Assembly (NCBI RefSeq): GCF_039541115.1
Contig: NZ_BAABFP010000008.1
Location: 434,001 to 498,000 of the forward strand
Origin: Angustibacter luteus
GTDB lineage: Bacteria; Actinomycetota; Actinomycetes; Actinomycetales; Angustibacteraceae
DNA: 64,000 nucleotides
Reading direction: 5' to 3'
Shown here: in pieces, positions 1 to 64,000 of the stretch
Numbering within the stretch: position 1 is the stretch's first letter
Layout: every line of letters starts with the position of its first letter
Notes under the pieces: model-generated
Database searches by the model: none
What the model saw: only the letters and a program-made list of their open reading frames with translations
What the model was told of the DNA's origin: nothing
Position numbers and translations under genes: made by a program

Positions 1-630
1 CCGCGCGGCGAGGGCCTTGCCGGCGTCGACGGCCGCTTCGTGCGCGGACTTCTTCATCAGCTCGGCGAGCTCGGCGAACTCGTCGAGGGCCGGGTTGACG
101 CCGACCAGGGTGAACTCGCGCTCGATGACGGTGAGGTCGGCCCCCCAGATGTCGGCCAGGATGCGGCGGAGGTAGTCGGTGTTGTGGTCCCAGCCCTCGC
201 GCGGGGTGCCGGCGCCGTACGCGCCGCCGCGGGTGGTGAGCAGGACGACGGGCTTGCCGTCCAGCAGCCGCTCGCCCTGCTCGCCGCCGGCGATGGCCAG
301 GTCGAACCAGACCTTGGCGTGCTGGGAGACACCGAAGTTGTAGAGCGGCAGCGCGAGGACGGCGGAGTCGGCGTCCCGCAGCTCGTTCGCGAGGGTCGCC
401 GCGAGCGCCAGCGCGTCGATCTGGGCCTGGCTGCGGTCCTCGGCCGGCGTCCACTTGCCGGCGATGGCGTCGGCCCAGGCGTGGGCGGGCAGCGGGTCGG
501 CGGCGAGGTGGCGCTGGACGACGGGAACGTCCGGTCGTGCGGTCGTGAGCTCGGCCAGGACGAGGTCAGCCAGCTCGCTGCTGGCCGAGCGCGGTCCCTG
601 GATGCTGGCGTCGACGCGAAGCACGGTCAC
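1..630 (-). CDS. azoR: FMN-dependent NADH-azoreductase, 3' end cut by window
   Basis: Flavodoxin-fold NAD(P)H quinone/azo reductase, cytosolic, reducing quinones or azo compounds with FMN. The 210 visible residues begin MTVLRVDASIQGPRS, matching the phosphate-binding N-terminus of AzoR. A PLYNFGVSQHAKVWFD stretch and a TTRGGAYG stretch match the FMN-binding loops of the family. The GTG start at 630 has AGGAG about 8 nt upstream. No stop is reached before base 1, but the length is close to that of complete AzoR proteins (about 200-215 aa), so little is missing. The gene is divergent from a MarR gene across a paired palindromic operator, which suggests MarR repression relieved by quinones or electrophiles (inference). 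Confidence 0.9.
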   Translation of the reverse strand, partial: MTVLRVDASIQGPRSASSELADLVLAELTTARPDVPVVQRHLAADPLPAHAWADAIAGKWTPAEDRSQAQIDALALAATLANELRDADSAVLALPLYNFGVSQHAKVWFDLAIAGGEQGERLLDGKPVVLLTTRGGAYGAGTPREGWDHNTDYLRRILADIWGADLTVIEREFTLVGVNPALDEFAELAELMKKSAHEAAVDAGKALAAR

Positions 631-650
631 GGGGTTCTCCTTTGGTGGGG

Positions 651-693
651 TTGAATGTTCAACACCGTACGCCGACAATGGTTGAACATTCAA
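651..693. promoter_or_regulatory. Paired MarR operator between azoR and marR
   Basis: TTGAATGTTCAA at 651-662 and its exact reverse complement TTGAACATTCAA at 682-693 lie 31 bp apart centre to centre, about three helical turns. Each box is itself nearly palindromic. On the minus strand a candidate azoR promoter (TTGAAT at 693-688, TACGGT at 669-664) is embedded in the array. On the plus strand marR has TACGCT at 702-707. A repressor bound at both boxes would cover both promoters. Confidence 0.8.
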
Positions 694-713
694 GTCGGCC
701 CTACGCTGAGCAC

Positions 714-1208
714 ATGACGGCCCGATCTCAGGACGACGACGTCCCCTGGCTGAGCCCCGACCAGCAGCGGGACTGGCGGTCCCTGATCGCCCTGCTCGCG
801 ACCCTGCCCACGGCCCTCGACACCCAGCTCAAGTGCCAGGCCGGCCTGAACGCGTTCGAGTACCACGTGCTGGCGGCCCTGTCCGGCTCCCCGGACCGCA
901 CCCTGCCGATGTCCCGCTTGGCCTCCCTCTCCCAGGGCTCGCTGTCCCGGCTGTCGCACGCGGTGACCCGCCTCGAGCACGCCGGGTGGGTACGGCGCAG
1001 CAGCTGCTCGACCGCTGGTCGTCGGGTCGACGCCCGGTTGACCGACGCGGGCTGGGTCAAGCTCCAGGAGTCCGCGCCCGGGCACGTGCGGGAGGCACGC
1101 CGGCTGGTCGTGGACGCCCTGACGCCTGAGCAGCTCGCGGCGCTCGGTGAGGCGGCGCGGGTGATCGTGTCGGTCGCCAACCCCACCGTCGCCGGGCAGC
1201 TCGCCTGA
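714..1208 (+). CDS. MarR-family transcriptional regulator
   Basis: Winged-helix repressor of 164 residues, typical MarR length. The recognition region (residues about 65-110) reads LPMSRLASLSQGSLSRLSHAVTRLE followed by a wing around GWVRRSSCSTAGRRVDARLT. The ATG at 714 is chosen because TACGCT at 702-707 ends 6 nt before it, fitting a leaderless transcript. An in-frame upstream codon at 642 would run through the operator and is unlikely. Divergent from azoR. The local regulator and palindromes argue for control of azoR plus autoregulation. The ligand is unknown. Confidence 0.9.
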   Translation: MTARSQDDDVPWLSPDQQRDWRSLIALLATLPTALDTQLKCQAGLNAFEYHVLAALSGSPDRTLPMSRLASLSQGSLSRLSHAVTRLEHAGWVRRSSCSTAGRRVDARLTDAGWVKLQESAPGHVREARRLVVDALTPEQLAALGEAARVIVSVANPTVAGQLA

Positions 1209-1225
1209 CCGTTCCACCTCGACAC

Positions 1226-1281
1226 CGTGGCAACCCGGCATCGTGGCAACCCGGCATCGCCGGGGCTGCGAGGTTGCCACG
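1226..1281. repeat. Tandem and inverted CGTGGCAACC repeat
   Basis: The 16-bp unit CGTGGCAACCCGGCAT occurs twice back to back (from 1226 and 1242). GGTTGCCACG at 1272-1281 is the reverse complement of its first ten bases. The second unit and the inverted copy can form a 10-bp stem with a roughly 20-nt loop, placed between marR and the next gene. It may terminate marR transcription. Confidence 0.6.
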
Positions 1282-1324
1282 TTGCTGGCACCCGCCGGCG
1301 AGCGGCTGCACCTAGCCTGACGGC

Positions 1325-1672
1325 ATGACGTCGGACCTGACGGAGGTCGAGGATCGGCTCCGGACACTGCTGGACCGCTACCGCCCTGAGCTCGTGGACG
1401 GCAGCATCTACGGCGTTCCTGCGCTGGTCTGGCCCGGCGCGACCGGGCACGACTACTTCGTCGCCTCGAAGCGCGGCAAGACGTTCGTCAGCCTCTACCT
1501 GATCATCGCCGACCGGTATCCCGAGGACGTCGCCGCCGCCTCGTCCGAGCTGCAGGCCCGGCGCAGTGGACGGGCCACCTTCTCGTTCCCCTCCCTCGAC
1601 GACGCGCTCGCCGCCGACCTGGCCGACCTCCTCGACCGGCTGCTCGTCCGCTATCGCGCGGAGCACGCCTGA
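1325..1672 (+). CDS. DUF1801-like small protein
   Basis: A 115-residue cytosolic protein resembling the DUF1801/YdhG-like superfamily: an N-terminal helix (VEDRLRTLLDRYRPEL), an IYGVPALVW strand, a GHDYFVASKRGKTFVSLYLI core, and a C-terminal FSFPSLDDALAADLADLLDRLL helix that matches the family's FxSLDDl pattern. Biochemical function is unknown. TAGCCT at 1313-1318 ends 6 nt before the ATG, so it is probably leaderless and transcribed on its own. Family assignment is moderately sure. Confidence 0.65.
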   Translation: MTSDLTEVEDRLRTLLDRYRPELVDGSIYGVPALVWPGATGHDYFVASKRGKTFVSLYLIIADRYPEDVAAASSELQARRSGRATFSFPSLDDALAADLADLLDRLLVRYRAEHA

Positions 1673-1710
1673 GGTGTCGCCGACGAGTGCCGTGCGGGCA
1701 TGATGGCGAC

Positions 1711-2064
1711 ATGGAACGTGTCCTCGGAGTCGGTGGCTACTTCCTGCGGGCCGCGGACCCGGCGGCCCTGGGCGCCTGGTACCGCGACTGCCTCGGCCTG
1801 GACGCCGACGCGAACGGCCTGTGGCAGCCGGAGTCCGGGCCGACGGTGTTCGCGACCTTCGAGTCCGGCACCGACTACTTCGGCTCTCGCGCCCAGCAGA
1901 CCATGCTCAACTTCCGGGTCCGCGACCTGGACGCGATGCTCGCGCAGCTGCGGTCCCGGGGCGCGGACGTCGCGGAGCAGACGCAGGACATGGACGGCGT
2001 CGGTCGGTTCGGCTGGGTCACGGACCCCGAGGGCAACCGGATCGAGCTCTGGCAGGCAGGCTGA
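1711..2064 (+). CDS. VOC / glyoxalase-like family protein
   Basis: Vicinal-oxygen-chelate fold protein of 117 residues with paired beta-alpha-beta-beta-beta modules: GGYFLRAADPAALGAWYRDCLG at the N-terminus and FRVRDLDAMLAQLRSRGADV...FGWVTDPEGNRIELWQ at the C-terminus. The distal metal-ligand Glu of the IELW motif is present, but the first module has Tyr/Phe where glyoxalases carry a His, so classic glyoxalase I activity is doubtful. The ATG at 1711 has CATGAT ending 6 nt upstream. A GTG at 1687 is the alternative start. Substrate unknown. Confidence 0.8.
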   Translation: MERVLGVGGYFLRAADPAALGAWYRDCLGLDADANGLWQPESGPTVFATFESGTDYFGSRAQQTMLNFRVRDLDAMLAQLRSRGADVAEQTQDMDGVGRFGWVTDPEGNRIELWQAG

Positions 2065-2073
2065 CCCGTTGCC

Positions 2074-3885
2074 TCAGTCGAGGATCCAGCCGACCTGGTC
2101 GTCGTCCCGGGGTTCGTAGGTGCACTGGAGGCCGGTGCGGATGCTGCCGCGCAGGTGCTGCCCGAGTCGCTCGTCGACGGAGCCGATCCGTTCGACCGCA
2201 ACGGTGATGGCCTTCTGGACGGCGACCCTGGCCCGTTCCTGGCTCGATCCGGTGGTGCGGGCTCGGCCGTGCAGCCCGGTGGAACGAGCGACCTCGTCCA
2301 GCAGGGCGTCCCGCTCACGACGGGCGACCTCGGCCCGTCCGAGATCCGCCCATTCGGCGGCCTCGGCCAGCTCGCCCTCCAGCTCCCGCAGGCGTTCCCG
2401 GTAGGCCGCGATGGCCTGCGGGTCGGCGACCTCACCGAGCCCGGACTCCACCACGACACCGGTGCCCGCACCCACGAGGTCCAGCGCGGAGACGGGCTGG
2501 TGCGGACGACGAACCAGCTCGCGCAGGTAGCCGAACCCGCGCAGGGGCCGCAGCGTGACGGCGGCGTCGTCCGGTCCGATCCGCCAGAGGCCGCCGCGCT
2601 CCGGGTGCAGGTGCACGGGCCGGACGCCGAGGCTCGGGGCCGGCCGCTCCGGCGGGCTCCACGAGGCGAGCCGGTCGCGCCACCACTGGGCGCCGACCCG
2701 GTCGTAGGTGGCCAGGGCGTTGGCGCGCAGCCGATCCGCTACCTGGTGGTCACCGCGTCGGGCGGCGGCTCGGGCGAGCGTGTCGTCGGTGAGCCCGTGG
2801 AACATGACCGCCCCGGCGTTCATCACGGCCCGACCCTCGTACGGCGCCAGCAGGCCGGCCGCCGTCTCGACGACCTCGTCGTCGTCGACTGCCAGGGCCG
2901 CCTCCAGCACGCACTGCAAGGTCAGCAGCCAGTTCACGTCGCGCGGGAGGTCGGCCAGCACCGCGCCCCGGAAGGTGTGCACGAGGGCCTGGGCGCGGTC
3001 CAGCCGGTCGGCACAGACCCACAGGTACGCCATCTCCGCGCACACCGCGGGGACACCCTCGGCGAGGGCGAACGCCTCACCCTCCGCGGCGGCCGCGGCG
3101 CACGTGCGGCTGTCACCCGACTGGGCGGCCGAGTACGCCTCCATGGCCTTGAGCACCAACCAGGCATCGGCCAGGCCGGCCTGCTCGCCCGCCGCCGAGG
3201 CGACCTTCGTCAGCTGGGGCGCGGTGTCGGTGCGTCCGCGGAGCAGGTCGAGCATCAGCCGGCGCGATGCCGCGAAGAACAGCGCACGGGGGGACTCCTC
3301 CCCCAGCCGCTCCAAGGCCCGCAGGTGGCGGTGCACCGCCTGCATCTCCAGAACCTCGCACGCGACCTGCAGGCCCCACAGGTGAGCCTGCAACCGCACG
3401 TCCGGCTCGAGAACGTGCGCCGCGACCTCGTCGAGCCGGGCGACCATGGCCTGTCGGACGTCGAGCTCATCCGGTCCCCAGTGCACCGCCAGGGCAGCGT
3501 CCAGGCAGTCCGCCAGCAGGTCGGCGGCCCCGTCCCGCTCGGCCCGCTGCACGGCCTCGGAGGCGAACGGCGCGCCCCTCTCGGGGTGGCCCGCGTAGCC
3601 CCAGCACCGGGCCAGCGCGGCGGCCAGCCGAGCGCGGTCGGCGTCGGCCTCGGTGCGGGCCAGGACGTCGTACAGCTGGGCGGGTATCTTGCCGGGCTCG
3701 GCGCCGAAGACGTAGAGCGATGCCGCGCCGAGCACGGCTCGGGTCCAGCCCGGCAGGTCGTCGTCCGCGCGAGCGGCGGCGACCGCCTGGTCGTAGAGCC
3801 CGGCCGCGGTCTCTCCCCGACCGGCGGCGCGTTCCGCATCGGCGCGGTCGAGGAGATCCGTGACCACGGTCGCCCGGATGGCCAT
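2074..3885 (-). CDS. Large TPR-type protein with conserved actinobacterial C-terminus
   Basis: 603 residues, mostly helical hairpins of TPR or adenylate-cyclase-associated type (ADAERAAGRGETAAGLYDQAV; ARCWGYAGHPERGAPFASEAVQRAE). After a linker near residue 400 there is a WRIGPDDAAVTLRPLRGFGYLRELVRRP segment, a coiled coil (about 480-530), and a C-terminal block with SSQERARVAVQKAITVAVERI and IRTGLQCTYEPRDD. That last block is common at the ends of actinobacterial ATPase/TPR regulators. No ATPase or DNA-binding domain is visible, so this looks like the sensor half only. TACGAT (3896-3891, minus) lies 5 nt before the ATG. No clear operon partner. Confidence 0.75.
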   Translation of the reverse strand: MAIRATVVTDLLDRADAERAAGRGETAAGLYDQAVAAARADDDLPGWTRAVLGAASLYVFGAEPGKIPAQLYDVLARTEADADRARLAAALARCWGYAGHPERGAPFASEAVQRAERDGAADLLADCLDAALAVHWGPDELDVRQAMVARLDEVAAHVLEPDVRLQAHLWGLQVACEVLEMQAVHRHLRALERLGEESPRALFFAASRRLMLDLLRGRTDTAPQLTKVASAAGEQAGLADAWLVLKAMEAYSAAQSGDSRTCAAAAAEGEAFALAEGVPAVCAEMAYLWVCADRLDRAQALVHTFRGAVLADLPRDVNWLLTLQCVLEAALAVDDDEVVETAAGLLAPYEGRAVMNAGAVMFHGLTDDTLARAAARRGDHQVADRLRANALATYDRVGAQWWRDRLASWSPPERPAPSLGVRPVHLHPERGGLWRIGPDDAAVTLRPLRGFGYLRELVRRPHQPVSALDLVGAGTGVVVESGLGEVADPQAIAAYRERLRELEGELAEAAEWADLGRAEVARRERDALLDEVARSTGLHGRARTTGSSQERARVAVQKAITVAVERIGSVDERLGQHLRGSIRTGLQCTYEPRDDDQVGWILD

Positions 3886-3935
3886 GACTCATCGTAGGGT
3901 TCGGCTGCGGGCGGGGGAACGGTCCGATCGCGCCG

Positions 3936-4349
3936 TCACGGGCGGATCAGTCGCACGGCCTGGCCGTGCTCGCGCTGCTTGGCCTCGTCCCAGTCACCGG
4001 TGCAGTAGATCGACATCTCCAGGATCACGTCGTCGACGACGTCCGCCCGGATCATCTCCCGGCAGTACCACTGCTGCCCCTCGTGCACCCACCGCTCCTC
4101 GAACTCGATCGTGAAGCCGTGCCCGGTGTGCTCGACCCGCTCGACCCGCACCTGACCGGGGATCGGGTGGCCGGCGACCCGCTCGGCGATGATGTCCCGC
4201 GCGGTCTCGGTCTGGATCCGCCAGTGCGGCAGTGAAAGGTCCGAGAACACGTCTGGGGCGAAGAGCCCCTCGGGCACCGACCCTGTCTCCAGGAACGAGA
4301 TCAGCCGGGCCACCGCGACGGTGGGGTCCGCCACCGGCTGGGCGGTCAT
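3936..4349 (-). CDS. SnoaL/NTF2-like small protein
   Basis: A 137-residue protein with the NTF2-like cone-fold layout: an N-terminal helix (AVARLISFLETG), FAPDVFSDLSLPHW, then beta strands VRVERVEHTGHGFTIEFEERWVHEGQQWYCREMIRADVVDDVILEMSIYCTGDWDE. The final strand with a trailing Trp-Asp is typical of SnoaL-like proteins that act as small-molecule isomerases, hydrolases or binding proteins. Its ATG overlaps the stop of the upstream cupin gene (ATGA), so the two are translationally coupled. Substrate unknown. Confidence 0.75.
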   Translation of the reverse strand: MTAQPVADPTVAVARLISFLETGSVPEGLFAPDVFSDLSLPHWRIQTETARDIIAERVAGHPIPGQVRVERVEHTGHGFTIEFEERWVHEGQQWYCREMIRADVVDDVILEMSIYCTGDWDEAKQREHGQAVRLIRP

Positions 4350-4726
4350 GACGACGCCCCGGCCGCGGCGAGGTTGCGCTGCACGACGGCCATGGTCGCC
4401 TCGAGGTCGGCCGTCGCGCTGAACTCCACGATCGCGGTGCCGGCGGTGATCAGCGGCAGGTGCCCGGGTGGGGCGTAGTAGGCGTCACCGGCCACGTAGG
4501 TCTCCTCGCGGTCCGGCCAGCGGAAGGTGATCTGCCCGTCCGTGACGACTCCCCAGTGCACGCACTGGCACCGGTCGTCGGGGAGGCCGGTGAAGTACGG
4601 CGCGGGATCGACGTCCTGGTGGAACGACTCGAAGCTGACGGTGTACTCGTCGAGCGGCGCGTAGCGTCCCTCGATCTCGGGCTCGTCGACCGCAACGGGC
4701 GTCGACAGGCGGTTGGCGCTGGGCAT
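4346..4726 (-). CDS. Cupin-domain protein
   Basis: 126 residues forming one cupin barrel. The core DRCQCVHWGVVTDGQITFRWPDREETYVAGDAYYAPPGHLPLITAGTAIVEFS carries the two conserved cupin motifs, with a partial metal-ligand set (His in VHWG, Glu in REETY, His in PPGH). The start has GAGGAG 6 nt upstream. First gene of a two-gene operon with the SnoaL-like gene. The pair may process or sense the same small ligand (inference). Divergent from the sulfatase across a region with two palindromes. Confidence 0.75.
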   Translation of the reverse strand: MPSANRLSTPVAVDEPEIEGRYAPLDEYTVSFESFHQDVDPAPYFTGLPDDRCQCVHWGVVTDGQITFRWPDREETYVAGDAYYAPPGHLPLITAGTAIVEFSATADLEATMAVVQRNLAAAGASS

Positions 4727-4900
4727 CGTGGGCTCCTCGGAACTCGTCGGGACTGATGCCCTGAAGGCGTGACGATCGATGGAACTCCGTGACGTCGAGC
4801 GTCACGGTCCGTTGCTCACCCTGAGCGGGTGATGCTGCACGGCGGCCCCTCGCCCTACGTTCAGGACAGATCCCCAGGTCGCTGAGCACGGAGGACTGTC
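4727..4900. promoter_or_regulatory. Divergent cupin/sulfatase control region with two inverted repeats
   Basis: Two palindromes sit side by side: CCGTGACG-TCGAG-CGTCACGG at 4787-4807 and TCACCC-TGAGC-GGGTGA at 4816-4832. TACGTT at 4856-4861 is a plausible -10 for the sulfatase, giving a leader of about 33 nt with GGAGG before the ATG. No regulator gene is adjacent, so the factor would act from elsewhere. Confidence 0.45.
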
Positions 4901-7267
4901 ATGGCCGCAGACCGTCACGCCCGCTCGATGTTGCCGATCCCGGACCGACCCGCGCCGGGACTGACCACGTACGACGCGAAGGACCCGGACACGGCCTTCC
5001 CCCCGATCGAGCCGCTGCTGCCCCCGGCCGGCGCCCCGAATATCCTCATCATCCTGCTCGACGATGTCGGCTTCGGCGCGTCCAGTGCCTTCGGCGGCCC
5101 CTGTCAGACCCCCACGGCCGAGCGGCTGGCCGCAGGAGGCTTGCGCTACAACCGGTTCCACACCACGGCCCTGTGCGCCCCGACGCGGCAGGCGATGCTG
5201 ACCGGCCGCAACCACCACTCGGTCGGCATGGGCAGCATCACCGAGACCGCGACGTCGGCGCCCGGCAACAGCTCGCTGCGGCCCAACACGAAGGCCCCGC
5301 TCGCGACGACGCTCAAGCTCAACGGCTACTCGACCGCGCAGTTCGGCAAGTGCCACGAGGTGCCGGTCTGGCAGTCCTCGCCCATGGGACCGTTCGACGC
5401 GTGGCCGTCCGGCGGTGGCGGCTTCGAGACCTTCTACGGCTTCATCGGCGGCGAGAACAACCAGTACGAGCCCGCGCTGTACGACGGCACGACCCCGGTC
5501 GAGCCGCCGGCCACGGCCGAGGAGGGCTACCACCTGACCGAGGACCTGACCGACCGTGCGGTCAGCTGGATGCGCCAGCAGAAGGCGCTCATGCCCGAAC
5601 GGCCGTTCTTCGTGTACTACGCGCCCGGCGCGACGCACGCACCGCATCACGTCCCGAAGGAGTGGGCGGACAAGTACGCCGGCCAGTTCGACGACGGCTG
5701 GGACGTGCAGCGCGAGCGGATCTTCGCCCGGCAGAAGGAGCTCGGGGTCATCCCGCCGGAGGCCGGGCTGACCAAGCGGCACGACGAGATCACCGCCTGG
5801 GGCGACATGCCCGACGAGCTCAAGCCCGTGCTGGCGCGGCAGATGGAGGTGTACGCCGGCTTCCTCGAGCACACCGACCACCAGGTCGGGCGGCTGATCG
5901 ACGCACTCGCCGACCTCGAGGTCCTGGACGACACGCTCGTGTACTACATCATCGGCGACAACGGGGCCTCGGCCGAGGGCACGATGAACGGCGCGTTCAA
6001 CGAGATGGCGAACTTCAACGGGATGGCCGCGCTCGAGACCCCCGAGTTCATGCTCAGCCGGATGGACGAGCTCGGCTCCCCCTCGTCGTACAACCACTAC
6101 TCGGTGGGCTGGGCGTGGGCGATGAACACCCCGCTGCAGTGGACCAAGCAGGTGGCCTCGCACTGGGGTGGCACCCGCAACGGGACGATCGTGCACTGGC
6201 CGCACGGGATCCAGGAGAAGGGTGGCCTGCGCTCGCAGTTCAGCCACGTCATCGACGTGGCCCCCACCATCCTCGAGGCAGCGGGCCTGCCGGAGCCCAC
6301 CATGGTGAACGGCGTGCTGCAGTCGCCGATGGAAGGCACCAGCATGGTCTACAGCTTCAACGAGGCCGCCGCGCCGGAACGCCATGACCTGCAGTACTTC
6401 GAGATGTTCGGCAACCGCGGGATCTACCACCGGGGCTGGAGCGCGGTCACCAAGCACAAGACGCCGTGGATGATCGTGGACCCGAACATGGGTCCGTTCG
6501 ACGCCGACGTGTGGGAGCTCTATGACGGCAGCAGCGACTACAGCCAGGCCAACGACCTGGCGGCCGACCAGCCGGAGCGCCTCGCCCACCTGCAGCGGCT
6601 CTGGCTGATCGAGGCCACGAAGTACAACGCGTTGCCGATGGACGACCGCTCGGGTGAGCGCTTGAACGCCGACCTGGCCGGTCGGCCCACCCTGATCCAC
6701 GGGAGCTCGCAGCTGTTGTTCGCCGGGATGGGCCGGCTGTCGGAGAACAGCGTCGTCAGCATCAAGAACAAGTCGTTCTCGGTGACCGCCGACGTCGACG
6801 TGCCGGCCGGCGGCGCCGAGGGCGTGATCATCGCCCAGGGCGGCCGGTTCGGCGGCTGGTCCTTCTACGCCAAGGACGGCAAGGCGACGTTCGTCTACAA
6901 CCTGCTCGGCATCCAGGAGTTCGCAGTCACCGCGGACGTCGCCGTGCCCGCGGGCCACCACCAGCTGCGGATGGAGTTCGCCTACGACGGCGGTGGGCTG
7001 GCCAAGGGCGGCGACGTGACGCTCTTCCACGACGGCGACGCCGTCGGGTCCGGACGGGTCGCCGCCACCCAGGCGATGATCTTCTCCGCCGACGAGACCA
7101 CCGACGTCGGGTACGAGTCCGGGACGACGGTCACGCCCGCCTACACGTCCCGCACCAGTCGGTTCACCGGCAAGATCCACTGGGTCCAGCTCGACGTCGG
7201 CGCGGAGGACGCCGACCACTTCATCGACCCGGAGGAGCGCCTGCGGGTCGCGATGGCCCGCCAGTAG
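4901..7267 (+). CDS. Type I (formylglycine) arylsulfatase
   Basis: 788-residue alkaline-phosphatase-superfamily sulfatase that hydrolyses sulfate esters. The metal-binding LLDDVGFGA stretch has Asp54-Asp55. The formylglycine motif is C92-A-P-T-R with the following MLTGR helix, so Cys92 is the residue converted by a formylglycine-generating enzyme, which is not in this window. HHSVGMG, GKCHEV and the second metal site GDNGAS (about residue 349) follow. A C-terminal beta-rich extension from about residue 620 matches the long actinobacterial arylsulfatases. No signal peptide is visible, so it is probably cytoplasmic. GGAGG lies 6 nt before the ATG. A K+ channel gene follows after 16 nt. The natural sulfate ester is unknown. 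Confidence 0.93.
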   Translation: MAADRHARSMLPIPDRPAPGLTTYDAKDPDTAFPPIEPLLPPAGAPNILIILLDDVGFGASSAFGGPCQTPTAERLAAGGLRYNRFHTTALCAPTRQAMLTGRNHHSVGMGSITETATSAPGNSSLRPNTKAPLATTLKLNGYSTAQFGKCHEVPVWQSSPMGPFDAWPSGGGGFETFYGFIGGENNQYEPALYDGTTPVEPPATAEEGYHLTEDLTDRAVSWMRQQKALMPERPFFVYYAPGATHAPHHVPKEWADKYAGQFDDGWDVQRERIFARQKELGVIPPEAGLTKRHDEITAWGDMPDELKPVLARQMEVYAGFLEHTDHQVGRLIDALADLEVLDDTLVYYIIGDNGASAEGTMNGAFNEMANFNGMAALETPEFMLSRMDELGSPSSYNHYSVGWAWAMNTPLQWTKQVASHWGGTRNGTIVHWPHGIQEKGGLRSQFSHVIDVAPTILEAAGLPEPTMVNGVLQSPMEGTSMVYSFNEAAAPERHDLQYFEMFGNRGIYHRGWSAVTKHKTPWMIVDPNMGPFDADVWELYDGSSDYSQANDLAADQPERLAHLQRLWLIEATKYNALPMDDRSGERLNADLAGRPTLIHGSSQLLFAGMGRLSENSVVSIKNKSFSVTADVDVPAGGAEGVIIAQGGRFGGWSFYAKDGKATFVYNLLGIQEFAVTADVAVPAGHHQLRMEFAYDGGGLAKGGDVTLFHDGDAVGSGRVAATQAMIFSADETTDVGYESGTTVTPAYTSRTSRFTGKIHWVQLDVGAEDADHFIDPEERLRVAMARQ

Positions 7268-7283
7268 CGACGGGATCCCCATC

Positions 7284-7823
7284 ATGTCGGTCGCACCCCC
7301 GCCGGCCCTGCCGCCGGCCGAACGACGTCGGCTCATCGTCCGTGGGCTGCTTCGGGCCCTCGCGGCGACCACGGTGCTGCTCGCGCTGTACTTCCGCGGG
7401 CCGTTCACCCAGGTCCAGCGGATGCCGGTGGGGTTGGCCCTCGGGTTCGCCCTCCTGGCGCTGCTGCTCGTGTCCGGGTGGCAGCTGCGGGCGATCACCC
7501 GGGACGCCCACCCGGCAGTGCGCGCCATCGAGGCGCTCGCCGTCACCGTCCCCCTGTTCCTGCTCCTGTTCGCTGCCAGCTACTTCGTGCTGGCCCAGGA
7601 CGACCCGTCGAACTTCAACACGCCCGGGCTGACCCGGGTCGACAGCCTGTACTTCACGATCACGACCTTCGCCACCGTCGGCTTCGGGGACATCGCGGCG
7701 ACGAGCGAGAACGCCCGGCTGCTCGTCTCGAGCCAGATCATCCTCGACCTGCTCGTCCTCGGCCTGGGGATCCGCGTGTTCACCGGCGCGGTCCAACGCG
7801 CTCGCCGACGCCAGGACCCGTGA
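7284..7823 (+). CDS. Two-TM potassium channel family protein
   Basis: 179-residue membrane protein. Hydrophobic segments lie at about residues 22-38, 48-65 and 84-104, followed by a pore helix SLYFTITTFA and the selectivity filter TVGFGD (131-136), then a final helix (150-167) and a basic tail. This is the Ion_trans_2 architecture of small K+ channels without an RCK domain. The start lies 16 nt downstream of the sulfatase stop, so the two are probably co-transcribed, although a functional link is unclear. Confidence 0.85.
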   Translation: MSVAPPPALPPAERRRLIVRGLLRALAATTVLLALYFRGPFTQVQRMPVGLALGFALLALLLVSGWQLRAITRDAHPAVRAIEALAVTVPLFLLLFAASYFVLAQDDPSNFNTPGLTRVDSLYFTITTFATVGFGDIAATSENARLLVSSQIILDLLVLGLGIRVFTGAVQRARRRQDP

Positions 7824-7844
7824 GCCGCCAGGGAAGAGCGGCAG

Positions 7845-8846
7845 TCACCGAAGGACGGCGCCCAGGTGCTTGGCGACGGGCCACGCCCCGTCGCTGCTGT
7901 TCGCCACCACGGTCCAGGTGAGGCCGGTCGAGGGCCGGTGCAGGCTGCGGAACGAGACCCCAGCGTCGTAGCCCTCCAGCAGGACTGCGTCGGTCGTCGG
8001 GTCGAGCCAGAAGCCGAGACCGTACCGTTTGGACACCTGCGGCGAGTCGCTGCGCGGGCGCACCATCTCGTCCACCCAGTGCCGCGGCACGACCTGCCCG
8101 GCGAAGACGCTCCGCCACAACGCGTGCACGTCGCCGACGGTCGTGTAGAGACCACCGTCGCCGCTGCCGCGGACCGGCAGGTGGAGCACGTTCGTCCGCA
8201 AACCCTCGGTGTCGAGGTAGCCGCGAGCCGCCCGACCGGGCAGCTCGTCGGAGCGCAGGTACGCGGTGTCCCGCAGGCCGGCGGGCCCGCACACCCGCTG
8301 CGTGACCACGTCCCGAAAGGCCGTCCCGGTGGCCCGCTCGACCAGCAGCGCGAGGACGACGAACCCGCTGTTGCAGTAAGAGAACCGGGCGCCCGGGGCG
8401 AACTTCTGGCGGTGGCCGTCCAGTACCGCCAGGTAGTCCTCGGTCTCGGTCAGCCGGTGCACCGGGACCGGCAGCACGTAGTCGGTGATCTCGCCGTCGT
8501 CGTCCTCGTCGACGTAGTCACCGATTCCTGACCGGTGCGCCAGCAGGTGCTCGACGGTCACGGCGTCGTCGATCTCGGGTAGGTCCGCGCCCAGGAGCGA
8601 GCGCGCCGTGGTCCCCAGGGCCAGCGTCCCGTCGTCCACCAGGCTGATCACCGTCAACGCGGTGGTTCCCTTGCACGCGCTGGCCACCGCGAACTGGGTG
8701 TCGAGGGTGTTCGGGACGCCGAGCCCCCGCTCCGCGAGGCCGAACGGCTGGGCGAGCACCGTCTCGCCGGCCTGGTCGACGCGGACCGCACCCGAGAACC
8801 CGTGCTCGGCGGCGATCGCGGCAACGGACGTCTGGAGCGACTCCAT
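7845..8846 (-). CDS. Serine hydrolase, beta-lactamase/DD-peptidase fold
   Basis: 333-residue class C beta-lactamase-like hydrolase. The SxxK motif is SACK in VASACKGTTAL, the YxN motif is Tyr-Cys-Asn in FSYCNSGFVVLALLVE, and LLAHRSGIGDY matches the conserved LLtHtSG block. No signal peptide is evident, which argues for an intracellular esterase or peptidase rather than a resistance enzyme. The start at 8846 (MESLQTS) is chosen because homology begins there. The reading frame stays open upstream to 9500 but that part is the antisense of the transporter. Substrate unknown. Confidence 0.85.
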   Translation of the reverse strand: MESLQTSVAAIAAEHGFSGAVRVDQAGETVLAQPFGLAERGLGVPNTLDTQFAVASACKGTTALTVISLVDDGTLALGTTARSLLGADLPEIDDAVTVEHLLAHRSGIGDYVDEDDDGEITDYVLPVPVHRLTETEDYLAVLDGHRQKFAPGARFSYCNSGFVVLALLVERATGTAFRDVVTQRVCGPAGLRDTAYLRSDELPGRAARGYLDTEGLRTNVLHLPVRGSGDGGLYTTVGDVHALWRSVFAGQVVPRHWVDEMVRPRSDSPQVSKRYGLGFWLDPTTDAVLLEGYDAGVSFRSLHRPSTGLTWTVVANSSDGAWPVAKHLGAVLR

Positions 8847-8913
8847 CCGTTGACGGTAGCCCCGCGGGCGTCCGCGGTGCACCGGCGTTTCTGGCGGATG
8901 AGAAACTGAGGGG

Positions 8914-9804
8914 GTGGACATGACGAGCTGGTTGGCGGCGGCGGTCGCGCTGGCTGCTGCCATCTCGTTCGGCTGGTCCACCGCCCTCATGCACCACGGC
9001 GCCTCGGGGGCCGCCCCGGGCAGCCGCGGGATCGCCCTGCTGCGGCACGTCTTCACCCAGTGGAAGTGGCTGATCGGGCTCGCTGCCAGCCTGTTCGGAC
9101 TGGCCCTGCACACCATCGCCCTGGGGTTGGGCTCGCTGACGCTGGTGCAGCCCATCGTGGTGACCGGCCTGTTCTTCTCGCTGGTCTTCCGGGACGCCCT
9201 CGACCGCCGTCGACCCAGTCGGCGCACGCTCACCTGGGGGGCCGTCACGGCGGCCGGGCTCGCGGTGTTCCTGGCCGCGACGGGTTCCTCCGAGAGCTCG
9301 GACGTCCCGGACGACGCCGGCGCCGCGATCGTCATCGGGCTGGGGCTGCTGGGGGCGTTCGTGGCCTGGCGCCTGGCGGCCCGGCACCCGTCGCGGGCCG
9401 GCCTGCTGCTCGGCACGTCCGGCGGGATCGTGTTCGGCCTGATGGCCGGCTCACTGAAGGCGACGACCGGCGCGTGGGCGCACCACGAGGTGTTCACCAC
9501 GTGGCCGCTCTACGCCGCCGTCAGCATCGGGCTGACCGGGTTCCTGCTCAACCAGCACCTGTACCACCGCACTCGGCTGCCGGACTCCATTCCCATGCTC
9601 AACCTGGTGAACCCGCTGGTGGCGTTGACGTTCGGCATCATCGTGTTCGACGAGCGCCCACGGTCCAGCCCGCTCGCCGTCCTCGTCGAGTGCGCCGGGC
9701 TCGCGGCCGTGCTGCTCGGGATCTTCTTCCTCGGGCGCAGCGAGGGCGAGGCCCAGGACGCCGAGGCCGCCACCGACCCGGCGGCCCGGTCCTATGCGGG
9801 CTGA
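8914..9804 (+). CDS. DMT-superfamily integral membrane protein
   Basis: 296 residues with about nine hydrophobic helices, starting WLAAAVALAAAISFGWSTALMHHGA. The LVQPIVVTGLFFSLVFRDAL and NLVNPLVALTFGIIVFDERP segments, where a conserved Pro is followed by a Glu-Arg loop, match DMT/EamA and NIPA-like permeases. It likely exports or exchanges a small solute or cation. The last 13 bp overlap the end of the convergent P450 gene. Either the GTG at 8914 or the ATG at 8920 may be the start. Confidence 0.8.
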   Translation: MDMTSWLAAAVALAAAISFGWSTALMHHGASGAAPGSRGIALLRHVFTQWKWLIGLAASLFGLALHTIALGLGSLTLVQPIVVTGLFFSLVFRDALDRRRPSRRTLTWGAVTAAGLAVFLAATGSSESSDVPDDAGAAIVIGLGLLGAFVAWRLAARHPSRAGLLLGTSGGIVFGLMAGSLKATTGAWAHHEVFTTWPLYAAVSIGLTGFLLNQHLYHRTRLPDSIPMLNLVNPLVALTFGIIVFDERPRSSPLAVLVECAGLAAVLLGIFFLGRSEGEAQDAEAATDPAARSYAG

Positions 9805-11072
9805 AGCCTGACGGGGAGCGTCTCGACCCCGAAGACGACCGACTGCTCGCGGAACGTGAGCTCGTCCGGATGCACCGCCAGCGCGAGCTCGGGGTACCGG
9901 GTCGCGATCGCCCGGAAGGCCGTCCGCAGCTCCATCCGCGCCAGCTCGGCGCCCACGCAGCGGTGGAACCCGTGGCCGAAGGCGACGTGCGAGTCCGCGC
10001 GGCGGTCCGGGTCGACCGAGTCGGGGTCGGCGGCGAACCTCGGGTCGCGGTTGGCGCCGCTGAGGGAGCAGAGCACTGCGTCGCCGGCCGCGATGCGCTG
10101 GCCGAACAGCTGCAGGTCGTGCCGGGCGAAGCGCGGGAAGCCGGTCTGCACGACGGACAGGTGCCGCAGCAGCTCCTCGACCACGCCGGCCACGGCGTCG
10201 TCGTCCTGGCGGATCAGCTCCAGGACGTCGGGGTGCTGGATCAGGGTGAGCGTGCCCAGGCTGAGCATGCTGGCCGTGGTCTCGTAACCCCCGAGGAAGA
10301 CGCCGTCCGCCAGACCCGCGAGGTCGAGGTCGTCGATCTCGTCGCCGTGCTCGCGCAGGATCGCGCCGATCAGGCCGTCCCCCGGCTCTGCGCGCTGGCG
10401 GGCGACGACGTCCAGCAGGAACGACCGCGAGGTCGACGCCGCATCGAACAGGCCGATCCCGCCGCGGGTCAGGTCGAAGCGGCTCGCGCCCAGCTGGCGG
10501 AACGCCTCCCGGTCCTCCGGAGCGACGCCGAGGAGCTCGCAGATCACCAGGAACGGGATGGGGAAGGCGAAGTCCGCGACGAGGTCGACCACGGGCCCCT
10601 TGGCCTGCAGCGCATCCAGCTGCTCGTCCACGATCCGGGTGATGCCCGGCTGCAGCCGGGCCAGGCGACGCATCGTGAACTCCGGGGTGAGCAGGCCGCG
10701 CAGCCGGGTGTGGTCCGGCGGGTCGGTCAGCCCGAGGCCGCCGACGGAGTGCGCCGCCGTCGTGCCGTGGCTCGGGACCAGGCGGCGGATGTCGTTGCTG
10801 TAGCTCGACCGGTCCGCGAGGACGGCGCGGACCTCGGCGTGACCGCTGACCAGCCAGACGTTGAACCCGGCGAACCTCAGGAGCCGGCTCACCGGCTCGC
10901 GCTCGCGCCGCCGTCCCAGCTCGGCCACCGGGTCCAGCCCGTCGCGCCGGAACGGCAGCAGGAACGAGTCCGGCGCGAACGGCACGCGCGACAGATCCAG
11001 ACCCCCGGCGGCCACCCTCTTCAGCATCCGACGTCCGAACCATCGGGTCATCGGCGCACTCAGACTCGTCAC
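9792..11072 (-). CDS. Cytochrome P450
   Basis: Soluble bacterial-type P450 of about 426 residues. Visible motifs in order: the C-helix region TDPPDHTRLRGLL, the I-helix oxygen-binding motif GGYETTAS, the K-helix ExxR in EELLRHL, and the heme loop FGHGFHRCVGAELARMEL containing the cysteine thiolate. It needs ferredoxin and a reductase, and neither is adjacent. GTG at 11072 is one start, ATG at 11051 is an alternative, and neither has a strong RBS. The gene converges on the upstream transporter. The substrate cannot be predicted. Confidence 0.95.
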   Translation of the reverse strand: MTSLSAPMTRWFGRRMLKRVAAGGLDLSRVPFAPDSFLLPFRRDGLDPVAELGRRREREPVSRLLRFAGFNVWLVSGHAEVRAVLADRSSYSNDIRRLVPSHGTTAAHSVGGLGLTDPPDHTRLRGLLTPEFTMRRLARLQPGITRIVDEQLDALQAKGPVVDLVADFAFPIPFLVICELLGVAPEDREAFRQLGASRFDLTRGGIGLFDAASTSRSFLLDVVARQRAEPGDGLIGAILREHGDEIDDLDLAGLADGVFLGGYETTASMLSLGTLTLIQHPDVLELIRQDDDAVAGVVEELLRHLSVVQTGFPRFARHDLQLFGQRIAAGDAVLCSLSGANRDPRFAADPDSVDPDRRADSHVAFGHGFHRCVGAELARMELRTAFRAIATRYPELALAVHPDELTFREQSVVFGVETLPVRLQPA

Positions 11073-11142
11073 GCCCCCTAGTGTCGCTCGGACCGGCGTC
11101 TTTCTGGCCCAGGCCCACCGGATCGGCACCTAACCTGTACAG

Positions 11143-11181
11143 ATGCAGCGGGCGAGGCAGCGGTCGAACGGCCATGGCTGA
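11143..11181 (+). CDS. Possible leaderless 12-codon upstream ORF of the MmcQ gene
   Basis: TAACCT at 11131-11136 ends 6 nt before an ATG at 11143, the same geometry as other leaderless starts here. The frame encodes MQRARQRSNGHG and stops at 11179-11181, overlapping the ATG of the next gene at 11174. It could couple translation of that gene. With so few codons the evidence is only positional. Confidence 0.25.
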   Translation: MQRARQRSNGHG

Positions 11182-11545
11182 CGCGGCGGACGTGCGCCGG
11201 ATCGCGCTCGAGCTGGCCCACGTCGCGGAGATCCCGAGCGACGGCTTCGACTTCCGGGTCGGCGGCAAGGGGTTCGTCTGGTCCTACCCGGAGCGCGAAC
11301 CGGGCCGGAAGCGGGTGATCCGGACCGACGTCGCCGTGCTGTTCGTCGGCGACGAGGGCGAGAAGCAGGCGCTGCTGAAGGGCGAGCCGGAGCTGTTCTT
11401 CACCACCCCGGCCTACGACGGGTGGCCCCTGGTGATGCTGCGGCTGGACGCCGTGGACGTCGAGCGGCTGACCGAGCTGGTCACGGACGCCTGGCGGATG
11501 CGGGCCCCGGACGAGCTGGGCTCGGGCTCGGTTGAGCTCAGCTGA
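11174..11545 (+). CDS. MmcQ/YjbR family protein
   Basis: 123-residue protein of the YjbR double-wing fold. FRVGGKGFVWSYPERE, the VLFVGDEGEKQALLKGEPELFFTTPAYDGWPLVMLRLDAVDVERLTELVTDAWRMRAP block and the TPAYDGWP turn match the family closely. The family is DNA-binding-like but has no settled function. The ATG at 11174 is preferred because homology starts there. The gene overlaps the end of the convergent CGNR gene by 8 bp. See the possible upstream ORF at 11143. Confidence 0.8.
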   Translation: MADAADVRRIALELAHVAEIPSDGFDFRVGGKGFVWSYPEREPGRKRVIRTDVAVLFVGDEGEKQALLKGEPELFFTTPAYDGWPLVMLRLDAVDVERLTELVTDAWRMRAPDELGSGSVELS

Positions 11546-12074
11546 GGCGGGAGCGCGCGCGGTAGGCGGCGACGGCGTTGCGGTTGCCGCACGCGGTACT
11601 GCAGAACCGCCGAGAACGGTTGCGGGACAGGTCGAGCACGATCCCGTCGCAGGTGTCGTCGGCGCACACCCCGAGCCGGGACATCTCGTCGGACCGGATG
11701 ACGTCGATCATCGCCATCGCCGTCTCCACCGTCACCCGGGTGACCAGCGACGCCTCCATCGGGACCGCGTGGACGTGCCAGTCGAACGAGCCGTGCCGCT
11801 CCAGCCGGGGCACGGCGCCGGCCTCGGCCAGCATGGTGTTGACCAGGATGGCCGCGTCGTCCCGGTCGGCGACGAACAGCCCGCGCAGCACCGGCCGCAG
11901 CGCCCGGACGGCGGCCAGCTCGGCGCCGTCCCCGTCCCGGCGTCCGGTGTAGGACCACTCCGCGTACCACTCGTCGAGCTCCTCGACGGTGGTCAGCGTG
12001 TCCGGGGCCTCGGCGGTGTTCACCAACGCGACGGCAGCGCCGAGGGACATCTCGGTGTCATGACCGAAGAGCAC
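11538..12074 (-). CDS. CGNR zinc-finger transcriptional regulator
   Basis: 178 residues with an N-terminal ABATE-type sensor domain and a C-terminal CGNR treble-clef zinc finger. The finger runs from CADDTCDGIVLDLSRN to RRFCSTACGNRNAVAAYRAR, with four Cys ligands and the signature CGNR. Such proteins are putative stress-responsive DNA-binding regulators. The GTG start at 12074 has TAATCT (12086-12081, minus strand) exactly 6 nt upstream, so it is probably leaderless. Divergent by 39 bp from an EamA transporter, which it may control (inference). Confidence 0.88.
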   Translation of the reverse strand: MLFGHDTEMSLGAAVALVNTAEAPDTLTTVEELDEWYAEWSYTGRRDGDGAELAAVRALRPVLRGLFVADRDDAAILVNTMLAEAGAVPRLERHGSFDWHVHAVPMEASLVTRVTVETAMAMIDVIRSDEMSRLGVCADDTCDGIVLDLSRNRSRRFCSTACGNRNAVAAYRARSRLS

Positions 12075-12119
12075 ATTGACAGATTACACCAGGCGGGCCT
12101 ACGGTCATGAGTCATGACC
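12075..12119. promoter_or_regulatory. Compact divergent leaderless promoters with a palindrome
   Basis: Thirty-nine base pairs separate two divergent starts. On the minus strand TAATCT lies 6 nt before the CGNR GTG. On the plus strand TTGACA (12076-12081) and TACGGT (12100-12105) are 18 nt apart, with the ATG 8 nt further on. A palindrome GGTCATGA-G-TCATGACC spans 12103-12119 and covers the transporter -10 and start codon. A further TCATGACC half-site lies at 12058-12065. Confidence 0.6.
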
Positions 12120-13088
12120 ACCGTTGACCATGACAGCCTCGCGAGCGCCCCCTCGGCGACCGCCCCGACGGCGGCGCCGTCCCGGCTGGTCACCGGTCTC
12201 GTCTTCGCCGTGGTCTCCGCGACGACGTTCGGCCTGTCCGGCTCGCTGGCCCGCGGACTGCTCGACACCGGCTGGAGCGCCGGGGCCGTGGTCCTGGTGC
12301 GGGTCGGGATCGCTGCGCTCGTCGTGCTCCCGTTCGGCCTCTACGCGCTGCACGGTCGCTGGAACGTGCTCTGGCACAACGCCGGCCTGGTCCTGGTGTA
12401 CGGCGCCCTCGCCGTCGCCGGCGCCCAGTTCTGCTACTTCTCCGCGGTCGCCCGGATGGACGTCGGGCCGGCGTTGCTGATCGAGTACACCGCCCCCGCC
12501 GCCGTCGTGGTCTGGCTCTGGCTCCGTCACGGGCAGCGCCCCGGCCCGGTCACCCTGGTCGGCGCCGGGCTCGCCGCCCTCGGACTCGTCCTCGTGCTGG
12601 ACCTGCTCTCCGGCGCCGACCTCAACGTCGCCGGGGTGCTCTGGGCCCTCGCCGCCATGGTCGGTGCCGCGGCGTACTTCGTGATCTCGGCCGACGAGGC
12701 GAACGGGTTGCCGCCCCTGGCGCTCGCGGCCGGCGGGCTCGTCGTCGGTGCCCTCTTCCTCGGCGTCCTCGGGGTCGTCGGCCTGCTGCCGATGGACACC
12801 TCGACCAGCTCGACGACGTACGCCGGGCACACGGTCGCGTGGTGGGTCCCGCTGCTGGTGCTCGGCGTCGTGACGGCCGCGGTGTCGTACACGACGGGCA
12901 TCGCGGCCGGGCGCCGGCTGGGCTCGCGCTTGGCGTCGTTCGTGGCGCTGCTCGAGGTCGTGGCCGGCGTCGTGTTCGCCTGGCTGCTCCTCGACCAGCT
13001 GCCGCGTCCGGTCCAGCTGGTGGGTGGGCTGCTGATCCTGGCCGGGGTCGTCGCGGTCAAGCTGGGCGAGTCGCGGGTCCGCTCGTGA
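12114..13088 (+). CDS. EamA/DMT family transporter
   Basis: 324 residues with ten predicted membrane helices in two EamA repeats. The first starts LVTGLVFAVVSATTFGLSGSLARGLL and the second near LWALAAMVGAAAYFVISA. VARMDVGPALLIEYTAPAAVVVWLWLRHGQRP and FVALLEVVAGVVFAWLLLDQLP are the conserved repeat ends. It is a probable efflux permease for metabolites or drugs. The first 25 residues are a disordered Ala/Pro-rich tail. The stop overlaps the next gene by GTGA. Confidence 0.88.
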   Translation: MTTVDHDSLASAPSATAPTAAPSRLVTGLVFAVVSATTFGLSGSLARGLLDTGWSAGAVVLVRVGIAALVVLPFGLYALHGRWNVLWHNAGLVLVYGALAVAGAQFCYFSAVARMDVGPALLIEYTAPAAVVVWLWLRHGQRPGPVTLVGAGLAALGLVLVLDLLSGADLNVAGVLWALAAMVGAAAYFVISADEANGLPPLALAAGGLVVGALFLGVLGVVGLLPMDTSTSSTTYAGHTVAWWVPLLVLGVVTAAVSYTTGIAAGRRLGSRLASFVALLEVVAGVVFAWLLLDQLPRPVQLVGGLLILAGVVAVKLGESRVRS

Positions 13089-13483
13089 GGGACGCGGGCA
13101 GCGACGCAGGCGCCGACGCGTGGCGGTTCGCCGATGCCTGGGTCCTCACCGCCGTCACGATCTCCCAGCATCCCTGCGACCTGGTCGACCTGGTCGCGGC
13201 CGCGGATGCCGTCAACCACGCGATCGTCACGGAGGCCGAGGTCGAGTCGTCCGTCGGCCGGCTCGCGGCCGCTGGCCTGCTCGCGATCGACGGCGACGAC
13301 CGGTTCGCCCTCACGGGTGAGGGTGCGGCCCTGGTCGGGCACCGTCAGGGTGGGCTCGTCGGCCAGGTGGCCTCGGTGCTGCAGCTGCTCAGGGCCGTCA
13401 CCCCCGGGACGTCGTCGTGGCGCCTGCCGCCAGGGGCGTGGAGCGCCGCGACGGCCCAGTACCGCCGCGACCTACCGGGCTAG
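13085..13483 (+). CDS. Winged-helix-like hypothetical protein
   Basis: 132 residues coupled to the EamA gene by a GTGA overlap. WRFADAWVLTAVTISQHPCDLVDLVAAADAVNHAIVTEAEVESSVGRLAAAGLL followed by DDRFALTGEGAALV has the helix-helix-wing order of a small winged-helix domain, the kind used to score target or effector state. I do not recognise a named family. It may be a partner regulator of the transporter. The gene converges on the GNAT gene with a 4-bp overlap. Confidence 0.6.
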   Translation: MRDAGSDAGADAWRFADAWVLTAVTISQHPCDLVDLVAAADAVNHAIVTEAEVESSVGRLAAAGLLAIDGDDRFALTGEGAALVGHRQGGLVGQVASVLQLLRAVTPGTSSWRLPPGAWSAATAQYRRDLPG

Positions 13484-14043
13484 GCCACGGTGCGGCGCAT
13501 GACGCAGTTGCCCAACCCCTTGCTGCGGATGAACTCGAAGCCGGCCCGCTCGAACAGCGCCCGGGTTCCGTCGTAGAGCACGGACTTCTTCTGGCCGTCG
13601 TTGTCGTGCGGGTAGCCCTCGACGACGCCGCCACCCGCCGCCGCGATCAGGTCGAGGGTGCCCTGCAGGGCGATGGCGGACAGCCCGCGCCGCCGGTAGC
13701 GCTTGTCGACGAAGATGCAGGTGATCCGGTAGTCGGGCCGGACGTCGAGCTCCTCCTCGTACTGCTTGCGGTGGTAGATGTTCGGCAGCTCGTCCGGGCT
13801 GCCGTACTCGCTCCAGGCCACCACCTCGTCCCCGTCGAACACCAGTGCCGCATGGGCCCGCCCCTCGACGACGAGGCGGTGCTTGAGGGATCGGTTGGCG
13901 TCGTAGGTGCGTTCCTTCTCGGCGTTCATGGTGTGGAAGTAGGTGCACCAGCAGCCGCCGAACACGCCGTTGTGCCGCTCGACCATCTCAGCGAACGCGT
14001 CCCAGCTCTGCGACGTCAGCGGCCTGACCTGGAACTCGCTCAC
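13480..14043 (-). CDS. GNAT-family N-acetyltransferase (copy 1)
   Basis: 187 residues. The N-terminal part has NGVFGGCWCTYFH. The acetyl-CoA region is ITCIFVDKRYRRRGLSAIALQGTLDLIAAAGGGVVEGYP, in which RYRRRGL is the Q/RxxGxG/A-like pyrophosphate loop. The end is FEFIRSKGLGNCVMRRTV. The GTG at 14043 follows GGAGGG at good spacing. It is a clear paralogue of the next gene, sharing NNGVxGGCWC, AGGGVVE and the terminal MRRTV. Acceptor substrate unknown. Confidence 0.82.
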   Translation of the reverse strand: MSEFQVRPLTSQSWDAFAEMVERHNGVFGGCWCTYFHTMNAEKERTYDANRSLKHRLVVEGRAHAALVFDGDEVVAWSEYGSPDELPNIYHRKQYEEELDVRPDYRITCIFVDKRYRRRGLSAIALQGTLDLIAAAGGGVVEGYPHDNDGQKKSVLYDGTRALFERAGFEFIRSKGLGNCVMRRTVA

Positions 14044-14099
14044 GGTCCCTCCCTCGCTCGATCGCGCCGGTGATCGCTTCGTAGGCTGGCACAGCAACA

Positions 14100-14114
14100 G
14101 GACGAAAACCGTCC
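14100..14114 (-). terminator. Weak hairpin between the two GNAT genes
   Basis: GGACG-GTTTT-CGTCC read on the minus strand forms a 5-bp stem between GNAT copy 2 and copy 1. There is no U-tract, so termination is only possible, not established. Confidence 0.25.
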
Positions 14115-14130
14115 GGATCTAGGGGCAGCG

Positions 14131-14715
14131 TCACGAGGTGACGGTGCGCCGCATGACCCAGCGCCACTTGGCGATGCGGCGGTCGCGCTCGAAGCCGAAC
14201 TCCTCGAACAGGCTCTCGGGGCCGGTGTGCAGGAAGGCGCCTCGCTGTGGCGCGCGCCCGTCCAGCTGCTCGGGGTAGGCCTCCACGACGCCTCCGCCGG
14301 CCTCGCCGATCGCGCTCAGCGCCGCGGCCAGGGCGGCACGCACGACGCCCTGGCGCCGGTGCTTGCTGCCGGCGAAGACGCAGCCGATCCGCCAGTCCGG
14401 CAGGGCCACGAGCTCCTTCTCGTAGGCCTTGGCGTTCTTGATCGAGGCCACCTCACCCGGCGGCCCGTACTGGCACCAGCCCACGCACTCGTCGCCGGCG
14501 TAGACGAGGATCTGGTGGACGGTCCGGTTCTCGACATGGGCTCGCTTGGCGTCGCGGTTGCCCTCCCGCGAGTCCTGGAAGCCGTCGGGGTGGAACCCGA
14601 TGCACCAGCACCCGCCCCAGACCCCGTTGTTCGCCTCCACGAGCGCAGCGAAGTCCGGCCACGTCTGCGGCGTGAGCGGCTTGGTCACGTACTGGGCCGG
14701 CGCTGACGACGTCAC
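14131..14715 (-). CDS. GNAT-family N-acetyltransferase (copy 2)
   Basis: 194 residues, tandem paralogue of the neighbouring GNAT gene: NNGVWGGCWCIGFHP, then WRIGCVFAGSKHRRQGVVRAALAAALSAIGEAGGGVVEAYP with the acetyl-CoA loop HRRQGV, and a C-terminal MRRTVTS. The GTG start at 14715 is supported by CAGGCT on the minus strand (14727-14722) ending 6 nt before it, so it is probably leaderless. Both copies are transcribed in the same direction. The Cys-Trp-Cys motif shared by both is not a standard GNAT feature and may bind metal or substrate (inference). Confidence 0.82.
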   Translation of the reverse strand: MTSSAPAQYVTKPLTPQTWPDFAALVEANNGVWGGCWCIGFHPDGFQDSREGNRDAKRAHVENRTVHQILVYAGDECVGWCQYGPPGEVASIKNAKAYEKELVALPDWRIGCVFAGSKHRRQGVVRAALAAALSAIGEAGGGVVEAYPEQLDGRAPQRGAFLHTGPESLFEEFGFERDRRIAKWRWVMRRTVTS

Positions 14716-14779
14716 CCCGTCAGCCTGCCCGAAACCGCCAGGCGCCGCCAAGCACGCGATCCGACGTACCGTGTCAGGG

Positions 14780-15064
14780 GTGATGTTCAGTCGGGACCTG
14801 CGCGAGGCGGTGGCGGGTGGCGAGATCACGGTGTCGATCCGGCTCTGGGCGCGCCCGCAGGTCAAGGCCGGCGGGCGCTACGCGACGTGCGGCGTCCTGA
14901 TCGAGGTCGACACCATCGAGGTGCTGCCGTTCTCCGCCGTGACGGACGACGACGTGCAGGCTTCGGGTGAACCGGACCGGGAGACGCTGCGCGTCCGCGC
15001 CGCTCACGCCGGCCCGATTGACGACGCCACCTTGGTCTACCGGATCGAGTTCCACGTCGTGTAG
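14780..15064 (+). CDS. ASCH-domain protein
   Basis: 94 residues matching the compact ASCH/PUA-like beta-barrel: LREAVAGGEITVSIRLWARPQVKAGGRYATCGVLIEVDTIEVLPFSAVTDDDVQASG and a closing LVYRIEFHVV strand. ASCH proteins bind RNA or modified nucleosides, and some hydrolyse N4-acetylcytidine. Activity here is not shown. TACCGT (14767-14772) lies 7 nt before GTG 14780, favouring that start over ATG 14783. The final 28 bp overlap, antisense, the extended tail of the DUF3800 gene. Confidence 0.75.
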   Translation: MMFSRDLREAVAGGEITVSIRLWARPQVKAGGRYATCGVLIEVDTIEVLPFSAVTDDDVQASGEPDRETLRVRAAHAGPIDDATLVYRIEFHVV

Positions 15065-16041
15065 CCGTGTCCGGCAGCCGCGTCGGGCCGCTGCCCACCC
15101 CCGGTGATCATGCACGTTCGCCCCGCCGAGCGCCGGGCCACCCCGGCCAGCAGGTCCGCGACCTGGACCCGCGGATCGTCTCGGGAGTCGACCGACACCA
15201 GCCCCGCCAGCGGTGACACCTCGCGGCCCTGGGCGAGCACCTGCTGGAGGCGCTGGAGCCGGCCGGGGGTGAGTGCGCTCTGCTCGTCGTGGATCACCAG
15301 CACCTGCCGGTGCACCCCGCTCCAGAAGAGGACGGTCTCGGCGAGCGCCGGCAGGAGGGGCTCCAGCGGTGGCGGGATCGACGGGTCGCGTTGCGCGAGG
15401 CGGGTCAGGACGTCCCAGACGTGCGCCGGGTCGATGGCAGCGAGGACGTGCTCGGCCTCGGCGCCCGGCCCGGAACCGGCCAGGTCGTCCCGCGCCTGGA
15501 TGAACTGCTGCACGGCACCGCGACTCGGCTGGCGCCGACGCTTGGTGCGCACCAGCGCAACGAAGGCCTGGAGGAAGCGGTCCCAGCGGGGACCCACCTC
15601 GCGGCCGGCTCGGTAGAGGGCCAGGGCGGACACGCCGGAGCCCTCAGCCAGGCTGGTCCCCGCCGCGTACGTGGGCTCGGCCAGGAACAGGTCGACGACC
15701 CGGGACGCGACGAAGTGCTGCTTGTCGATCAGGTGGACGTGTGCGCGTCCGCTGAGCGCGTCGAGGAGCCATGCCAGCCCCTCGTCGACGTGCGCACCGC
15801 GCAGGAACCGTCCGGACTTGACCTCGTCGGACCGCCGGAAGCCGGACCGCAGCCCCGCGACCAGGTCGGCGGCCTCGTCCGGTCGCAGGTCGACGCTCGC
15901 GTGCGCGAACACCGGTGTGGCGGCGTCCAGCAGGTTGGTGCCGGAGAACCCGGACTCGTCGCAGGCGATCTCGACGACCCCGGCCAGCCCCGCCGTCGGC
16001 GGCAACCCACCCTGCGGGGGCGTCCTGCGATCCGCGACCAC
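15037..16041 (-). CDS. DUF3800-type protein with repeat-derived C-terminus
   Basis: 334 residues. The N-terminal ACDESGFSG and the late VDSRDDPRVQVADLLAGVARR match the two acidic blocks of DUF3800, an RNase-H-like fold proposed to be a nuclease. IHDEQSALTPGRLQRLQ lies between. The GTG at 16041 has AGGAGG about 6 nt upstream. After the conserved AGVARR the frame continues without a stop through an intergenic repeat copy (encoding GRTCMITGGG, about residues 306-315) and then 28 bp into the antisense of the ASCH gene, ending TTWNSIR. The ancestral stop therefore appears lost. It follows the small gene at 16064 by 22 nt. Confidence 0.75.
   Translation of the reverse strand: MVADRRTPPQGGLPPTAGLAGVVEIACDESGFSGTNLLDAATPVFAHASVDLRPDEAADLVAGLRSGFRRSDEVKSGRFLRGAHVDEGLAWLLDALSGRAHVHLIDKQHFVASRVVDLFLAEPTYAAGTSLAEGSGVSALALYRAGREVGPRWDRFLQAFVALVRTKRRRQPSRGAVQQFIQARDDLAGSGPGAEAEHVLAAIDPAHVWDVLTRLAQRDPSIPPPLEPLLPALAETVLFWSGVHRQVLVIHDEQSALTPGRLQRLQQVLAQGREVSPLAGLVSVDSRDDPRVQVADLLAGVARRSAGRTCMITGGGQRPDAAAGHGYTTWNSIR
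15104..15124 (+). repeat. Intergenic repeat copy read as coding sequence
   Basis: One copy of GTGATCATGCACGTTCGCCC plus one further C, with C-rich flanks. It lies inside the 3' end of the DUF3800 frame on the opposite strand. Further copies are at 48717, 48749, 48788 (inverted) and 57137 (inverted). Confidence 0.85.
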
Positions 16042-16063
16042 GACGCCCTCCTCGGAACCCGGA

Positions 16064-16393
16064 TCAGAGCTGCATGAGCGCCGCGGAGGTGATGTACGCC
16101 GCGTAGCCACCCTCGGCGTCGTGCAGGTCCTCCTTGCCCTCCAACGCCGACTGCGCGCGAGCGCGCACCGCTGCGCCGGGATCCGCGGTCACCAGGTCGA
16201 TGCACAGCCCGGCGACGACCGCGCTGGCGTCGTGCTCGTCCAGGTCATCGAGGACCAGCCCGTTGTGCAGCAGGGTGGCTGCTTCCATGAAGACCTCGCG
16301 GGCCATCTCGAGGTCGACCTCGGGTCGCGCCTGGGCCACGGCCTCGGCGGTCGCGAGGAACTGGTCGAACGGGGGGTCGACGGCGCTGGGCAT
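16064..16393 (-). CDS. Hypothetical helical protein
   Basis: 109 residues, acidic and all-helical: FDQFLATAEAVAQARPEVDLEMAREVFMEAATLLHNGLVLDDLDEHDASAVVAGLCIDLVTADPGAAVRARAQSALEG. No known domain is recognised. It sits 22 nt upstream of the DUF3800 gene in the same direction, so the two form a probable operon. An accessory or immunity-like role toward the nuclease-like partner is possible but unsupported. The start ATG at 16393 is preferred because the upstream in-frame extension overlaps the divergent gene's promoter. Confidence 0.6.
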   Translation of the reverse strand: MPSAVDPPFDQFLATAEAVAQARPEVDLEMAREVFMEAATLLHNGLVLDDLDEHDASAVVAGLCIDLVTADPGAAVRARAQSALEGKEDLHDAEGGYAAYITSAALMQL

Positions 16394-16466
16394 AGCGCGA
16401 GCCTGCCAAGGCGCCGACGTCCCGACAACCGAATATGTGGCGCTGCGGCGACGTAGCGTGGCACGT

Positions 16467-17339
16467 ATGACCGACACGTATCGACTCGCCGACCGGGACG
16501 TCCACCGGATCGGCTACGGCGCCATGCAGCTGCCCGGCCCTGGCGTGATGGGGCCACCCCGCGACCACGACGGCGCGCTGCGGGTGCTCCGCCGCGCGGT
16601 CGAGCTCGGCGTGAACCACATCGACACCGCCCAGTACTACGGCATCGGGGTGTCCAACGGCCTGATCCGCGAGGCGCTGCACCCCTACCCGGACGACCTG
16701 GCGATCGTCTCCAAGGTCGGTGCCCGGCGCGACGCCGGCGGCGGTTGGATCGCCGCGCAGCATCCGGCGCAGCTGCGGGAGGACGTCGAGGAGAACCTGC
16801 GCGTCCTCGGGGTCGAGCGCCTGACCGCGGTGAACCTGCGCCGGATGGACGAGCACGCGGATCCGGCGGATGCCGTGCCGTTCGAGGACCAGCTCGCGGA
16901 GATGGTGGCCCTGCGCGAGGAGGGAAAGATCGCGGGCGTCGGGGTGTCCACGGTCTCGGCGGAGCAGGTGGAGACGGCGATCCGGCTGGCCGACATCGCG
17001 TGCGTGCAGAACGCGTTCAGCCTGGTCGACCGGGGCGACGCCGACGTCCTCGCCCGGTGCACTGCGGTCGGCGTCGCCTACGTGCCGTACTTCCCGCTCG
17101 GCTCGGCCTTCCCGCACCTCCCCAAGGTCACGGAGCAGCCGCAGGTGCAGGCGGTGGCGGCCCGGCACGGCGTGCCGGCGAGCCGCGTCGGACTGGCCTG
17201 GGTGCTGTCGCGCGCCGAGAACGTGCTGCTGATCCCCGGCACGTCGTCCGTCGACCACCTCGAGGACAACCTGGCGGCCGGGGACCTCACCCTGTCCGCG
17301 CAGGACCTGGACGAACTGGCCGGCGTCAGGGCCGGTTGA
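16467..17339 (+). CDS. PdxI/YdbC-like aldo/keto reductase
   Basis: 290-residue NADPH-dependent reductase resembling E. coli PdxI (YdbC), which reduces pyridoxal. Catalytic Asp and Tyr lie in HIDTAQYYG and Lys in VSKVG. The catalytic-His position reads VNLRRMDE, as in YdbC-type proteins (VNLRxM), not the usual LxxHxxD. VAYVPYFPLG, GLAWVLSRAENVLLIPGTSSVDHLEDNLAA closes the NADPH site. TAGCGT (16454-16459) lies 7 nt before the ATG, so it is probably leaderless. Transcribed alone. It converges on the deacetylase gene. Confidence 0.85.
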   Translation: MTDTYRLADRDVHRIGYGAMQLPGPGVMGPPRDHDGALRVLRRAVELGVNHIDTAQYYGIGVSNGLIREALHPYPDDLAIVSKVGARRDAGGGWIAAQHPAQLREDVEENLRVLGVERLTAVNLRRMDEHADPADAVPFEDQLAEMVALREEGKIAGVGVSTVSAEQVETAIRLADIACVQNAFSLVDRGDADVLARCTAVGVAYVPYFPLGSAFPHLPKVTEQPQVQAVAARHGVPASRVGLAWVLSRAENVLLIPGTSSVDHLEDNLAAGDLTLSAQDLDELAGVRAG

Positions 17340-17346
17340 GACCGGC
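17331..17346. terminator. Hairpin at convergent gene ends
   Basis: GCCGGT (17331-17336), loop TGAG, ACCGGC (17341-17346). The reductase stop codon is in the loop and the first base of the opposing gene's stop is in the second arm. It is short and lacks a U-tract, but it is placed where a bidirectional terminator is needed. Confidence 0.45.
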
Positions 17347-18422
17347 TAGCTCAGCCCGTCCGCGTGGCCGTCGAGATAGGCGGCGACGAGCGTCCCGAGG
17401 CTGGGCAGGTGGTAGCCGCCCTCCTGCACGACCACGGACGGCAGTCCGGTGTGGCCCAGAACCGTTCCGGCGCCCCGGTATCCGTCGTGGGTGACCAGCA
17501 GCGGGCTCTCCGGGTCGTCCGCCGCGGCATCCACCCCGAGCGAGACGACGAGCGCCGTGCAGCCGGCCTGCGCGACCCAGGCCGCCAGGTCGCCGACCGC
17601 CGCCAGCCAGGGCCCATCCCCCGTTCCCGCGGCGAGCGGGACGTTCCGGGTCGCCCCGACCCCTGGCCCGACGCCCGTCTCGTCGGCGTACCCGACGACG
17701 TGCGGGAACCAGCCCGCGCCGGGGTCGACGTGCACGGACCCGTAGAGCACGTCGGCACGGTCGTAGAAGATCGCGGCGGTCCCGTTGCCCTGGTGGGCGT
17801 CGATGTCGACCACGGCGACGCGCTCGTGGCCCTGGCCGCGAAGTGCTTCTGCCGCAACGGCGGCGTTGTTCAGGTAGCAGGAACCGCCGAAGCCGGCGGG
17901 CGTCGCGTGGTGCCCCGGAGGACGGCAGAGCGCGTACGCCAGCCGCTCCCCCGCGCCCACCAGCGCAGCGGCCTCGAGGGCGCAGTCGACCGCCGCCCGC
18001 GCCGCCTCCCAGGTGCCCGGGCCGACCAGCGTCATCGTGTCGTAGGCGAACCGCCCGGCGTCCGCGTGCACCGAGACGGGACGGCGCACCGGCAGCCCCG
18101 CAGTCATCGCCGGGGTCGGGAACAGGTACGGGACGACGCGGTCCTGCCCGACCAGCTCGGCGTACGGCCCCGCCGCCCAGCGCTCGGCGGCCGTGGCCAG
18201 GAACTCGAGCAGCTCGCCGTCGTGCACCTGCCGCAGCACGTCGTCCCCGTGCCCGGGTGCCTCGACCAGTCGGTGGCCGGCGTCCCGCAGCGCCTGCAGG
18301 ATCACGTCCACCCGGGTGGCGACCTCGGTGCCCTGGGTGGCCACGCCGACCCAGATCTCGTGCCGCGGGTCGTGCTCGCGGGTGGCCGGCGACCACACCA
18401 CCGGCGCCGTCAACTGACTCAT
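17346..18422 (-). CDS. Histone-deacetylase / acetylpolyamine amidohydrolase family protein
   Basis: 358-residue zinc deacetylase-fold enzyme hydrolysing an N-acyl amide. The His dyad is in PPGHHATP (His171-His172). Zinc ligands are Asp208 and His210 in VDIDAHQGNGT and Asp298 in SLGVDAAADDPES. The catalytic Tyr lies in QEGGYHLPSLG. The GFGGSCYLNNAAVAAE loop is characteristic. Bacterial members include acetylpolyamine amidohydrolases and other amide hydrolases. The start codon lies inside a TACTGAC-type operator shared with the divergent peptidase operon, placing it in the island regulon. Substrate inferred only as an amide. Confidence 0.9.
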   Translation of the reverse strand: MSQLTAPVVWSPATREHDPRHEIWVGVATQGTEVATRVDVILQALRDAGHRLVEAPGHGDDVLRQVHDGELLEFLATAAERWAAGPYAELVGQDRVVPYLFPTPAMTAGLPVRRPVSVHADAGRFAYDTMTLVGPGTWEAARAAVDCALEAAALVGAGERLAYALCRPPGHHATPAGFGGSCYLNNAAVAAEALRGQGHERVAVVDIDAHQGNGTAAIFYDRADVLYGSVHVDPGAGWFPHVVGYADETGVGPGVGATRNVPLAAGTGDGPWLAAVGDLAAWVAQAGCTALVVSLGVDAAADDPESPLLVTHDGYRGAGTVLGHTGLPSVVVQEGGYHLPSLGTLVAAYLDGHADGLS

Positions 18423-18430
18423 GAGTCAGC
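18413..18430. promoter_or_regulatory. Island operator site A
   Basis: ACTGACTCATGAGTCAGC with a perfect 16-bp palindromic core (18414-18429). It overlaps the ATG of the deacetylase gene and lies about 42 bp upstream of the divergent DmpA-type gene. It matches sites at 25698, 31790 and 33710 (consensus TACTGAC-N6-GTCAGTA). Confidence 0.75.
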
Positions 18431-18471
18431 ATCACACCACATCCGGGTCCGCGGTGCGGCAGGATGGCGCC

Positions 18472-19575
18472 ATGTCGCGCGCGCGTGAGATCGGCATCGA
18501 GATCGGCGTCCTGCCCACCGGCCCCACGAACTCCGTGCTGGACGTCGCCGGGGTGGGCCTCGGGCACGCGACCGTCGTGCGGGACGAGCCGGCTCCGCCG
18601 CAGGGGCGAGGCGTGGCGCGCACCGGCGTGACGACGTTGCTGCTCGCCGAGGACGCCTACCTGCGGCCGGTCGCCGCCGGCGGCGCGGTGCTGAACGGCG
18701 CCGGCGAGTGCACCGGGTTCCTCACCGCGGGCGAGTGGGGCGCGGTCGAGACGCCGGTCTACCTGACGTCCACGATGCAGCTCGGCCGGGTCTACGACGC
18801 GGCCTGCCAGATCGCGCTCGAGCAGCACGACGCGGTGGCCGACGACGTCGTCATCCCCGTCGTCGGCGAGTGCGACGACTCCTTCCTCAACGACTGCCGG
18901 CGGATGCAGGTGAGCGAGCAGGACGTGCGCGACGCCTACGCCCGGGCCCTCGCCTCGCGGGGCGGCGAGCAGGCACCCGCCGAGGGCGCCGTCGGCGCCG
19001 GGACGGGCATGTCCTGCCTGGGGTTCAAGGGCGGCATCGGCACGTCGTCCCGGGTGACGCCGGACGGCCACACCGTTGCCGTCCTGCTGCTGACCAACTT
19101 CGGCGAGCGCAAGCGCCTCACCGTGGACGGGACGCCGCTCGGCCGCCTGCTGCCACCACCGGAGGAGCTCAGCGCGGATCGGGTCGAGCCGGACCGTCCC
19201 GCCGGATCGTGCATCGGGATCGTGGTGACCGACGCGCCGGTGGACAGCGCCGGGTGCGCCCGCCTGGCCCGCCGCATCGGCCTCGGCCTGGCGCGCACCG
19301 GATCCACCGCGCACCACGGCAGCGGCGAGATCTTCCTGGCCGCCTCCACCGCGTGCCGCACCGACCGGGACGGCGGGTCCAGCGGCATCGAGCTCGTGTC
19401 GGGTCGCGGGCTGGACGCGCTGTTCGAGGCGGTGGTCGATGCCGCGGAGGAAGCCGTCCTGAACTCCCTGCTCACCGCCCCGACCACGGTCGGACGGGAC
19501 GCCAACACCAGCGAGGGCCTGGATCCCGCGCTGGTCACCCGACTGATGGGGGGTGCCTACCGTGGCCGGCACTGA
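18472..19575 (+). CDS. P1-family (DmpA-type) aminopeptidase
   Basis: 367-residue N-terminal-nucleophile peptidase like DmpA/BapA, which remove N-terminal residues from short peptides, including D- or beta-amino-acid peptides and amides. The autocleavage Gly-Ser pair is Gly245-Ser246 in PAGSCIGIVVTDAPVDSAGCARLARRIGLGLARTGS. Ser246 becomes the nucleophile. GAGTGMSCLGFKGGIGTSSR and the end GRDANTSEGLDP match the family. The ATG at 18472 has CAGGAT (18460-18465) 6 nt upstream, suggesting a leaderless start. Overlaps the CocE-like gene. Controlled from operator site A (inference). Confidence 0.88.
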   Translation: MSRAREIGIEIGVLPTGPTNSVLDVAGVGLGHATVVRDEPAPPQGRGVARTGVTTLLLAEDAYLRPVAAGGAVLNGAGECTGFLTAGEWGAVETPVYLTSTMQLGRVYDAACQIALEQHDAVADDVVIPVVGECDDSFLNDCRRMQVSEQDVRDAYARALASRGGEQAPAEGAVGAGTGMSCLGFKGGIGTSSRVTPDGHTVAVLLLTNFGERKRLTVDGTPLGRLLPPPEELSADRVEPDRPAGSCIGIVVTDAPVDSAGCARLARRIGLGLARTGSTAHHGSGEIFLAASTACRTDRDGGSSGIELVSGRGLDALFEAVVDAAEEAVLNSLLTAPTTVGRDANTSEGLDPALVTRLMGGAYRGRH

Positions 19576-21493
19576 GCGCGAGGTCCGCATCCCGATGGCG
19601 GACGGCGTGGAGCTCGCAGCGACGCTCTACCTGCCGGACGAGGCCAACGGACCACAACCCTGCCTGCTGGAGGCGTTGCCGTACCGCAAGGACGACCTCA
19701 CCTCCTCCTACGCCGACAGCTACCAGCGGCTGCGCGACGAGTACGGGTACGCGGTCTGCCGGCTCGACCTGCGCGGCACCGGCTCCTCGGGGGGCGACGC
19801 CACGGACGAGTACCCGGAGGCCGAGCAGTCCGACCTGCCGTCGGTGATCGGCTGGCTCGCCGAGCAGCCGTGGTGCAGCGGGAACGTCGGCATGTGGGGC
19901 ACGTCGTACTCGGGCTTCAACTCCCTGCAGATCGCGTGCGAGCGGCCGCCCGCCCTGAAGGCGGTCTGCGGCATCTACTCCAGCGACGACCGCTGGACCG
20001 ACGACGTGCACTGGCGGGGCGGCGCGCTGCGGTTGGTCGACCAGGTCGACTACAACCACTACATGACGCCGATGTGCGTCCTGCCACCCGTGCCCGCGCT
20101 CTGGGGCGAGGACTGGCGCGACGAGTGGCGGCGCCGGCTGGAGACCAACGAGCCCTGGGCGCTCACCTGGCTGCGGGAGAACCGCGACGGCGACTACTGG
20201 CGGCACGGCTCCGTGCGGGTCGACACCGGCACGCGCGGGTACGAGCGCATCGAGTGCGCGGTGATGATCGTCGCCGGCTGGGCCGACGGTTACCGCAACA
20301 ACTCGTTCCGGACCATCGCCGCGCTGCGCGAAGCCGGTGTGCCGCACCGGTTGCTGGCCGGACCGTGGGCGCACGCCGACCCGGCGAGCGCCATCCCCGG
20401 GCCGCGGATCGACCTGGTGCCCGAGATGGTGGCCTGGTGGGACCGCTGGCTGCGCGAGGACGACTCGACCCCGCACGAGGACCGCGCCGATGTGTTCGTG
20501 CGCACCTCGACGCGGCCCGAGCCGGACCTGGAGCTGCACGAGGGGTACTGGGTCAGCGACACCTGGCCCTCGCCGGCCACGGCCTGGGCGACCCACGAGC
20601 TGGACGGGACCCGCTCCCTCCCAGTCGATCCGGACGTCGGCACCTCGGCCTGGATCGACTGCGCGGGCCACCTGCCGTGGGGACTGTCCGGCGACCAGCG
20701 CGAGGACGACGTCCGGTCGCTGACCTGGGACCGCCCCGCCGGGGGTGAGGTCCTGATCGGGCAGCCGCGGCTGCGGCTGCGGGTCAGCGCCGACGCCCCG
20801 GCGGCGTCCTTGTCGGTCAAGCTGTGCGACGTGTTCGACGACGGCACGTCCGCCCTCGTCTCGCGCGGCAGCCTGGACCTGGCCTTCCGGGCCGGCGTGC
20901 ACGCGGCCACCGACCCGGAGCCCCTGGTGCCCGGCGAGGTCTACGACGTCACGGTGGAGCTCGACGCCTGTGCGTACGCGTTCTCGCCCGGGCAGACCCT
21001 GCGGGTCAGCGTCGCCGGGACGGACTGGCCGAACACGATCGCACCCCCGGCACCGGTCACGCTGACGGTGCACTCGGCGGAGCTGGACCTACCGCTCTGG
21101 AGCGGTTCCGAGCGCCCGGCGCCGGCGTTCACGCCGGGTGAGCCGTCGTCGTCCGAGGACCCGTCCGACGTGGCCTGGACGATCACCCGCGACGTGCTGG
21201 CCCGCACCACCACCTGCGCGGTGCGCAGCGGCTCGACGTACCCGGTGCCGTACGACGGCGAGGCCACCGAGCACTACGCCGGCGAGGTCGTGGTGGACCG
21301 GCGCACGTTCGCCCAGCACGCTGCTGCCACCTGCACGTACCGCCTGAGCTGGCCGGGGATCGACGTGCGGGTGATGTCGACGATGCGGATCGACGTCGGG
21401 GCTGAGGGCTACGCGGTCGCGATCGACGCGGAGGCCTACGACGGCGACGAGCTGGTCAGCCGGCGCACCTGGTCCGAGCACGTGCCTCGCTGA
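19562..21493 (+). CDS. CocE/NonD (S15 X-prolyl peptidase) family hydrolase
   Basis: About 643 residues. The alpha/beta-hydrolase domain carries the nucleophile elbow in NVGMWGTSYSGFNSLQIA. LDLRGTGSSGG, IVAGWADGYRNNSFRT (acid region) and LLAGPWAHADPAS (His) complete the triad. A C-terminal jelly-roll domain from about residue 370 (VLIGQPRLRLRVSADAPAASLSVKLCDVFDDG) is typical of X-Pro dipeptidyl peptidase S15 and cocaine-esterase relatives. GTG 19562 has a GGGGGG run 8 nt upstream, and GTG 19553 is the alternative. It overlaps the upstream peptidase gene and is co-transcribed with it. Likely an acyl-amide or ester hydrolase of the island. Confidence 0.85.
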   Translation: MAGTEREVRIPMADGVELAATLYLPDEANGPQPCLLEALPYRKDDLTSSYADSYQRLRDEYGYAVCRLDLRGTGSSGGDATDEYPEAEQSDLPSVIGWLAEQPWCSGNVGMWGTSYSGFNSLQIACERPPALKAVCGIYSSDDRWTDDVHWRGGALRLVDQVDYNHYMTPMCVLPPVPALWGEDWRDEWRRRLETNEPWALTWLRENRDGDYWRHGSVRVDTGTRGYERIECAVMIVAGWADGYRNNSFRTIAALREAGVPHRLLAGPWAHADPASAIPGPRIDLVPEMVAWWDRWLREDDSTPHEDRADVFVRTSTRPEPDLELHEGYWVSDTWPSPATAWATHELDGTRSLPVDPDVGTSAWIDCAGHLPWGLSGDQREDDVRSLTWDRPAGGEVLIGQPRLRLRVSADAPAASLSVKLCDVFDDGTSALVSRGSLDLAFRAGVHAATDPEPLVPGEVYDVTVELDACAYAFSPGQTLRVSVAGTDWPNTIAPPAPVTLTVHSAELDLPLWSGSERPAPAFTPGEPSSSEDPSDVAWTITRDVLARTTTCAVRSGSTYPVPYDGEATEHYAGEVVVDRRTFAQHAAATCTYRLSWPGIDVRVMSTMRIDVGAEGYAVAIDAEAYDGDELVSRRTWSEHVPR

Positions 21494-21511
21494 CCGACCG
21501 GCGGTCGGTCA
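21491..21511. terminator. Perfect palindrome containing both convergent stop codons
   Basis: TGACCGACCG, one central G, then CGGTCGGTCA: two perfect 10-bp arms. The first TGA is the stop of the CocE-like gene, and the last three bases are the complement of the Rieske gene's TGA. It can act as a bidirectional transcript-end hairpin. A protein-binding site is the alternative because the centre is too tight for a good RNA loop. Confidence 0.55.
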
Positions 21512-22687
21512 CGCCTCGAGCCGCCCGGTGCGGTAGGCCTGGCCGATCATCGCGACGACCTGCATGACGGCGTCCTCGTTGGGCGCGAACGGACCTGGCC
21601 GGAAGTGCGGGCTGGCCAGGCCGCGCTGCACGGACTCGCAGGCACCCCAGTCCTGCTTGTTCGTCACGTCCCAGAACTCGACGGCACCTCGGGCCGAGGG
21701 CGCCGACCCGTCGGCCGGCGGCGCGACCAGCCAGGAGCACTCGACCCAGGTACGCCCCGGGGACAGCGGCACCATCCGGTGGGTCATCACGTAGTCCGGG
21801 TGCGCCGACACCAGCAGGTTCGGCAGCAGGTGCAGGTACTCCACGCGCGTCGGGTCGACGCCGGGCAGCGGCGTGGCCGCCAGGGCGCCGTCCATCGACA
21901 TGGTCGACATGCCCTCGCGCAGGTCCATCGACCCACCGACCCAGGCGCCGGGCAGCTCGTAGTTCTCGCCGGAGGTCGGCGGGCTGACCTGACAGAGCTC
22001 GGGGTGGATCAGCGGGCAGTGGTAGCACTCGTGGTAGTTCTCGGCGATGACCTTCCAGTTCGCCGCGACCTCGTAGGTGTGCCGGTCCGCGAGCACCAGC
22101 GAGCCCGGCGCGTACGGCGAGACCAGCCCGGCCAGGGCGCCCAGGTGCGCCTCGAACGACGGGACGTCCACGTCTCCCAGCGGGTGCAGCGCGTGCCCGA
22201 AGACCCAGCCCTCCCACTCGCGCACGGGCAGCTCCACCAGGGCGTGCTCGGCGAAGTCGAAGGTGTCGTCCTCCCGGAACCCGGGTGCGCCGACCAGCTC
22301 GCCGGACGGGGCGTAGGTCCACGCGTGGTAGGGACACTGGACGGTGCGGCGGTGCGACGCCTCACCCTCGGGCAGCAGCTCGTGGCCGCGGTGCCGGCAG
22401 GTGTTCGCGAACATCCGCAGGGTCTCGCCGTCCTGCACCAGGAGGGTCGAGACGTCACCGACCCGCAGCGCGCGCTGGGAGGTCCGGCGGCCCTCGGCGG
22501 GCGTCGGCAGCAGGTCGTCGAGCCGCCCCAGGCACGTCCAGGTGCCGGCGAACAGGTGACGCCGCTCCCAGGCGAGCACCTCGTCCGAGGTGTACGCGTC
22601 GGCCGCCATCATCTGCCCGGGCAGTCCGGGGGCGGGGGCCAGCCGGCGTACCGACTCGACCTGGTCGGCGTTCATGTCGTCGATCAC
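21509..22687 (-). CDS. Rieske non-heme iron oxygenase, alpha subunit (A)
   Basis: About 392 residues. The Rieske [2Fe-2S] site is C97-x-H99 and C118-x-x-H121 (CRHRGHELLP...CPYHAWTY). The mononuclear-iron site is ENYHECYHCPLIHPEL, with the Asp in NKQDWGACESVQRG. This pattern places it near choline, glycine-betaine and stachydrine monooxygenases, which N-demethylate or hydroxylate quaternary amines. AGGAGGT directly precedes GTG 22690/22687, and ATG 22675 is an alternative. Divergent from the TetR gene by about 50 bp. No reductase component is encoded nearby. Confidence 0.9.
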   Translation of the reverse strand: MIDDMNADQVESVRRLAPAPGLPGQMMAADAYTSDEVLAWERRHLFAGTWTCLGRLDDLLPTPAEGRRTSQRALRVGDVSTLLVQDGETLRMFANTCRHRGHELLPEGEASHRRTVQCPYHAWTYAPSGELVGAPGFREDDTFDFAEHALVELPVREWEGWVFGHALHPLGDVDVPSFEAHLGALAGLVSPYAPGSLVLADRHTYEVAANWKVIAENYHECYHCPLIHPELCQVSPPTSGENYELPGAWVGGSMDLREGMSTMSMDGALAATPLPGVDPTRVEYLHLLPNLLVSAHPDYVMTHRMVPLSPGRTWVECSWLVAPPADGSAPSARGAVEFWDVTNKQDWGACESVQRGLASPHFRPGPFAPNEDAVMQVVAMIGQAYRTGRLEA

Positions 22688-22711
22688 CACACCTCCTGCG
22701 GACGGGGCCAT

Positions 22712-22725
22712 ATGCTGCGCTGCAT
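22712..22725. promoter_or_regulatory. Imperfect palindrome between Rieske A and tetR
   Basis: ATGC-T-GCGC-T-GCAT is palindromic except for two T positions and lies in the 50-bp divergent gap. It does not match the island operator consensus, so it is a separate candidate site, possibly for TetR autoregulation. Confidence 0.35.
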
Positions 22726-22737
22726 GGGATTGCGACC

Positions 22738-23343
22738 GTGACGCGGGGACGACGCAGCGTCGACGTCCGTCGCGAGGAGATCCTGTCCGCGACCATCGAG
22801 GTGGTCGACCGGCTCGGGCTCGCGGCGACCCGGGTCTCGGACGTCGCGCACGCGCTGCACATCAGCCCGGGGCTGATCTTCTACCACTTCGGCACGAAGG
22901 ACGCGCTCGTCGCGGATGCCTTCGCGCACGCCGTGGAACGCGACCTGTCGCGGCTGGACGCGGCCAACTCGCGCGGACGCGACCCGCTGGACCGGCTCCG
23001 CCGGGTGCTGCGGCTGTACGGCCCGACGGGTGCGGCCACCGGCTGGCGGCTGTGGATCGACGCCTGGGCACTGGCCCAGCGCGAACCGGTGATCCGCAAG
23101 GCGTTGCGCGGCATGGACCAGCGCTGGTGCACCGTGCTGCGCGAGGTCGTCGAGGACGGTGTCGAGGACGGGACCTTCGAGTGCGCCGAGCCGGCGGCCG
23201 CGGTCACCCGCGTCTCGGCCCTGCTGGACGGCCTGTCGGTCGCGATGCTGGTCTACCGCACCGTGACCCGGGCCGAGCTCAAGCGCTGGGTGGCCGAGTC
23301 GGTGGCCCGCGAGCTCGGGCTGGACCCGGCGGACCTGGTCTGA
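22738..23343 (+). CDS. TetR-family transcriptional regulator
   Basis: 201-residue repressor. The N-terminal helix-turn-helix domain (about residues 1-55) reads REEILSATIEVVDRLGLAATRVSDVAHALHISPGLIFYHFGTKDALVADAF, a canonical TetR HTH. The C-terminal ligand and dimer domain is of the BetI-like C_6 type (WRLWIDAWALAQREPVIRKAL). BetI-like regulators often respond to choline or betaine compounds, which fits the two Rieske genes around it. It is the only regulator in the island and so the best candidate to bind the four TACTGAC palindromes (inference). Confidence 0.9.
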   Translation: MTRGRRSVDVRREEILSATIEVVDRLGLAATRVSDVAHALHISPGLIFYHFGTKDALVADAFAHAVERDLSRLDAANSRGRDPLDRLRRVLRLYGPTGAATGWRLWIDAWALAQREPVIRKALRGMDQRWCTVLREVVEDGVEDGTFECAEPAAAVTRVSALLDGLSVAMLVYRTVTRAELKRWVAESVARELGLDPADLV

Positions 23344-23371
23344 AGCGCTGCGGCGCACTCGGGCAGCCACA

Positions 23372-24544
23372 TCACACCAGCCAGTGCGCTTGGTAGTCGG
23401 GGTCGGTCAGCGCGGCCCGGTCGAGCCGGAAGGCCGACAGGTCGAGGTCGGCGTCCGGTGCCGGCCCGCCGACGACCAGGTCGGCCAGCAGCCGGCCGAA
23501 GGTCGGCGCGAACTTGAACCCGTGCGCGGCGCCGAGACCGACGACCACCCGCTCGTGACCGGGCACGGGTGAGAGCACGAAGTCACGGTCCGGGGTCAGC
23601 GTGTACTGGCACCGCAGCGAACGCACCGGATGGCCGACGCCGGGCAGCATCGCCTGCAGGTGCTGGGCGAGCAGGGACTCCATCGCGGGGTCGACGTCGG
23701 TCGTCCGTCGGTCGGGATGCACGGTGGGGCCGCCGCAGTCCTGGGCCGCCTTGACCGTGGGCTCGCCGTAGCTGGGGAAGCCGTAGTACGAGGGGTCGTC
23801 CATCCAGATCCACAGCGGCATCCGGCCGGGCTGGAAGGGGGTGGCGTCGTCCGGCTGGAAGTACGTCACCTGCTCGAGGGTGACCTCGACCGGCACCTGC
23901 ACCCCGAGGCCCTCGAGCACGTCGTTGACCCACGCGTCAGCACAGACGACCAGACCGCTGCAGAGCACCGGGCCGTGCACGGTCGCCACCTCGTATCCGC
24001 GCTCGCCCAGGTCGCGGACGGCGAGCACCGCGCTGCGCTCCCGCAGGTCGGCGCCGCGGCGGCGGGCCTGCTCCTGCATCACTCGGGTGCCGCGGCCGGC
24101 CGGCACGATCGCCGCGTCCGCCTGGTGCAGCGCCATCGTTCCCTCGGGCAGCCGGAACTGCGGCCACCGCTGGCGGACCGCGTCGACGTCCAGCCAGTCG
24201 TAGGCGATGCCGACCGCGTCCAGCGACGTGAGGTAGTCGACCGGGTTGATCGCGGCGTCCGCCGGGAACAGGTCCAGCCCGCCGACGACGGTGACCAACG
24301 ACGCGTCCGCGTCGTGCTCCAGCCGGGCCCAGTCGGCGTAGGCCCGCTGGGTCAGCCGGACGTAGTCGGGCGTGTGGTAGCTGTGCCGCAGGATGCGGCT
24401 CGTGTCGTGGCTGGCGCCGCGCGAGTGGCCGAGCTCGAAGCGTTCGAGGCCCACCACGGAGTGGCCGCGCCCGGCGAGCTCCATCGCGGCCGCACTGCCG
24501 AGGGCACCGAGCCCGACGACCACGTAGTCGACCCGCTCGCTCAT
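23372..24544 (-). CDS. SolA / monomeric sarcosine oxidase-like flavoenzyme
   Basis: 390-residue DAO-family flavoprotein oxidising secondary N-methyl amines to formaldehyde, amine and H2O2. The dinucleotide fold is VVVGLGALGSAAAMELAGRGHSVVGLER. RGASHDTSRILRHSY matches the FAD-binding HGSSHGxxRI block. Cys312 in LRCQYTLTPDRDFVLSP aligns with the cysteine that covalently binds FAD in monomeric sarcosine oxidase and N-methyltryptophan oxidase. The start overlaps the stop of Rieske B (ATGA), so the two are tightly coupled: oxygenase first, oxidase second. Substrate is likely an N-methyl amino acid or amine. Confidence 0.88.
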   Translation of the reverse strand: MSERVDYVVVGLGALGSAAAMELAGRGHSVVGLERFELGHSRGASHDTSRILRHSYHTPDYVRLTQRAYADWARLEHDADASLVTVVGGLDLFPADAAINPVDYLTSLDAVGIAYDWLDVDAVRQRWPQFRLPEGTMALHQADAAIVPAGRGTRVMQEQARRRGADLRERSAVLAVRDLGERGYEVATVHGPVLCSGLVVCADAWVNDVLEGLGVQVPVEVTLEQVTYFQPDDATPFQPGRMPLWIWMDDPSYYGFPSYGEPTVKAAQDCGGPTVHPDRRTTDVDPAMESLLAQHLQAMLPGVGHPVRSLRCQYTLTPDRDFVLSPVPGHERVVVGLGAAHGFKFAPTFGRLLADLVVGGPAPDADLDLSAFRLDRAALTDPDYQAHWLV

Positions 24545-25677
24545 GGTTGCTCCCCCGTTCGGTGGCCGAGCCGGGGCAGCACCCAGCGCCGGATGTCGAG
24601 GCTGTCGTCCTCCATCGGCGCGAACCAGCCGTGCCGGTAGCTGCGCGACGACATCCCGCGCTGCACGGACTCGCAGATCGCCCAGTCCTGGCGGTTCACC
24701 AGGTCCCAGAAGTCCCCGGCGTCGGTGGGGTCGAAGTCGGGTTCACCGACCTCGGACGCCGCGAACAGCAGCGAGCACACCACCCGCGTCCGGTCGGCGG
24801 CGGTCGGCAGCAGCACGAATGCCGCGACGTGGTCCGCGGACGCCGACACCATCAGGTTCGGGTACACCAGGTCGCCCTTGTGCCGGGTCCGCTCGGCCTC
24901 GCTCAAACCCGGCAGCGGTGCGCGCGTCGTGGTGCCGGTGGTGGTGAACGTCCAGGCCCCCTCGCGGTGCGGGATCCCGTCGTCCCAGGTGAGGTCCGCG
25001 CCGCCACCGCCGAACGCCGGCACCAGCCGGGTCAGCTCGGGATGCACCGGGCCGCAGTGGTAGCACTCGTTGTAGTTCTCCAGCAGGACCTTGTAGTTGG
25101 CCGCGACGTCGTAGGTGAGCACCTGACCGGTGACGAGGTCGGCCAACCCGTAGTTGGCCAGCGTCGCCGCGGCCTTGGCGACCGACTCGCCGAGCGGCTG
25201 GGCGCGCTCAGGAGTCAGGTGCACGAACACGAACCCGCCCCAGACGTCCACCCCCACCGGCGCGAGCGAGAACGGCGCGAGGTCGTCGAGCTCCGCGTGC
25301 GGCGCCCGCAGCAGCCGGCCGTCCAGCCCGTACGTCCAGGAGTGGTACGGGCAGCGCAGCGCGCCGATCGAGCAGGCCACGGCCGGGCCGGCGGCGCCGT
25401 CGGGAGCGTCCGGGACGACCGGGCGCAGCTGGGACCCGCGGTGCCGGCAGACGTTGTAGACCGCGTGCAGCACACCGTGCTCGTCGCTGGTCACCAGCAC
25501 GGACTCACCGGCCACGTCCGCCGTCAGCACCTGGGACGGCGCGGTGAGCCCGAGGTCGGACCGGCGCCCGAGGCAGAACCACTCGCCGTACAGCAGCGCC
25601 TCGCGCTCGGACCGCCAGGTCGCGTCGTCGACGTACATCTCGCGGGGCAGCGCGGGGACCAGGTCAGCCGTCGACAT
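24541..25677 (-). CDS. Rieske non-heme iron oxygenase, alpha subunit (B)
   Basis: 378 residues. Rieske ligands C77-x-H79 and C109-x-x-H112, with 29 residues between H79 and C109 instead of 18 in the neighbouring paralogue: an Ala/Gly/Pro-rich insertion in the cluster-binding loop. Iron site NECYHCGPVHPEL and NRQDWAICESVQRG. Same quaternary-amine oxygenase branch as Rieske A but clearly diverged. First gene of an operon with the SolA-like oxidase. Operator site B lies 21-40 bp upstream of the ATG. No reductase partner nearby. Confidence 0.9.
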   Translation of the reverse strand: MSTADLVPALPREMYVDDATWRSEREALLYGEWFCLGRRSDLGLTAPSQVLTADVAGESVLVTSDEHGVLHAVYNVCRHRGSQLRPVVPDAPDGAAGPAVACSIGALRCPYHSWTYGLDGRLLRAPHAELDDLAPFSLAPVGVDVWGGFVFVHLTPERAQPLGESVAKAAATLANYGLADLVTGQVLTYDVAANYKVLLENYNECYHCGPVHPELTRLVPAFGGGGADLTWDDGIPHREGAWTFTTTGTTTRAPLPGLSEAERTRHKGDLVYPNLMVSASADHVAAFVLLPTAADRTRVVCSLLFAASEVGEPDFDPTDAGDFWDLVNRQDWAICESVQRGMSSRSYRHGWFAPMEDDSLDIRRWVLPRLGHRTGEQP

Positions 25678-25697
25678 GCCGCACCACCTTCGTCCCT

Positions 25698-25717
25698 ACT
25701 GATTCGCGAGTCAGTAA
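25698..25717. promoter_or_regulatory. Island operator site B
   Basis: TACTGATTCGCGAGTCAGTA, a near-perfect palindrome upstream of the Rieske B-SolA operon and downstream of the ABC importer operon. One arm differs from the consensus TACTGAC by a single base. Confidence 0.8.
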
Positions 25718-25758
25718 CGGGAGCGATCGTCTCATGGGCGAACCCGCCGTCGCCACCG

Positions 25759-26772
25759 CTACCGCGTCCGGCTCAGGACGGCGTCCAGGTGGCACGCCAC
25801 CCGGTGCCCGGACTCGTTGGGCAGCACCGTCAGCGGCACGGTCCGGCAGCTGTCGGCCACCCCGGCGCGCTCCGCCGTCCCGTCCGCCAGCATCGGGCAC
25901 CGCGGGTGGAACCGGCAGCCCGCCGGGATGTGCGTCGGGTCCGGGATCTCACCGGTCAGCACGACCGGCTCGAGCTGCTCCATCTCGGGCACCACGGACA
26001 GCAGCGCCTGGGTGTACGGGTGCCGCGGCGCCTCGAGCACCTCCTCGGTGGTGCCGTGCTCGACCACGCGACCCAGGTACATGACCGCGATCCGGTCGGC
26101 GATGTTCCAGGCCAGTCCCAGGTCGTGCGTCACCACCACGATGCCCAGGCCGAGCTCGTCGCGCAGCCGCAGCAGCAGCGCCAGGATCTCGCCACGGATG
26201 GACGCGTCGAGCGAGGAGACCGGCTCGTCCGCGACCAGGAGCTCCGGCCGGAGCGCGAGCGCGCCGGCGATGAGCACCCGCTGCTTCTGGCCGCCGGACA
26301 GCTCGTGCGGGTACCGCAGGAACAGCCTCTCCGGTGGGCGCAGACCCGCCTCAGCGAGCGCGGCGGCGACCAGCTCTGGCTCGCTGCGGCCCTGCTCGTC
26401 GCCCTGCACGCGCTTGTGCAGCCGGATGCCCTCGGCCACCGACTCGTACACGGTCTGCCGCGGGTTCAGCGCGCCCGCGGCGTCCTGCAGGATCAGCTGG
26501 ACCCGGCTGCGGAAGGCCCGCAGCCCACGGACGGAGTAGTCCAGCGGCGCGCCGTCGACCAGGACCTGGCCGGCGTCCGGCCGCTGCAGCCCGACCAGGG
26601 TGCGTGCGAGCGTGGTCTTGCCGGAGCCGGACTCGCCGACCAGCGCGACGATCTCACCACGCTCGACCGCGAGGTCGACGCCGTCCAGCGCGCGCGCGAC
26701 CGCACCCGCCCGGGTCACGAACTCCACGTGCGCGCCGCGCGCCTCCAGCAGCGGCTGCTTGGACTCGCTCAC
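25759..26772 (-). CDS. Dipeptide/oligopeptide ABC transporter ATPase, DppF-type
   Basis: 337-residue ATPase. Walker A GESGSGKTT, Q-loop LILQDAAGALNP, signature LSGGQKQRV, Walker B LLVADEPVSSLDAS, H-loop VVTHD. The C-terminal oligopeptide-transporter domain has PAGCRFHPRCP. The GTG at 26772 overlaps the previous gene's stop by 4 bp. Last gene of the five-gene import operon. Energises uptake with the DppD-type partner. Confidence 0.93.
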   Translation of the reverse strand: MSESKQPLLEARGAHVEFVTRAGAVARALDGVDLAVERGEIVALVGESGSGKTTLARTLVGLQRPDAGQVLVDGAPLDYSVRGLRAFRSRVQLILQDAAGALNPRQTVYESVAEGIRLHKRVQGDEQGRSEPELVAAALAEAGLRPPERLFLRYPHELSGGQKQRVLIAGALALRPELLVADEPVSSLDASIRGEILALLLRLRDELGLGIVVVTHDLGLAWNIADRIAVMYLGRVVEHGTTEEVLEAPRHPYTQALLSVVPEMEQLEPVVLTGEIPDPTHIPAGCRFHPRCPMLADGTAERAGVADSCRTVPLTVLPNESGHRVACHLDAVLSRTR

Positions 26773-27767
26773 GGTTCCCCCACGCGGATGCAGGCGACCT
26801 GGCGGGCCACCGGGAAGTCGAGAAGCGCCGGCTCGGCCACCTCGCAGGCGGCGGTCGCGCGACTGCAGCGCGGCGCGAACGAGCACCCGGGCGGCAGGTA
26901 CCGCGGGTCGGGCGGGTCGCCGGCCAGACCGGCCGGGGTGTAGCGGGCGGCGGGGTCGCCGACTCGCGGGAACGCGTCGGAGAGGGCCTTGGAGTACGGG
27001 TGCAACGGGTCGGTGAAGACCTGGTCGGCGGTGCCGCCCTCCACCACACGACCCGCGTACATCACCGCGACCCGGTCGCAGACCGACGCGAGCACGGACA
27101 GGTCGTGGCTGATGATCAGCAGGCCGACGCCCAGCTCCTTCACCAGGTTCGAGAGCAGGTCGAGGATCTGCGCCTGGACCATCACGTCGAGCGCGGTGGT
27201 CGGTTCGTCGGCCACGATCAGGTGCGGTCGGCAGGCCAGGGCCATCGCGATCATCACCCGCTGCCGCTGGCCGCCGGACAGCTGGTGCGGGTAGGCCTTG
27301 CGCCGGGCGGGCGGCAGGCCGACCTGCTCGAGCAGCTCGACGACGCGCTCGTCCACCGCGGACGCCGACAGCGCGGGCTCGTGCAGCTGGATCGGCTCCG
27401 CGATCTGGTCGCTGATCCGGAGCACCGGGTTGAGCGAGTGCAGCGCTCCCTGGAAGACGATGGACGCCTGTGCCCAGCGCACCGCGCGCAGCTGACCCCA
27501 GCCGATGCTCAGCACGTCCGCCCCGTCGACCCGGACCTGCCCGGTCACCGTGGCGTCCTTGGGCTGCAGGCGGAGCACGGTGCTGACCAGCGTGGACTTG
27601 CCGCAGCCGGACTCACCGGCCACGCCGACCACCTCACCGGCCCGCAGCGTCAGGGAGACACCGCGCACCGCGGGGAGCAGCCCCTCCGACGTCCGGTAGG
27701 ACACCGACAGGTCGTCGATCTCCAGCAGCTCCGTCCGCAGCTGCTCGGGTTCCAGCACCTCCGTCAT
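26769..27767 (-). CDS. Dipeptide/oligopeptide ABC transporter ATPase, DppD-type
   Basis: 332-residue ATPase with Walker [10 protein letters not shown], signature LSGGQRQRV, Walker [14 protein letters not shown]-loop IISHD, and the peptide-transporter C-terminus [14 protein letters not shown]. The ATG at 27767 overlaps the DppC-type stop by one base. The frame stays open upstream through dppC but without homology. Forms the ATPase heterodimer with the DppF-type protein. Confidence 0.93.
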
Positions 27768-28687
27768 CACCGGCTCCCGAGACGGGGGTTGAAGACCTCT
27801 TCGAGCGCCTGCCCGATGAGGGTGAACGACAGCACCACCAGCACGACGCAGACGCCCGGGGGCACGATGTACCACCAGGCTCCGGTGGTGATCGCGCCGA
27901 CCGCGAAGGCACCCTCGAGCATCGAGCCCCAGGACACCCGGGTGGGGTCGCCGAGGCCGAGGAAGCTCAGGGTCGTCTCGGCCAGGATCGCGATCGCCAC
28001 CGTGAGGGTGGTGTTCGCGAACACCATCGGCATCACGTTCGGCAGCACGTGCCGGGTCATCTGCCGCCACCGACCGGCGCCGAGCACGCGGGCCCGCTCG
28101 ATGTACGGGCGCTCCTTGATGGACAGGGTCTGGCTGCGGATCAACATGGCCGTGGCAGGCCAGCTCGTCACCCCGATCACGATCGCGATGTTCAGCAGCG
28201 AGCGGCCCAGCACGGTGGCCAGCACCAGCGCCAGGGGCAGGAACGGCAGCACGAGGAACCACTCGGTGACCCGGAACAGCACGGCGGCCGGCCAACCCGA
28301 GAAGAAGCCGGACATGAGGCCCACCAACGTGCCGATCACCACCGAGATGAAGGTCGCGGTGAGCCCGACCGCCAGCGACACCCGGGCACCGTAGATCAGC
28401 AGGGTCAGGATCGAGCGCCCGTTCTCGTCCGTGCCGAGCGGGTAGCCGGCCCCGGGCGGCTGCAGGACACCGCCCGTCGCCTTGGTCACCTCCAGGCCGT
28501 CCGGGTCCGCGAGCAGCGGCGCGAGCACGGCGACCAGGATGAAGAACGTGAGGACGCACAGCCCGAGCACGCCGGACCGGCTGCGGCGGAACGTCTTCCA
28601 CGTGCGGCGCGCCGACTCCGCCCGGCGACGACGCGCGATCTGACCCGGTGTGAGCCGCGGCTGCACGGCGTCCTGGACGGCGCTCAC
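27767..28687 (-). CDS. Peptide ABC transporter permease, DppC-type
   Basis: 306 residues. A basic N-terminal tail and first helix (GVLGLCVLTFFILVAVLAPLLADP) match OppC_N, followed by the permease core starting GARVSLAVGLTATFISVVIGTLVGLMSGFFSG. The EAA loop is ERARVLGAGRWRQMTRHVLPN. About six membrane helices. One-base overlap with the downstream ATPase and 4-bp overlap with the DppB-type gene. Pairs with DppB to form the import channel. Confidence 0.92.
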   Translation of the reverse strand: MSAVQDAVQPRLTPGQIARRRRAESARRTWKTFRRSRSGVLGLCVLTFFILVAVLAPLLADPDGLEVTKATGGVLQPPGAGYPLGTDENGRSILTLLIYGARVSLAVGLTATFISVVIGTLVGLMSGFFSGWPAAVLFRVTEWFLVLPFLPLALVLATVLGRSLLNIAIVIGVTSWPATAMLIRSQTLSIKERPYIERARVLGAGRWRQMTRHVLPNVMPMVFANTTLTVAIAILAETTLSFLGLGDPTRVSWGSMLEGAFAVGAITTGAWWYIVPPGVCVVLVVLSFTLIGQALEEVFNPRLGSR

Positions 28688-29712
28688 GTGCGCACCCGCG
28701 GGTCGAACAACCCGTAGAGCAGGTTGGCCGCCAGGTTGGCTGCGATCACTGCGCCGGAGGCGATCAGGAAGGTGCCCTGCAGCACCCAGAAGTCCGGGAT
28801 GGTGAGCGCCTCCGTGGTGAGCAGGCCCAGCCCCGGGATGGAGAAGATCGTCTCGATGGTGATCGCTCCCGACACGACGAAGCCGATGTTCAGAGCCGAG
28901 ATGGTCAGCGTCGGGAGCATCGCGTTGCGGACCGCGTGGCGGCGTCGCACCTGCACGTCCCGCAGACCCTTGGCCCGGGCCGTCACCAGGTAGTCCTCAC
29001 CGAGCTCGTCCAGCAGCGACGAGCGCATGATCAGCGAGTACTCGGCCAGGTACGCCAGGGTCAGGGTGACCACGGGCAGGGTCAGGTGCCAGGCCGTGTC
29101 CAGCACGCCCTTGAGGCTGCTCGGGTCGACGCCGATGGAGTGCAGCCCGCTGGTGGGGAAGAGCCCCGGCAGCGGTCCCATCCCGACGGCGAACGCCGCG
29201 ATCAGCAGCAGGCCGAGCCACCACTCGGGCATCGAGTACAGGGTCAGCGTGGACGCGGTCGAGGACTTGTCGAACCGGCTGCCGCGGTTCCAGCCGCTGC
29301 GGATCCCGATGCGGACCCCGATCACGGTGGCCAGGATCGTCGACGACCCGACCAGCAGGACCGTCGGCCACATCCGCTCCTGGATCAGGTCCGCGACCGG
29401 CACCCGGTAGCGCAGCGACACCCCCAGCTGACCGCTGAAGACGTTCTTCAGGAACGTCACGAACTGCTGCGGCATGGACTGGTCCAGCCCGTACGTGTGC
29501 CGGAACGCCGCCATCTGCTCGGGGGTCTTGAACCGCTCGCGGCCGAGCGTCCTGGCGGGGTCACCGGGCAGCACCCGGAAGAGGAAGAAGCTCACCACCA
29601 GGACGAAGAACAGGCTGCCGATCGACCCGAGCACCTTCGACCCGACGTACCGGCCGTAGCTGCGCCGGCGGACCGTCCGCGGGACAGCTGCGCCGGAGTC
29701 GAGGATCGTCAC
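28684..29712 (-). CDS. Peptide ABC transporter permease, DppB-type
   Basis: 342 residues with the OppB N-terminus (SLFFVLVVSFFLFRVLPGDPARTLG, then YGLDQSMPQQFVTFLKNVFSGQLGVSLRYRVPV) and the core permease with EAA loop VTARAKGLRDVQVRRRHAVRNAMLP. About six membrane helices. Its start overlaps the substrate-binding protein's stop by 4 bp, so the whole operon is read as one coupled unit. Confidence 0.92.
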   Translation of the reverse strand: MTILDSGAAVPRTVRRRSYGRYVGSKVLGSIGSLFFVLVVSFFLFRVLPGDPARTLGRERFKTPEQMAAFRHTYGLDQSMPQQFVTFLKNVFSGQLGVSLRYRVPVADLIQERMWPTVLLVGSSTILATVIGVRIGIRSGWNRGSRFDKSSTASTLTLYSMPEWWLGLLLIAAFAVGMGPLPGLFPTSGLHSIGVDPSSLKGVLDTAWHLTLPVVTLTLAYLAEYSLIMRSSLLDELGEDYLVTARAKGLRDVQVRRRHAVRNAMLPTLTISALNIGFVVSGAITIETIFSIPGLGLLTTEALTIPDFWVLQGTFLIASGAVIAANLAANLLYGLFDPRVRT

Positions 29713-31559
29713 TCGCGCTCGCCCTCCGTCCCCCGACGGCGGAGCGCGAGGACCCCACCACCGACGAGCAGCAGGACGACGACCACGCCGATGCCGATCC
29801 AGACCGCCGTGTTGGTCCCCGCGGCGTCCTCCTCACCCGACGACGCGTTGGCGCCCAGCGCGGACGTCACCCCGTCGCAGTCCCCGGCCTCGGACGCCGG
29901 TCGCAGCGAGCTGTAGTTGTGCGCGCCGTACTGGATGAGCCAGACGCCGCCCGGGTCGGGCTGCGGCTGGAAGCAGGCGAACCGGTCGCTGCGGACCGCC
30001 TCGCCGATGGTCGTGTAGGCGGTCACGATGTACGGCGACTCCTGGAACAGCAGCTCCTGCATCTTCTTGACGAGGTCCACCCGCTTGGCGTGGTCCATCT
30101 CGCCGTTCTGCTGCTTGTACATCGCGTCGTACTCCTTGTTGCAGTACCAGGAGTCCGAGGAGCCGCCGAGCTGGTCGCAGGTGAAGTCGGACAGGATCGA
30201 GTCCGGGTCCGGCTCGACGTACCAGTCCCACTGGAAGGCGTCGTACTCGCCGCTGAGGATGACGTCCCCGAGCTTGCTGGAGTCCATCGCGGTGACGTCG
30301 GCCTTGATGCCGATCTGGCCGAGCCACTCCTTGAAGAAGTCCATGGTGTTCACGGAGGCCGGGTCGGAGCTGCGGGCGAACAGCCGCATCGTCGTCAGCG
30401 GCTTGCCCTGCGGGTCGGTGCGCTGGCCGTCCGCGCCCTTCTTGTAGCCGGCCGCGTCGAGCTGCTCGCCGGCCTTGGCGAGGTCGAAGGTGAACGCCTG
30501 GTCCGCCGGGACGTCCCAGTGGTAGTTGTCGTACGCCGTCGGGATGATCGTGTCGCCCGGCAGCGCGGCGCCCTGGTAGGCGTTCTGCACGATGCGCTTG
30601 GTGTCCACCGCGTAGCCCAGCGCGTGCCGGAACTTCGGGTCCTTCAGCGCGGGCATGCCGTCACCGATCGCCTTGCCGGACTCGGTGTCGATGGCCCCGG
30701 TGTTGAAGCCGATCTCCTCGAACAGGGGCGAGATGCCGCTGTGCGCCGTGATGCCGGGCTTGCCCTGCAACGACTTGACCTGCAGCGGCGGGATGTCCTC
30801 GACGAAGTCCACCTCGCCCTTGATCAGCGCCTGCACCGCTGGGTCCTTGGCCTTGAACACCCGGTAGTCGACCTCGTCGACGTGCGGGGTGCCGTTCCAG
30901 TAGTCCGGGTTCTTCTCGAACCGGAACGTCGAGCCGCCGGCCGTGCCCTCGACCAGCCGGAACGGCCCGGAGCCCACCACCGGCTGGCCCGGCTTCGGCT
31001 CGGCCGGGTAGGTCTTCACGGCCTTCTCGGACACGCTCTTCCAGATGTGCTCCGGCACGATCGGGATCGGCAGCAGTGGCAGGACGGCGTTGGGCTGGCT
31101 CAGCTTCAGCACCACGGTCTGGGCGTCCGGTGCGGTCGCCGAGGTGACCGAGCCGAGGTAGGTGGCCCAGTTCGTCGACTCGGTCTCGCCCTTCAGCACC
31201 CGGGTGTAGGTGTAGGCGACGTCCGCGGCGGTCAGCGGCTGGCCGTCCGACCACTTCACGCCGTCCCGCACGTGGAAGGTCCAGGTCAGGCCGTCCGCCG
31301 AGGTCTCCCAGGACTTCGCGAGGCCCGGTTCGGGTGACATGTCCTTCATCGAGTAGTTGACCAGGTAGTCGTAGGTCAGCGCCCACATCTCGTACGAGTT
31401 CGCCTCGACCCCGAGGAACGGGTTGAACGAGTCGACGTCGCCGGTCAGCGCCACGGTGAAGGTCGACTTGGCCGGCGTCGTCGCCCCCGAAGCCGGTTGC
31501 AGCGCAGCCGGAACCAGCGACGCGCCCGCGACCAGGGCCAGCACGGCGGCCAGCCGCAC
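29709..31559 (-). CDS. Peptide-type ABC substrate-binding protein with C-terminal membrane anchor
   Basis: About 616 residues of the SBP_bac_5 family, with EPGLAKSWETSADGLTWTFHVRDGVKWSDGQPLTAADVAYTY. The GTG at 31559 starts a hydrophobic export signal (VRLAAVLALVAGASLVPAALQPASGA) with no lipobox Cys. Instead a C-terminal helix TAVWIGIGVVVVLLLVGGGVLALRRRG would tether it to the membrane. GTG 31613 and ATG 31736 (good RBS but no homology) are alternative starts. Only 18 bp separate it from the divergent oligopeptidase gene, so its promoter may lie inside that gene, near operator site C. Confidence 0.88.
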   Translation of the reverse strand: MRLAAVLALVAGASLVPAALQPASGATTPAKSTFTVALTGDVDSFNPFLGVEANSYEMWALTYDYLVNYSMKDMSPEPGLAKSWETSADGLTWTFHVRDGVKWSDGQPLTAADVAYTYTRVLKGETESTNWATYLGSVTSATAPDAQTVVLKLSQPNAVLPLLPIPIVPEHIWKSVSEKAVKTYPAEPKPGQPVVGSGPFRLVEGTAGGSTFRFEKNPDYWNGTPHVDEVDYRVFKAKDPAVQALIKGEVDFVEDIPPLQVKSLQGKPGITAHSGISPLFEEIGFNTGAIDTESGKAIGDGMPALKDPKFRHALGYAVDTKRIVQNAYQGAALPGDTIIPTAYDNYHWDVPADQAFTFDLAKAGEQLDAAGYKKGADGQRTDPQGKPLTTMRLFARSSDPASVNTMDFFKEWLGQIGIKADVTAMDSSKLGDVILSGEYDAFQWDWYVEPDPDSILSDFTCDQLGGSSDSWYCNKEYDAMYKQQNGEMDHAKRVDLVKKMQELLFQESPYIVTAYTTIGEAVRSDRFACFQPQPDPGGVWLIQYGAHNYSSLRPASEAGDCDGVTSALGANASSGEEDAAGTNTAVWIGIGVVVVLLLVGGGVLALRRRGTEGERE

Positions 31560-31577
31560 GGGGGTACGGTGCGCGCT

Positions 31578-33743
31578 GTGACGACTCCCCCGCAGGCTCG
31601 CCAGCAGCCGCACGAGCACACCGAGCACGGCGTTCGCCGCCCGGACCCGTACCACTGGATGCGCAGGCTGGACGCCCCCGACCTGCTCGCCCACCTCGAG
31701 GCCGAGCGCGACTGGTACCGATCGGCTACCGGACATCTGGTCTCCCTCGTGGAGGCGTTGCGTTCGGAGATGCTGGAGCGGGTCCCTGCTACTGACCCAT
31801 CGGTCAGTTGGAGGTATCGAGGGTCTTCCTACTACACGCTGCTCCCGGCCGGAAGGGAGTACCGGCAACTGTTGCGCGATTTCAACACCTCGGACGCAGG
31901 ATCGGTGCTGAAATCGTGGCCGAACGGCGTCGAGGCAGACGAACACGGACGCCGCAGCGAGGTGCTGCTGGACGCCAACCTGCTGGCCGACCAGGCGGGC
32001 ACCGGCTACGTGGAGCTGGGCCTGACCCTGGTCAGCCCGGACGGGCGACTGCTGGCGTACTCGGTGGACACCGACGGCGACGAGGTCTACCGGCTGCACT
32101 TCCGCGACCTGAGCACCGGCGAGGACCTGGCCGATGAGGTGCCGCGCTCGTACTACGGCGGCGCGTGGAGCGCCGACTCGAACGCCTTCCTCTACACCGT
32201 GCACGACGAGGCGTACCGGCCGTACGAGGTGCGCCGGCACGTGATCGGCACGCCGACCGAGCAGGACACGGTCGTCCAGGCCGAGCCGGACCAACGCTTC
32301 GAGATCAACGTGCGGACCAGCCGCAGCGGCCGGCTCGTCGTGCTCTGGTCGGCCAGCCGGGACACCAGTGAGGTCTGGGTGCTGGACGCCGCCGCCACCG
32401 ATGCCGCCCCCCGCTCGGTCGGCGGTCGCCGTCCGGGCGTCGAGTACCACGCCGAGCACGCCGTGCTGCCCGACGGCGAGGCGCTGCTGCTGGTCACCAA
32501 CGACGCCGCGACCGAGTTCCGGCTGGCCCGGTGCCCGCTGCCGCTCGAGCACGACCAGGACCACGGCGCCTGGCTCCCGCTGGTCGACGAGAACCCGGCC
32601 GAGCGGCTCGAGCGGGTGGACGCGTTCGCCGGCCACGTCGTGCTCAGCCTGCGCACGCAGGGCGAGCACCGGCTGCGGGTGCTGCCGGTCGACGGGCTCG
32701 GCCGGGTCGACGCCCAGCCGGCCTTCGACATCCGTCCGGACTTCGCCGCGGGAACCGTCACCCTTGGCCACAACCAGGAGTTCGCGGCCGGTGCCGTCAC
32801 CGTGGTCGACCAGGCCTACACGCAGCCACCCGTCTGGTCGGACGTCGACCTGGTCACCGGGGCGCGCACGCCGCGGCACCGGCAGCAAGCTCCTGGCCAC
32901 GACCCCGACCGGTACGTGGCCGAGACGCGCACGTTCCCCGGGGAGGACGGCACCGCCGTCCCGGTGACGATCGTGCGGCACCGCGACACCCCGCTGGACG
33001 GCACCGCCCCGGCGTTGCTGTACGCCTACGGCGCCTACGAGTACTCGTTCGAGCCGGACTGGGACCCGGCCCTGCCGAGCCTGCTGGACCGCGGCGTGGT
33101 CTTCGCGCACGCGCACGTGCGCGGCGGCGGCGAGGGCGGTCGGCGCTGGTGGCTGGACGGCCGGCTCGGTCACAAGCAGCACACGTTCGACGACCACCTG
33201 GCGGTGGCCGACGGCCTGGCCGGGCTGGTGGACGGCGACCGGCTGGCCTCGCGGGGACTGAGCGCCGGCGGCCTGCTGCAGGGCGCGGTGTTCAGCCAGC
33301 GCCCCGAGCGCTGGCGGGCGGTGGTGGCCGAGGTGCCGTTCGTGGACGTCGTCACGACGATGTTCGACGCCGACGTCCCGCTGACCATCAACGAGTGGGA
33401 CGAGTGGGGCGACCCCCGGGTGAGGGAGCAGTTCGACTGGCTGCTCGCCTACTCCCCCTACGACAACCTGCCGGCCGCAGGCAACCGGCCGGACCTGCTG
33501 GTGACCGGTGCGCTGCACGACCCCCGCGTCATGGTCAGCGAGCCGGCCAAGTGGGTGGCGGCACTGCGCGAGAGCGATCCGCAGTGGTCGCCGCGCTGCC
33601 TGTTCCGCTGCGAGACCGGGGCGGGTGCGCACGCCGGCCCGTCGGGGCGGTTCGCGCACCTGGCGTACGAGGCGGAGGTCTACGCCTGGGTGCTCGATCG
33701 GCTGCGAGTTACTGACGCGCCGGTCAGTAGCCGTCTAGGCTGA
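31578..33743 (+). CDS. ptrB: Oligopeptidase B-type S9A serine peptidase
   Basis: 721 residues. An N-terminal RRPDPYHWMRRLDAPDLLAHLEAERDWYRS, a seven-bladed propeller (about residues 80-400) and a C-terminal alpha/beta hydrolase. Catalytic Ser in SRGLSAGGLLQGAVF, Asp in LHDPRVMVSEPAKWV, His in GAGAHAGPSGR. LTINEWDEWGDP matches oligopeptidase B. The family cuts short peptides, usually after basic residues, in the cytosol. GTG 31578 has TACGGT (31565-31570) 7 nt upstream, so it is probably leaderless. Codons about 72-77 contain operator site C. Likely hydrolyses what the ABC system imports. Confidence 0.88.
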   Translation: MTTPPQARQQPHEHTEHGVRRPDPYHWMRRLDAPDLLAHLEAERDWYRSATGHLVSLVEALRSEMLERVPATDPSVSWRYRGSSYYTLLPAGREYRQLLRDFNTSDAGSVLKSWPNGVEADEHGRRSEVLLDANLLADQAGTGYVELGLTLVSPDGRLLAYSVDTDGDEVYRLHFRDLSTGEDLADEVPRSYYGGAWSADSNAFLYTVHDEAYRPYEVRRHVIGTPTEQDTVVQAEPDQRFEINVRTSRSGRLVVLWSASRDTSEVWVLDAAATDAAPRSVGGRRPGVEYHAEHAVLPDGEALLLVTNDAATEFRLARCPLPLEHDQDHGAWLPLVDENPAERLERVDAFAGHVVLSLRTQGEHRLRVLPVDGLGRVDAQPAFDIRPDFAAGTVTLGHNQEFAAGAVTVVDQAYTQPPVWSDVDLVTGARTPRHRQQAPGHDPDRYVAETRTFPGEDGTAVPVTIVRHRDTPLDGTAPALLYAYGAYEYSFEPDWDPALPSLLDRGVVFAHAHVRGGGEGGRRWWLDGRLGHKQHTFDDHLAVADGLAGLVDGDRLASRGLSAGGLLQGAVFSQRPERWRAVVAEVPFVDVVTTMFDADVPLTINEWDEWGDPRVREQFDWLLAYSPYDNLPAAGNRPDLLVTGALHDPRVMVSEPAKWVAALRESDPQWSPRCLFRCETGAGAHAGPSGRFAHLAYEAEVYAWVLDRLRVTDAPVSSRLG
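31790..31809. promoter_or_regulatory. Island operator site C, inside ptrB
   Basis: TACTGACCCATCGGTCAGTT: seven-base arm TACTGAC and six-base arm GTCAGT around a CCATCG centre. It lies within the ptrB coding region, about 230 nt upstream of the divergent importer operon's start. The surrounding 100 bp are visibly less GC-rich than the rest of ptrB, as expected where a promoter is embedded. Confidence 0.65.
33710..33741 (+). promoter_or_regulatory. Island operator site D and gcvT-like promoter
   Basis: TACTGACGCGCCGGTCAGTA (33710-33729) has perfect 7-bp arms. It overlaps a -35-like CTGACG (33712-33717). TAGGCT at 33736-33741 is the -10, 18 nt away and 6 nt before the GTG at 33748. The site starts inside the 3' end of ptrB. 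Binding here would block polymerase, so the regulator is probably a repressor. Confidence 0.75.
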
Positions 33744-33747
33744 CCCG

Positions 33748-34965
33748 GTGATCCGGACCACGCCGTTCCATCCGCGGCTCAGCGAGCTGAACACGCAGGG
33801 CCTGTACACCCACTGGCAGGGATACCTGTCCGCGCTGCGCTACTCGCACGCGCCCAAGCACGAGTACTTCGCGGTGCGCAACGGCGTGGGTCTGTTCGAC
33901 ACGTCGCCGCTGTTCAAGTACCGCGTCTACGGACCGGACGCCGAACGGTTCCTGGCCGGCGTCCTGGTGCGCGACATCCGCACCTGTCGCCCCGGGCGCG
34001 CGCAGTACACCCTGTGGTGCGACGAGCGTGGTTTCGTGATGGACGACGGCGTCGTCTTCCGGCACTCCGACGACGACTTCCTGCTCACCACCGCGCGCGC
34101 CAGCCTGGGCTGGTTCCAGGACCTCGCCGGGCGGATGCAGGTCGCGTTCGAGGACGTCTCCGACGCGTACGGCGTGCTGGCCATCCAGGGGCCGCGCTCG
34201 CGCGCCGCCCTGCGCGACCTGCTGCCCGCGGTCGACGAGCTGCCGTTCATGGGCCACGCACCGGGCAAGGTCGGCTCGGCCCCGGTCACCGTGTCCCGCA
34301 CCGGGTACACCGGCGACCTCGGCTTCGAGATCACCGTGGACTCGGGCGACGCCCTCGAGGTGCTGGACGCGGTGCTGGACGCCGGTCGCGCGCACAGCCT
34401 GCGTCCCTACGGCGAGGAGGCCATGGGGATGCTGCGGATCGAGGCCGGGCTGCCGCTGGTCGACGTCGAGTGGCACAACAGCCGGCTCGCGTTCACCGAC
34501 CACGAGCGGGTCACCCCGACCGAGCTCGGCATGGGCTGGATGCTGCGCGGTCTCCTGGACGACGACCGCGCCTTCGTCGGCGGCGCCGCGATCCGCGGCG
34601 AGCTGCGCGAGCGCTCGTCGCGCTGGGCCGCCGTCTCGATCGTCGTCGACTGGCAGGAGTGGGACCGGCTGTTCCGGGACGCCGGGCTGCTGCCCACCAA
34701 GGACGAGAACCCGCTGCCCTACGAGTCGATGCTGTACGACGAGGACGGAGCCCAGGTCGGCTACGTCACGAGCTTCATGTACTCGCCGGTCCTGCAGCGC
34801 CACATCGGGCTGGCCCGGGTCCGGCCGGCGCTGGCCCCCACCGCCGACGGCCTCGGCCCGGTGGTCCGGATGGAGCTCGCCATCCAGCACCACAACACCA
34901 CCGTGGCCGCACGCACGGCCCGGTACGCCCTGTTCAACCCCGCGAGGAAGACGGCCAAGCCATGA
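33748..34965 (+). CDS. GcvT/DmdA-like aminomethyltransferase family protein
   Basis: 405-residue tetrahydrofolate-dependent methyl/methylene transferase fold. EYFAVRNGVGLFDTSPLFKYRVYGPDAERFL, YTLWCDERGFVMDDGVVFR, LAIQGPRSR, VSRTGYTGDLGFEI and GEEAMGMLRIEAGLPLVDVEW are the ordered GcvT landmarks. GYTGDLGFE and the Glu in RIEAG shape the folate site. In dimethylglycine and sarcosine enzymes such domains capture the formaldehyde unit on THF. Probably leaderless from the site D promoter. Overlaps the FAD gene by ATGA, pointing to a joint enzyme. Confidence 0.85.
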   Translation: MIRTTPFHPRLSELNTQGLYTHWQGYLSALRYSHAPKHEYFAVRNGVGLFDTSPLFKYRVYGPDAERFLAGVLVRDIRTCRPGRAQYTLWCDERGFVMDDGVVFRHSDDDFLLTTARASLGWFQDLAGRMQVAFEDVSDAYGVLAIQGPRSRAALRDLLPAVDELPFMGHAPGKVGSAPVTVSRTGYTGDLGFEITVDSGDALEVLDAVLDAGRAHSLRPYGEEAMGMLRIEAGLPLVDVEWHNSRLAFTDHERVTPTELGMGWMLRGLLDDDRAFVGGAAIRGELRERSSRWAAVSIVVDWQEWDRLFRDAGLLPTKDENPLPYESMLYDEDGAQVGYVTSFMYSPVLQRHIGLARVRPALAPTADGLGPVVRMELAIQHHNTTVAARTARYALFNPARKTAKP

Positions 34966-36554
34966 CGACCGACAGCTCGACGTACGACGCGATCGTGGTC
35001 GGCGGCGGCCACAACGGCCTGGTGAACGCGGGCTACCTCGCCAAGGCGGGGCTGCGCACGCTGGTGCTGGAGAAGCGCCACCTGGTCGGCGGCGCGGCGA
35101 TCACGGAGGAGCTCGTACCGGGCTTCTCGTTCACCACGTTCTCCTACGCGCTCAGCCTGCTGCGACCCGAGATCATCCAGGAGCTCGACCTCGTCCAGCA
35201 CGGCTTCATGCCGCTGATGATGCCGTCGTCCTTCCACCCCACCGGGGACGGCGACTACCTGCTGTTCGGCGACGACCACGGCCAGAACATCCAGGAGATC
35301 CGCCGGCACTCCCCGCACGACGCGGACGCCTACGACCGGTACCACCACGACCTCGACCGGGTCGTCCAGGCCGTGCGGCCGCTGTTCGACAACCCGCCGC
35401 CGAACGTGTTCGGCAAGGACCCCGAGGACCAGGCCGACGTCGCCTGGCTCCTCGACCACCTCGGCGGCATCGAGCAGAAGGTCATGCACGACGTCGTCCG
35501 GCTCGTCACCGGCAGCGCCGCGGACTGGCTGGAGAACTACTTCACCCACGAGGCCGTGAAGGGATACCACGCGTCGTCCAGCGTGATCGGCTCGAAGGTC
35601 GGGCCGATGTCACCCGGGTCCGGGCTGGTCCTGCTGTTCCACAAGATGGGCGAGCACGACGGCAGCCTCGGGTCCTGGGCCTTCCACAAGGGCGGCAACG
35701 GCGGCTTCACCCAGGTGCTGGCCCGGGCCGCCGAGTCCTTCGGGGCCGAGATCCGTTTGGGCGCACCGGTCACGGCCGTGCTGACCCACGAGGGCCGCAC
35801 CGTCGGCGTCGCCCTCGAGGACGGCACCGAGCTGCGCGCCCCGATCGTGGTCAGCGCGCTCGACCCGCGCCGCACGTTCCTCGACCTGGTGAACCCGCGC
35901 GAGCTGCCCGCGGACCTGGTGGAGAACGTCGAGCGGATGAAGTTCCGCGGCGTCTCGGCCAAGGTCAACTTCGCGCTCGACGGGCTGCCGGTCTTCCCGG
36001 CGCTGCCCGACTCGGTCGACCAGTACGGCGGCTTCCTGAACATCGGGCCGACCATCGAGTACGTCGAGAAGGCCTTCGACGCCGCCAAGTACGGCTGGTA
36101 CAGCGAGCGGCCCTACATCGACGCCGCGATCCAGTCCGTCGTCGACCCGGACATGGCACCGCCCGGCAAGCACGTCATGTCGTGCTTCGTGCAGTACGCG
36201 CCCTACGAGCTCAAGGGCAGCGACTGGGACACCGAGCGGGAGAGCTTCGGCGACAAGGCGCAGGCGGTGCTCGAGTCGCACTTCCCCGGCTTCGGCGACC
36301 TGGTGCTGCACCGCGAGGTCGTCACCCCGCTGGACATCGAGCGGGTCACCGGCCTGACCGAGGGCAACATCTTCGCCGGCGAGTTCCTGGCGCCGCAGAT
36401 GTACTTCTTCCGTCCCGCGCCGGGCTGGAGCCAGTACCGCACGCCCATCGAGGGCTACTACCAGTGCGGGTCCGGCACCCACCCCGGCGGCTGCGTGATC
36501 GGCGCTCCCGGAAAGCTGGCCAGCCAGCGGATCCTGCGCGACCTGCGCGGCTAG
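34962..36554 (+). CDS. NAD(P)/FAD-dependent oxidoreductase, PYROXD2/phytoene-desaturase-like
   Basis: 530 residues. The FAD Rossmann motif is IVVGGGHNGLVNAGYLAKAGLRTLVLEKRHLVGGAAITEE. The C-terminal FAD contact is YYQCGSGTHPGGCVIGAPGKLASQRILRDL. GSWAFHKGGNGGFTQVLARAAESFGAEIRLGAPV is typical of the CrtI/PYROXD2 superfamily. Members oxidise or isomerise C-C or C-N bonds, and the substrate is open. Translationally coupled to the GcvT-like gene and so in the operator D transcription unit. It converges on an ABC ATPase gene 13 bp beyond. Confidence 0.87.
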   Translation: MTTDSSTYDAIVVGGGHNGLVNAGYLAKAGLRTLVLEKRHLVGGAAITEELVPGFSFTTFSYALSLLRPEIIQELDLVQHGFMPLMMPSSFHPTGDGDYLLFGDDHGQNIQEIRRHSPHDADAYDRYHHDLDRVVQAVRPLFDNPPPNVFGKDPEDQADVAWLLDHLGGIEQKVMHDVVRLVTGSAADWLENYFTHEAVKGYHASSSVIGSKVGPMSPGSGLVLLFHKMGEHDGSLGSWAFHKGGNGGFTQVLARAAESFGAEIRLGAPVTAVLTHEGRTVGVALEDGTELRAPIVVSALDPRRTFLDLVNPRELPADLVENVERMKFRGVSAKVNFALDGLPVFPALPDSVDQYGGFLNIGPTIEYVEKAFDAAKYGWYSERPYIDAAIQSVVDPDMAPPGKHVMSCFVQYAPYELKGSDWDTERESFGDKAQAVLESHFPGFGDLVLHREVVTPLDIERVTGLTEGNIFAGEFLAPQMYFFRPAPGWSQYRTPIEGYYQCGSGTHPGGCVIGAPGKLASQRILRDLRG

Positions 36555-36567
36555 GTCTGCGCCACGA

Positions 36568-37233
36568 TCAGTCCGGGACGACGCGGCCAGCGGCCAGCGT
36601 GACCACCCGGTCGGCGGCGCCGATGATCCGCTCGTCGTGGGTGGCGGCCAGCACGGCGACACCGTGCCGCCGGGCGACGTCCAGCGCGGCGCCGATCAGC
36701 GCCACGTGCTCGTCGTCCTGGTGACCGGTCGGCTCGTCCAGGACGGCCAGCGCCGGTCGCAGCACCAGCGCGCGAGCCAGTGCCGTGCGCTGCTGCTCGC
36801 CCAGCGACGTCTGGGTGGCTCGTCGGTCGCGGAAGGCGGTCAGGTCCAGCGCCGCGAACAGGTCCTCGACCAGCGCGCCGTCGACCGTGTCGTCGGCTCC
36901 GCGCAGCCGGCTCGGCAGCAGCACGTTCTGCTCGACCGTCAGCTCCTCGACGAGCCCGAGCCGTTGCGGCAGCAGGGAGACGAGCGCCCAGTCGTCGACG
37001 TCGTGCGCGTCCGTGCCGCCCACCGTGATCCGGCCGGACGTCGGGCGTCCGAGGCCCGCCACCAGGTGGCACAGGGTCGTCTTGCCCGAACCCGATCGGC
37101 CGACCAGTGCCAGCACCTCACCGGCGGACAGCTGCACCGAGACGTCCTGCAGCACCCGCGCCGAGCCGCCGAGCACGTGGCCCACGTCCTCGACCACCAG
37201 CACCGGCTCGGGACCCGTCGACTCAGTCGTCAT
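36568..37233 (-). CDS. ABC transporter ATPase of an FtsX-type exporter (1)
   Basis: 221-residue LolD/MacB-like ATPase. Walker A GRSGSGKTT, signature SLGEQQRTALARAL (first residues deviate from LSGGQ), Walker B LAVLDEPTGHQDD, H-loop AATHD. Start ATG at 37233. Third gene after the FtsX permease and the second ATPase, overlapping the latter by 11 bp. Probably forms a heterodimer with it. Confidence 0.88.
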   Translation of the reverse strand: MTTESTGPEPVLVVEDVGHVLGGSARVLQDVSVQLSAGEVLALVGRSGSGKTTLCHLVAGLGRPTSGRITVGGTDAHDVDDWALVSLLPQRLGLVEELTVEQNVLLPSRLRGADDTVDGALVEDLFAALDLTAFRDRRATQTSLGEQQRTALARALVLRPALAVLDEPTGHQDDEHVALIGAALDVARRHGVAVLAATHDERIIGAADRVVTLAAGRVVPD

Positions 37234-38080
37234 CGGGGACCTCCGGTGGCAGCAGGTGCACGCCCTGCTCATCGACCACGATGCGCGCGCGGGCCTGCGG
37301 GAACAGCGTCATCGCCTGCGCCGGCAGCTGCACCCGCCCCGTCGAGTCGATGCTGGCGAGGGCGTCGCTGCCCCGACGGGTCTCGGTGGACAGCACCCCG
37401 TGCCGCAGGTGCAGCACCCGGTCCGCGGCGTCGACAGCCCGGTGGTCGTGGGTCGCGAACACGACGGCGGACGTCGCGGCCGCTCGGCGCAGCTCGGCCA
37501 GCACCAGCTCGGACGAGCTGTCGTCCAGCTCGGCGGTCGGCTCGTCGGCGACCACCAGCGACGGCGTCCCGATGAGTGCCATCGCGAGCGCCAGGCGCTG
37601 CTGCTCCCCGCCGGACAGCTCAGCCGGGCGGGCGTCGCGGCGGGCCGCCAGGCCGAGCCGGTCGAGCAGCTCGAGCCCGGACTCCGCTGCGGCGGAACGG
37701 ATCTGGGCGGCGTGCCGGAGGTGCTCGGCAGCCGTCAGGTGCTCGTACAGGCTGTGCGTGGGGCGCTGGGCCAGCCAGGCGACGTCCCGCCGGCGGAGCT
37801 GTCGCAGCTGGCGGCGGCCCAAGCCGTCGGTCAGCCGACCCTCGAGCCAGAGCTCGCCGCCGCTCTGCCGGTCGCGCAGGGCGAGCACGCCGAGCAGGCT
37901 GGACTTGCCGCTGCCGGAGGGTCCGGTCACGGCGGTGGCCGTGCCGCGACGGAACACCGCCTCGACGCCGCGCAGGGCGTGGGTCTCACCGGTGGCGGAC
38001 GGGTAGATCCGGACCAGCCGGGCGCAGCGCGCGACCTCCTCACTCGGCTGCAGGTCGTTCCGCATCGCGTCATTCGGCAT
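37223..38080 (-). CDS. ABC transporter ATPase of an FtsX-type exporter (2)
   Basis: 285 residues. Walker A GPSGSGKSS, signature LSGGEQQRLALAMAL, Walker B SLVVADEPTAELDD, H-loop FATHD. After the ATPase core a tail of about 60 residues contains STGRVQLPAQAMTLFPQARARIVVDEQGVHLLPPE, a small extra domain absent from ATPase 1. The ATG at 38080 overlaps the permease stop by 11 bp, and ATG 38065 is an alternative. The unequal pair suggests a heteromeric motor. Confidence 0.88.
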   Translation of the reverse strand: MPNDAMRNDLQPSEEVARCARLVRIYPSATGETHALRGVEAVFRRGTATAVTGPSGSGKSSLLGVLALRDRQSGGELWLEGRLTDGLGRRQLRQLRRRDVAWLAQRPTHSLYEHLTAAEHLRHAAQIRSAAAESGLELLDRLGLAARRDARPAELSGGEQQRLALAMALIGTPSLVVADEPTAELDDSSSELVLAELRRAAATSAVVFATHDHRAVDAADRVLHLRHGVLSTETRRGSDALASIDSTGRVQLPAQAMTLFPQARARIVVDEQGVHLLPPEVPDDD

Positions 38081-40883
38081 CGCGCAGCACCTGCCCCTCG
38101 TCCACCCGGCGGCCGCGCCAGGCCACCAGACCGACCGCACTGAGCCACGCGAGCACCGCGACGGCCAGCACCCAGAGTGCGCCCACGACGTCCAGCCGCA
38201 GGTGGAACTCCGGCTCCGTGCCGCCACCGGGATCGAGCAGCCGGCCACCCAGCGGAGCGAGCAGCGCGGCCCCGAGCGCGGCGGCGAGCGAGCCGAGCAG
38301 GGTGAGCAGGGCCAGCTCGACCGCTCGGGCCCGCAGCACACCGCGTCGTCGCAGGCCCATCCGAGCCAGCATCAGGTCGGCGGCACGGGCCACGGCGGCC
38401 CGCCGTTCCGCGTACATCACGAGCACCAGCAACGCGACCAGGGCCACGCTCGCGCCGAGCGCCACCTGCGCGCCGGTGGAGCGCCGGGCGGCGACCAGGT
38501 CCGGCTGCTGGGCGACCTGCGCCATCGTGGTCATGCCCTCGGTCTTGACCCCGGCGGGGTCGGTGACGGCCCGGATGCCAGCGACGCCGTCGGCGGACCA
38601 CAGCGAGGGGAAGTAGTCCGACGGCGCCCGGTTGAACCGCCCGGAGCCGGCCGGCGGCTTGACCCTCGGGTCGAGCGCGCCGAGGTAGAGGAAGAAGCTG
38701 TCCGCCGGGACGACGACCATCCCGAGCGCGTCGTCGTGCCCGGGGAAGGCGGGGACGACGTCCAGGAACCGGACGGGGACGTCACCCTGCTCGCTCGTCA
38801 CCCCCGCGGTCTCGCCGGGCCGCGCCACGACGTCGCCGACGCCGATCGCCGGGATGGGTCCGAAGCGTTCACCGCCGCGCAGCCGCGCGGCGACGACCTC
38901 GTCCTGGCGGGCCAGCTCGCCCAGCTGCGCGCGGGCCCGGGCGAGCTCGGGCCCGGTGCCCCACGCCGCGACCTGCTCGAAGTGCGCGGGGTCGATGACC
39001 AGCAGGTCGAGGTTGCCCAGCTCGGGCGGCACGCTGACCCGGCCCCGCCAGACGATGGTGGTGCCGTCCGGCAGTGGCGGGGTGCGGGCGCCGGGGACCG
39101 CGTTCAGCGACGGCTGGGCCGAGTCGCCGGGCTGCGGCGGCGGCAGCTGGGCCGCGCCGGGGTCGAGCAGCCAGGAGACCTCGATCTCGGCGGTCGCGTC
39201 GGCCCCGGCCAGGACGGCCGTCCGGTCCGCGGTCACCGTCGTCACGGACTCGGCGGCGGCCAGTGCGTAGGCGAGCATCCCGAGCCCGGCGGCCAGCACC
39301 GTGACGACGAGGGCCCCCTGCCGTCGTCCGGCCGAGGCGCGGTTCAGCGCCAGCATCGAGGACACGCTGCGAGCCCGGCCGGCCGTCCGGTCGAGCAGGG
39401 TGAGCGCTGCCCGCCCGACCACTGCGCCGACCGCGCTGACCAGCAGCAGCGGCACCAGCAGGTCCAGCGCGCTCGGCGGCCCGGCCACGTCCGGCCGGAC
39501 CAGCAGCCCGACCGTCGCCGTCAGCGCGACCAGCAGCAGGGCGACGTCCCACGGCACACTCGATCGGCCGGGCCCGACCCGGAGCCGCTCCGCGCGCCAG
39601 GCCGCCACCAGAGCGATCCCGGCCACCAGCACGCAGCCGGCCGCGGCGGCCAACGCGGCCCGACCGGCGCCGTGGCCCAGCGCGGTGGCCGACACCGCGG
39701 CGGGCGGTCCGACGGCCCACACCGCGAGCCACGCCACCAACGGCCCGAGCACCACAGCCAGCAACGCGGCAGGCAGCACCTCGAGCGCGGCGAGACCACC
39801 GGCGGACGACGGTCGCTGCCCGAGGGCGACCCCGAGCCGCACCTCGACGGCTCGCCGGTTCGCGGTCAGCACCGCCACGCACCCTACGGCCGTCAGCCCG
39901 AGCAGCAACCCGGCCAGCAGGAGCGGGCGCGTCCACGCGACGGTCCGGACGGCAACCCGTTGGGCCTCGGCCACCAGCTTCGGCAGGCCCGAGACGACCT
40001 GCTGCCGCAAGCGGTCCGGCCGCTCGCCGGCCAAGGTGGGATCCCGCACCTGGACCTGCAGGTCGCGGATCCCGTCCACCGTCTGCTGGGCCTCGACCAG
40101 GGTCGGCGTCACCGGGTCGAGCTGGGACTCGACCGCATAGAGCAGCTCGTCACCGATCGGGGCGGCCAGGGCGGCGGCACCGGCGACGTCGGTGACCAGC
40201 AGGTACGCGGGCAGGACGCCGAACTCGCTGTCCACCGGCAGCGAGGCCCGCCGGTACGTCCAGCGGTGCGTGCCGGGCGGGTCCTTCGGCGTCCGGCCGT
40301 CCGGTCCGACCGCGTAGATGCCGGCGACCGTGGACGGGGTCGAGCGGTCCCGGAAGCGGGTGTCGAGGCCGACCGTGATCGGGTCGCCGGGCCGCACGGA
40401 CAGGCTGTCCGCCAACGGTTCCGGCAGCCAGACGCCGCTGGCCGCAGCACCCGGTGCGGTCGCGACGGGGACCAACGAGTGGACGAGGTCGTCGTCCCCG
40501 TAGAGCCGGGCGCGCTCGCGGTCACCGCCCGCACTCACGTACGGCTGCAGCAGGGACTCCAGCGGTCGGGTCTCCACCGAGACGGAGGCGGCCGTGACGG
40601 CGCTCGGCCCGAGCCCGGGGACGTCGTCCAGCGCCCCGTTGAGCAGGCCCCGGCCGGGGATGCCGGTACCGCCGACGAGCCGGACGACGGGAGCGTCCGC
40701 AGCGACCGCGTCGGCCGGGACGGCGGCCAGCTGGTCGGCCAGGGCGGCGTCCCCCGCGGCCGAACCGAACAGCGGCTCGGCGGCCGCGGCCGCGGTGGCG
40801 AGGGTGAACGCCGCCAGCACGAGCAGGCCCCAGACCCCGCTGCGGACGGCGCGCAGCGGGGCGCGTCGTACCAACGGGTCCAT
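38070..40883 (-). CDS. Large FtsX-like permease
   Basis: 937 residues. TM1 near residues 13-35 (SGVWGLLVLAAFTLATAAAAAEPLFG), a large extracytoplasmic domain, a helix group at about 315-530 with an FtsX domain, a second extracytoplasmic region (about 545-760), and a last FtsX-type helix group (about 775-920, GAQVALGASVALVALLVLVMYAERRAAVARA). This is the MacB/LolE-like mechanotransmission exporter design with two FtsX modules in one chain. TAGGGT (40895-40890, minus) lies 6 nt before the ATG, so it is probably leaderless. First gene of the exporter operon. Cargo unknown. Confidence 0.88.
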   Translation of the reverse strand: MDPLVRRAPLRAVRSGVWGLLVLAAFTLATAAAAAEPLFGSAAGDAALADQLAAVPADAVAADAPVVRLVGGTGIPGRGLLNGALDDVPGLGPSAVTAASVSVETRPLESLLQPYVSAGGDRERARLYGDDDLVHSLVPVATAPGAAASGVWLPEPLADSLSVRPGDPITVGLDTRFRDRSTPSTVAGIYAVGPDGRTPKDPPGTHRWTYRRASLPVDSEFGVLPAYLLVTDVAGAAALAAPIGDELLYAVESQLDPVTPTLVEAQQTVDGIRDLQVQVRDPTLAGERPDRLRQQVVSGLPKLVAEAQRVAVRTVAWTRPLLLAGLLLGLTAVGCVAVLTANRRAVEVRLGVALGQRPSSAGGLAALEVLPAALLAVVLGPLVAWLAVWAVGPPAAVSATALGHGAGRAALAAAAGCVLVAGIALVAAWRAERLRVGPGRSSVPWDVALLLVALTATVGLLVRPDVAGPPSALDLLVPLLLVSAVGAVVGRAALTLLDRTAGRARSVSSMLALNRASAGRRQGALVVTVLAAGLGMLAYALAAAESVTTVTADRTAVLAGADATAEIEVSWLLDPGAAQLPPPQPGDSAQPSLNAVPGARTPPLPDGTTIVWRGRVSVPPELGNLDLLVIDPAHFEQVAAWGTGPELARARAQLGELARQDEVVAARLRGGERFGPIPAIGVGDVVARPGETAGVTSEQGDVPVRFLDVVPAFPGHDDALGMVVVPADSFFLYLGALDPRVKPPAGSGRFNRAPSDYFPSLWSADGVAGIRAVTDPAGVKTEGMTTMAQVAQQPDLVAARRSTGAQVALGASVALVALLVLVMYAERRAAVARAADLMLARMGLRRRGVLRARAVELALLTLLGSLAAALGAALLAPLGGRLLDPGGGTEPEFHLRLDVVGALWVLAVAVLAWLSAVGLVAWRGRRVDEGQVLRDAE

Positions 40884-40952
40884 CCGGTGACCCTAGAGCC
40901 GCAACGACCCTCTCGGCTACGGCTCGCCGCCGCGCCGCCCAGCCCAGGGCCC

Positions 40953-41624
40953 TCAGAGGCCGGCGAGGCCCTTGCCGACGAGCACCACGCCGATCACCAG
41001 CAGCAGCACGCTCATCACCGCGACGTTGTTGGCCTGCAACCAGACCTTGAGCTCGTCCAGCGGGTCACGCATGCGCTCCTTGGCGACGGCGTACCCGATC
41101 ACCGGCACCGCCACCGTGCAGGACGCCAGCACGATGAACACGACGGTCGCGACGACGACGTCCCCGCTCGGCAGGGTGCTGCCGCCGAGGGCGGCACCGG
41201 CCGCGATGCACATCAGCAGGTTCTTCGGGTTGATGGCGGCGAGCGCGAACCCCAGCAGCAGGGCGCGCACGAGGGTGAACGAGTCGATCGCCGACATCCA
41301 CTTGGGCAGCGTCGCGGGCTCGTCGCCCTTGGGCCGGCTGCGCCACTGCCGGACGGCCAGCAGCAGGAGCAGCACCCCGAGGATCAGCTTGATCCAGGAC
41401 GACGTGGTCGAGGGGTCGGAGCCGGCCTCCAGGCCGGACGTCTCGGCGATCACCAGGAAGACGACGGTCGCGACCGTGATGCCGAGCACCCAGCCGATCA
41501 GGAACCCCACGCTCGTGCCGCCCGCCTTGGGCGCGAGCAGCATCAGGATCGTCGCGATGATCGGGATGGGGCTGATCGCCACCCCGACCGCGTACGGCAG
41601 TAGGTCCCCGATGAGCGCGGTCAT
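40953..41624 (-). CDS. GAP-family (LysE-like) membrane protein
   Basis: 223 residues with six membrane helices. It starts LIGDLLPYAVGVAISPIPIIATILMLLAPKAGGTSVGFLIGWVLGI, the hallmark of the Sap/GAP family (Mycobacterium Sap exports or assists glycolipid transport). INPKNLLMCIAAGAALGG is the second conserved loop. GGGAG precedes the ATG. It lies 28 bp downstream of the antiporter gene in the same direction, a probable operon. Confidence 0.82.
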   Translation of the reverse strand: MTALIGDLLPYAVGVAISPIPIIATILMLLAPKAGGTSVGFLIGWVLGITVATVVFLVIAETSGLEAGSDPSTTSSWIKLILGVLLLLLAVRQWRSRPKGDEPATLPKWMSAIDSFTLVRALLLGFALAAINPKNLLMCIAAGAALGGSTLPSGDVVVATVVFIVLASCTVAVPVIGYAVAKERMRDPLDELKVWLQANNVAVMSVLLLVIGVVLVGKGLAGL

Positions 41625-41652
41625 GTGGTCTCCCTAGGTCTGCCGGGCATGG

Positions 41653-42861
41653 TCAGGCTCCGTCGGCGGGCTCGTAGTCGGCGTTCGCCGGACGCAGCCG
41701 GCCGGCCAGCAACGGCAGCACGAGCACCGAGATCATCGCGGCGGTCACCAGCACGGACGCCATGGCGGGTGACATGAGCTTGTCGTCCACCCCGATACCG
41801 GTCATCACCACGACCAGCGGCAGCGCGGTGGCGGAGTACAGGGCGAGCGCCTTGACGTCGGCGGCGTCGAGCACGGGGCGGTAGAGCCACAGCATCGGTC
41901 CGCCACGCACGAGCAGGAAGGCACCCAGGGCGACGGGCAGCAGCAGCAGGTAGAGCGGCTGCTCGATGAGCGCCTGCAGGTCCAGCCGGACCCCGCTCAT
42001 CACGAAGAAGATCGGCACCAGGAAGCCGAAGCCGACGGCCTCGAGCTTCGACTCCAGCACCTCGACCTCCTCGCGCGGGCTGCTCGCGAGGAAGAGCCGC
42101 AGGATGATCCCGGCGGTGAACGCGCCGAGCAGGAAGTCGAGGTCGAACGCCGTCGCGACCCAGACCAGCAGGATGCAGAGCAGGATGCCGACCCGGACGC
42201 CGAGCTGCGCGCTGGTGGTCAGCGTCTCGCCGACCATCCGGATCACCCGCGGGGTACGGCTGCGCAGCGCCAGCCACACCACCACCAGTGCGGCCGCGAC
42301 GAACAGCAGCAGCACCCCGGCGGTCTCCACCGGGCGGTCCGACGCCAGGAAGAGCGAGAGCCCGATCAGCGGGCAGAACTCGCCGATGGCACCGGCCGCC
42401 AGCACGAACGGCCCGAAGGAGGTCTCGAGCTCGCCACGGTCGCGCAGGATCGGCAGCAACGTGCCGACCGCCGTGGTCGTCACGATCAGACCGAGTGCGA
42501 CACCTTGGACCGACAGGTGCCCGGACACCGTCGCCGTGACCAGCCCGATCACCAGACCGATGGCCAGCGAGACGCCCCAGCTGCGCAGCCCCAGGCTGAC
42601 CGGCAGGCCGCGGATCTTGGCGAAGTCGATCTCGTAGCCGGCCAGGAACATCAGCAGGGCGAGGCCGAGGTTGGACAACCCCGAGATGGCGGTGGAGTCC
42701 TGCACCCAGCCCAGCAGGTCCGGCCCGACCACGATGCCCAGCACGAGCTCGAGCACGACGGTCGGCACCAGCAGCACCGGACGCAACCGGTCGGCGAGCA
42801 GCGGCGCCGCCACCGCAACCGAGAGCAGGACGACGAGGTTGCGCAGCACGTCGACGTCCAC
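41653..42861 (-). CDS. CPA2-family cation:proton antiporter
   Basis: About 402 residues with some 12 membrane helices. VVLELVLGIVVGPDLLG and LGLALLMFLAGYEIDFAKIRG match the Na_H_Exchanger (KefB/GerN) N-terminal half. GVALGLIVTTTAVGTLLPILRD and FLLGAFTAGIILRL mark the ion pathway. No regulatory TrkA domain. The start is one of several in-frame GTGs, and 42861 has GGAGG at 5 nt. Likely exchanges K+ or Na+ for H+. Divergent from the decarboxylase gene. Confidence 0.87.
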   Translation of the reverse strand: MDVDVLRNLVVLLSVAVAAPLLADRLRPVLLVPTVVLELVLGIVVGPDLLGWVQDSTAISGLSNLGLALLMFLAGYEIDFAKIRGLPVSLGLRSWGVSLAIGLVIGLVTATVSGHLSVQGVALGLIVTTTAVGTLLPILRDRGELETSFGPFVLAAGAIGEFCPLIGLSLFLASDRPVETAGVLLLFVAAALVVVWLALRSRTPRVIRMVGETLTTSAQLGVRVGILLCILLVWVATAFDLDFLLGAFTAGIILRLFLASSPREEVEVLESKLEAVGFGFLVPIFFVMSGVRLDLQALIEQPLYLLLLPVALGAFLLVRGGPMLWLYRPVLDAADVKALALYSATALPLVVVMTGIGVDDKLMSPAMASVLVTAAMISVLVLPLLAGRLRPANADYEPADGA

Positions 42862-43043
42862 GTCCACCTCCGGCCGCTGGGCGGCCGGCGTCGGCCCCGG
42901 CCCGCTCCTGTGTCTAGTGCACGGCCCCGCCGCGCACAAGGACCCTCGCAGCGAGGGCGCCCGGGCGGTATCACGCGCCGGTTCCGGCGGCTCCTTCCCG
43001 GTGAGACGCCGCGACGCGGCGTGCCGCCCGCCGGAGGCCTCCC
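42862..43043. promoter_or_regulatory. Divergent intergenic region with leader hairpin
   Basis: The 182-bp gap between the antiporter and the decarboxylase holds a hairpin ACGCCGC-GAC-GCGGCGT (43006-43022) followed by GGAGG (43034-43038) just before the ATG at 43044. A further GC-rich segment at 42950-43000 could fold, but I cannot match it to a known riboswitch. No clear TANNNT promoter was identified for either gene. Confidence 0.4.
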
Positions 43044-44198
43044 ATGCAGACCCTGCCCGCCGTGACCGCGTCCGCCCTCGCGTCCAGCCCGCTCGACCGG
43101 GGCGGCGACCGCACTCCGGTCGTCCGGGTCGACACCGCTGAGGTCGCTCGGCAGCACGCGCTGCTCACGGCCGCGCTGCCCGGCGTCCGGCTGCACTACG
43201 CGGTGAAGGCCAACCCCGCGCACCAGGTGCTGCGCACCCTGGCCGAGCTCGGCTGCCGGTGGGACGTCGCGAGCCCGGGTGAGATCGACGCGGTGCTGTG
43301 CGCCGGCGGCGACCCCGCGGACATGTCCTACGGCAACACGGTCAAGCGGGCCGCCGACATCGCCTACGCGTTCGCCGCCGGGGTACGCCGGTTCACCTTC
43401 GACGCCGTGGGCGAGCTGAACAAGCTCACCGAGCACGCGCCGGGCAGCACGGTGATGGTCCGGATCAGCACGTCCGGGGCGGGGGCCGACTGGGCGCTCG
43501 GCGGCAAGTTCGGCTGCCCGCCGGACGTCGCCGCGCGGCTGCTGGAGCAGGCCGTGCGGGCCGGGCACCGGGTGGGCGTCGCCTTCCACGTCGGCAGCCA
43601 GCAGCGCGACCCGCAGGCGTGGGACGAGCCGCTGGCCACCACGTCCGCGCTGCGGCGGGTCGTCCGCGCGTGCGGCGCCGACCTGGCCGTGGTGGACCTC
43701 GGCGGCGGGCTGCCCGCCTCGACGCTCGAGCCGACCCGTGGGCTGGCCGACTACGGCGCCGCCATCACGGCCTCCCTGCACCGCCACCTGGGGCCGGACC
43801 TCCCCGAGGTGATGGCCGAGCCGGGCCGGGCGATGGTCGCCGACGCCGGCACGCTGGACACCGAGGTCGTCCTGGTCAGCGAGCGCTCGGGGGTGCCGTG
43901 GGTGTACCTGGACGCCGGGGTGTTCACCGGGCTGGTCGAGACGGTGGGCGAGGCCATCCGCTACCGGATCGAGGCGCTGCGGGACGGCGCGCCGCTGCTC
44001 GGCCCGACGCGTCCGGTGGTGCTGGCCGGTCCGACCTGCGACAGCCTGGACGTCCTCTACGCCGAGCACCGCTATCCGCTGCCGGCCGACCTGCGTCCCG
44101 GTGACCGGCTGCGGCTGCACTCCGCCGGCGCGTACACGGCGTCCTACTCCACCATCGGGTTCAACGGCTTCGCGCCGCTGCGCGAGGAGTTCCGGTGA
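43044..44198 (+). CDS. Ornithine/diamino-acid decarboxylase, PLP fold-type III
   Basis: 384 residues of the alanine-racemase-like decarboxylase family. The PLP lysine is Lys55 in LHYAVKANP. AFHVGSQQRDP, VVDLGGGLPAS and EPGRAMVADAG form the PLP phosphate and substrate sites. Cys332-Asp333 in GPTCDSLDVLY match the active-site pair of ornithine decarboxylase, favouring ornithine or a similar diamine precursor over diaminopimelate. Product would be putrescine or cadaverine. The next gene is an MFS transporter coupled by GTGA, possibly exporting the product. Confidence 0.85.
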   Translation: MQTLPAVTASALASSPLDRGGDRTPVVRVDTAEVARQHALLTAALPGVRLHYAVKANPAHQVLRTLAELGCRWDVASPGEIDAVLCAGGDPADMSYGNTVKRAADIAYAFAAGVRRFTFDAVGELNKLTEHAPGSTVMVRISTSGAGADWALGGKFGCPPDVAARLLEQAVRAGHRVGVAFHVGSQQRDPQAWDEPLATTSALRRVVRACGADLAVVDLGGGLPASTLEPTRGLADYGAAITASLHRHLGPDLPEVMAEPGRAMVADAGTLDTEVVLVSERSGVPWVYLDAGVFTGLVETVGEAIRYRIEALRDGAPLLGPTRPVVLAGPTCDSLDVLYAEHRYPLPADLRPGDRLRLHSAGAYTASYSTIGFNGFAPLREEFR

Positions 44199-45475
44199 CC
44201 GCGCCGGCGGTCGACGCGGCGGCGCTCGAGCACGGCGGCGTCGCCGCGCCCGAGGCAGCCGGCGAACCGGCCCGGTTCCGCGGCGCGCTGGCCTCCCGGA
44301 GCCTGCGCGGTCTGGTGGTCGCGCACAGCCTCGGCACCGCGGCGCAGCTGGCGCTCACCCTCGCCGTGGGCCTGGAGGTGCTCAGCCGGACGACGTCCGG
44401 CATCTGGGTCTCCATCGCCGTGGCGCTCGGCTTCGCGCCGTACGCCGTCTTCTCCGGCGCGGCCGGCGCACTGGCGGACCGCTGGTCCGCACCCGCGGTG
44501 ATCGGTGCCACCGTCGCGGTGCGCGGCGCGACCTCCGCCGCGGTCACCGCCGGCATCGTGCTCGACTGGTCCACCCCGGTGCTGGTGCTGCTGGCCGCGG
44601 TGACGGCGGTGTGCGCGACGCCGTCCTACCCGGCCACCGCCGCGGCCACCCCGCAGTGCGTGCCGGCCGGGCAGCTCCCGGCGGCGAACGCGTTGGTCAC
44701 CGCCGCGGAGAACGTGGTGTGGCTGGCCGGTCCCGGCCTGCTCGGGCTGCTGATGCTGGTGGGCCGCAGCACCGCGGTGGCGACGGGGGTGTCGACGCTG
44801 TGCTTCGTCCTGGCCACGGTCGTGGCGGCACGGGTACGGCTGCCGCGCCGGGCCGCGCACCCTGCGTCGTGGTGGCGGGCGATGGGCGAGGGGCTGCACG
44901 CCGTCTACGCGGACCGGGCGGTGCGGGTGCCGATGACGGTCGCGGTGATCGACAACTTCCTCTACGGCTTCCTGCTGGTGGCGATGATGCTGACCGCGGT
45001 GGCGTCCTTCGGGTTGCTCAACGGGGCGCTGACCTGCGGCGCGCTGGCCGCGCTCACCGTGGTCAACCGGTGCGCGGGCCACGGGCGGTCGCGGGTCGTG
45101 CTGATGGTGGTGATGACCTGCCTGTGCGGCAGCGTCGCCGCCTTCGCGGTGGTGGGCGCCACCGCCGCGACCCTGTCGATGCTCGCCGTGGCGGGCGCCG
45201 GGACCATGGTCGCCGAGGTCGTCGCGGTCACCATGCTGCAGCGCGCGGCACGGCCCGACGTCCTGGCGCGGGTGTTCGGGGTGTTCGACCAGGTCAACGT
45301 CGGCGCGATCGCGCTGGGCTCGTTCGCCGCGGGCCAGCTGTCCGCCGCCGTCGGCGTCCGGCCCGCGACGCTCGCCGTCTGCGCGCTGTGCCTGGTCGCG
45401 ACCGCGCTCACGCTCGGCCTCGGCCGACGCCGTCGACGCGAGGCGCAGCCGATCCCGTCCCAACAGCCCGGCTGA
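44195..45475 (+). CDS. MFS transporter
   Basis: 426 residues with about 12 membrane helices and MFS_3-type features: SLRGLVVAHSLGTAAQLALTLAVGLEVLSRTTSG at TM1 and ALGFAPYAVFSGAAGALADRW as the A-motif region. It ends in a basic RRRRREAQ tail. A GTGA overlap couples it to the decarboxylase. Probably an exporter of the amine or of an unrelated drug. Substrate unknown. Confidence 0.83.
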   Translation: MTAPAVDAAALEHGGVAAPEAAGEPARFRGALASRSLRGLVVAHSLGTAAQLALTLAVGLEVLSRTTSGIWVSIAVALGFAPYAVFSGAAGALADRWSAPAVIGATVAVRGATSAAVTAGIVLDWSTPVLVLLAAVTAVCATPSYPATAAATPQCVPAGQLPAANALVTAAENVVWLAGPGLLGLLMLVGRSTAVATGVSTLCFVLATVVAARVRLPRRAAHPASWWRAMGEGLHAVYADRAVRVPMTVAVIDNFLYGFLLVAMMLTAVASFGLLNGALTCGALAALTVVNRCAGHGRSRVVLMVVMTCLCGSVAAFAVVGATAATLSMLAVAGAGTMVAEVVAVTMLQRAARPDVLARVFGVFDQVNVGAIALGSFAAGQLSAAVGVRPATLAVCALCLVATALTLGLGRRRRREAQPIPSQQPG

Positions 45476-45494
45476 TGCGCCGGGGCTGCGACCG

Positions 45495-46970
45495 CTAGGT
45501 CTGCGCCGGCGCGCTGGCCGGCCGCCGGCTCCGGACGTCGCCGCTCATGTCCTCGAGCTCGATGCCCTTGGTCTCGCTGATCTTCCACAGCACGAAGAAG
45601 AACGAGAGCACCGCGAAGCCGGTGTACAGCCCGTAGGCGAGCACCAGCGAGACCGACGACAGCGGCGGGAACGTCGTGGTGACCACGAAGTTCGTCAGCC
45701 ACTGGGCCGCTGCGGCGACCGAGAGCGCGGCGCCGCGGATCCGGTTCGGGAACATCTCGCCGAGCAGCACCCACACGACCGGTCCCCAGGTCGCCCCGAA
45801 CGAGACGACGAACAGGTTCGCGCCGACCAGCGCGATGCCGTTCCACGGCGACCCGAGCTGCGGGGTCTGGGTACCGTCCGACGCCGTCGTCATCACGGCC
45901 TGGGTGAAGGCGAGCGTCATCGCACCCAGCGACACGGCCATGCCGACCGACCCGACGAGCAGCAGGATCCGGCGTCCGATCTTGTCCACCAGCAGGATCG
46001 CGATGACGGTCACCGCGACGTTGGTGACCGAGGTGATGACCGAGATGACGAACGAGTTGGACTCGGAGAAGCCGACCGCCTGCCACAGGGTCGTCGAGTA
46101 GTAGAAGATCACGTTGATGCCGACCAGCTGCTGGAAGGCAGAGAGCGCGATGCCCACCCAGACGATCGGCATCAGCCCGAAGGTGTTGCCGCGCAGGTCC
46201 TTGGTGGACGGCGTGTGCTCGCGGTCGATGGTCTTCTGGATCTCCTCGACCTTCTTCTCCGGGGCGCGCATGCCGACCCAGCGACGCAGCACCTCGGTCG
46301 CCTTCTTCAGCTCACCGGTCGCCACCAGGTAGCGCGGGGACTCGGGGATCTGCAACGCCAGGATCCCGTAGACGGCCGACGGGACGACGCCGACGATGAA
46401 CATCCAGCGCCACGCCTGCAGGCCGAAGATCACGTCGTTCGCGCCGCCGGCGGTGTTGGCCCAGAAGGCGTCCGAGAGCAGCGCGACGAAGATGCCGATG
46501 GTGATCGCGAGCTGCTGCAACGACCCCAGCCGGCCGCGCATCGACGCCGGCGCGATCTCGGCGATGTACGCCGGCGCGATGACCGAGGCGATACCGATGC
46601 CCAGGCCGCCGACGAGCCGCCAGAACGCCAGGTCCCACACCGAGAAGGCGAACCCGGCGCCGAGCGAGCTGACGAAGAAGAGGATCGCGCCGATCAGCAT
46701 GACCCGGGTACGGCCCCACTTGTCCGCCCAGCGGCCGGCGTACCAGGCGCCGGCGGCGCACCCGAGCAGGGCGATCGCGACGACGAATCCGGTCACGAAC
46801 GAGGACAGCTCGAAGTTGTCCTCAACGGCGTCGACCGCGCCGTTGATGACCGAGCTGTCGAAGCCGAACAAGAAGCCGCCCATCGCCGCGGCGATGGACA
46901 GCATCACCACTTTGCCGTGGTGCTCGCTCAGTTGAGGTGCGGGACTGGAGTCACCGGTGACGTCAGACAT
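45495..46970 (-). CDS. Sugar-porter family MFS symporter
   Basis: 491 residues with 12 helices. Sugar-porter signatures in order: GGFLFGFDSSVINGAV, GRWADKWGRTRVM, RLVGGLGIGIASVIAPAYIAEIAPASMRGRLGSLQQLAITIG, PESPRYL, QQLVGINVIFYYSTTLW, DKIGRR, and GPVVWVLLGEMFPNRIRG. The QQLxGxNxxxYY motif indicates hexose or pentose:H+ symport. Transcribed alone. Confidence 0.92.
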   Translation of the reverse strand: MSDVTGDSSPAPQLSEHHGKVVMLSIAAAMGGFLFGFDSSVINGAVDAVEDNFELSSFVTGFVVAIALLGCAAGAWYAGRWADKWGRTRVMLIGAILFFVSSLGAGFAFSVWDLAFWRLVGGLGIGIASVIAPAYIAEIAPASMRGRLGSLQQLAITIGIFVALLSDAFWANTAGGANDVIFGLQAWRWMFIVGVVPSAVYGILALQIPESPRYLVATGELKKATEVLRRWVGMRAPEKKVEEIQKTIDREHTPSTKDLRGNTFGLMPIVWVGIALSAFQQLVGINVIFYYSTTLWQAVGFSESNSFVISVITSVTNVAVTVIAILLVDKIGRRILLLVGSVGMAVSLGAMTLAFTQAVMTTASDGTQTPQLGSPWNGIALVGANLFVVSFGATWGPVVWVLLGEMFPNRIRGAALSVAAAAQWLTNFVVTTTFPPLSSVSLVLAYGLYTGFAVLSFFFVLWKISETKGIELEDMSGDVRSRRPASAPAQT

Positions 46971-47287
46971 GCGGACATGTCTACGCCCAACCGGCCGGGT
47001 CGGCCACCGCAGCGATCATGGTGCCCGACGTGACGGGGGTCTCCCGTGGTGTGGTCAGGGGCACCCCGCAGGGCCGGTAGACTGGACGACGTCGGCGCGC
47101 GCCGTCCGAACGCACTGGTTTAAAGCCAGGGCGGACGACGGCCCCCAGGCTTTCACTCGGCGCTCCGACACCCCACCGGCCAGCGACCTGCTGTCGACCG
47201 GTGCCGAGGGTGCACCTGGAGCGCCCGGCGTCGACGCCCCCGCGACGAAGCGGTTGCGTGCGCCAGTGTCATGAAACGAGCACTTCT
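46971..47287 (+). promoter_or_regulatory. Promoter and long structured leader of the DEAD-box helicase
   Basis: TAGACT at 47078-47083 is a good -10, implying a leader of about 200 nt from near 47090. It contains CTGG-TTTAAAG-CCAG (47115-47129) nested in a longer pairing of GCCGTCCG (47101-47108) with CGGACGACGGC (47132-47142). The AT-rich TTTAAA loop is striking in this GC-rich DNA. A 24-codon ORF (ATG at 47271, MKRALLCPRTT...) overlaps the helicase start in another frame. The rest, toward the sugar porter, shows only that gene's own upstream sequence. Confidence 0.55.
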
Positions 47288-48703
47288 GTGTCCACGCACC
47301 ACCCCCGTTCCACCGACCGTCCCCAGCTGCGTCAGCGTCCGGTGACCGTCTCCGCCGACAACGCCTTCTCCGCTCTCGGCCTGAACGACCGGCTGGTCGA
47401 GCGGATGGCCCGCGACGGCATCACCGAGCCGTTCCCGATCCAGTCCGCGACGATCCCGGACGCCCTGGCCGGACGCGACGTCCTCGGCCGCGGCCAGACC
47501 GGCTCCGGCAAGACCCTCGCCTTCGGGCTGCCGATGCTGGCCCGCCTCGAGGGCCGCAAGGCCAACGCCCGCAAGCCTCGCGCCGTCATCCTGGTGCCGA
47601 CCCGCGAGCTGGCCATGCAGGTGCACGACGCCCTGGAGCCGCTCGCCCACGTCATCGGCGTCCGGATCAAGCTGGTCGCCGGCGGCCTGCCGTACCACAA
47701 GCAGATCAGCGCGCTCGAGCGCGGCGTCGAGGTCCTCGTCGCCACCCCGGGCCGGCTGACCGACCTGGTCGACCGCGGCTCGTGCGACCTGTCCGAGGTC
47801 GAGGTCGCCGTCCTCGACGAGGCCGACCACATGTGCGACATGGGCTTCCTGCCCGCCGTCACCGAGCTGCTCGACCACACGCCCAAGGGCGGCCAGCGGC
47901 TGCTGTTCTCGGCGACGCTCGACGGGGACGTCGACAAGCTGGTCCGCGGCTACCTCACCGACCCGGTGACCCACTCCACCAGCGACGCCACCGCGTCCGT
48001 CACCACCATGGAGCACCACGTGTGGCTGGTGAAGCCGGCGCACAAGGCCCCGGTGACCGCCGCGCTCGCGTCCCGCGAGGGCCGCACCGTCGTCTTCGTC
48101 CGCACCAAGCTCGGCGCCGACCGCATCGCGCTGCAGCTGCGCGAGCAGGGCGTGCGCGCCGCGGCGCTGCACGGCGGCCTCGCCCAGGGCGCCCGCAACC
48201 GCACGCTCGCCGCGTTCAAGGACGGGCACGTCCCGGTGCTGGTCGCGACCGACGTCGCGGCCCGCGGGATCCACGTGGACGACGTCAGCCTCGTCGTCCA
48301 GGTCGACCCGCCCGCCGACCACAAGGACTACCTGCACCGCTCCGGTCGCACGGCCCGCGCGGGTGGCACCGGCACCGTCATCACCCTCGCCCTGCCGCAC
48401 CAGCGCCGGATGGTCGACCGGCTGACCGCCGCTGCGGGCGTCGACGCAACGCCCGAGCAGGTCTCGCCGCACGACGACGCACTGCTGCAGGTCACCCGCG
48501 GTGCCGTGCCCAGCGGTGTCGTGGTCGCCGAGCGCGACCTGTTCCCGCCGCGGCGCGCCGATCGCACGGACCGCCCCCGCCGCAGCGGTGGCTATGCCGG
48601 ACGTCGCGAGGGTGGCCCGCGTCAGGGTGGCCCGCGTCGTGAGGGCGGGTACGCCGGACGTCGTGACGGCGCCGCGCCGCGCGGTCCGCGCCAGCCGCGC
48701 TGA
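47288..48703 (+). CDS. DEAD-box RNA helicase
   Basis: 471 residues. Q motif (GITEPFPIQSATIPDALAGRD), motif I GQTGSGKT, Ia PTRELAMQV, II DEAD in AVLDEADHMCDMGF, III SAT, V LVATDVAARGIHV, VI HRSGRTARAG. A basic Arg/Gly-rich tail (GGYAGRREGGPRQGG...) probably binds RNA. Likely a cold-shock or ribosome-assembly helicase. GTG 47288 lacks an SD sequence. GTG 47342 (VTVSADNAF) is an alternative. A long leader suggests RNA-level autoregulation. An inverted-repeat terminator follows. Confidence 0.93.
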   Translation: MSTHHPRSTDRPQLRQRPVTVSADNAFSALGLNDRLVERMARDGITEPFPIQSATIPDALAGRDVLGRGQTGSGKTLAFGLPMLARLEGRKANARKPRAVILVPTRELAMQVHDALEPLAHVIGVRIKLVAGGLPYHKQISALERGVEVLVATPGRLTDLVDRGSCDLSEVEVAVLDEADHMCDMGFLPAVTELLDHTPKGGQRLLFSATLDGDVDKLVRGYLTDPVTHSTSDATASVTTMEHHVWLVKPAHKAPVTAALASREGRTVVFVRTKLGADRIALQLREQGVRAAALHGGLAQGARNRTLAAFKDGHVPVLVATDVAARGIHVDDVSLVVQVDPPADHKDYLHRSGRTARAGGTGTVITLALPHQRRMVDRLTAAAGVDATPEQVSPHDDALLQVTRGAVPSGVVVAERDLFPPRRADRTDRPRRSGGYAGRREGGPRQGGPRREGGYAGRRDGAAPRGPRQPR

Positions 48704-48716
48704 CCCCCACCCCCCG

Positions 48717-48736
48717 GTGATCATGCACGTTCGCCC
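48717..48736 (+). repeat. Intergenic repeat copy
   Basis: GTGATCATGCACGTTCGCCC, 14 bp after the helicase stop, flanked by C-rich sequence. A direct copy follows at 48749. Confidence 0.9.
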
Positions 48737-48748
48737 ACCCCACCACCC

Positions 48749-48808
48749 GTGATCATGCACGTTCGCCCCGCCTCCGCCCCCGGACGCGGGGCGAACGTGC
48801 ATGATCAC
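48749..48808. terminator. 23-bp perfect inverted repeat between convergent genes
   Basis: One repeat copy at 48749-48771 and its exact reverse complement at 48786-48808 enclose a 14-nt loop. The stem would be very stable on either strand, and it sits between the convergent helicase and GGDEF/EAL genes, so a bidirectional terminator or RNA-protecting hairpin is likely. Confidence 0.85.
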
Positions 48809-48846
48809 CGCGGGGGGTGGGTGTGGGGGGTGAGGGCTGGGGGCTT

Positions 48847-51171
48847 TCAGGAGGCGGGGGCGCCTCGGCGGTTCTCGCCCCAGGTCAGCAGGGGCACCTG
48901 CTCGACGGACGGCCGGCCGAACAGCCAGCCCTGCGCGTAGTCGCAGCCCATGTCCCGCAACAGGTCCGCCTGGGTCTGGCACTCCACGCCCTCGGCGGTG
49001 ACCGAGTACCCGTGGGCGTGCGCGAGCTGGACGATGGCGCGCACGATCGCGCTCGGCCGCGGCGACCCGTCCAGCCGGCTGACGAACGCGCGGTCGATCT
49101 TGATGAACGAGACGGGCAGGTCCTGCAGGTACGCGAGCGCCGAGTAGCCCGTACCGAAGTCGTCGATGCCGGTGCGGACGCCGACCGCGGCCAGCCGGTG
49201 CATCGCGTCCTGGGCCGCTGAACCGCCGGGCACCAGGCTGGTCTCGGTCAGCTCGAGCTGCAGGGACGTCGGCGCCACGCCGTACTGGTCCAGCAGCTGG
49301 TGCACGTGCTCCTCGAAGCCCGGCTGCCCCAGTGTCCGCGCGGACACGTTCACCTGCACCGTCAGGTCCAGCCCGGCGGCGCCCCACTCGGCGAGCTTGG
49401 TGACGCCCTGCTCGAGCATGTAGCGGTCCAGCTCGACGATCAGGCCGGTGTCCTCCGCGACGTCGATGAAGCCCTCGGGCAGCAACAGCTGGCCGTCGTC
49501 GTCCCGCAGCCGCATCAGCGCCTCGACGCCGATGACCTTCTCGCCGTCCAGGCCGACGATCGGCTGGTACACCGCGAGCAGCCGGTCCCGCTCGATCGCC
49601 ACCCGCAGCCGCCGTTCGGCGAGCATCCGCGACTCGGCCTCGGCCCGCAGCGCCCCGTCGTACAGGGCGACCCGGTCCCGGCCGACGCTCTTGGCCCGGT
49701 ACATCGCGAGGTCGGCCTCGCGGAACAGCTCGCTGCCCGACCGGCCGGAGTGCGAGGCGACCGAGACGCCGATGCTGCCGGTGCAGACCAGGTCCAGCCC
49801 GTCGATCTCGAGGGGCTGACGCACCTCCTCCAGCAACCACCGGGCGACGTCGCAGGCCGCCTCGACGCCGGCGACCCAGGGCAGCAGCACCACGAACTCG
49901 TCCCCACCGAGGCGGGCCACCGTGGGCGAGCAGTCGCTGACGTCGTGCAGCTCGAGCGCCGCGGTGAGCCGTTGCGCGACCGCCACCAGCAGGGCGTCGC
50001 CCACGGTGTGGCCGAGCGTGTCGTTGACCAGCTTGAACCGGTCGAGGTCGAGCAGCAGGACGGCGGTCAGCGGCCCCAGGTCGTCGGGCAGCTCGGACGC
50101 GGCGTCGGCGTCCCCCGGGTCGAACACGTCGTTCGGGTCCGGCAGCGTCGCGATGCTGCGGCGCAACAGGTCGTCCAGCACGCTGCGGTTGGCCAGACCG
50201 GTGAGCCCGTCCCGCGCGGCCAGCCGCGCCAGCTCACGCTCGGCGCCACGCTGGCTGGTGACGTCGACCGTCGCACCGAAGACGCAGGTGACGACGTCGC
50301 CCTCCACGATCGCCCGCGACCAGGCGACCAGCTCGCGCCAGGTGCCGTCGGGGTGGCGCAGCCGCAACGTCTCGAGCAGCCCGTCCTCGCGGTCGGCGAC
50401 GTCCGCGGCGAGGTCCTCGTGCCGGCGGTCCTCGGGGTGCAGCAAGGACTCCCACAGCGACATCGAGGGGCGGGTGGTCCGCGGGTCCAGTCCGCACAGC
50501 TCGAACATCTCCGGCGACCACTGCAGGTCGTTCGTCAGGACGTCCCAGCGCCACTGCCCGGCGCCGGTCAGGGTGGACGTCGCGGACAGCCGCAGCCGCT
50601 CACCCGCCAGGTCCGTCTCGATCCGGGAGCCGACCATGGCCGGCGCGGCCGAGAAGGCGAGCACCGACAGGACGTCGCAGTCCTCCTGGCTCACCGCGTG
50701 CACGGTCGGGGCGAGCGCGACCAGCACGCCGAGCGACACCGCGCCGTAGCGCAGTGGCGCCAGGGCCGCGGACCGGATGCCCAGCATCGCGAACAGCTCC
50801 GGCGCCAGGGTCGACTCGCCGCGGGTGTCCTGGCACAGGACCGGCTCGCCGGAGCGCAGGCACCGCTCGGTCAGCGTGCCCAGCACCTCGAACCGCCGAC
50901 CGACGCGCATGCCCGGCGGGAGGTCGCCGGCCGCCGCCGCGATCCGCAGGCCGCCCTCGTCCAGCAACGGCACCAGGACCGCGCAGCCCAGGATCCGGTG
51001 CGCCTCCTGCGCCAGCGCCGCCGCCATGTCCGCGACACCGGGACCAGAGCGCGCGATGTGCTGCTGCGCCTCGACGACGGCCTTCAGCCAGGTGGGAGGC
51101 TGCGGGTCCGAGGCCGCGTCGGCGCCCGCGATCGACTGCTCCCGGAGGGCATCTCGCCACCCGTCGACCAT
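48847..51171 (-). CDS. GAF-PAS-GGDEF-EAL cyclic-di-GMP protein
   Basis: 774 residues. A GAF domain (about 30-190: VADMAAALAQEAHRILGCAVLVPLLDE), a PAS domain (about 200-310: WSPEMFELCGLDP), GGDEF (intact ARLGGDEFVVLLP, no RxxD inhibitory site visible) and EAL (VIGVEALMRLRDDDG, LELTETSL, DDFGTGYSALAYL, KIDRAFV). Both catalytic signatures look intact, so cyclase, phosphodiesterase or both are possible. No membrane segment. AGGAGGGG lies 6 nt before ATG 51171, preferred over 51207. It follows cysH by 110 bp in the opposite position and is not coupled to it. Confidence 0.9.
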   Translation of the reverse strand: MVDGWRDALREQSIAGADAASDPQPPTWLKAVVEAQQHIARSGPGVADMAAALAQEAHRILGCAVLVPLLDEGGLRIAAAAGDLPPGMRVGRRFEVLGTLTERCLRSGEPVLCQDTRGESTLAPELFAMLGIRSAALAPLRYGAVSLGVLVALAPTVHAVSQEDCDVLSVLAFSAAPAMVGSRIETDLAGERLRLSATSTLTGAGQWRWDVLTNDLQWSPEMFELCGLDPRTTRPSMSLWESLLHPEDRRHEDLAADVADREDGLLETLRLRHPDGTWRELVAWSRAIVEGDVVTCVFGATVDVTSQRGAERELARLAARDGLTGLANRSVLDDLLRRSIATLPDPNDVFDPGDADAASELPDDLGPLTAVLLLDLDRFKLVNDTLGHTVGDALLVAVAQRLTAALELHDVSDCSPTVARLGGDEFVVLLPWVAGVEAACDVARWLLEEVRQPLEIDGLDLVCTGSIGVSVASHSGRSGSELFREADLAMYRAKSVGRDRVALYDGALRAEAESRMLAERRLRVAIERDRLLAVYQPIVGLDGEKVIGVEALMRLRDDDGQLLLPEGFIDVAEDTGLIVELDRYMLEQGVTKLAEWGAAGLDLTVQVNVSARTLGQPGFEEHVHQLLDQYGVAPTSLQLELTETSLVPGGSAAQDAMHRLAAVGVRTGIDDFGTGYSALAYLQDLPVSFIKIDRAFVSRLDGSPRPSAIVRAIVQLAHAHGYSVTAEGVECQTQADLLRDMGCDYAQGWLFGRPSVEQVPLLTWGENRRGAPAS

Positions 51172-51281
51172 GGGCGCCCCTCCTGTCCCAGACCACGTGA
51201 GGCTCATCGTGGCACGGGCTCAGGGGCGGTGTGTGGCTTTCGGCTATACGCCATGCGGGTGAATGAGAGCGCGCTCTGCAA

Positions 51282-51977
51282 TCAGATGTGGATCCCGCAC
51301 TCCACCTTGTCGGTGCCCGCCCAGCGGCCGGACCGCGCGTCCTCGCCGGGGGCCACGAGCCGGGTGCACGGCTGGCAGCCGATCGAGGCGTAGCCCTGCA
51401 GCACCAACGCGTTGCGCAGCAGGCCGTGCTCGACCTGGTAGCTCTCGACGTCCTCGTCGGTCCAGGTGGCCAGCGGGGCGACCTTGAGCATGTCGTGCTT
51501 GTCGTCCCAGGACAGCACCGGTGTGCCGGCCCGGGTCGGCGACTCGTCCCGGCGCAGGCCGGTCACCCACGCGTCGTAGGGTTCCAGCGCCTCGGCCAGC
51601 GGCGCGACCTTGCGCAGGAAGCAGCACAGCCCGGGGTCGCGGTCGTGCAGCTTCGCGCCGTACTCGGCGTCCTGCTCTGCGACGGTCTGCTTGGGCAACA
51701 CGTCGATGACCGTGACGTCCAGCTGGCCCTGCACCCGGCCGCGCATGCGCAGCGTCTCGGCGAAGTGGTAGCCGGTGTCCAGGAACAGCACGTCCACCCC
51801 GGGCCGCACCTGCGAGACCAGGTGCGAGGTCACCGAGTCCTGCATGCTCCCGGCCACCGCCAGGTTGCCCCCGGTCGCCTCGACCGCCCAGCGGACGATC
51901 TCGAGCGCCGGGGCGCCGTCCAGCTCCTTGGCGGCCTCGGCCACCCGCTCGCGCAGTGGTGCCGTGATGGTGCTCAT
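51282..51977 (-). CDS. cysH: Adenylylsulfate/phosphoadenylylsulfate reductase
   Basis: 231 residues. VAGSMQDSVTSHLVSQV is the PP-loop substrate site, LDTGYHFAETL follows, and the C-terminal ECGIHI carries the catalytic Cys. The paired cysteines LCCFLRKV and GCQPC are the four [4Fe-4S] ligands that mark the assimilatory APS-type reductase of actinobacteria. Makes sulfite from activated sulfate, which SirA then reduces. The ATG overlaps the sirA stop by 4 bp. Confidence 0.94.
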   Translation of the reverse strand: MSTITAPLRERVAEAAKELDGAPALEIVRWAVEATGGNLAVAGSMQDSVTSHLVSQVRPGVDVLFLDTGYHFAETLRMRGRVQGQLDVTVIDVLPKQTVAEQDAEYGAKLHDRDPGLCCFLRKVAPLAEALEPYDAWVTGLRRDESPTRAGTPVLSWDDKHDMLKVAPLATWTDEDVESYQVEHGLLRNALVLQGYASIGCQPCTRLVAPGEDARSGRWAGTDKVECGIHI

Positions 51978-53662
51978 GACAACGCCTCCTCCGGCGCGCG
52001 AACGGCCCAGGTGGCGAACCGCTCCCCGCCGGCGCGCTCGGCGAGGTAGCGGCGGACGACGCGCTCGACGTAGTCCGGCAGCTCCTCGGCGGTGACCTTG
52101 AGCCCGCGGACCTTGCGGCCGAAACCGGGGTCGAGCCCGAGCGCGCCGCCCAGGTGCACCTGGAAGCCGGGCACCTGCTCGCCGTCGTCGTCCGTGACGA
52201 TCTGGCCCTTCAGCCCGATGTCGGCGACCTGGATGCGGGCGCACGAGTTCGGGCACCCGTTGACGTTCACCGTGATCGGGCCGTCCAGCTGCTCCGCGAC
52301 GTCCGCGAGGCGGGTCTCCAGCTCGCCGATGGTCGCCGTCGCCAGGCCCTTGGTCTCGACGATCGCCAGCTTGCAGTACTCGATGCCGGTGCAGGCCATG
52401 GTGTGCCGGCGGAACAGGCTCGGCCGCGCGTCCAGCCCGAGCTCGCCGAGGCCCTCGACGACGGCCTCGACCGCGTCGGACGGCACGTCCAGGACCAGCA
52501 GCTTCTGGTGCGGCGTCAGCCGGATCCGCTGCGAGCCGTGGGACTCGACCAGATCGGCCAGCTGCGTCAGCGTCTCACCCGAGACCCGTCCGACGTGCGG
52601 CGCGGCACCGATGTAGTGCAGTCCGTCGCGCTGCGCGTGCACACCGATGTGGTCGCCCGGGTCGGCGGTCGGCTCGGGCGCCGGGCCGTCCAGCAGCGCC
52701 CGACCCAGGTACTCGGTCTCCAGCACCTCGCGGAACCGCTCCGGGCCCCAGTCCGCCAGCAGGAACTTGAGCCGCGCCTTGTGCCGCATCTTGCGGTAGC
52801 CGTAGTCGCGGAACACCGAGGTGACTCCCGCCCACACGTCGGGGACGTCGTCCAGCGGGACGAAGGCCCCGAGCCGGACGGCGAGCCGCGGGTTCGTCGA
52901 CAGGCCGCCACCGACCCACAGGTCGAAGCCCGGCCCGTGCTCGGGGTGGACGACCGCGGTGAACGCGATGTCGTTGATCTCGTGCACGACGTCGTTGGTC
53001 GCCATGCCGGTGATCGCGGACTTGTACTTGCGCGGCAGGTTGCTGAACGCCGGGTCGCCGACGTACCGGCGCTGGATCTCCTCGATCGCCGGCGTCGGGT
53101 CGATGATCTCGTCGGCGGCGATACCGGCCACCGGACTGCCCAGGATCACCCGCGGGCAGTCGCCGCAGGCCTCGGTGGTCAGCAGACCGACACCCTCGAG
53201 CCGCTCCCAGATGGCCGGCATGTCCTCGACCCGGATCCAGTGCAGCTGGATGTTCTGCCGGTCGGTGAGGTCGGCGGTGCCGCGGCCGTACCGGACGGAC
53301 ACCTCGCCGATCGTGCGCAGCTGCTCGGTGGTCAGCGCGCCACCGTCCACCCGCACGCGGAGCATGAAGTACTTGTCCTCGAGCTCCTCAGGCTCCATGG
53401 ATCCGGTGCGGCCGCCGTCGATGCCGGGCTTGCGCTGGGTGTAGAGCCCCCACCAGCGGAACCGGCCGTGCAGGTCGTCCGAGGTGATGGCGTCGAAGCC
53501 CTCGACCGCGTAGACCTGCTCGATCCGGGCGCGGACGTTGAGCGCGTCGTCCTCCTGCTTGAAGCGCTCGTTGGCGTTCAGCGGGGTGCGGTCACCGAGA
53601 GCCCACTGCCCTTGGGGCGCAGGCGGTCGGCCGGCGCGGGAGGTGGGGATCGTCGCAGTCAT
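51974..53662 (-). CDS. sirA: Ferredoxin-type sulfite reductase
   Basis: 562 residues. Two ferredoxin-like halves (RVDGGALTTEQLRTIGEVSVRYGRGTADLTDRQNIQLHWI and the second half from about 340) surround the siroheme/[4Fe-4S] site with CTGIEYCKLA and NGCPNSC supplying four Cys. Tyr in WWGLYTQRKPG and Cys in EACGDCP match the Tyr-Cys pair of the mycobacterial enzyme. Reduces sulfite to sulfide. Its Shine-Dalgarno (GAGGA) is buried in a hairpin downstream of a Cys-ending leader peptide, suggesting cysteine-sensing translational control. Confidence 0.94.
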   Translation of the reverse strand: MTATIPTSRAGRPPAPQGQWALGDRTPLNANERFKQEDDALNVRARIEQVYAVEGFDAITSDDLHGRFRWWGLYTQRKPGIDGGRTGSMEPEELEDKYFMLRVRVDGGALTTEQLRTIGEVSVRYGRGTADLTDRQNIQLHWIRVEDMPAIWERLEGVGLLTTEACGDCPRVILGSPVAGIAADEIIDPTPAIEEIQRRYVGDPAFSNLPRKYKSAITGMATNDVVHEINDIAFTAVVHPEHGPGFDLWVGGGLSTNPRLAVRLGAFVPLDDVPDVWAGVTSVFRDYGYRKMRHKARLKFLLADWGPERFREVLETEYLGRALLDGPAPEPTADPGDHIGVHAQRDGLHYIGAAPHVGRVSGETLTQLADLVESHGSQRIRLTPHQKLLVLDVPSDAVEAVVEGLGELGLDARPSLFRRHTMACTGIEYCKLAIVETKGLATATIGELETRLADVAEQLDGPITVNVNGCPNSCARIQVADIGLKGQIVTDDDGEQVPGFQVHLGGALGLDPGFGRKVRGLKVTAEELPDYVERVVRRYLAERAGGERFATWAVRAPEEALS

Positions 53663-53764
53663 GAGGGTCCTCGTCGAGGTGGTGGCACGCAGACGAGGGA
53701 GCCCAGCTCTGGGTCGAGGGCACGGTCGCCGCGCGCGGGGTGACGACGTCGTCGTCCGGGCGGG
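53663..53764 (-). promoter_or_regulatory. sirA leader with SD-sequestering hairpin
   Basis: Between the leader peptide stop and the sirA ATG. GACGAC-GAC-GTCGTC folds at 53742-53756, and CCTCGTC (53698-53692) pairs with GACGAGG (53675-53669) over a 16-nt loop. The second stem includes the GAGG of the sirA ribosome-binding site. Ribosome stalling on the leader's Cys codons could change this fold. Confidence 0.55.
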
Positions 53765-53845
53765 TCAGCAGCCGCGACAGATCATGCTGCGCGTACGACC
53801 GAGGTCGACGTGGCGTCGACTCACGAGGTACGGCTGCGCAGGCAT
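53765..53845 (-). CDS. Cys-ending leader peptide of the sulfur-reduction operon
   Basis: 26 residues: MPAQPYLVSRRHVDLGR then TRSMICRGC. This matches the short actinobacterial putative leader peptides with a [R]RHVDLxR core and terminal Cys residues that precede sulfur and cysteine genes. The last codons are TGT CGC GGC TGC TGA, two cysteine codons within four. It lies 102 bp before sirA on the same strand. Known models for such leaders are cysteine-responsive attenuation. The frame continues upstream of the ATG but without conservation. Confidence 0.8.
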   Translation of the reverse strand: MPAQPYLVSRRHVDLGRTRSMICRGC

Positions 53846-53988
53846 CACCCGTCCATGGTCGCACAGCGTCCACCCCTTGGCACAGTCTCTCAGGATGTGG
53901 ACAACCGGGACGGCCTCCGCTAGGCGCTTGTGCTCAACCCCGCCCCGGACGTGTCGATATGTCACGTGAGGAAGAGAGAGGCACGAGC

Positions 53989-55554
53989 ATGATGGACGAC
54001 GTCTCCGCGGTGGCAGCCCGGCTGCTGGAACGCGGCCAGTCGGGTGAGCACGCCGAGGTGGTGGCGGAGTCGGAGCGGCTCCTGCGCGAGCCCACCGGCG
54101 ACCTCGTCGACGGTCCCGCCGGTCTGCACTTCGCGCGCGCCGTGGCCTACATGAGCGGCGGGGACGAGCACGCGGCGCTGGCCGCCGCCGAGCTGATGAT
54201 CAAGGCGGCGGAGCGCGAGGAGAGCGCGGGCTGGCTGTCCTGCGGGTTGTCCCTGCGCGCCGTCCTGCGGGTCGAGATGGGCGAGCAGGACGTCGCCGAG
54301 CACGACCTCGAGACGGTGCTGCGCGACCTGGTCGACGCCGAGGACGCGCTGCTGCGTGGCGTCGAGGACCCGTGGCTGGCCAGCAACGCGCACACCGGCA
54401 TCGCCCTGCCGTTCCACAGCCTCCGCCTGTACGAGCTCGCGCTGCCGCACTACACCGCGGCGTACGAGGCCAGCACCCGTGGCTCGACCGAGACCGGAGC
54501 GCCCGCGATGTGGCTGCTCAACCTCGCCGAGGTCGAGCTCGACTGGGCGCTGGAGCTCTACCGCGTCGAGCTGGTGGCCGACGCGGAGAAGCACAGCCGG
54601 GACGCGCTGGAGTACGCCGTCCGCGCCGGGCAGGCCGCCGCCGGACCGGACGCCGAGCGCTGGCGCACCAGCGCGGGCATCCAGGAGTGCTGCGCCCGGA
54701 TCAGCTGCGGCGAGGACGAGCCCGCACTGGGCGAGATCCTCACGCGGCGGGAACGGGCCAAGGTCCGCGGAGCGACCGCCGACCTGCACTGGTCCGCGCC
54801 GTTCGTCGCGGTCGCGCTGGGCCGGGTCGGCCGCAGCGAGGAGGCCCTGGACCTGCTGCGCGAGACCCTGGCCGAGGCGAACGCGCGGGCGGCCTGGATC
54901 CAGCTCGCCGCGCTGCAGCACACCCGGGCCTACCTGCTCGCCGAGGCCGGGCTGCCCGGGACGGCCGAGACCCTGGAGTACGGCCAGACGCTGGCGCACG
55001 CGTTGTGGCGGCAGCGGCTGCGCACCCTGCACGTGGCCGAGACCATGCGCTCCTTCGACACGCTCCGGCACGCGCACGACCAGGCCGCCCGTTCCGCCCT
55101 GGTCGACCCGCTCACCGGCATCGCGAACCGGCGGGCCTTCGACGACGCCGTCGCCTCCCACGCCGCGCTCGAGCCGCGACGCCCGGTGGCCGCGCTCGTG
55201 ATCGACCTCGACCGGTTCAAGGACGTCAACGACACCCACGGGCACGACGCCGGGGATGCGCTGCTGCGCACCGTCGCCGGCGCGCTCAGCGCCAGCGTGC
55301 GCGAGGGCGACCTCGTCGCCCGGCTGGGCGGCGACGAGTTCGCGGCGTTGCTGCCCGGCGCGGACGCCGTTGCGGCACAGCGGGTCGCGCAGCGCATGGT
55401 CGACGCCGTCGACGCCCTGCCGGACAGCCCGGCGACCGCCAGCATCGGCGTCTGCTCGACACCGGCGGCCGCCCTGCCCGGTGCGATCACCCGCGCGGAC
55501 CAGGCCATGTACGCCGCCAAGCGAGCCGGCGGCAACCGGGTCACCGCGGGCTAG
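53989..55554 (+). CDS. TPR-GGDEF diguanylate cyclase
   Basis: 521 residues. Helical repeats of TPR type (about residues 1-350), a coiled linker (HVAETMRSFDTLRHAHDQAARSALVDPLTGIANRRAFDDAV) and an intact GGDEF domain (Gly447-Phe451). Arg438-Glu-Gly-Asp441, five residues before it, is the RxxD inhibitory site, so product inhibition is expected. Soluble. GAGAGG precedes ATG 53989, and ATG 53959 is possible. Divergent from the sirA leader. Overlaps the subtilase end by 14 bp. Confidence 0.9.
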   Translation: MMDDVSAVAARLLERGQSGEHAEVVAESERLLREPTGDLVDGPAGLHFARAVAYMSGGDEHAALAAAELMIKAAEREESAGWLSCGLSLRAVLRVEMGEQDVAEHDLETVLRDLVDAEDALLRGVEDPWLASNAHTGIALPFHSLRLYELALPHYTAAYEASTRGSTETGAPAMWLLNLAEVELDWALELYRVELVADAEKHSRDALEYAVRAGQAAAGPDAERWRTSAGIQECCARISCGEDEPALGEILTRRERAKVRGATADLHWSAPFVAVALGRVGRSEEALDLLRETLAEANARAAWIQLAALQHTRAYLLAEAGLPGTAETLEYGQTLAHALWRQRLRTLHVAETMRSFDTLRHAHDQAARSALVDPLTGIANRRAFDDAVASHAALEPRRPVAALVIDLDRFKDVNDTHGHDAGDALLRTVAGALSASVREGDLVARLGGDEFAALLPGADAVAAQRVAQRMVDAVDALPDSPATASIGVCSTPAAALPGAITRADQAMYAAKRAGGNRVTAG

Positions 55555-57049
55555 CGCCCAGCCTCGTCGCCGCGGCGACGACGTCCACCAGGCCGGCGCC
55601 CTTGTCGAACGAGCTCTGGTAGCCAGCGACGGCCTGGTACGGCGCACCGTCGGAGTAGCGGTGCGCGGTGGCCTTCAGCGCGTCCTCGATTTCGGCCGGC
55701 GTCGCGGTCGGGTCGGCCTGGAACAGCTGGGCCACGATGCCCGCGATGTGCGGCGCGGCCATCGACGTCCCGCTGATGGTGTTGAAGGTGCCGACGTCCA
55801 GCGGTCCGGGGCCGTTGACCGGGTCCAGTCCCGTCGAGCAGATCGGCAGGTATGGCCGGCAGGACGAGGTGATGTTCTCGCCCGGAGCAGAGACGTCCGG
55901 CCAGGTCGAGGTCTGGGCCGCGGCACCGCGCGAGCTGTAGTCGCTGACCGTGCCCTCGCGGGTGCCGGTGTTCTGGTCGTTGTAGGACGCCACGGAGACG
56001 ATGCCACCGGTCGGGTCCTGGCCGGGCGGGTTGGTCAGGGACGTCGTCCCGTCACCACCGTCGTTGCCCGCGGCCCACACCGTCACCACGCCCTCGGCCG
56101 CCAGCGCGCGCTGCAGCTTCACGGTCGCCGAGTTCGGGTCGAACGCACCGCCGCCGGTCGGTCCGTACGAGTTGTTGGTCACCTTGATCGGCGGGCAGGT
56201 GGTGGCTGGAACGCCTGCGCCGCAAGGGTGTTCGTGGTTCTCCAACACCCAGTTGAGGGCCGAGTCAGCTCCGACGATGAGCAGCACGGCGCCGGTGGAG
56301 ATGTCGACGAGCTTCGCGCCGGGCGCCGCGCCCTGCAGCCGGCGGCCGTCGGTCGTGGTGGTCGGCCTTCCGGCGACGATGCCGTTGACGTGCGTGCCGT
56401 GGCCACCACCGGACAGCGTGTCGGTGTCCACCGCCGTCGGGACGTCGAGGATGCAGCTCGTGCTCTGGGTGGACTCGTCGAGGCAGACCGACTTCAGGCT
56501 GCGCACCACCGCCGTACCGCCGCTCGGCTCCTGCAGGAACGGGTGCGTCGGGTCGACGCCCGAGTCGATCACGGCGACGCTGACCCCGCGGCCGTCCAGC
56601 GCGCTGCCGTTGGCCCCGTTCAGCGTCTGCACCGCCTCCGCTCCGCGGGTGGCCTGGTGCGAGTGGTCCAGGGAGAACGCGATCGGCTGGTCACCCTCGA
56701 CGTAGGTGACGCCCGGCCGGCTGCGCACGGCCGTGATCTGGCTGGTCGTGCCCCGCGCGACCGCGACGCCGATCTTGTCGAAGGTGGTGACCAGGTGCAG
56801 CCCGGACGCCGACACCGCCTGGCGGGCGGCTGCGACGTCCGTGCCGTGCACGAGCACCGACTGCGGCAGGGTCGCCGACACGGTCGTCAGCTGGTGGGCC
56901 AGCCACGGCTGCAGCGGCGCGGGCGTGCTGGCCGCGCCAGCCGGGGCCGCGCTCAGCCCGAGGGGCACCAGCGCGGCGGCCAGCAGGAGCGTCCCGGTGC
57001 GGGTCCGTCGTCCGGTGGGTCCGTGTGCTGTTCGGTTGCTCGTCCTCAC
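55541..57049 (-). CDS. Secreted S8 (subtilisin-like) serine peptidase
   Basis: 502 residues. A Sec signal (about 1-40: a basic start then TLLLAAALVPLGLSAAPAGAA), an inhibitor-like prodomain (VARGTTSQITAVRSRPGVTYVEGDQPIAF) and the catalytic domain with Asp162 (AVIDSGVD), His217 (GGGHGTHVNG) and Ser429 (SGTSMAAPHIAG). The oxyanion Asn is in WAAGNDGGDG. No C-terminal anchor, so it is likely released. GGAGG precedes the GTG at 57049. It stands alone. Confidence 0.92.
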   Translation of the reverse strand: MRTSNRTAHGPTGRRTRTGTLLLAAALVPLGLSAAPAGAASTPAPLQPWLAHQLTTVSATLPQSVLVHGTDVAAARQAVSASGLHLVTTFDKIGVAVARGTTSQITAVRSRPGVTYVEGDQPIAFSLDHSHQATRGAEAVQTLNGANGSALDGRGVSVAVIDSGVDPTHPFLQEPSGGTAVVRSLKSVCLDESTQSTSCILDVPTAVDTDTLSGGGHGTHVNGIVAGRPTTTTDGRRLQGAAPGAKLVDISTGAVLLIVGADSALNWVLENHEHPCGAGVPATTCPPIKVTNNSYGPTGGGAFDPNSATVKLQRALAAEGVVTVWAAGNDGGDGTTSLTNPPGQDPTGGIVSVASYNDQNTGTREGTVSDYSSRGAAAQTSTWPDVSAPGENITSSCRPYLPICSTGLDPVNGPGPLDVGTFNTISGTSMAAPHIAGIVAQLFQADPTATPAEIEDALKATAHRYSDGAPYQAVAGYQSSFDKGAGLVDVVAAATRLGASPR

Positions 57050-57136
57050 GACCGTCCTCCAGCTCTCGCCCCGGCCCGTGCCGGGCTGCGTCTGGACGGT
57101 TCAACGAGCGCAGGTGACGAAGGTCACGAATCGGGT

Positions 57137-57156
57137 GGGCGAACGTGCATGATCAC
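57137..57156 (-). repeat. Intergenic repeat copy supplying a stop codon
   Basis: Reverse-orientation copy of GTGATCATGCACGTTCGCCC. Its TGA (57155-57153) is the stop codon of the acyltransferase gene read on the minus strand. Confidence 0.88.
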
Positions 57157-57755
57157 CGCGGGGGGTGGGTGGGGTCCGCCGGCCGCTGAGGCTTGTCCTC
57201 CTCGGGCAGCCGCGGCTCGGTGCGCCGGTCGGGGTGCACTCCGTGCTTGTCGGCGTAGAACGCCCGGATGACGTCCATGTCCGCGCGCACGTCACCGGTC
57301 GGCACCAGGCTCGGCCCGAAACCCATCGTCCGGGTGGGCCCGTCGACGAAGCCCAGCGCGATCGGCATCCGGGCCGCGCGGGCGATCCGGTAGAACCCCG
57401 GCTTCCAGTACTCGCCCTTGGAGCGGGTCCCCTCGGCGGCGATCACCAGCAGGAAGTCCTCGCCGCTCTTCGCCTGCTTCATCAGCACCCGGATCAGCGC
57501 GCTCGGCTGCTCGCGGTCGACCGGCACCCCGCCGGTCACCGTCAGCAGCCAGCCCAGCGGCCCGTGGAACAGCTCCTTCTTGATCAGCACCCGCGGCTTG
57601 CGGCCCCCACGCCACATGATCATCAGCATCGTCACCCAGTCCCAGTAGGACGTGTGCGGTGCGCCCACCGCGACGCCGACCGCGGGCACCTCGCCGACGA
57701 CCTTCCAGCGGGTGACGCGCAGCAGCGCTCGGGCGATGGCAGGGCGGATGATCAT
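57153..57755 (-). CDS. Lysophospholipid acyltransferase family protein
   Basis: 200 residues. The catalytic HxxxxD is His34 to Asp39 in GAPHTSYWDW, and the second motif is E108-G-T-R-S in AAEGTRSKGEYWKPGF. LFHGPLGWLLTVTGGVPVDRE holds the glycerol-phosphate binding region. Small PlsC-like enzyme, likely membrane-associated, acylating a lysophospholipid. GAGGAGG precedes ATG 57755. The Pro-rich end DPTHPPR and the stop codon lie in repeat-flanking sequence. Confidence 0.87.
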   Translation of the reverse strand: MIIRPAIARALLRVTRWKVVGEVPAVGVAVGAPHTSYWDWVTMLMIMWRGGRKPRVLIKKELFHGPLGWLLTVTGGVPVDREQPSALIRVLMKQAKSGEDFLLVIAAEGTRSKGEYWKPGFYRIARAARMPIALGFVDGPTRTMGFGPSLVPTGDVRADMDVIRAFYADKHGVHPDRRTEPRLPEEDKPQRPADPTHPPR

Positions 57756-57802
57756 GGCGGCCTCCTCGAACAGGGACCCTAGCCGCGTGCAGCGCTTTGC
57801 GG

Positions 57803-57831
57803 TTGCCGGTGCCTCCGGGTGCCCGCAGGAT
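57803..57831 (+). promoter_or_regulatory. Leaderless promoter of topoisomerase IB
   Basis: TTGCCG (57803-57808), 17-nt spacer, CAGGAT (57826-57831), then 6 nt to the ATG at 57838. One of several CAGGAT or TANNNT boxes at this spacing in the window. Confidence 0.6.
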
Positions 57832-57837
57832 GCGTCC

Positions 57838-58881
57838 ATGCCCCGCCTGCGCACCGTCTCGCCGACCGACCCCGGGATCGCCCGCCGCCGGCAGGGCCGC
57901 GGCTTCCGGTACGTCGACGCCGGGCAGCCGGTCACCGACGCCGTCGTGATCACCCGGATCAAGTCACTCGTGATCCCGCCGGCCTGGGAGGAGGTCTGGA
58001 TCTGCCGCTACCCCAACGGCCACATCCAGGCCGTCGGCACGGACGCCGCCGAACGCCGCCAGTACCTCTACCACCCGCAGTGGCGGCGGCAGCGGGACCA
58101 GGCCAAGCACGACCGCGTCCTCACCGTGGCCGCGCGCCTGCCGAAGGCACGCCAGCGGGTCAGCCAGGACCTCACGCTGGACGGCATGCCCCGCGAGCGC
58201 GCGCTGGCCACCGCGTTCCGGCTGCTCGACCTCGGCTTCTTCCGGATCGGCGGCGAGACGTACGCCGAGCAGAACGGCAGCTACGGGCTCGCCACCATCA
58301 CCCGCGACCAGGTCAGCCTCGACGGCGACCTGGTGGTGTTCGAGTACACCGCCAAGTCCGGCAAGGAACGCTACGTCGCGCTTGGCGACCCCGAGCTGCT
58401 CGCGGCCGTGAACACGTTGCGGCGCAGGCGAGGTGGCACCGACGAGCTGCTCGCGTACCGCGACGGACGGAATTGGCGCGACATCACCAGCGAGGACATC
58501 AACACCTACGTCAAGGACGTCGTCGGCGGCGAGGTCTCCGCCAAGGACTTCCGCACCTGGCACGGCACCGTGCTCGCCGCGGTCGCACTCGCCGTGTCGA
58601 CCAACGCCGCCGGCACGCCGTCGTCCCGCAAGCGCGCCATCGCCCGCGCGATGCGCGAGGTCGCCGACTACCTGGGCAACACCCCGGCGGTGGCCAGGGC
58701 GTCCTACGTCGACCCGCGGGTCATCGACCTGTTCGAGGACGGGACGACGATCGAGCCCGCGCTGCGCAAGCTCGGCGAGGACGTGCAGCCCGGCCACCCG
58801 GCCACCCACGGCGCGATCGAACGGGCGGTGCTGCGCATGTTGCGAGGCGCGCCGTCCGCTCGACGACGCGCCTCGCGCTGA
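57838..58881 (+). CDS. DNA topoisomerase IB
   Basis: 347 residues, poxvirus-like bacterial topoisomerase IB. An N-terminal clamp (VITRIKSLVIPPAWEEVWICRYPNGHIQAVGTDAAERRQYLYHPQWRRQRDQAKHDR) and a catalytic domain with Arg in LDLGFFRIGGETY, Lys in EYTAKSGKERYV, the second Arg in KDFRTWHGTV and Tyr in VARASYVDPRVIDLF. Relaxes supercoils by a 3'-phosphotyrosyl link. It stands alone and is divergent from the acyltransferase. Confidence 0.93.
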   Translation: MPRLRTVSPTDPGIARRRQGRGFRYVDAGQPVTDAVVITRIKSLVIPPAWEEVWICRYPNGHIQAVGTDAAERRQYLYHPQWRRQRDQAKHDRVLTVAARLPKARQRVSQDLTLDGMPRERALATAFRLLDLGFFRIGGETYAEQNGSYGLATITRDQVSLDGDLVVFEYTAKSGKERYVALGDPELLAAVNTLRRRRGGTDELLAYRDGRNWRDITSEDINTYVKDVVGGEVSAKDFRTWHGTVLAAVALAVSTNAAGTPSSRKRAIARAMREVADYLGNTPAVARASYVDPRVIDLFEDGTTIEPALRKLGEDVQPGHPATHGAIERAVLRMLRGAPSARRRASR

Positions 58882-58928
58882 GCCCTGCCTCGGACCCGGT
58901 CCCTGAGCCGGGCCCGAACAGGACCGGC

Positions 58929-59747
58929 CTACTTCACCTCGCGGCGGTTGCTCAGGTAGAGCCCGGCCACGATCGGGACGACGACCCAGATCAGGATCGA
59001 CGTCAGGGACTCCCAGCCCTTGCCGTCGAGCTTGAACTGACCGATGCGGTCGAACGCGCTGAAGACGTCGAACCACGAGCCGACGTGCTTGAGCAGGGTG
59101 TTGGCCAGGACGGCGAACAGGAAGGGGGCCACGAAGAAGGCGGTCAGGGCGACCCCGGTGATCGGGATCAGGGCGCCGAACCCGGCACCCATGAGCACGA
59201 ACATGGCCTGGGTCAGGTACTGGCCGGCCCAGTAGCTCCACGGGTCCTCGCCGGCCCAGGTCACCGAGTCGGGGCTGATCGCCCCGGCCAGCGCGGTCGC
59301 CAGGGCGGCCACCACGGTGATCGCCACCATGACGCCCAGCATGAGCAGGAGCGCCGCCACCAGCTTCGCCAGCAGCACCGGGATCCGCCGCGGTGAGAGC
59401 GTGAACGTGGTGAGCGCCGTCCGCTGGGACCACTCGCTGGTCATCGCCAGGATGCCGAGCACCGGCAGCAGGAAGGCCGCGGCGGCCAGGGCGGCACCGG
59501 CGAAGTCGCGGAACATGATCTCGCCCTGCGGGTCGTGCCAGGAGGCCCACACCAGCCAGCCGAGCGCCAGGACGGCCAACCCGACGATCACGCCGAGGAT
59601 CCAGCGGCCGGCGCGGTAGTCCACCGCCTTGCGCAGCTCGATCCGGGTCAGCCGGACGAACGAGGGCCGGACGACGGGTCCGAGGTTCGACGGGTGCTCG
59701 GTCGGGCGGCGGGACTGGTCGACCGTGCTCGTGTCGGCGGTGCTCAT
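58929..59747 (-). CDS. ABC-2 type transporter permease
   Basis: 272 residues with about six helices: IELRKAVDYRAGRWILGVIVGLAVLALGWLVWAS, FAGAALAAAAFLLPVLGILAMTSEWSQRTALTTFTLSPRR and LLMLGVMVAITVVAALATALAG. The EWSQRTALTTF block is typical of ABC-2 exporters near the membrane entry. The start overlaps the ATPase stop by 4 bp. Cargo unknown. The divergent two-component system is the likely regulator. Confidence 0.87.
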   Translation of the reverse strand: MSTADTSTVDQSRRPTEHPSNLGPVVRPSFVRLTRIELRKAVDYRAGRWILGVIVGLAVLALGWLVWASWHDPQGEIMFRDFAGAALAAAAFLLPVLGILAMTSEWSQRTALTTFTLSPRRIPVLLAKLVAALLLMLGVMVAITVVAALATALAGAISPDSVTWAGEDPWSYWAGQYLTQAMFVLMGAGFGALIPITGVALTAFFVAPFLFAVLANTLLKHVGSWFDVFSAFDRIGQFKLDGKGWESLTSILIWVVVPIVAGLYLSNRREVK

Positions 59748-60646
59748 GCCACGTCCTTGTCGTCGGCGAGCTCGGTGCCCGCGGTGAGGGTGAAGAACAG
59801 GTCCTCCAGGCCGGCGCCGTCGGCGGCGCGCAGCTCGAGCAGCACCTGCCCGGCCGCGGCGGCGGCGCGGCCGACCTGCTCGGGGGTGGCGTCCACGGTG
59901 AACGCGTCGTCCGGCAGCGGCGTCGGGTTCAGCCCGGCCGCGACGAGCGCGGCGTGCAGGCCCTGCGGGTCCAGCCCGCGGACCTTGATGCCCGACCCGG
60001 CCAGCAGCTCGGCGAGGTCCCCCTCGGCGACGATCTTGCCCTTGCCGATCACCACGAGGCGGTCGACGGTGGCCTGCACCTCGCTGAGCAGGTGGCTGGA
60101 CAGCAGCACCGTCCCGCCGCGGCGGGAGAAGTCCTGCAGCAGCTCGCGCATCCAGCGGATGCCCTCGGGGTCCAGGCCGTTGGCGGGCTCGTCCAGCACC
60201 AGCGCGGCCGGGTCGCCGAGCAGGGCGACCGCGATGCCGAGCCGCTGGCGCATGCCGAGCGAGTACTGGCCGACCCGGCGTCCGGCGGCCGAGGCCAGAC
60301 CGACCCGCTCGAGCATGTCGTCGGCCGCCCCCCTGCGGGCGCCGAGGACCTCACCGGCCACCTGCAGCGTCTCGCGGCCGGTCCGGCCGGCGTGCGCGGC
60401 GGCGGCGTCCAGCATGACCCCGACGACCCGGCCCGGGTTGGGCAGGTCGCGGTAGCGGCGACCGTCCACGGTGGCGGTGCCGGACGTGGGCGGGGTGAGT
60501 GCGGTGAGCATGCGCAGCGAGGTGGACTTCCCCGCGCCGTTCGGGCCGAGGAAGCCGGTGACGGTCCCCGGGGCGCAGGTGAAGCTGATGTCGTCCACGG
60601 CCAGGGTGTGGCCGTAGCGCTTCGTGAGGTTCGTGACGGTGATCAT
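59744..60646 (-). CDS. ABC-2 type transporter ATPase
   Basis: 300 residues. Walker A GPNGAGKST, signature YSLGMRQRLGIAVALL, Walker B LVLDEPANGLDPEG, H-loop SSHLLSE. A C-terminal DUF4162-like tail follows. ATG 60646 is chosen because CAGGAT (60659-60654, minus) lies 7 nt upstream, so it is probably leaderless. ATG 60655 would overlap this box. First gene of the exporter pair. Confidence 0.9.
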   Translation of the reverse strand: MITVTNLTKRYGHTLAVDDISFTCAPGTVTGFLGPNGAGKSTSLRMLTALTPPTSGTATVDGRRYRDLPNPGRVVGVMLDAAAAHAGRTGRETLQVAGEVLGARRGAADDMLERVGLASAAGRRVGQYSLGMRQRLGIAVALLGDPAALVLDEPANGLDPEGIRWMRELLQDFSRRGGTVLLSSHLLSEVQATVDRLVVIGKGKIVAEGDLAELLAGSGIKVRGLDPQGLHAALVAAGLNPTPLPDDAFTVDATPEQVGRAAAAAGQVLLELRAADGAGLEDLFFTLTAGTELADDKDVA

Positions 60647-60790
60647 GGGCTCCATCCTGACGGGTCCGGCGCGCCGCCCGGATCGGCCGATCGTCCCCGC
60701 CGACCCCCGACGAAAGTAGGGGGTCACGCGGTCCGGGGGTCGACGTCCGGACGACGTCCTCGGCGCCGCCGCCGCCCTACATTGGAGGCC

Positions 60791-62035
60791 GTGACCTCCC
60801 TGTGGACCAACGCGCACCTGCGCTGGCAGCGTGCCCGGGTCTTCGGCGCCCGGGTCAGCCCGCGGGCGAGGGACGTGCTGTTCGTCCTGGTGGTCCTCAG
60901 CATCAACCTCGGCTACGCCGCCAACCGCGACGGCAAGAGCGCGGACGACTGGGTGTTCGTCCTCGTCGTGGTCGGCATCGTCTCCGCCGTGGTGCTCTGG
61001 TGGCGGCGCCGTTACCCGGTGGCCGTCACCCTGATCACCCTGGTCTGCGCCGCGATCACCGGGATCCCGGCAGCGCTGACCGTCGCCCTGTTCACGCTGG
61101 CGATCCGGCGGCGCGACCGCGTGCTGTGGGCGATCACCGCGCTGTGCTTCGTGGTCGACGTCGTCCGCACGGCGTTGACCGACCACAGCATGAACCTGGT
61201 CTCGATCTTCCTGACCTCCACCCTGTACTTCGCGGCGGTGCTGGCGTTCGGCGCGTACGTCGGCGCCCGCCGCGACCTGGTGACGTCACTGCGCGAGCGG
61301 GCCGAGACCGCCGAGGCCGAGCGCGAGGCGCGCGCCGACCAGGCCCGGCTGGGGGAACGGCACCGGATCGCTCAGGAGATGCACGACGTCCTGGCGCACA
61401 AGGTGTCGCTCATCGCCCTGCACGCCGGCGCGCTGGAGGTCAACGCCGGTGCCGGGCCCGAGCAGGTGGAGCGGACCGCGGCGCTGGTGCGCACGACCGC
61501 CCGCGAGGCCCTCGACGACCTGCGCCGCGTGCTGGGCGTCCTGCGCACCGACGACTCACCCGACGGGTCCGATCTGGCGCCCGCGCCCGGCATCGCCGAG
61601 ATCGGCCGCCTGGTCGAGGCCTCTCGGGTGGCCGGAGTCGCGGTGGACCTGCGCTGCGAGGTCACCGGGACGCCGCCGGCCGTGCTGGGCCGCACGGCCT
61701 ACCGGATCGTGCAGGAGTCGCTGACCAACGTGCACAAGCACGCCCGCGCCGCCTCGACGGTGGTGCTGCTCAGCGGTGCGGAGGGCGTCGGGCTGGACGT
61801 CGAGGTGCGCAACCAGGTGCCGGTCTCGGCGGCGACGCTGCTGCCCGGGTCGGGCATGGGGCTGGTCGGCCTGAGCGAGCGGGTGGAGCTCGTCGGTGGG
61901 GAGCTGGAGTGGGGCCGGGCCGGGGACGGCGGGTGGCGGGTGCAGGCGCACCTGCCCTGGGCAGCGCCGGCCACCGAGGGCGCGGAGCCACCAGGCGCGG
62001 ACGCCGTCGAACCGGTTGAGGAGCCAGGCGCGTGA
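60791..62035 (+). CDS. NarL-type two-component sensor histidine kinase
   Basis: 414 residues. Four or five N-terminal helices (about 28-160) form a membrane sensor without a large loop, followed by HisKA_3 with His198 in RIAQEMHDVLAHKVSL and a HATPase with ESLTNVHKHARA and GSGMGLVGLSERV. TACATT (60778-60783) lies 7 nt before the GTG, so it is probably leaderless. A GTGA overlap couples it to the response regulator. It probably senses membrane stress and controls the divergent ABC exporter (inference). Confidence 0.9.
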   Translation: MTSLWTNAHLRWQRARVFGARVSPRARDVLFVLVVLSINLGYAANRDGKSADDWVFVLVVVGIVSAVVLWWRRRYPVAVTLITLVCAAITGIPAALTVALFTLAIRRRDRVLWAITALCFVVDVVRTALTDHSMNLVSIFLTSTLYFAAVLAFGAYVGARRDLVTSLRERAETAEAEREARADQARLGERHRIAQEMHDVLAHKVSLIALHAGALEVNAGAGPEQVERTAALVRTTAREALDDLRRVLGVLRTDDSPDGSDLAPAPGIAEIGRLVEASRVAGVAVDLRCEVTGTPPAVLGRTAYRIVQESLTNVHKHARAASTVVLLSGAEGVGLDVEVRNQVPVSAATLLPGSGMGLVGLSERVELVGGELEWGRAGDGGWRVQAHLPWAAPATEGAEPPGADAVEPVEEPGA

Positions 62036-62682
62036 CCCGGGTGCTGATCGTGGACGACGAGGGGCTGGTTCGGGCCGGGCTGCGGATGATCCTGTCCGCC
62101 GCCGAGGACCTCGACGTGGTCGGCGAGGCCGAGGACGGCGCGGACGCGGTGGACGCGGTCCGGGCCCACCGGCCGGACGTCGTCCTGATGGACATCCGGA
62201 TGCCGCGGCTCGACGGGCTGGCCGCGACCCGCGAGGTGCTCGCCCTGGCGGACCCGCCGCGAGTCGTCGTGCTCACCACGTTCGACCTGGACGACTACGT
62301 GTTCCGGGCGCTGGAGGCGGGGGCGTCCGGGTTCCTGCTCAAGGACACCCCGCCGCGCGAGCTGGTGCGCGCCGTCCAGGTGGTGGCGGCCGGCGAGGCG
62401 ATGCTGTCGCCGGCCGTGACCCGGCGGCTGATCGGCCACTTCGCGGGCGGCGGGGCGTCGTCCCGGCAACGGTCCGCGCTGGCCCGGCTCGACGTGCTGA
62501 CGGCCCGCGAGCGGGAGGTGCTCGTGGGGGTCGCTCGCGGGCTGTCCAACGCGGACATCGGCCGCGAGCTCTTCATGAGCGAGGCCACCGTGAAGGCGCA
62601 CGTGTCCCGGCTGCTCACCAAGCTGGACGCCGGGAACCGGGTGCAGGTCGCGATCCTGGCGCACGACGCCGGGCTGCTCTGA
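62032..62682 (+). CDS. NarL/LuxR-family response regulator
   Basis: 216 residues. Receiver with Asp8-Asp9 and phosphoacceptor Asp54 in VVLMDIRMP, Thr in VLTTFD and Lys in FLLKD. The C-terminal LuxR-type HTH is LTAREREVLVGVARGLSNADIGRELFMSEATVKAHVSRLLTKL. Partner of the upstream kinase. Its C-terminus converges on the zincin gene with a 16-bp gap. Confidence 0.94.
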   Translation: MTRVLIVDDEGLVRAGLRMILSAAEDLDVVGEAEDGADAVDAVRAHRPDVVLMDIRMPRLDGLAATREVLALADPPRVVVLTTFDLDDYVFRALEAGASGFLLKDTPPRELVRAVQVVAAGEAMLSPAVTRRLIGHFAGGGASSRQRSALARLDVLTAREREVLVGVARGLSNADIGRELFMSEATVKAHVSRLLTKLDAGNRVQVAILAHDAGLL

Positions 62683-62698
62683 GCGGTCGGGTGGGCCC

Positions 62699-63058
62699 TC
62701 AATCCCAGCCGAGGTCGTGCAGGCGGTCGTCGTCGATGCCGAAGTGGTGCGCGATCTCGTGGACGACCGTGACCGCGACCTCCTCTACCACCTGCTCCTC
62801 GCTCGTGCAGGCGCGCAGCGTGGGGCCGCGGAAGATCATGATGCGGTCCGGCAGGGTGAGGCCGCCACCCCAGCCGAGGTCTCGCTCGGTGAGCGGGATG
62901 CCGACGTAGAGGCCGAGCGTGTCGGACGGCTCGTCGGCGGGCGGCTCGTCCTCGACCAGGACGACCACGTTGCGCATCAGCGCGGTGAGCTCGGGCGGCA
63001 CGGAGTCCAGGCCGGCGGCGACGGCCGCCTCGAAGTCCTGCTCGCTCATCTCGACCAC
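62699..63058 (-). CDS. Minimal zincin metallopeptidase family protein
   Basis: 119 residues. The zinc motif HEIAHHFGIDDDRLHDLGW has the HExxH ligands and a late Asp, as in the small Zincin_1 family (PF06262-type), and GLYVGIPLTERDLG matches the rest. Function in the family is unclear. GTG 63058 or ATG 63049 may be the start. It follows a long fold-back repeat downstream of the aldo/keto reductase. Confidence 0.82.
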   Translation of the reverse strand: MVEMSEQDFEAAVAAGLDSVPPELTALMRNVVVLVEDEPPADEPSDTLGLYVGIPLTERDLGWGGGLTLPDRIMIFRGPTLRACTSEEQVVEEVAVTVVHEIAHHFGIDDDRLHDLGWD

Positions 63059-63089
63059 GAGGTCAGTCTGCCGTGCGTCGTCGCGATCA

Positions 63090-63178
63090 CGTCGCGCGAA
63101 CAGGACTCGCGCGGCCCGGGCCCCCGCCCACGTGCTCGGGCGGTCGATCGCGGGCGGGTGAGTCCTGTTCGCGCGACG
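63090..63178. terminator. Long inverted repeat after the aldo/keto reductase
   Basis: CGTCGCGCGAACAGGACTC (63090-63108) and its exact reverse complement (63160-63178) form 19-bp arms. The 51-nt loop includes CCGCCC and GGGCGG (63124-63129 and 63138-63143). It lies immediately after the reductase stop and before the zincin start, where it can end the reductase transcript. Confidence 0.75.
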
Positions 63179-63179
63179 G

Positions 63180-64000
63180 TCAGATCGCGATGGCGTCGAG
63201 CGCGGCGAGCTCGTCGGCGGTGAGCTCGAGGTCGACGGCCCGCACCGAGTCCAGGATCGTCTCGGGCCGGCTCGAGCCCGGGATCGGGATGACCCACGGC
63301 GACTTGGCGAGCTCCCAGGCCAGGGCGACCTGCTGCGGGCTCACCCCGTGCGCGTCGGCCACCTCGGCGAACGGCGCGTACGACGAGCCGAGGTCGGCCG
63401 CCTTCGTGATGCCGCCGAGCGGGCTCCACGGCAGGAAGGCGATGCCCAGCTCGTCGCAGAGCTGCAGCTCGGGCTCGCTGGAGCGGAACCGCGGCGAGAA
63501 CTGGTTCTGCACGCTGGCCAGCCGGCCACCGAGGATCGAGCGGGCCAGGGCGATCTGGTCCGGGTTCGCGTTCGAGATGCCGGCCTGGGCGATGACGCCC
63601 TCGTCGAGCAGGTCGCGGACGGCGCCCACGGAGTCCTCGTAGGCGACGTCCGGGTCCGGGCGGTGGAACTGGTAGAGGTCGATCCGGTCGACGCCCAGGC
63701 GCTTGAGCGAGTCCTGGACGGCGCTGCGCAGGTGCTCGGGCGAGCCGTCCTGGGTCCACGAACCGTCGCCCGGTCGCAGGTGGCCGCCCTTGGTGGCGAC
63801 CAGGATCGTGTCGGGGTCGCCGGACCAGGTGCGCAGCGCCTCGGCGATGAGCTCCTCGTTGTGTCCGACGTCGTCCGCGTGCAGGTGGTAGGCGTCCGCG
63901 GTGTCGATCAGGGTGACGCCGGCGTCGAGCGCGGCGTGGATGGTGCGGAGCGCCCGGTCGCGGTCCGGACGGCCCTCGATCGACAGCGGCATGCCACCGA
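63180..64000 (-). CDS. Aldo/keto reductase, start cut by window
   Basis: Visible part of about 273 residues, lacking the first residues (it opens with GGMPLSIEGRPDRD). Asp-Tyr in LIDTADAYH, Lys in VATKGG and the standard His in LYQFHRPD, then FLPWSPLGG and WVIPIPGSSRPETILDSV for NADPH. This one has the catalytic His that the PdxI-like copy at 16.5 kb lacks. Substrate not predictable. Confidence 0.9.
   Translation of the reverse strand, partial: GGMPLSIEGRPDRDRALRTIHAALDAGVTLIDTADAYHLHADDVGHNEELIAEALRTWSGDPDTILVATKGGHLRPGDGSWTQDGSPEHLRSAVQDSLKRLGVDRIDLYQFHRPDPDVAYEDSVGAVRDLLDEGVIAQAGISNANPDQIALARSILGGRLASVQNQFSPRFRSSEPELQLCDELGIAFLPWSPLGGITKAADLGSSYAPFAEVADAHGVSPQQVALAWELAKSPWVIPIPGSSRPETILDSVRAVDLELTADELAALDAIAI

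Follow-up and report, generated by a model that had tools for sequence, protein, structure and literature searches.

A candidate cysteine-responsive leader peptide with a single conserved UGU codon upstream of sirA-cysH in Angustibacter luteus

The leader peptide that precedes sirA-cysH in Angustibacter luteus is, on balance, probably a cysteine-responsive, cis-acting attenuator in which a single UGU sensor codon stands behind a conserved nascent peptide; its output step, which we infer, perhaps involves Rho. Usual leader-peptide attenuators contain many codons of the sensed amino acid, and here one codon seems to carry the signal. At this position the synonym UGC is avoided, even though a single tRNA should read either codon, and a peptide block is kept alongside.

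Results

The leader and the genes behind it

All coordinates refer to the window, that is, the whole stretch of 64,000 nucleotides that was analysed. Residues of the leader core are numbered from its histidine (H = 0). The features of the leader and of the genes that follow it are:

53765..53848, minus strand: leader peptide ORF with the stop codon TGA at 53767-53765, supported by an ungapped alignment with a congener (L015)
53777..53827, minus strand: conserved peptide core, residues -5 to +11 (LVSRRHVDLGRTRSMIC), from positional conservation in 131 distinct leaders
53777..53779, minus strand: conserved UGU codon for Cys at H+11, the proposed sensor codon, from codon counts across leader sets
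53768..53770, minus strand: second Cys codon (UGC), not conserved, Arg in the congener L015
53855..53860, minus strand: -10-like hexamer GACCAT (weak; not TANNNT), 6 nt before GTG 53848, from the sequence and a family trend
51974..53662, minus strand: sirA, ferredoxin-type sulfite/nitrite reductase of 562 aa, with profile matches to both halves of nitrite/sulfite reductases
about 51282..51977, minus strand: cysH, PAPS/APS reductase family, with a PAPS reductase domain and a start inferred from the sequence

The leader ORF precedes sirA-cysH on the minus strand, and the cysH ATG overlaps the sirA stop codon. The full translation of the leader is (M)MPAQPYLVSRRHVDLGRTRSMICRGC, and its C-terminal part reads ..LVSRRHVDLGRTRSMICRGC*. 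An earlier note on this DNA had described a 26-residue peptide, and the ORF 53845..53765 (minus strand) does encode it, including its RRHVDLGR core and C-terminal MICRGC*. That reading starts at ATG 53845 (26 codons). GTG 53848 (27 codons) is equally possible and perhaps the better start, because from there the leaders of the window and the congener align without gaps (MMPAQPYLVSRRH / MTPVQPLLVSRRH) and the weak -10-like GACCAT lies upstream. Among 130 leaders, with alternative starts counted, TANNNT precedes a start codon by 6 nt in 19 and by 7 nt in 33; at that distance the window has GACCAT only. Smaller peaks at 21 and 28 nt may be explained by alternative in-frame starts. A scan for a sigma-70 consensus promoter found none near the leader.

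The leader matches the putative leader peptide model NF042934 with E = 1.1e-4 and 21.8 bits (21.6 bits with the GTG start), below the curated cut-off of 27, and the Ms4527A leader model NF042936 with E = 0.0026 and 17.3 bits, below the cut-off of 45. It shares with the former the R-x-[HA]-[VIM]-D-L-x-R core, the Cys at +11 and a short ORF before a sulfur gene, and with the latter the position before a SirA/NirA gene. Judging from relatives that precede sirA in L015, in L014 and in named sirA loci, we take the leader peptide to be real and not a chance ORF.

A family of leaders before sulfur genes

Next, we asked where else such leaders occur. In the A. luteus genome itself, a search gave 12 matches at E <= 10, of which the best three are short ORFs of the leader type: one before an NADPH-dependent FMN reductase (L001, 33 bits), one before a protein with a cysteine dioxygenase domain (L002, 22.2 bits; 1515, minus strand), and the sirA-cysH leader of the window (L003, 20.1 bits in this search). 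Beyond this genome, a sample of the class has NF042934 matches in 249 of its 393 genomes (83 of 123 genera), and a sample of the phylum has them in 49 of 396 genomes.

Among the relatives, sirA was detected in 32 of the 59 searched. Pattern scans of the fetched loci found the sirA leader only in L014, L015 and the window itself, besides L031 and L037. These last two carry ORFs of the type RRHHVDLLRTASAxCR/S upstream of sirA, which are similar to the leader with the register shifted by one residue. We also observed short Cys-rich ORFs at sirA loci of the same order that have no HVDL core (..PGCRCR*, ..MCSCQCCCR* and ..RCRCR* in L020, L026 and L027), and these use TGT and TGC mixed.

The genes 3' of 131 distinct leaders fall into 28 clusters, in the small ones of which some picks of the downstream ORF are doubtful. 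Their annotated representatives belong largely to sulfur metabolism: sirA, rhodanese/sulfurtransferase, cysH, cysteine synthase and SsuE FMN reductase, as well as dimethylsulfone monooxygenase, sulfatase, cysteine dioxygenase, TauD and a CysO-like ThiS protein. It is well supported, by sequence comparison, that the leader belongs to an actinobacterial peptide family linked with sulfur and cysteine genes, and because of this membership control by cysteine availability is its likely function.

The cysteine dioxygenase cluster follows 10 of the 131 leaders, L002 of A. luteus among them. Since the family thus includes leaders before a cysteine-degrading enzyme, simple derepression on cysteine shortage fits badly, and at loci of this type the polarity of control may differ. 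The leader also stands before cysteine dioxygenase-type genes in the Streptomyces-like loci L061, L070 and L074.

One Cys codon is conserved, and it is UGU

The earlier note had taken two Cys codons for the sensor. Although the leader has both, conservation is confined to the first (UGU, 53779-53777), and the second (UGC) is Arg in the congener, whose leader (..PLLVSRRHVDLGRTRSMACRGR) ends in MACRGR and has a single Cys. The leader of L014, from the same family, is ..RLVRRRHVDLGRTRSSICRPC*. A run of contiguous Cys codons is absent: two residues separate the two Cys of the A. luteus leader, and the congener has only one. Comparison of the sequences therefore does not support a sensor of two Cys codons and points to one conserved UGU.

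Pooled over 131 distinct leaders, the codon at +11 is TGT in 125, TGA in 2, AGC in 2, TGC in 1 and GGG in 1. These pooled rows are distinct over -2 to +11, with L130 and four hits missed by the motif left out. In the first set, which came from a motif search, TGT occurs in 62 of 68 distinct rows (the rest being TGA 2, AGC 2, TGC 1 and GGG 1), and the four missed hits, located by HMM coordinates, all have TGT at +11. The second set was read after the prediction had been written down, and TGT stands at +11 in 78 of its 78 distinct leaders, which cover 19 family codes (77 of 77 usable distinct rows, plus the separately located L130). It comprises 79 hits by HMM coordinates in genomes outside the first set, with one identical core dropped; 60 loci were retrieved after the prediction and 19 earlier, the codons of the latter being read only later. 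A third set consists of 80 named sirA loci among the matches listed, mostly from Streptomyces with one from Aeromicrobium; 77 of them carry the leader no more than 600 nt away, and UGU stands in every one of these 77 leaders (26 distinct). Finally, 30 loci of the NF042936 (Ms4527A) type gave TGT in 28 of 29 distinct rows and CCC in one; here frames with TG at +11 were preferred, a choice that is blind to TGT versus TGC.

Cys codons elsewhere provide the controls. Away from +11 there are 103 UGC and 10 UGU in the leaders that are not poly-Cys, and 45 UGC and 39 UGU in the poly-Cys leaders, where UGU is thus also common. The downstream coding sequences, picked by a GC3 rule from all rows with repeats included, have 346 UGC and 40 UGU. 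Fisher tests of UGU at +11 against the controls give 1e-54 and 3e-82, with relatedness ignored. Selection by HMM or motif favours a Cys at +11, yet it is blind to TGT versus TGC. At the R, H, V, D and L of the core the codons show free synonymous variation. The Ser codon at +8 departs from the background (AGC in 72 of 84), and AGY there may possibly be a consequence of the Ser/Gly/Thr alternation at this position. At Asp +2 we noted GAT in 38 of 131 leaders, against 8.6 expected from the downstream genes.

Two sirA-type leaders depart from UGU at +11, one with UGC and one with GGG. As a separate observation, the three HIDL leaders before a gene with the motif ..FRGRIGxDxRSGHYAV.. (L095, L111 and L053) all have AGC (2) or TGA (1) at +11; the representative of this protein cluster has no Pfam match at 1e-6. 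Likewise, the leader before a cysM-type gene in L100 stops at +11, its TGA taking the place of the TGT found in its relatives.

Cysteine sensing as we propose it does not alone explain a UGU at a fixed position. The choice of an isoacceptor is ruled out: the A. luteus genome has a single tRNA-Cys gene (GCA) among its 45 tRNA genes, and therefore isoacceptor charging cannot account for the preference. On the other hand, the U could be kept for a reason of the RNA and not for decoding, be it base pairing, a site for a protein or nuclease, or a polymerase pause; a single nucleotide is at issue, and a constraint at the nucleotide level would fix the U equally well. We consider such an explanation very unlikely. 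The third base has no common partner, and we rejected pairing as the cause for this reason: 57 of 125 leaders lack any partner above 0.5, in 31 the pairing is with downstream sequence, and the commonest pairing offset inside the leader was seen 7 times among the 125. Moreover, the flanking bases vary and UGU is kept before unrelated genes, with 25 of the 28 clusters having UGU throughout.

The conserved peptide block ends at the UGU codon

In the 131 distinct leaders a block of 17 residues, from -5 to +11, is conserved and ends in one Cys. Its information content is 3.97 bits at -5, 4.26 at -2, 3.4 at 0 and +1, 4.3 at +2, +3 and +5, 3.0 at +8 and 4.14 at +11, part of this conservation being imposed by the selection of the leaders with a regular expression or HMM. 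Outside the block the information does not exceed 1.1 bits between -12 and -6, or 1.0 at +13, so conservation stops at the UGU.

Arrest peptides, of which TnaC and SecM are examples, have conserved residues directly upstream of one codon. The same layout is seen here, with conserved residues directly upstream of the proposed stall codon, a pattern to which the motif selection contributes. With the UGU in the A site, the conserved block would occupy the upper part of the exit tunnel.

Could any Cys codon do, if it is slowed by uncharged tRNA-Cys, with the peptide and the identity of the codon being irrelevant? This is how a plain attenuator of the poly-Cys type would work, and there is some reason to consider it: related mycobacterial leaders carry runs of Cys codons (Cys-Cys-Cys occurs in 15 of the 131 distinct rows), and mycobacterial leaders are reported to respond to cysteine in the available text of PMC9031893, which cites Canestrari 2020. 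Against it, exactly one Cys between H and the stop is found in 46 of 131 leaders, in 43 of them at +11, the peptide block is conserved, and UGU is fixed at +11 and not elsewhere. The single-Cys leaders and the arrest-peptide layout together argue against a simple counting of Cys codons, and we regard the poly-Cys explanation as unlikely.

The region between the leader and sirA

To describe the possible output step we used the following features:

53663..53764, minus strand: region from the leader stop to sirA, 102 nt, C-rich and G-poorer by base composition, a candidate Rho loading region
53669..53675, minus strand: GACGAGG arm containing the sirA SD GAGG (53672-53669), from the sequence and folding
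53692..53698, minus strand: CCTCGTC arm of a 7-bp stem, within chance and not conserved
53742..53756, minus strand: small hairpin GACGAC-GAC-GTCGTC just past the leader stop, with the 5' arm GACGAC kept in L014 and L015

The earlier note had proposed a translational attenuator, in which stalling that depends on cysteine would take place in the leader and open a 7-bp stem masking the sirA SD, the GAGG 6 nt before the sirA ATG. The pairing is literally present and the SD is predicted to be buried. On the other hand, dinucleotide shuffles that hold the SD constant produce a perfect stem of at least 7 bp covering the GAGG in 210 of 2000 cases, the fold of the region has z = -0.15, and the CCTCGTC arm is without a counterpart at the aligned place in L014 and L015. 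The stem also starts 78 nt past the UGU, too far away to lie within the footprint of a ribosome that stalls at this codon. Since the stem is within chance, not kept in these two nearest relatives and this far beyond the UGU, control through it is unsupported.

The folding model gives a similar picture. In the window the SD is closed in all three states, with an unpaired probability of 0.00 in free RNA, 0.01 with a ribosome at the UGU and 0.01 with one at the stop. Burial of the SD across 89 family members is at the level of shuffles (unpaired 0.318 versus 0.310). Over 92 members the accessibility is 0.25 in free RNA and 0.31 with a ribosome at either the UGU or the stop; comparing UGU with free RNA, the SD opens by more than 0.1 in 25 and closes in 8, and a weak general opening of the SD through leader translation is conceivable. 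Of the 92, 8 are more open with the ribosome at the UGU than at the stop and 9 are less so, which gives the UGU position no advantage. L014 behaves as the stem model would have it, with an open SD (0.26) for the ribosome at the UGU and a closed one (0.00) for the ribosome at the stop, but L015 is the opposite (0.15 and 0.24). While the cysteine genes of M. smegmatis are described as translation-attenuated in the accessible text of PMC13236596, we think it improbable that this stem does so here. Separately, we spotted by eye, in three sequences, that the 3' arm of the small hairpin (53747-53742) could pair with the SD region.

A simple consensus scan for an intrinsic terminator (hairpin plus U run) between leader and gene found none in 53600-54000, and a classical attenuator with such a terminator was rejected on this ground. 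No Rfam family scored above its gathering score in 48000-56000. The five matches below threshold belong to miRNA and lncRNA families of a low-complexity kind; the best, 40.7 bits against a gathering score of 100, is a miRNA family with low scores on both strands at 48738-48822, probably a repetitive stretch.

Rho is a possible output step, as suggested by base composition. In the window the first 90 nt after the leader stop have C 0.48 and G 0.29; in the family the 80 nt past the stop have C 0.441 and G 0.280, with C exceeding G in 123 of 131, compared with 61 of 131 for the region 100-200 nt upstream. Coding sequences show the same excess by small margins, the counts being 109 of 131 and 93 of 130. 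At these loci, other 5' regions have C 0.384 and G 0.311, with C above G in 66 of 97 (p = 4e-8, uncorrected), and sirA regions without this leader show it in 17 of 20. In L014, G exceeds C after the leader stop. The C bias is partly generic to 5' regions, so Rho is only suggested.

Proposed mechanism

According to the attenuator that we favour, the leader would make the expression of sirA-cysH depend on how much Cys-tRNA is available. In a shortage, a ribosome would pause with UGU as its A-site codon. Two things may draw out this pause: the conserved nascent chain inside the exit tunnel, which would act as it does in arrest peptides, and the weaker wobble pairing by which the only tRNA-Cys (GCA) reads UGU. 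In the least certain part of the scheme, the paused ribosome may keep Rho off the C-rich RNA that follows the leader and thereby allow sirA-cysH to be transcribed; with ample cysteine the ribosome would move on and terminate three codons later, and the C-rich RNA could then be exposed to termination. A point against a single UGU is that classical attenuation theory, in the available text of PMC1183508, gives low sensitivity for one sensor codon.

Potentially, the idea can be taken further: these leaders may be arrest peptides throughout the actinobacteria, in which only the wobble-decoded UGU, and not UGC, ties the pause to Cys-tRNA, and in which one codon replaces a run. We put this forward tentatively and think it more doubtful than the attenuator itself. 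If one codon does carry the signal, a single synonymous change would probe how wobble decoding acts together with the nascent chain in sensing, and many Actinomycetes sulfur genes would belong to one predicted regulon recognisable from its sequence.

Comparison with known systems

The model NF042934 (cis_reg_atten) is like the A. luteus leader in its core and in the kind of neighbour, and its last position is the Cys at +11 in the full-length hits that we read. They differ in that the window leader scores below the cut-off, and the model, being at the protein level, is silent on codons. The leader also resembles the arrest peptides TnaC and SecM in that conserved residues abut one codon; in the A. 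luteus leader stalling is only predicted.

The Ms4527A leaders (NF042936) share the RRHVDLxR core and the Cys at +11 as UGU (in the 28 of 29 distinct rows given above), and they precede a SirA/NirA gene in L093 and L094. Their Cys-rich tail is of the KRVCSCCCLP type, whereas that of A. luteus is RTRSMICRGC. Ms4527A appears to be the small ORF before nirA/Msmeg_4527 in the accessible part of PMC4633059. The poly-cysteine leaderless attenuators of mycobacteria (Canestrari et al. 2020, as cited in the available text of PMC9031893 and PMC13236596) are similar in having a short, Cys-ending leader before sulfur genes, and much of the family of the A. luteus leader may have a leaderless start. In contrast to them, the A. 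luteus leader has no run of Cys codons and one conserved Cys.

Seliverstov et al. 2005 (PMC1262725, as far as its available text goes) describe candidate cys leader peptides and suggest Rho for the mycobacterial ones. Those leaders are likewise actinobacterial, stand before cys genes and lack a terminator hairpin; unlike ours, they are defined by runs of Cys codons near the stop. The uORFC-8-2 before cysS in Rhodobacterales (PMC8632094, accessible part) is also a Cys-codon uORF, but with two tandem Cys codons, UGC dominant and an intrinsic terminator.

In the portions of the literature available to our search there is no statement of a fixed UGU in these leaders, and Canestrari 2020 might mention the codon. 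From the accessible text of PMC4633059, PMC9031893 and PMC13236596 it is already known that this family of leaders exists, that it is linked with cysteine genes and that there is a response to cysteine in M. smegmatis. As far as our searches show, the novelty lies in a UGU that is fixed at a single place within a conserved peptide block, one Cys sufficing.
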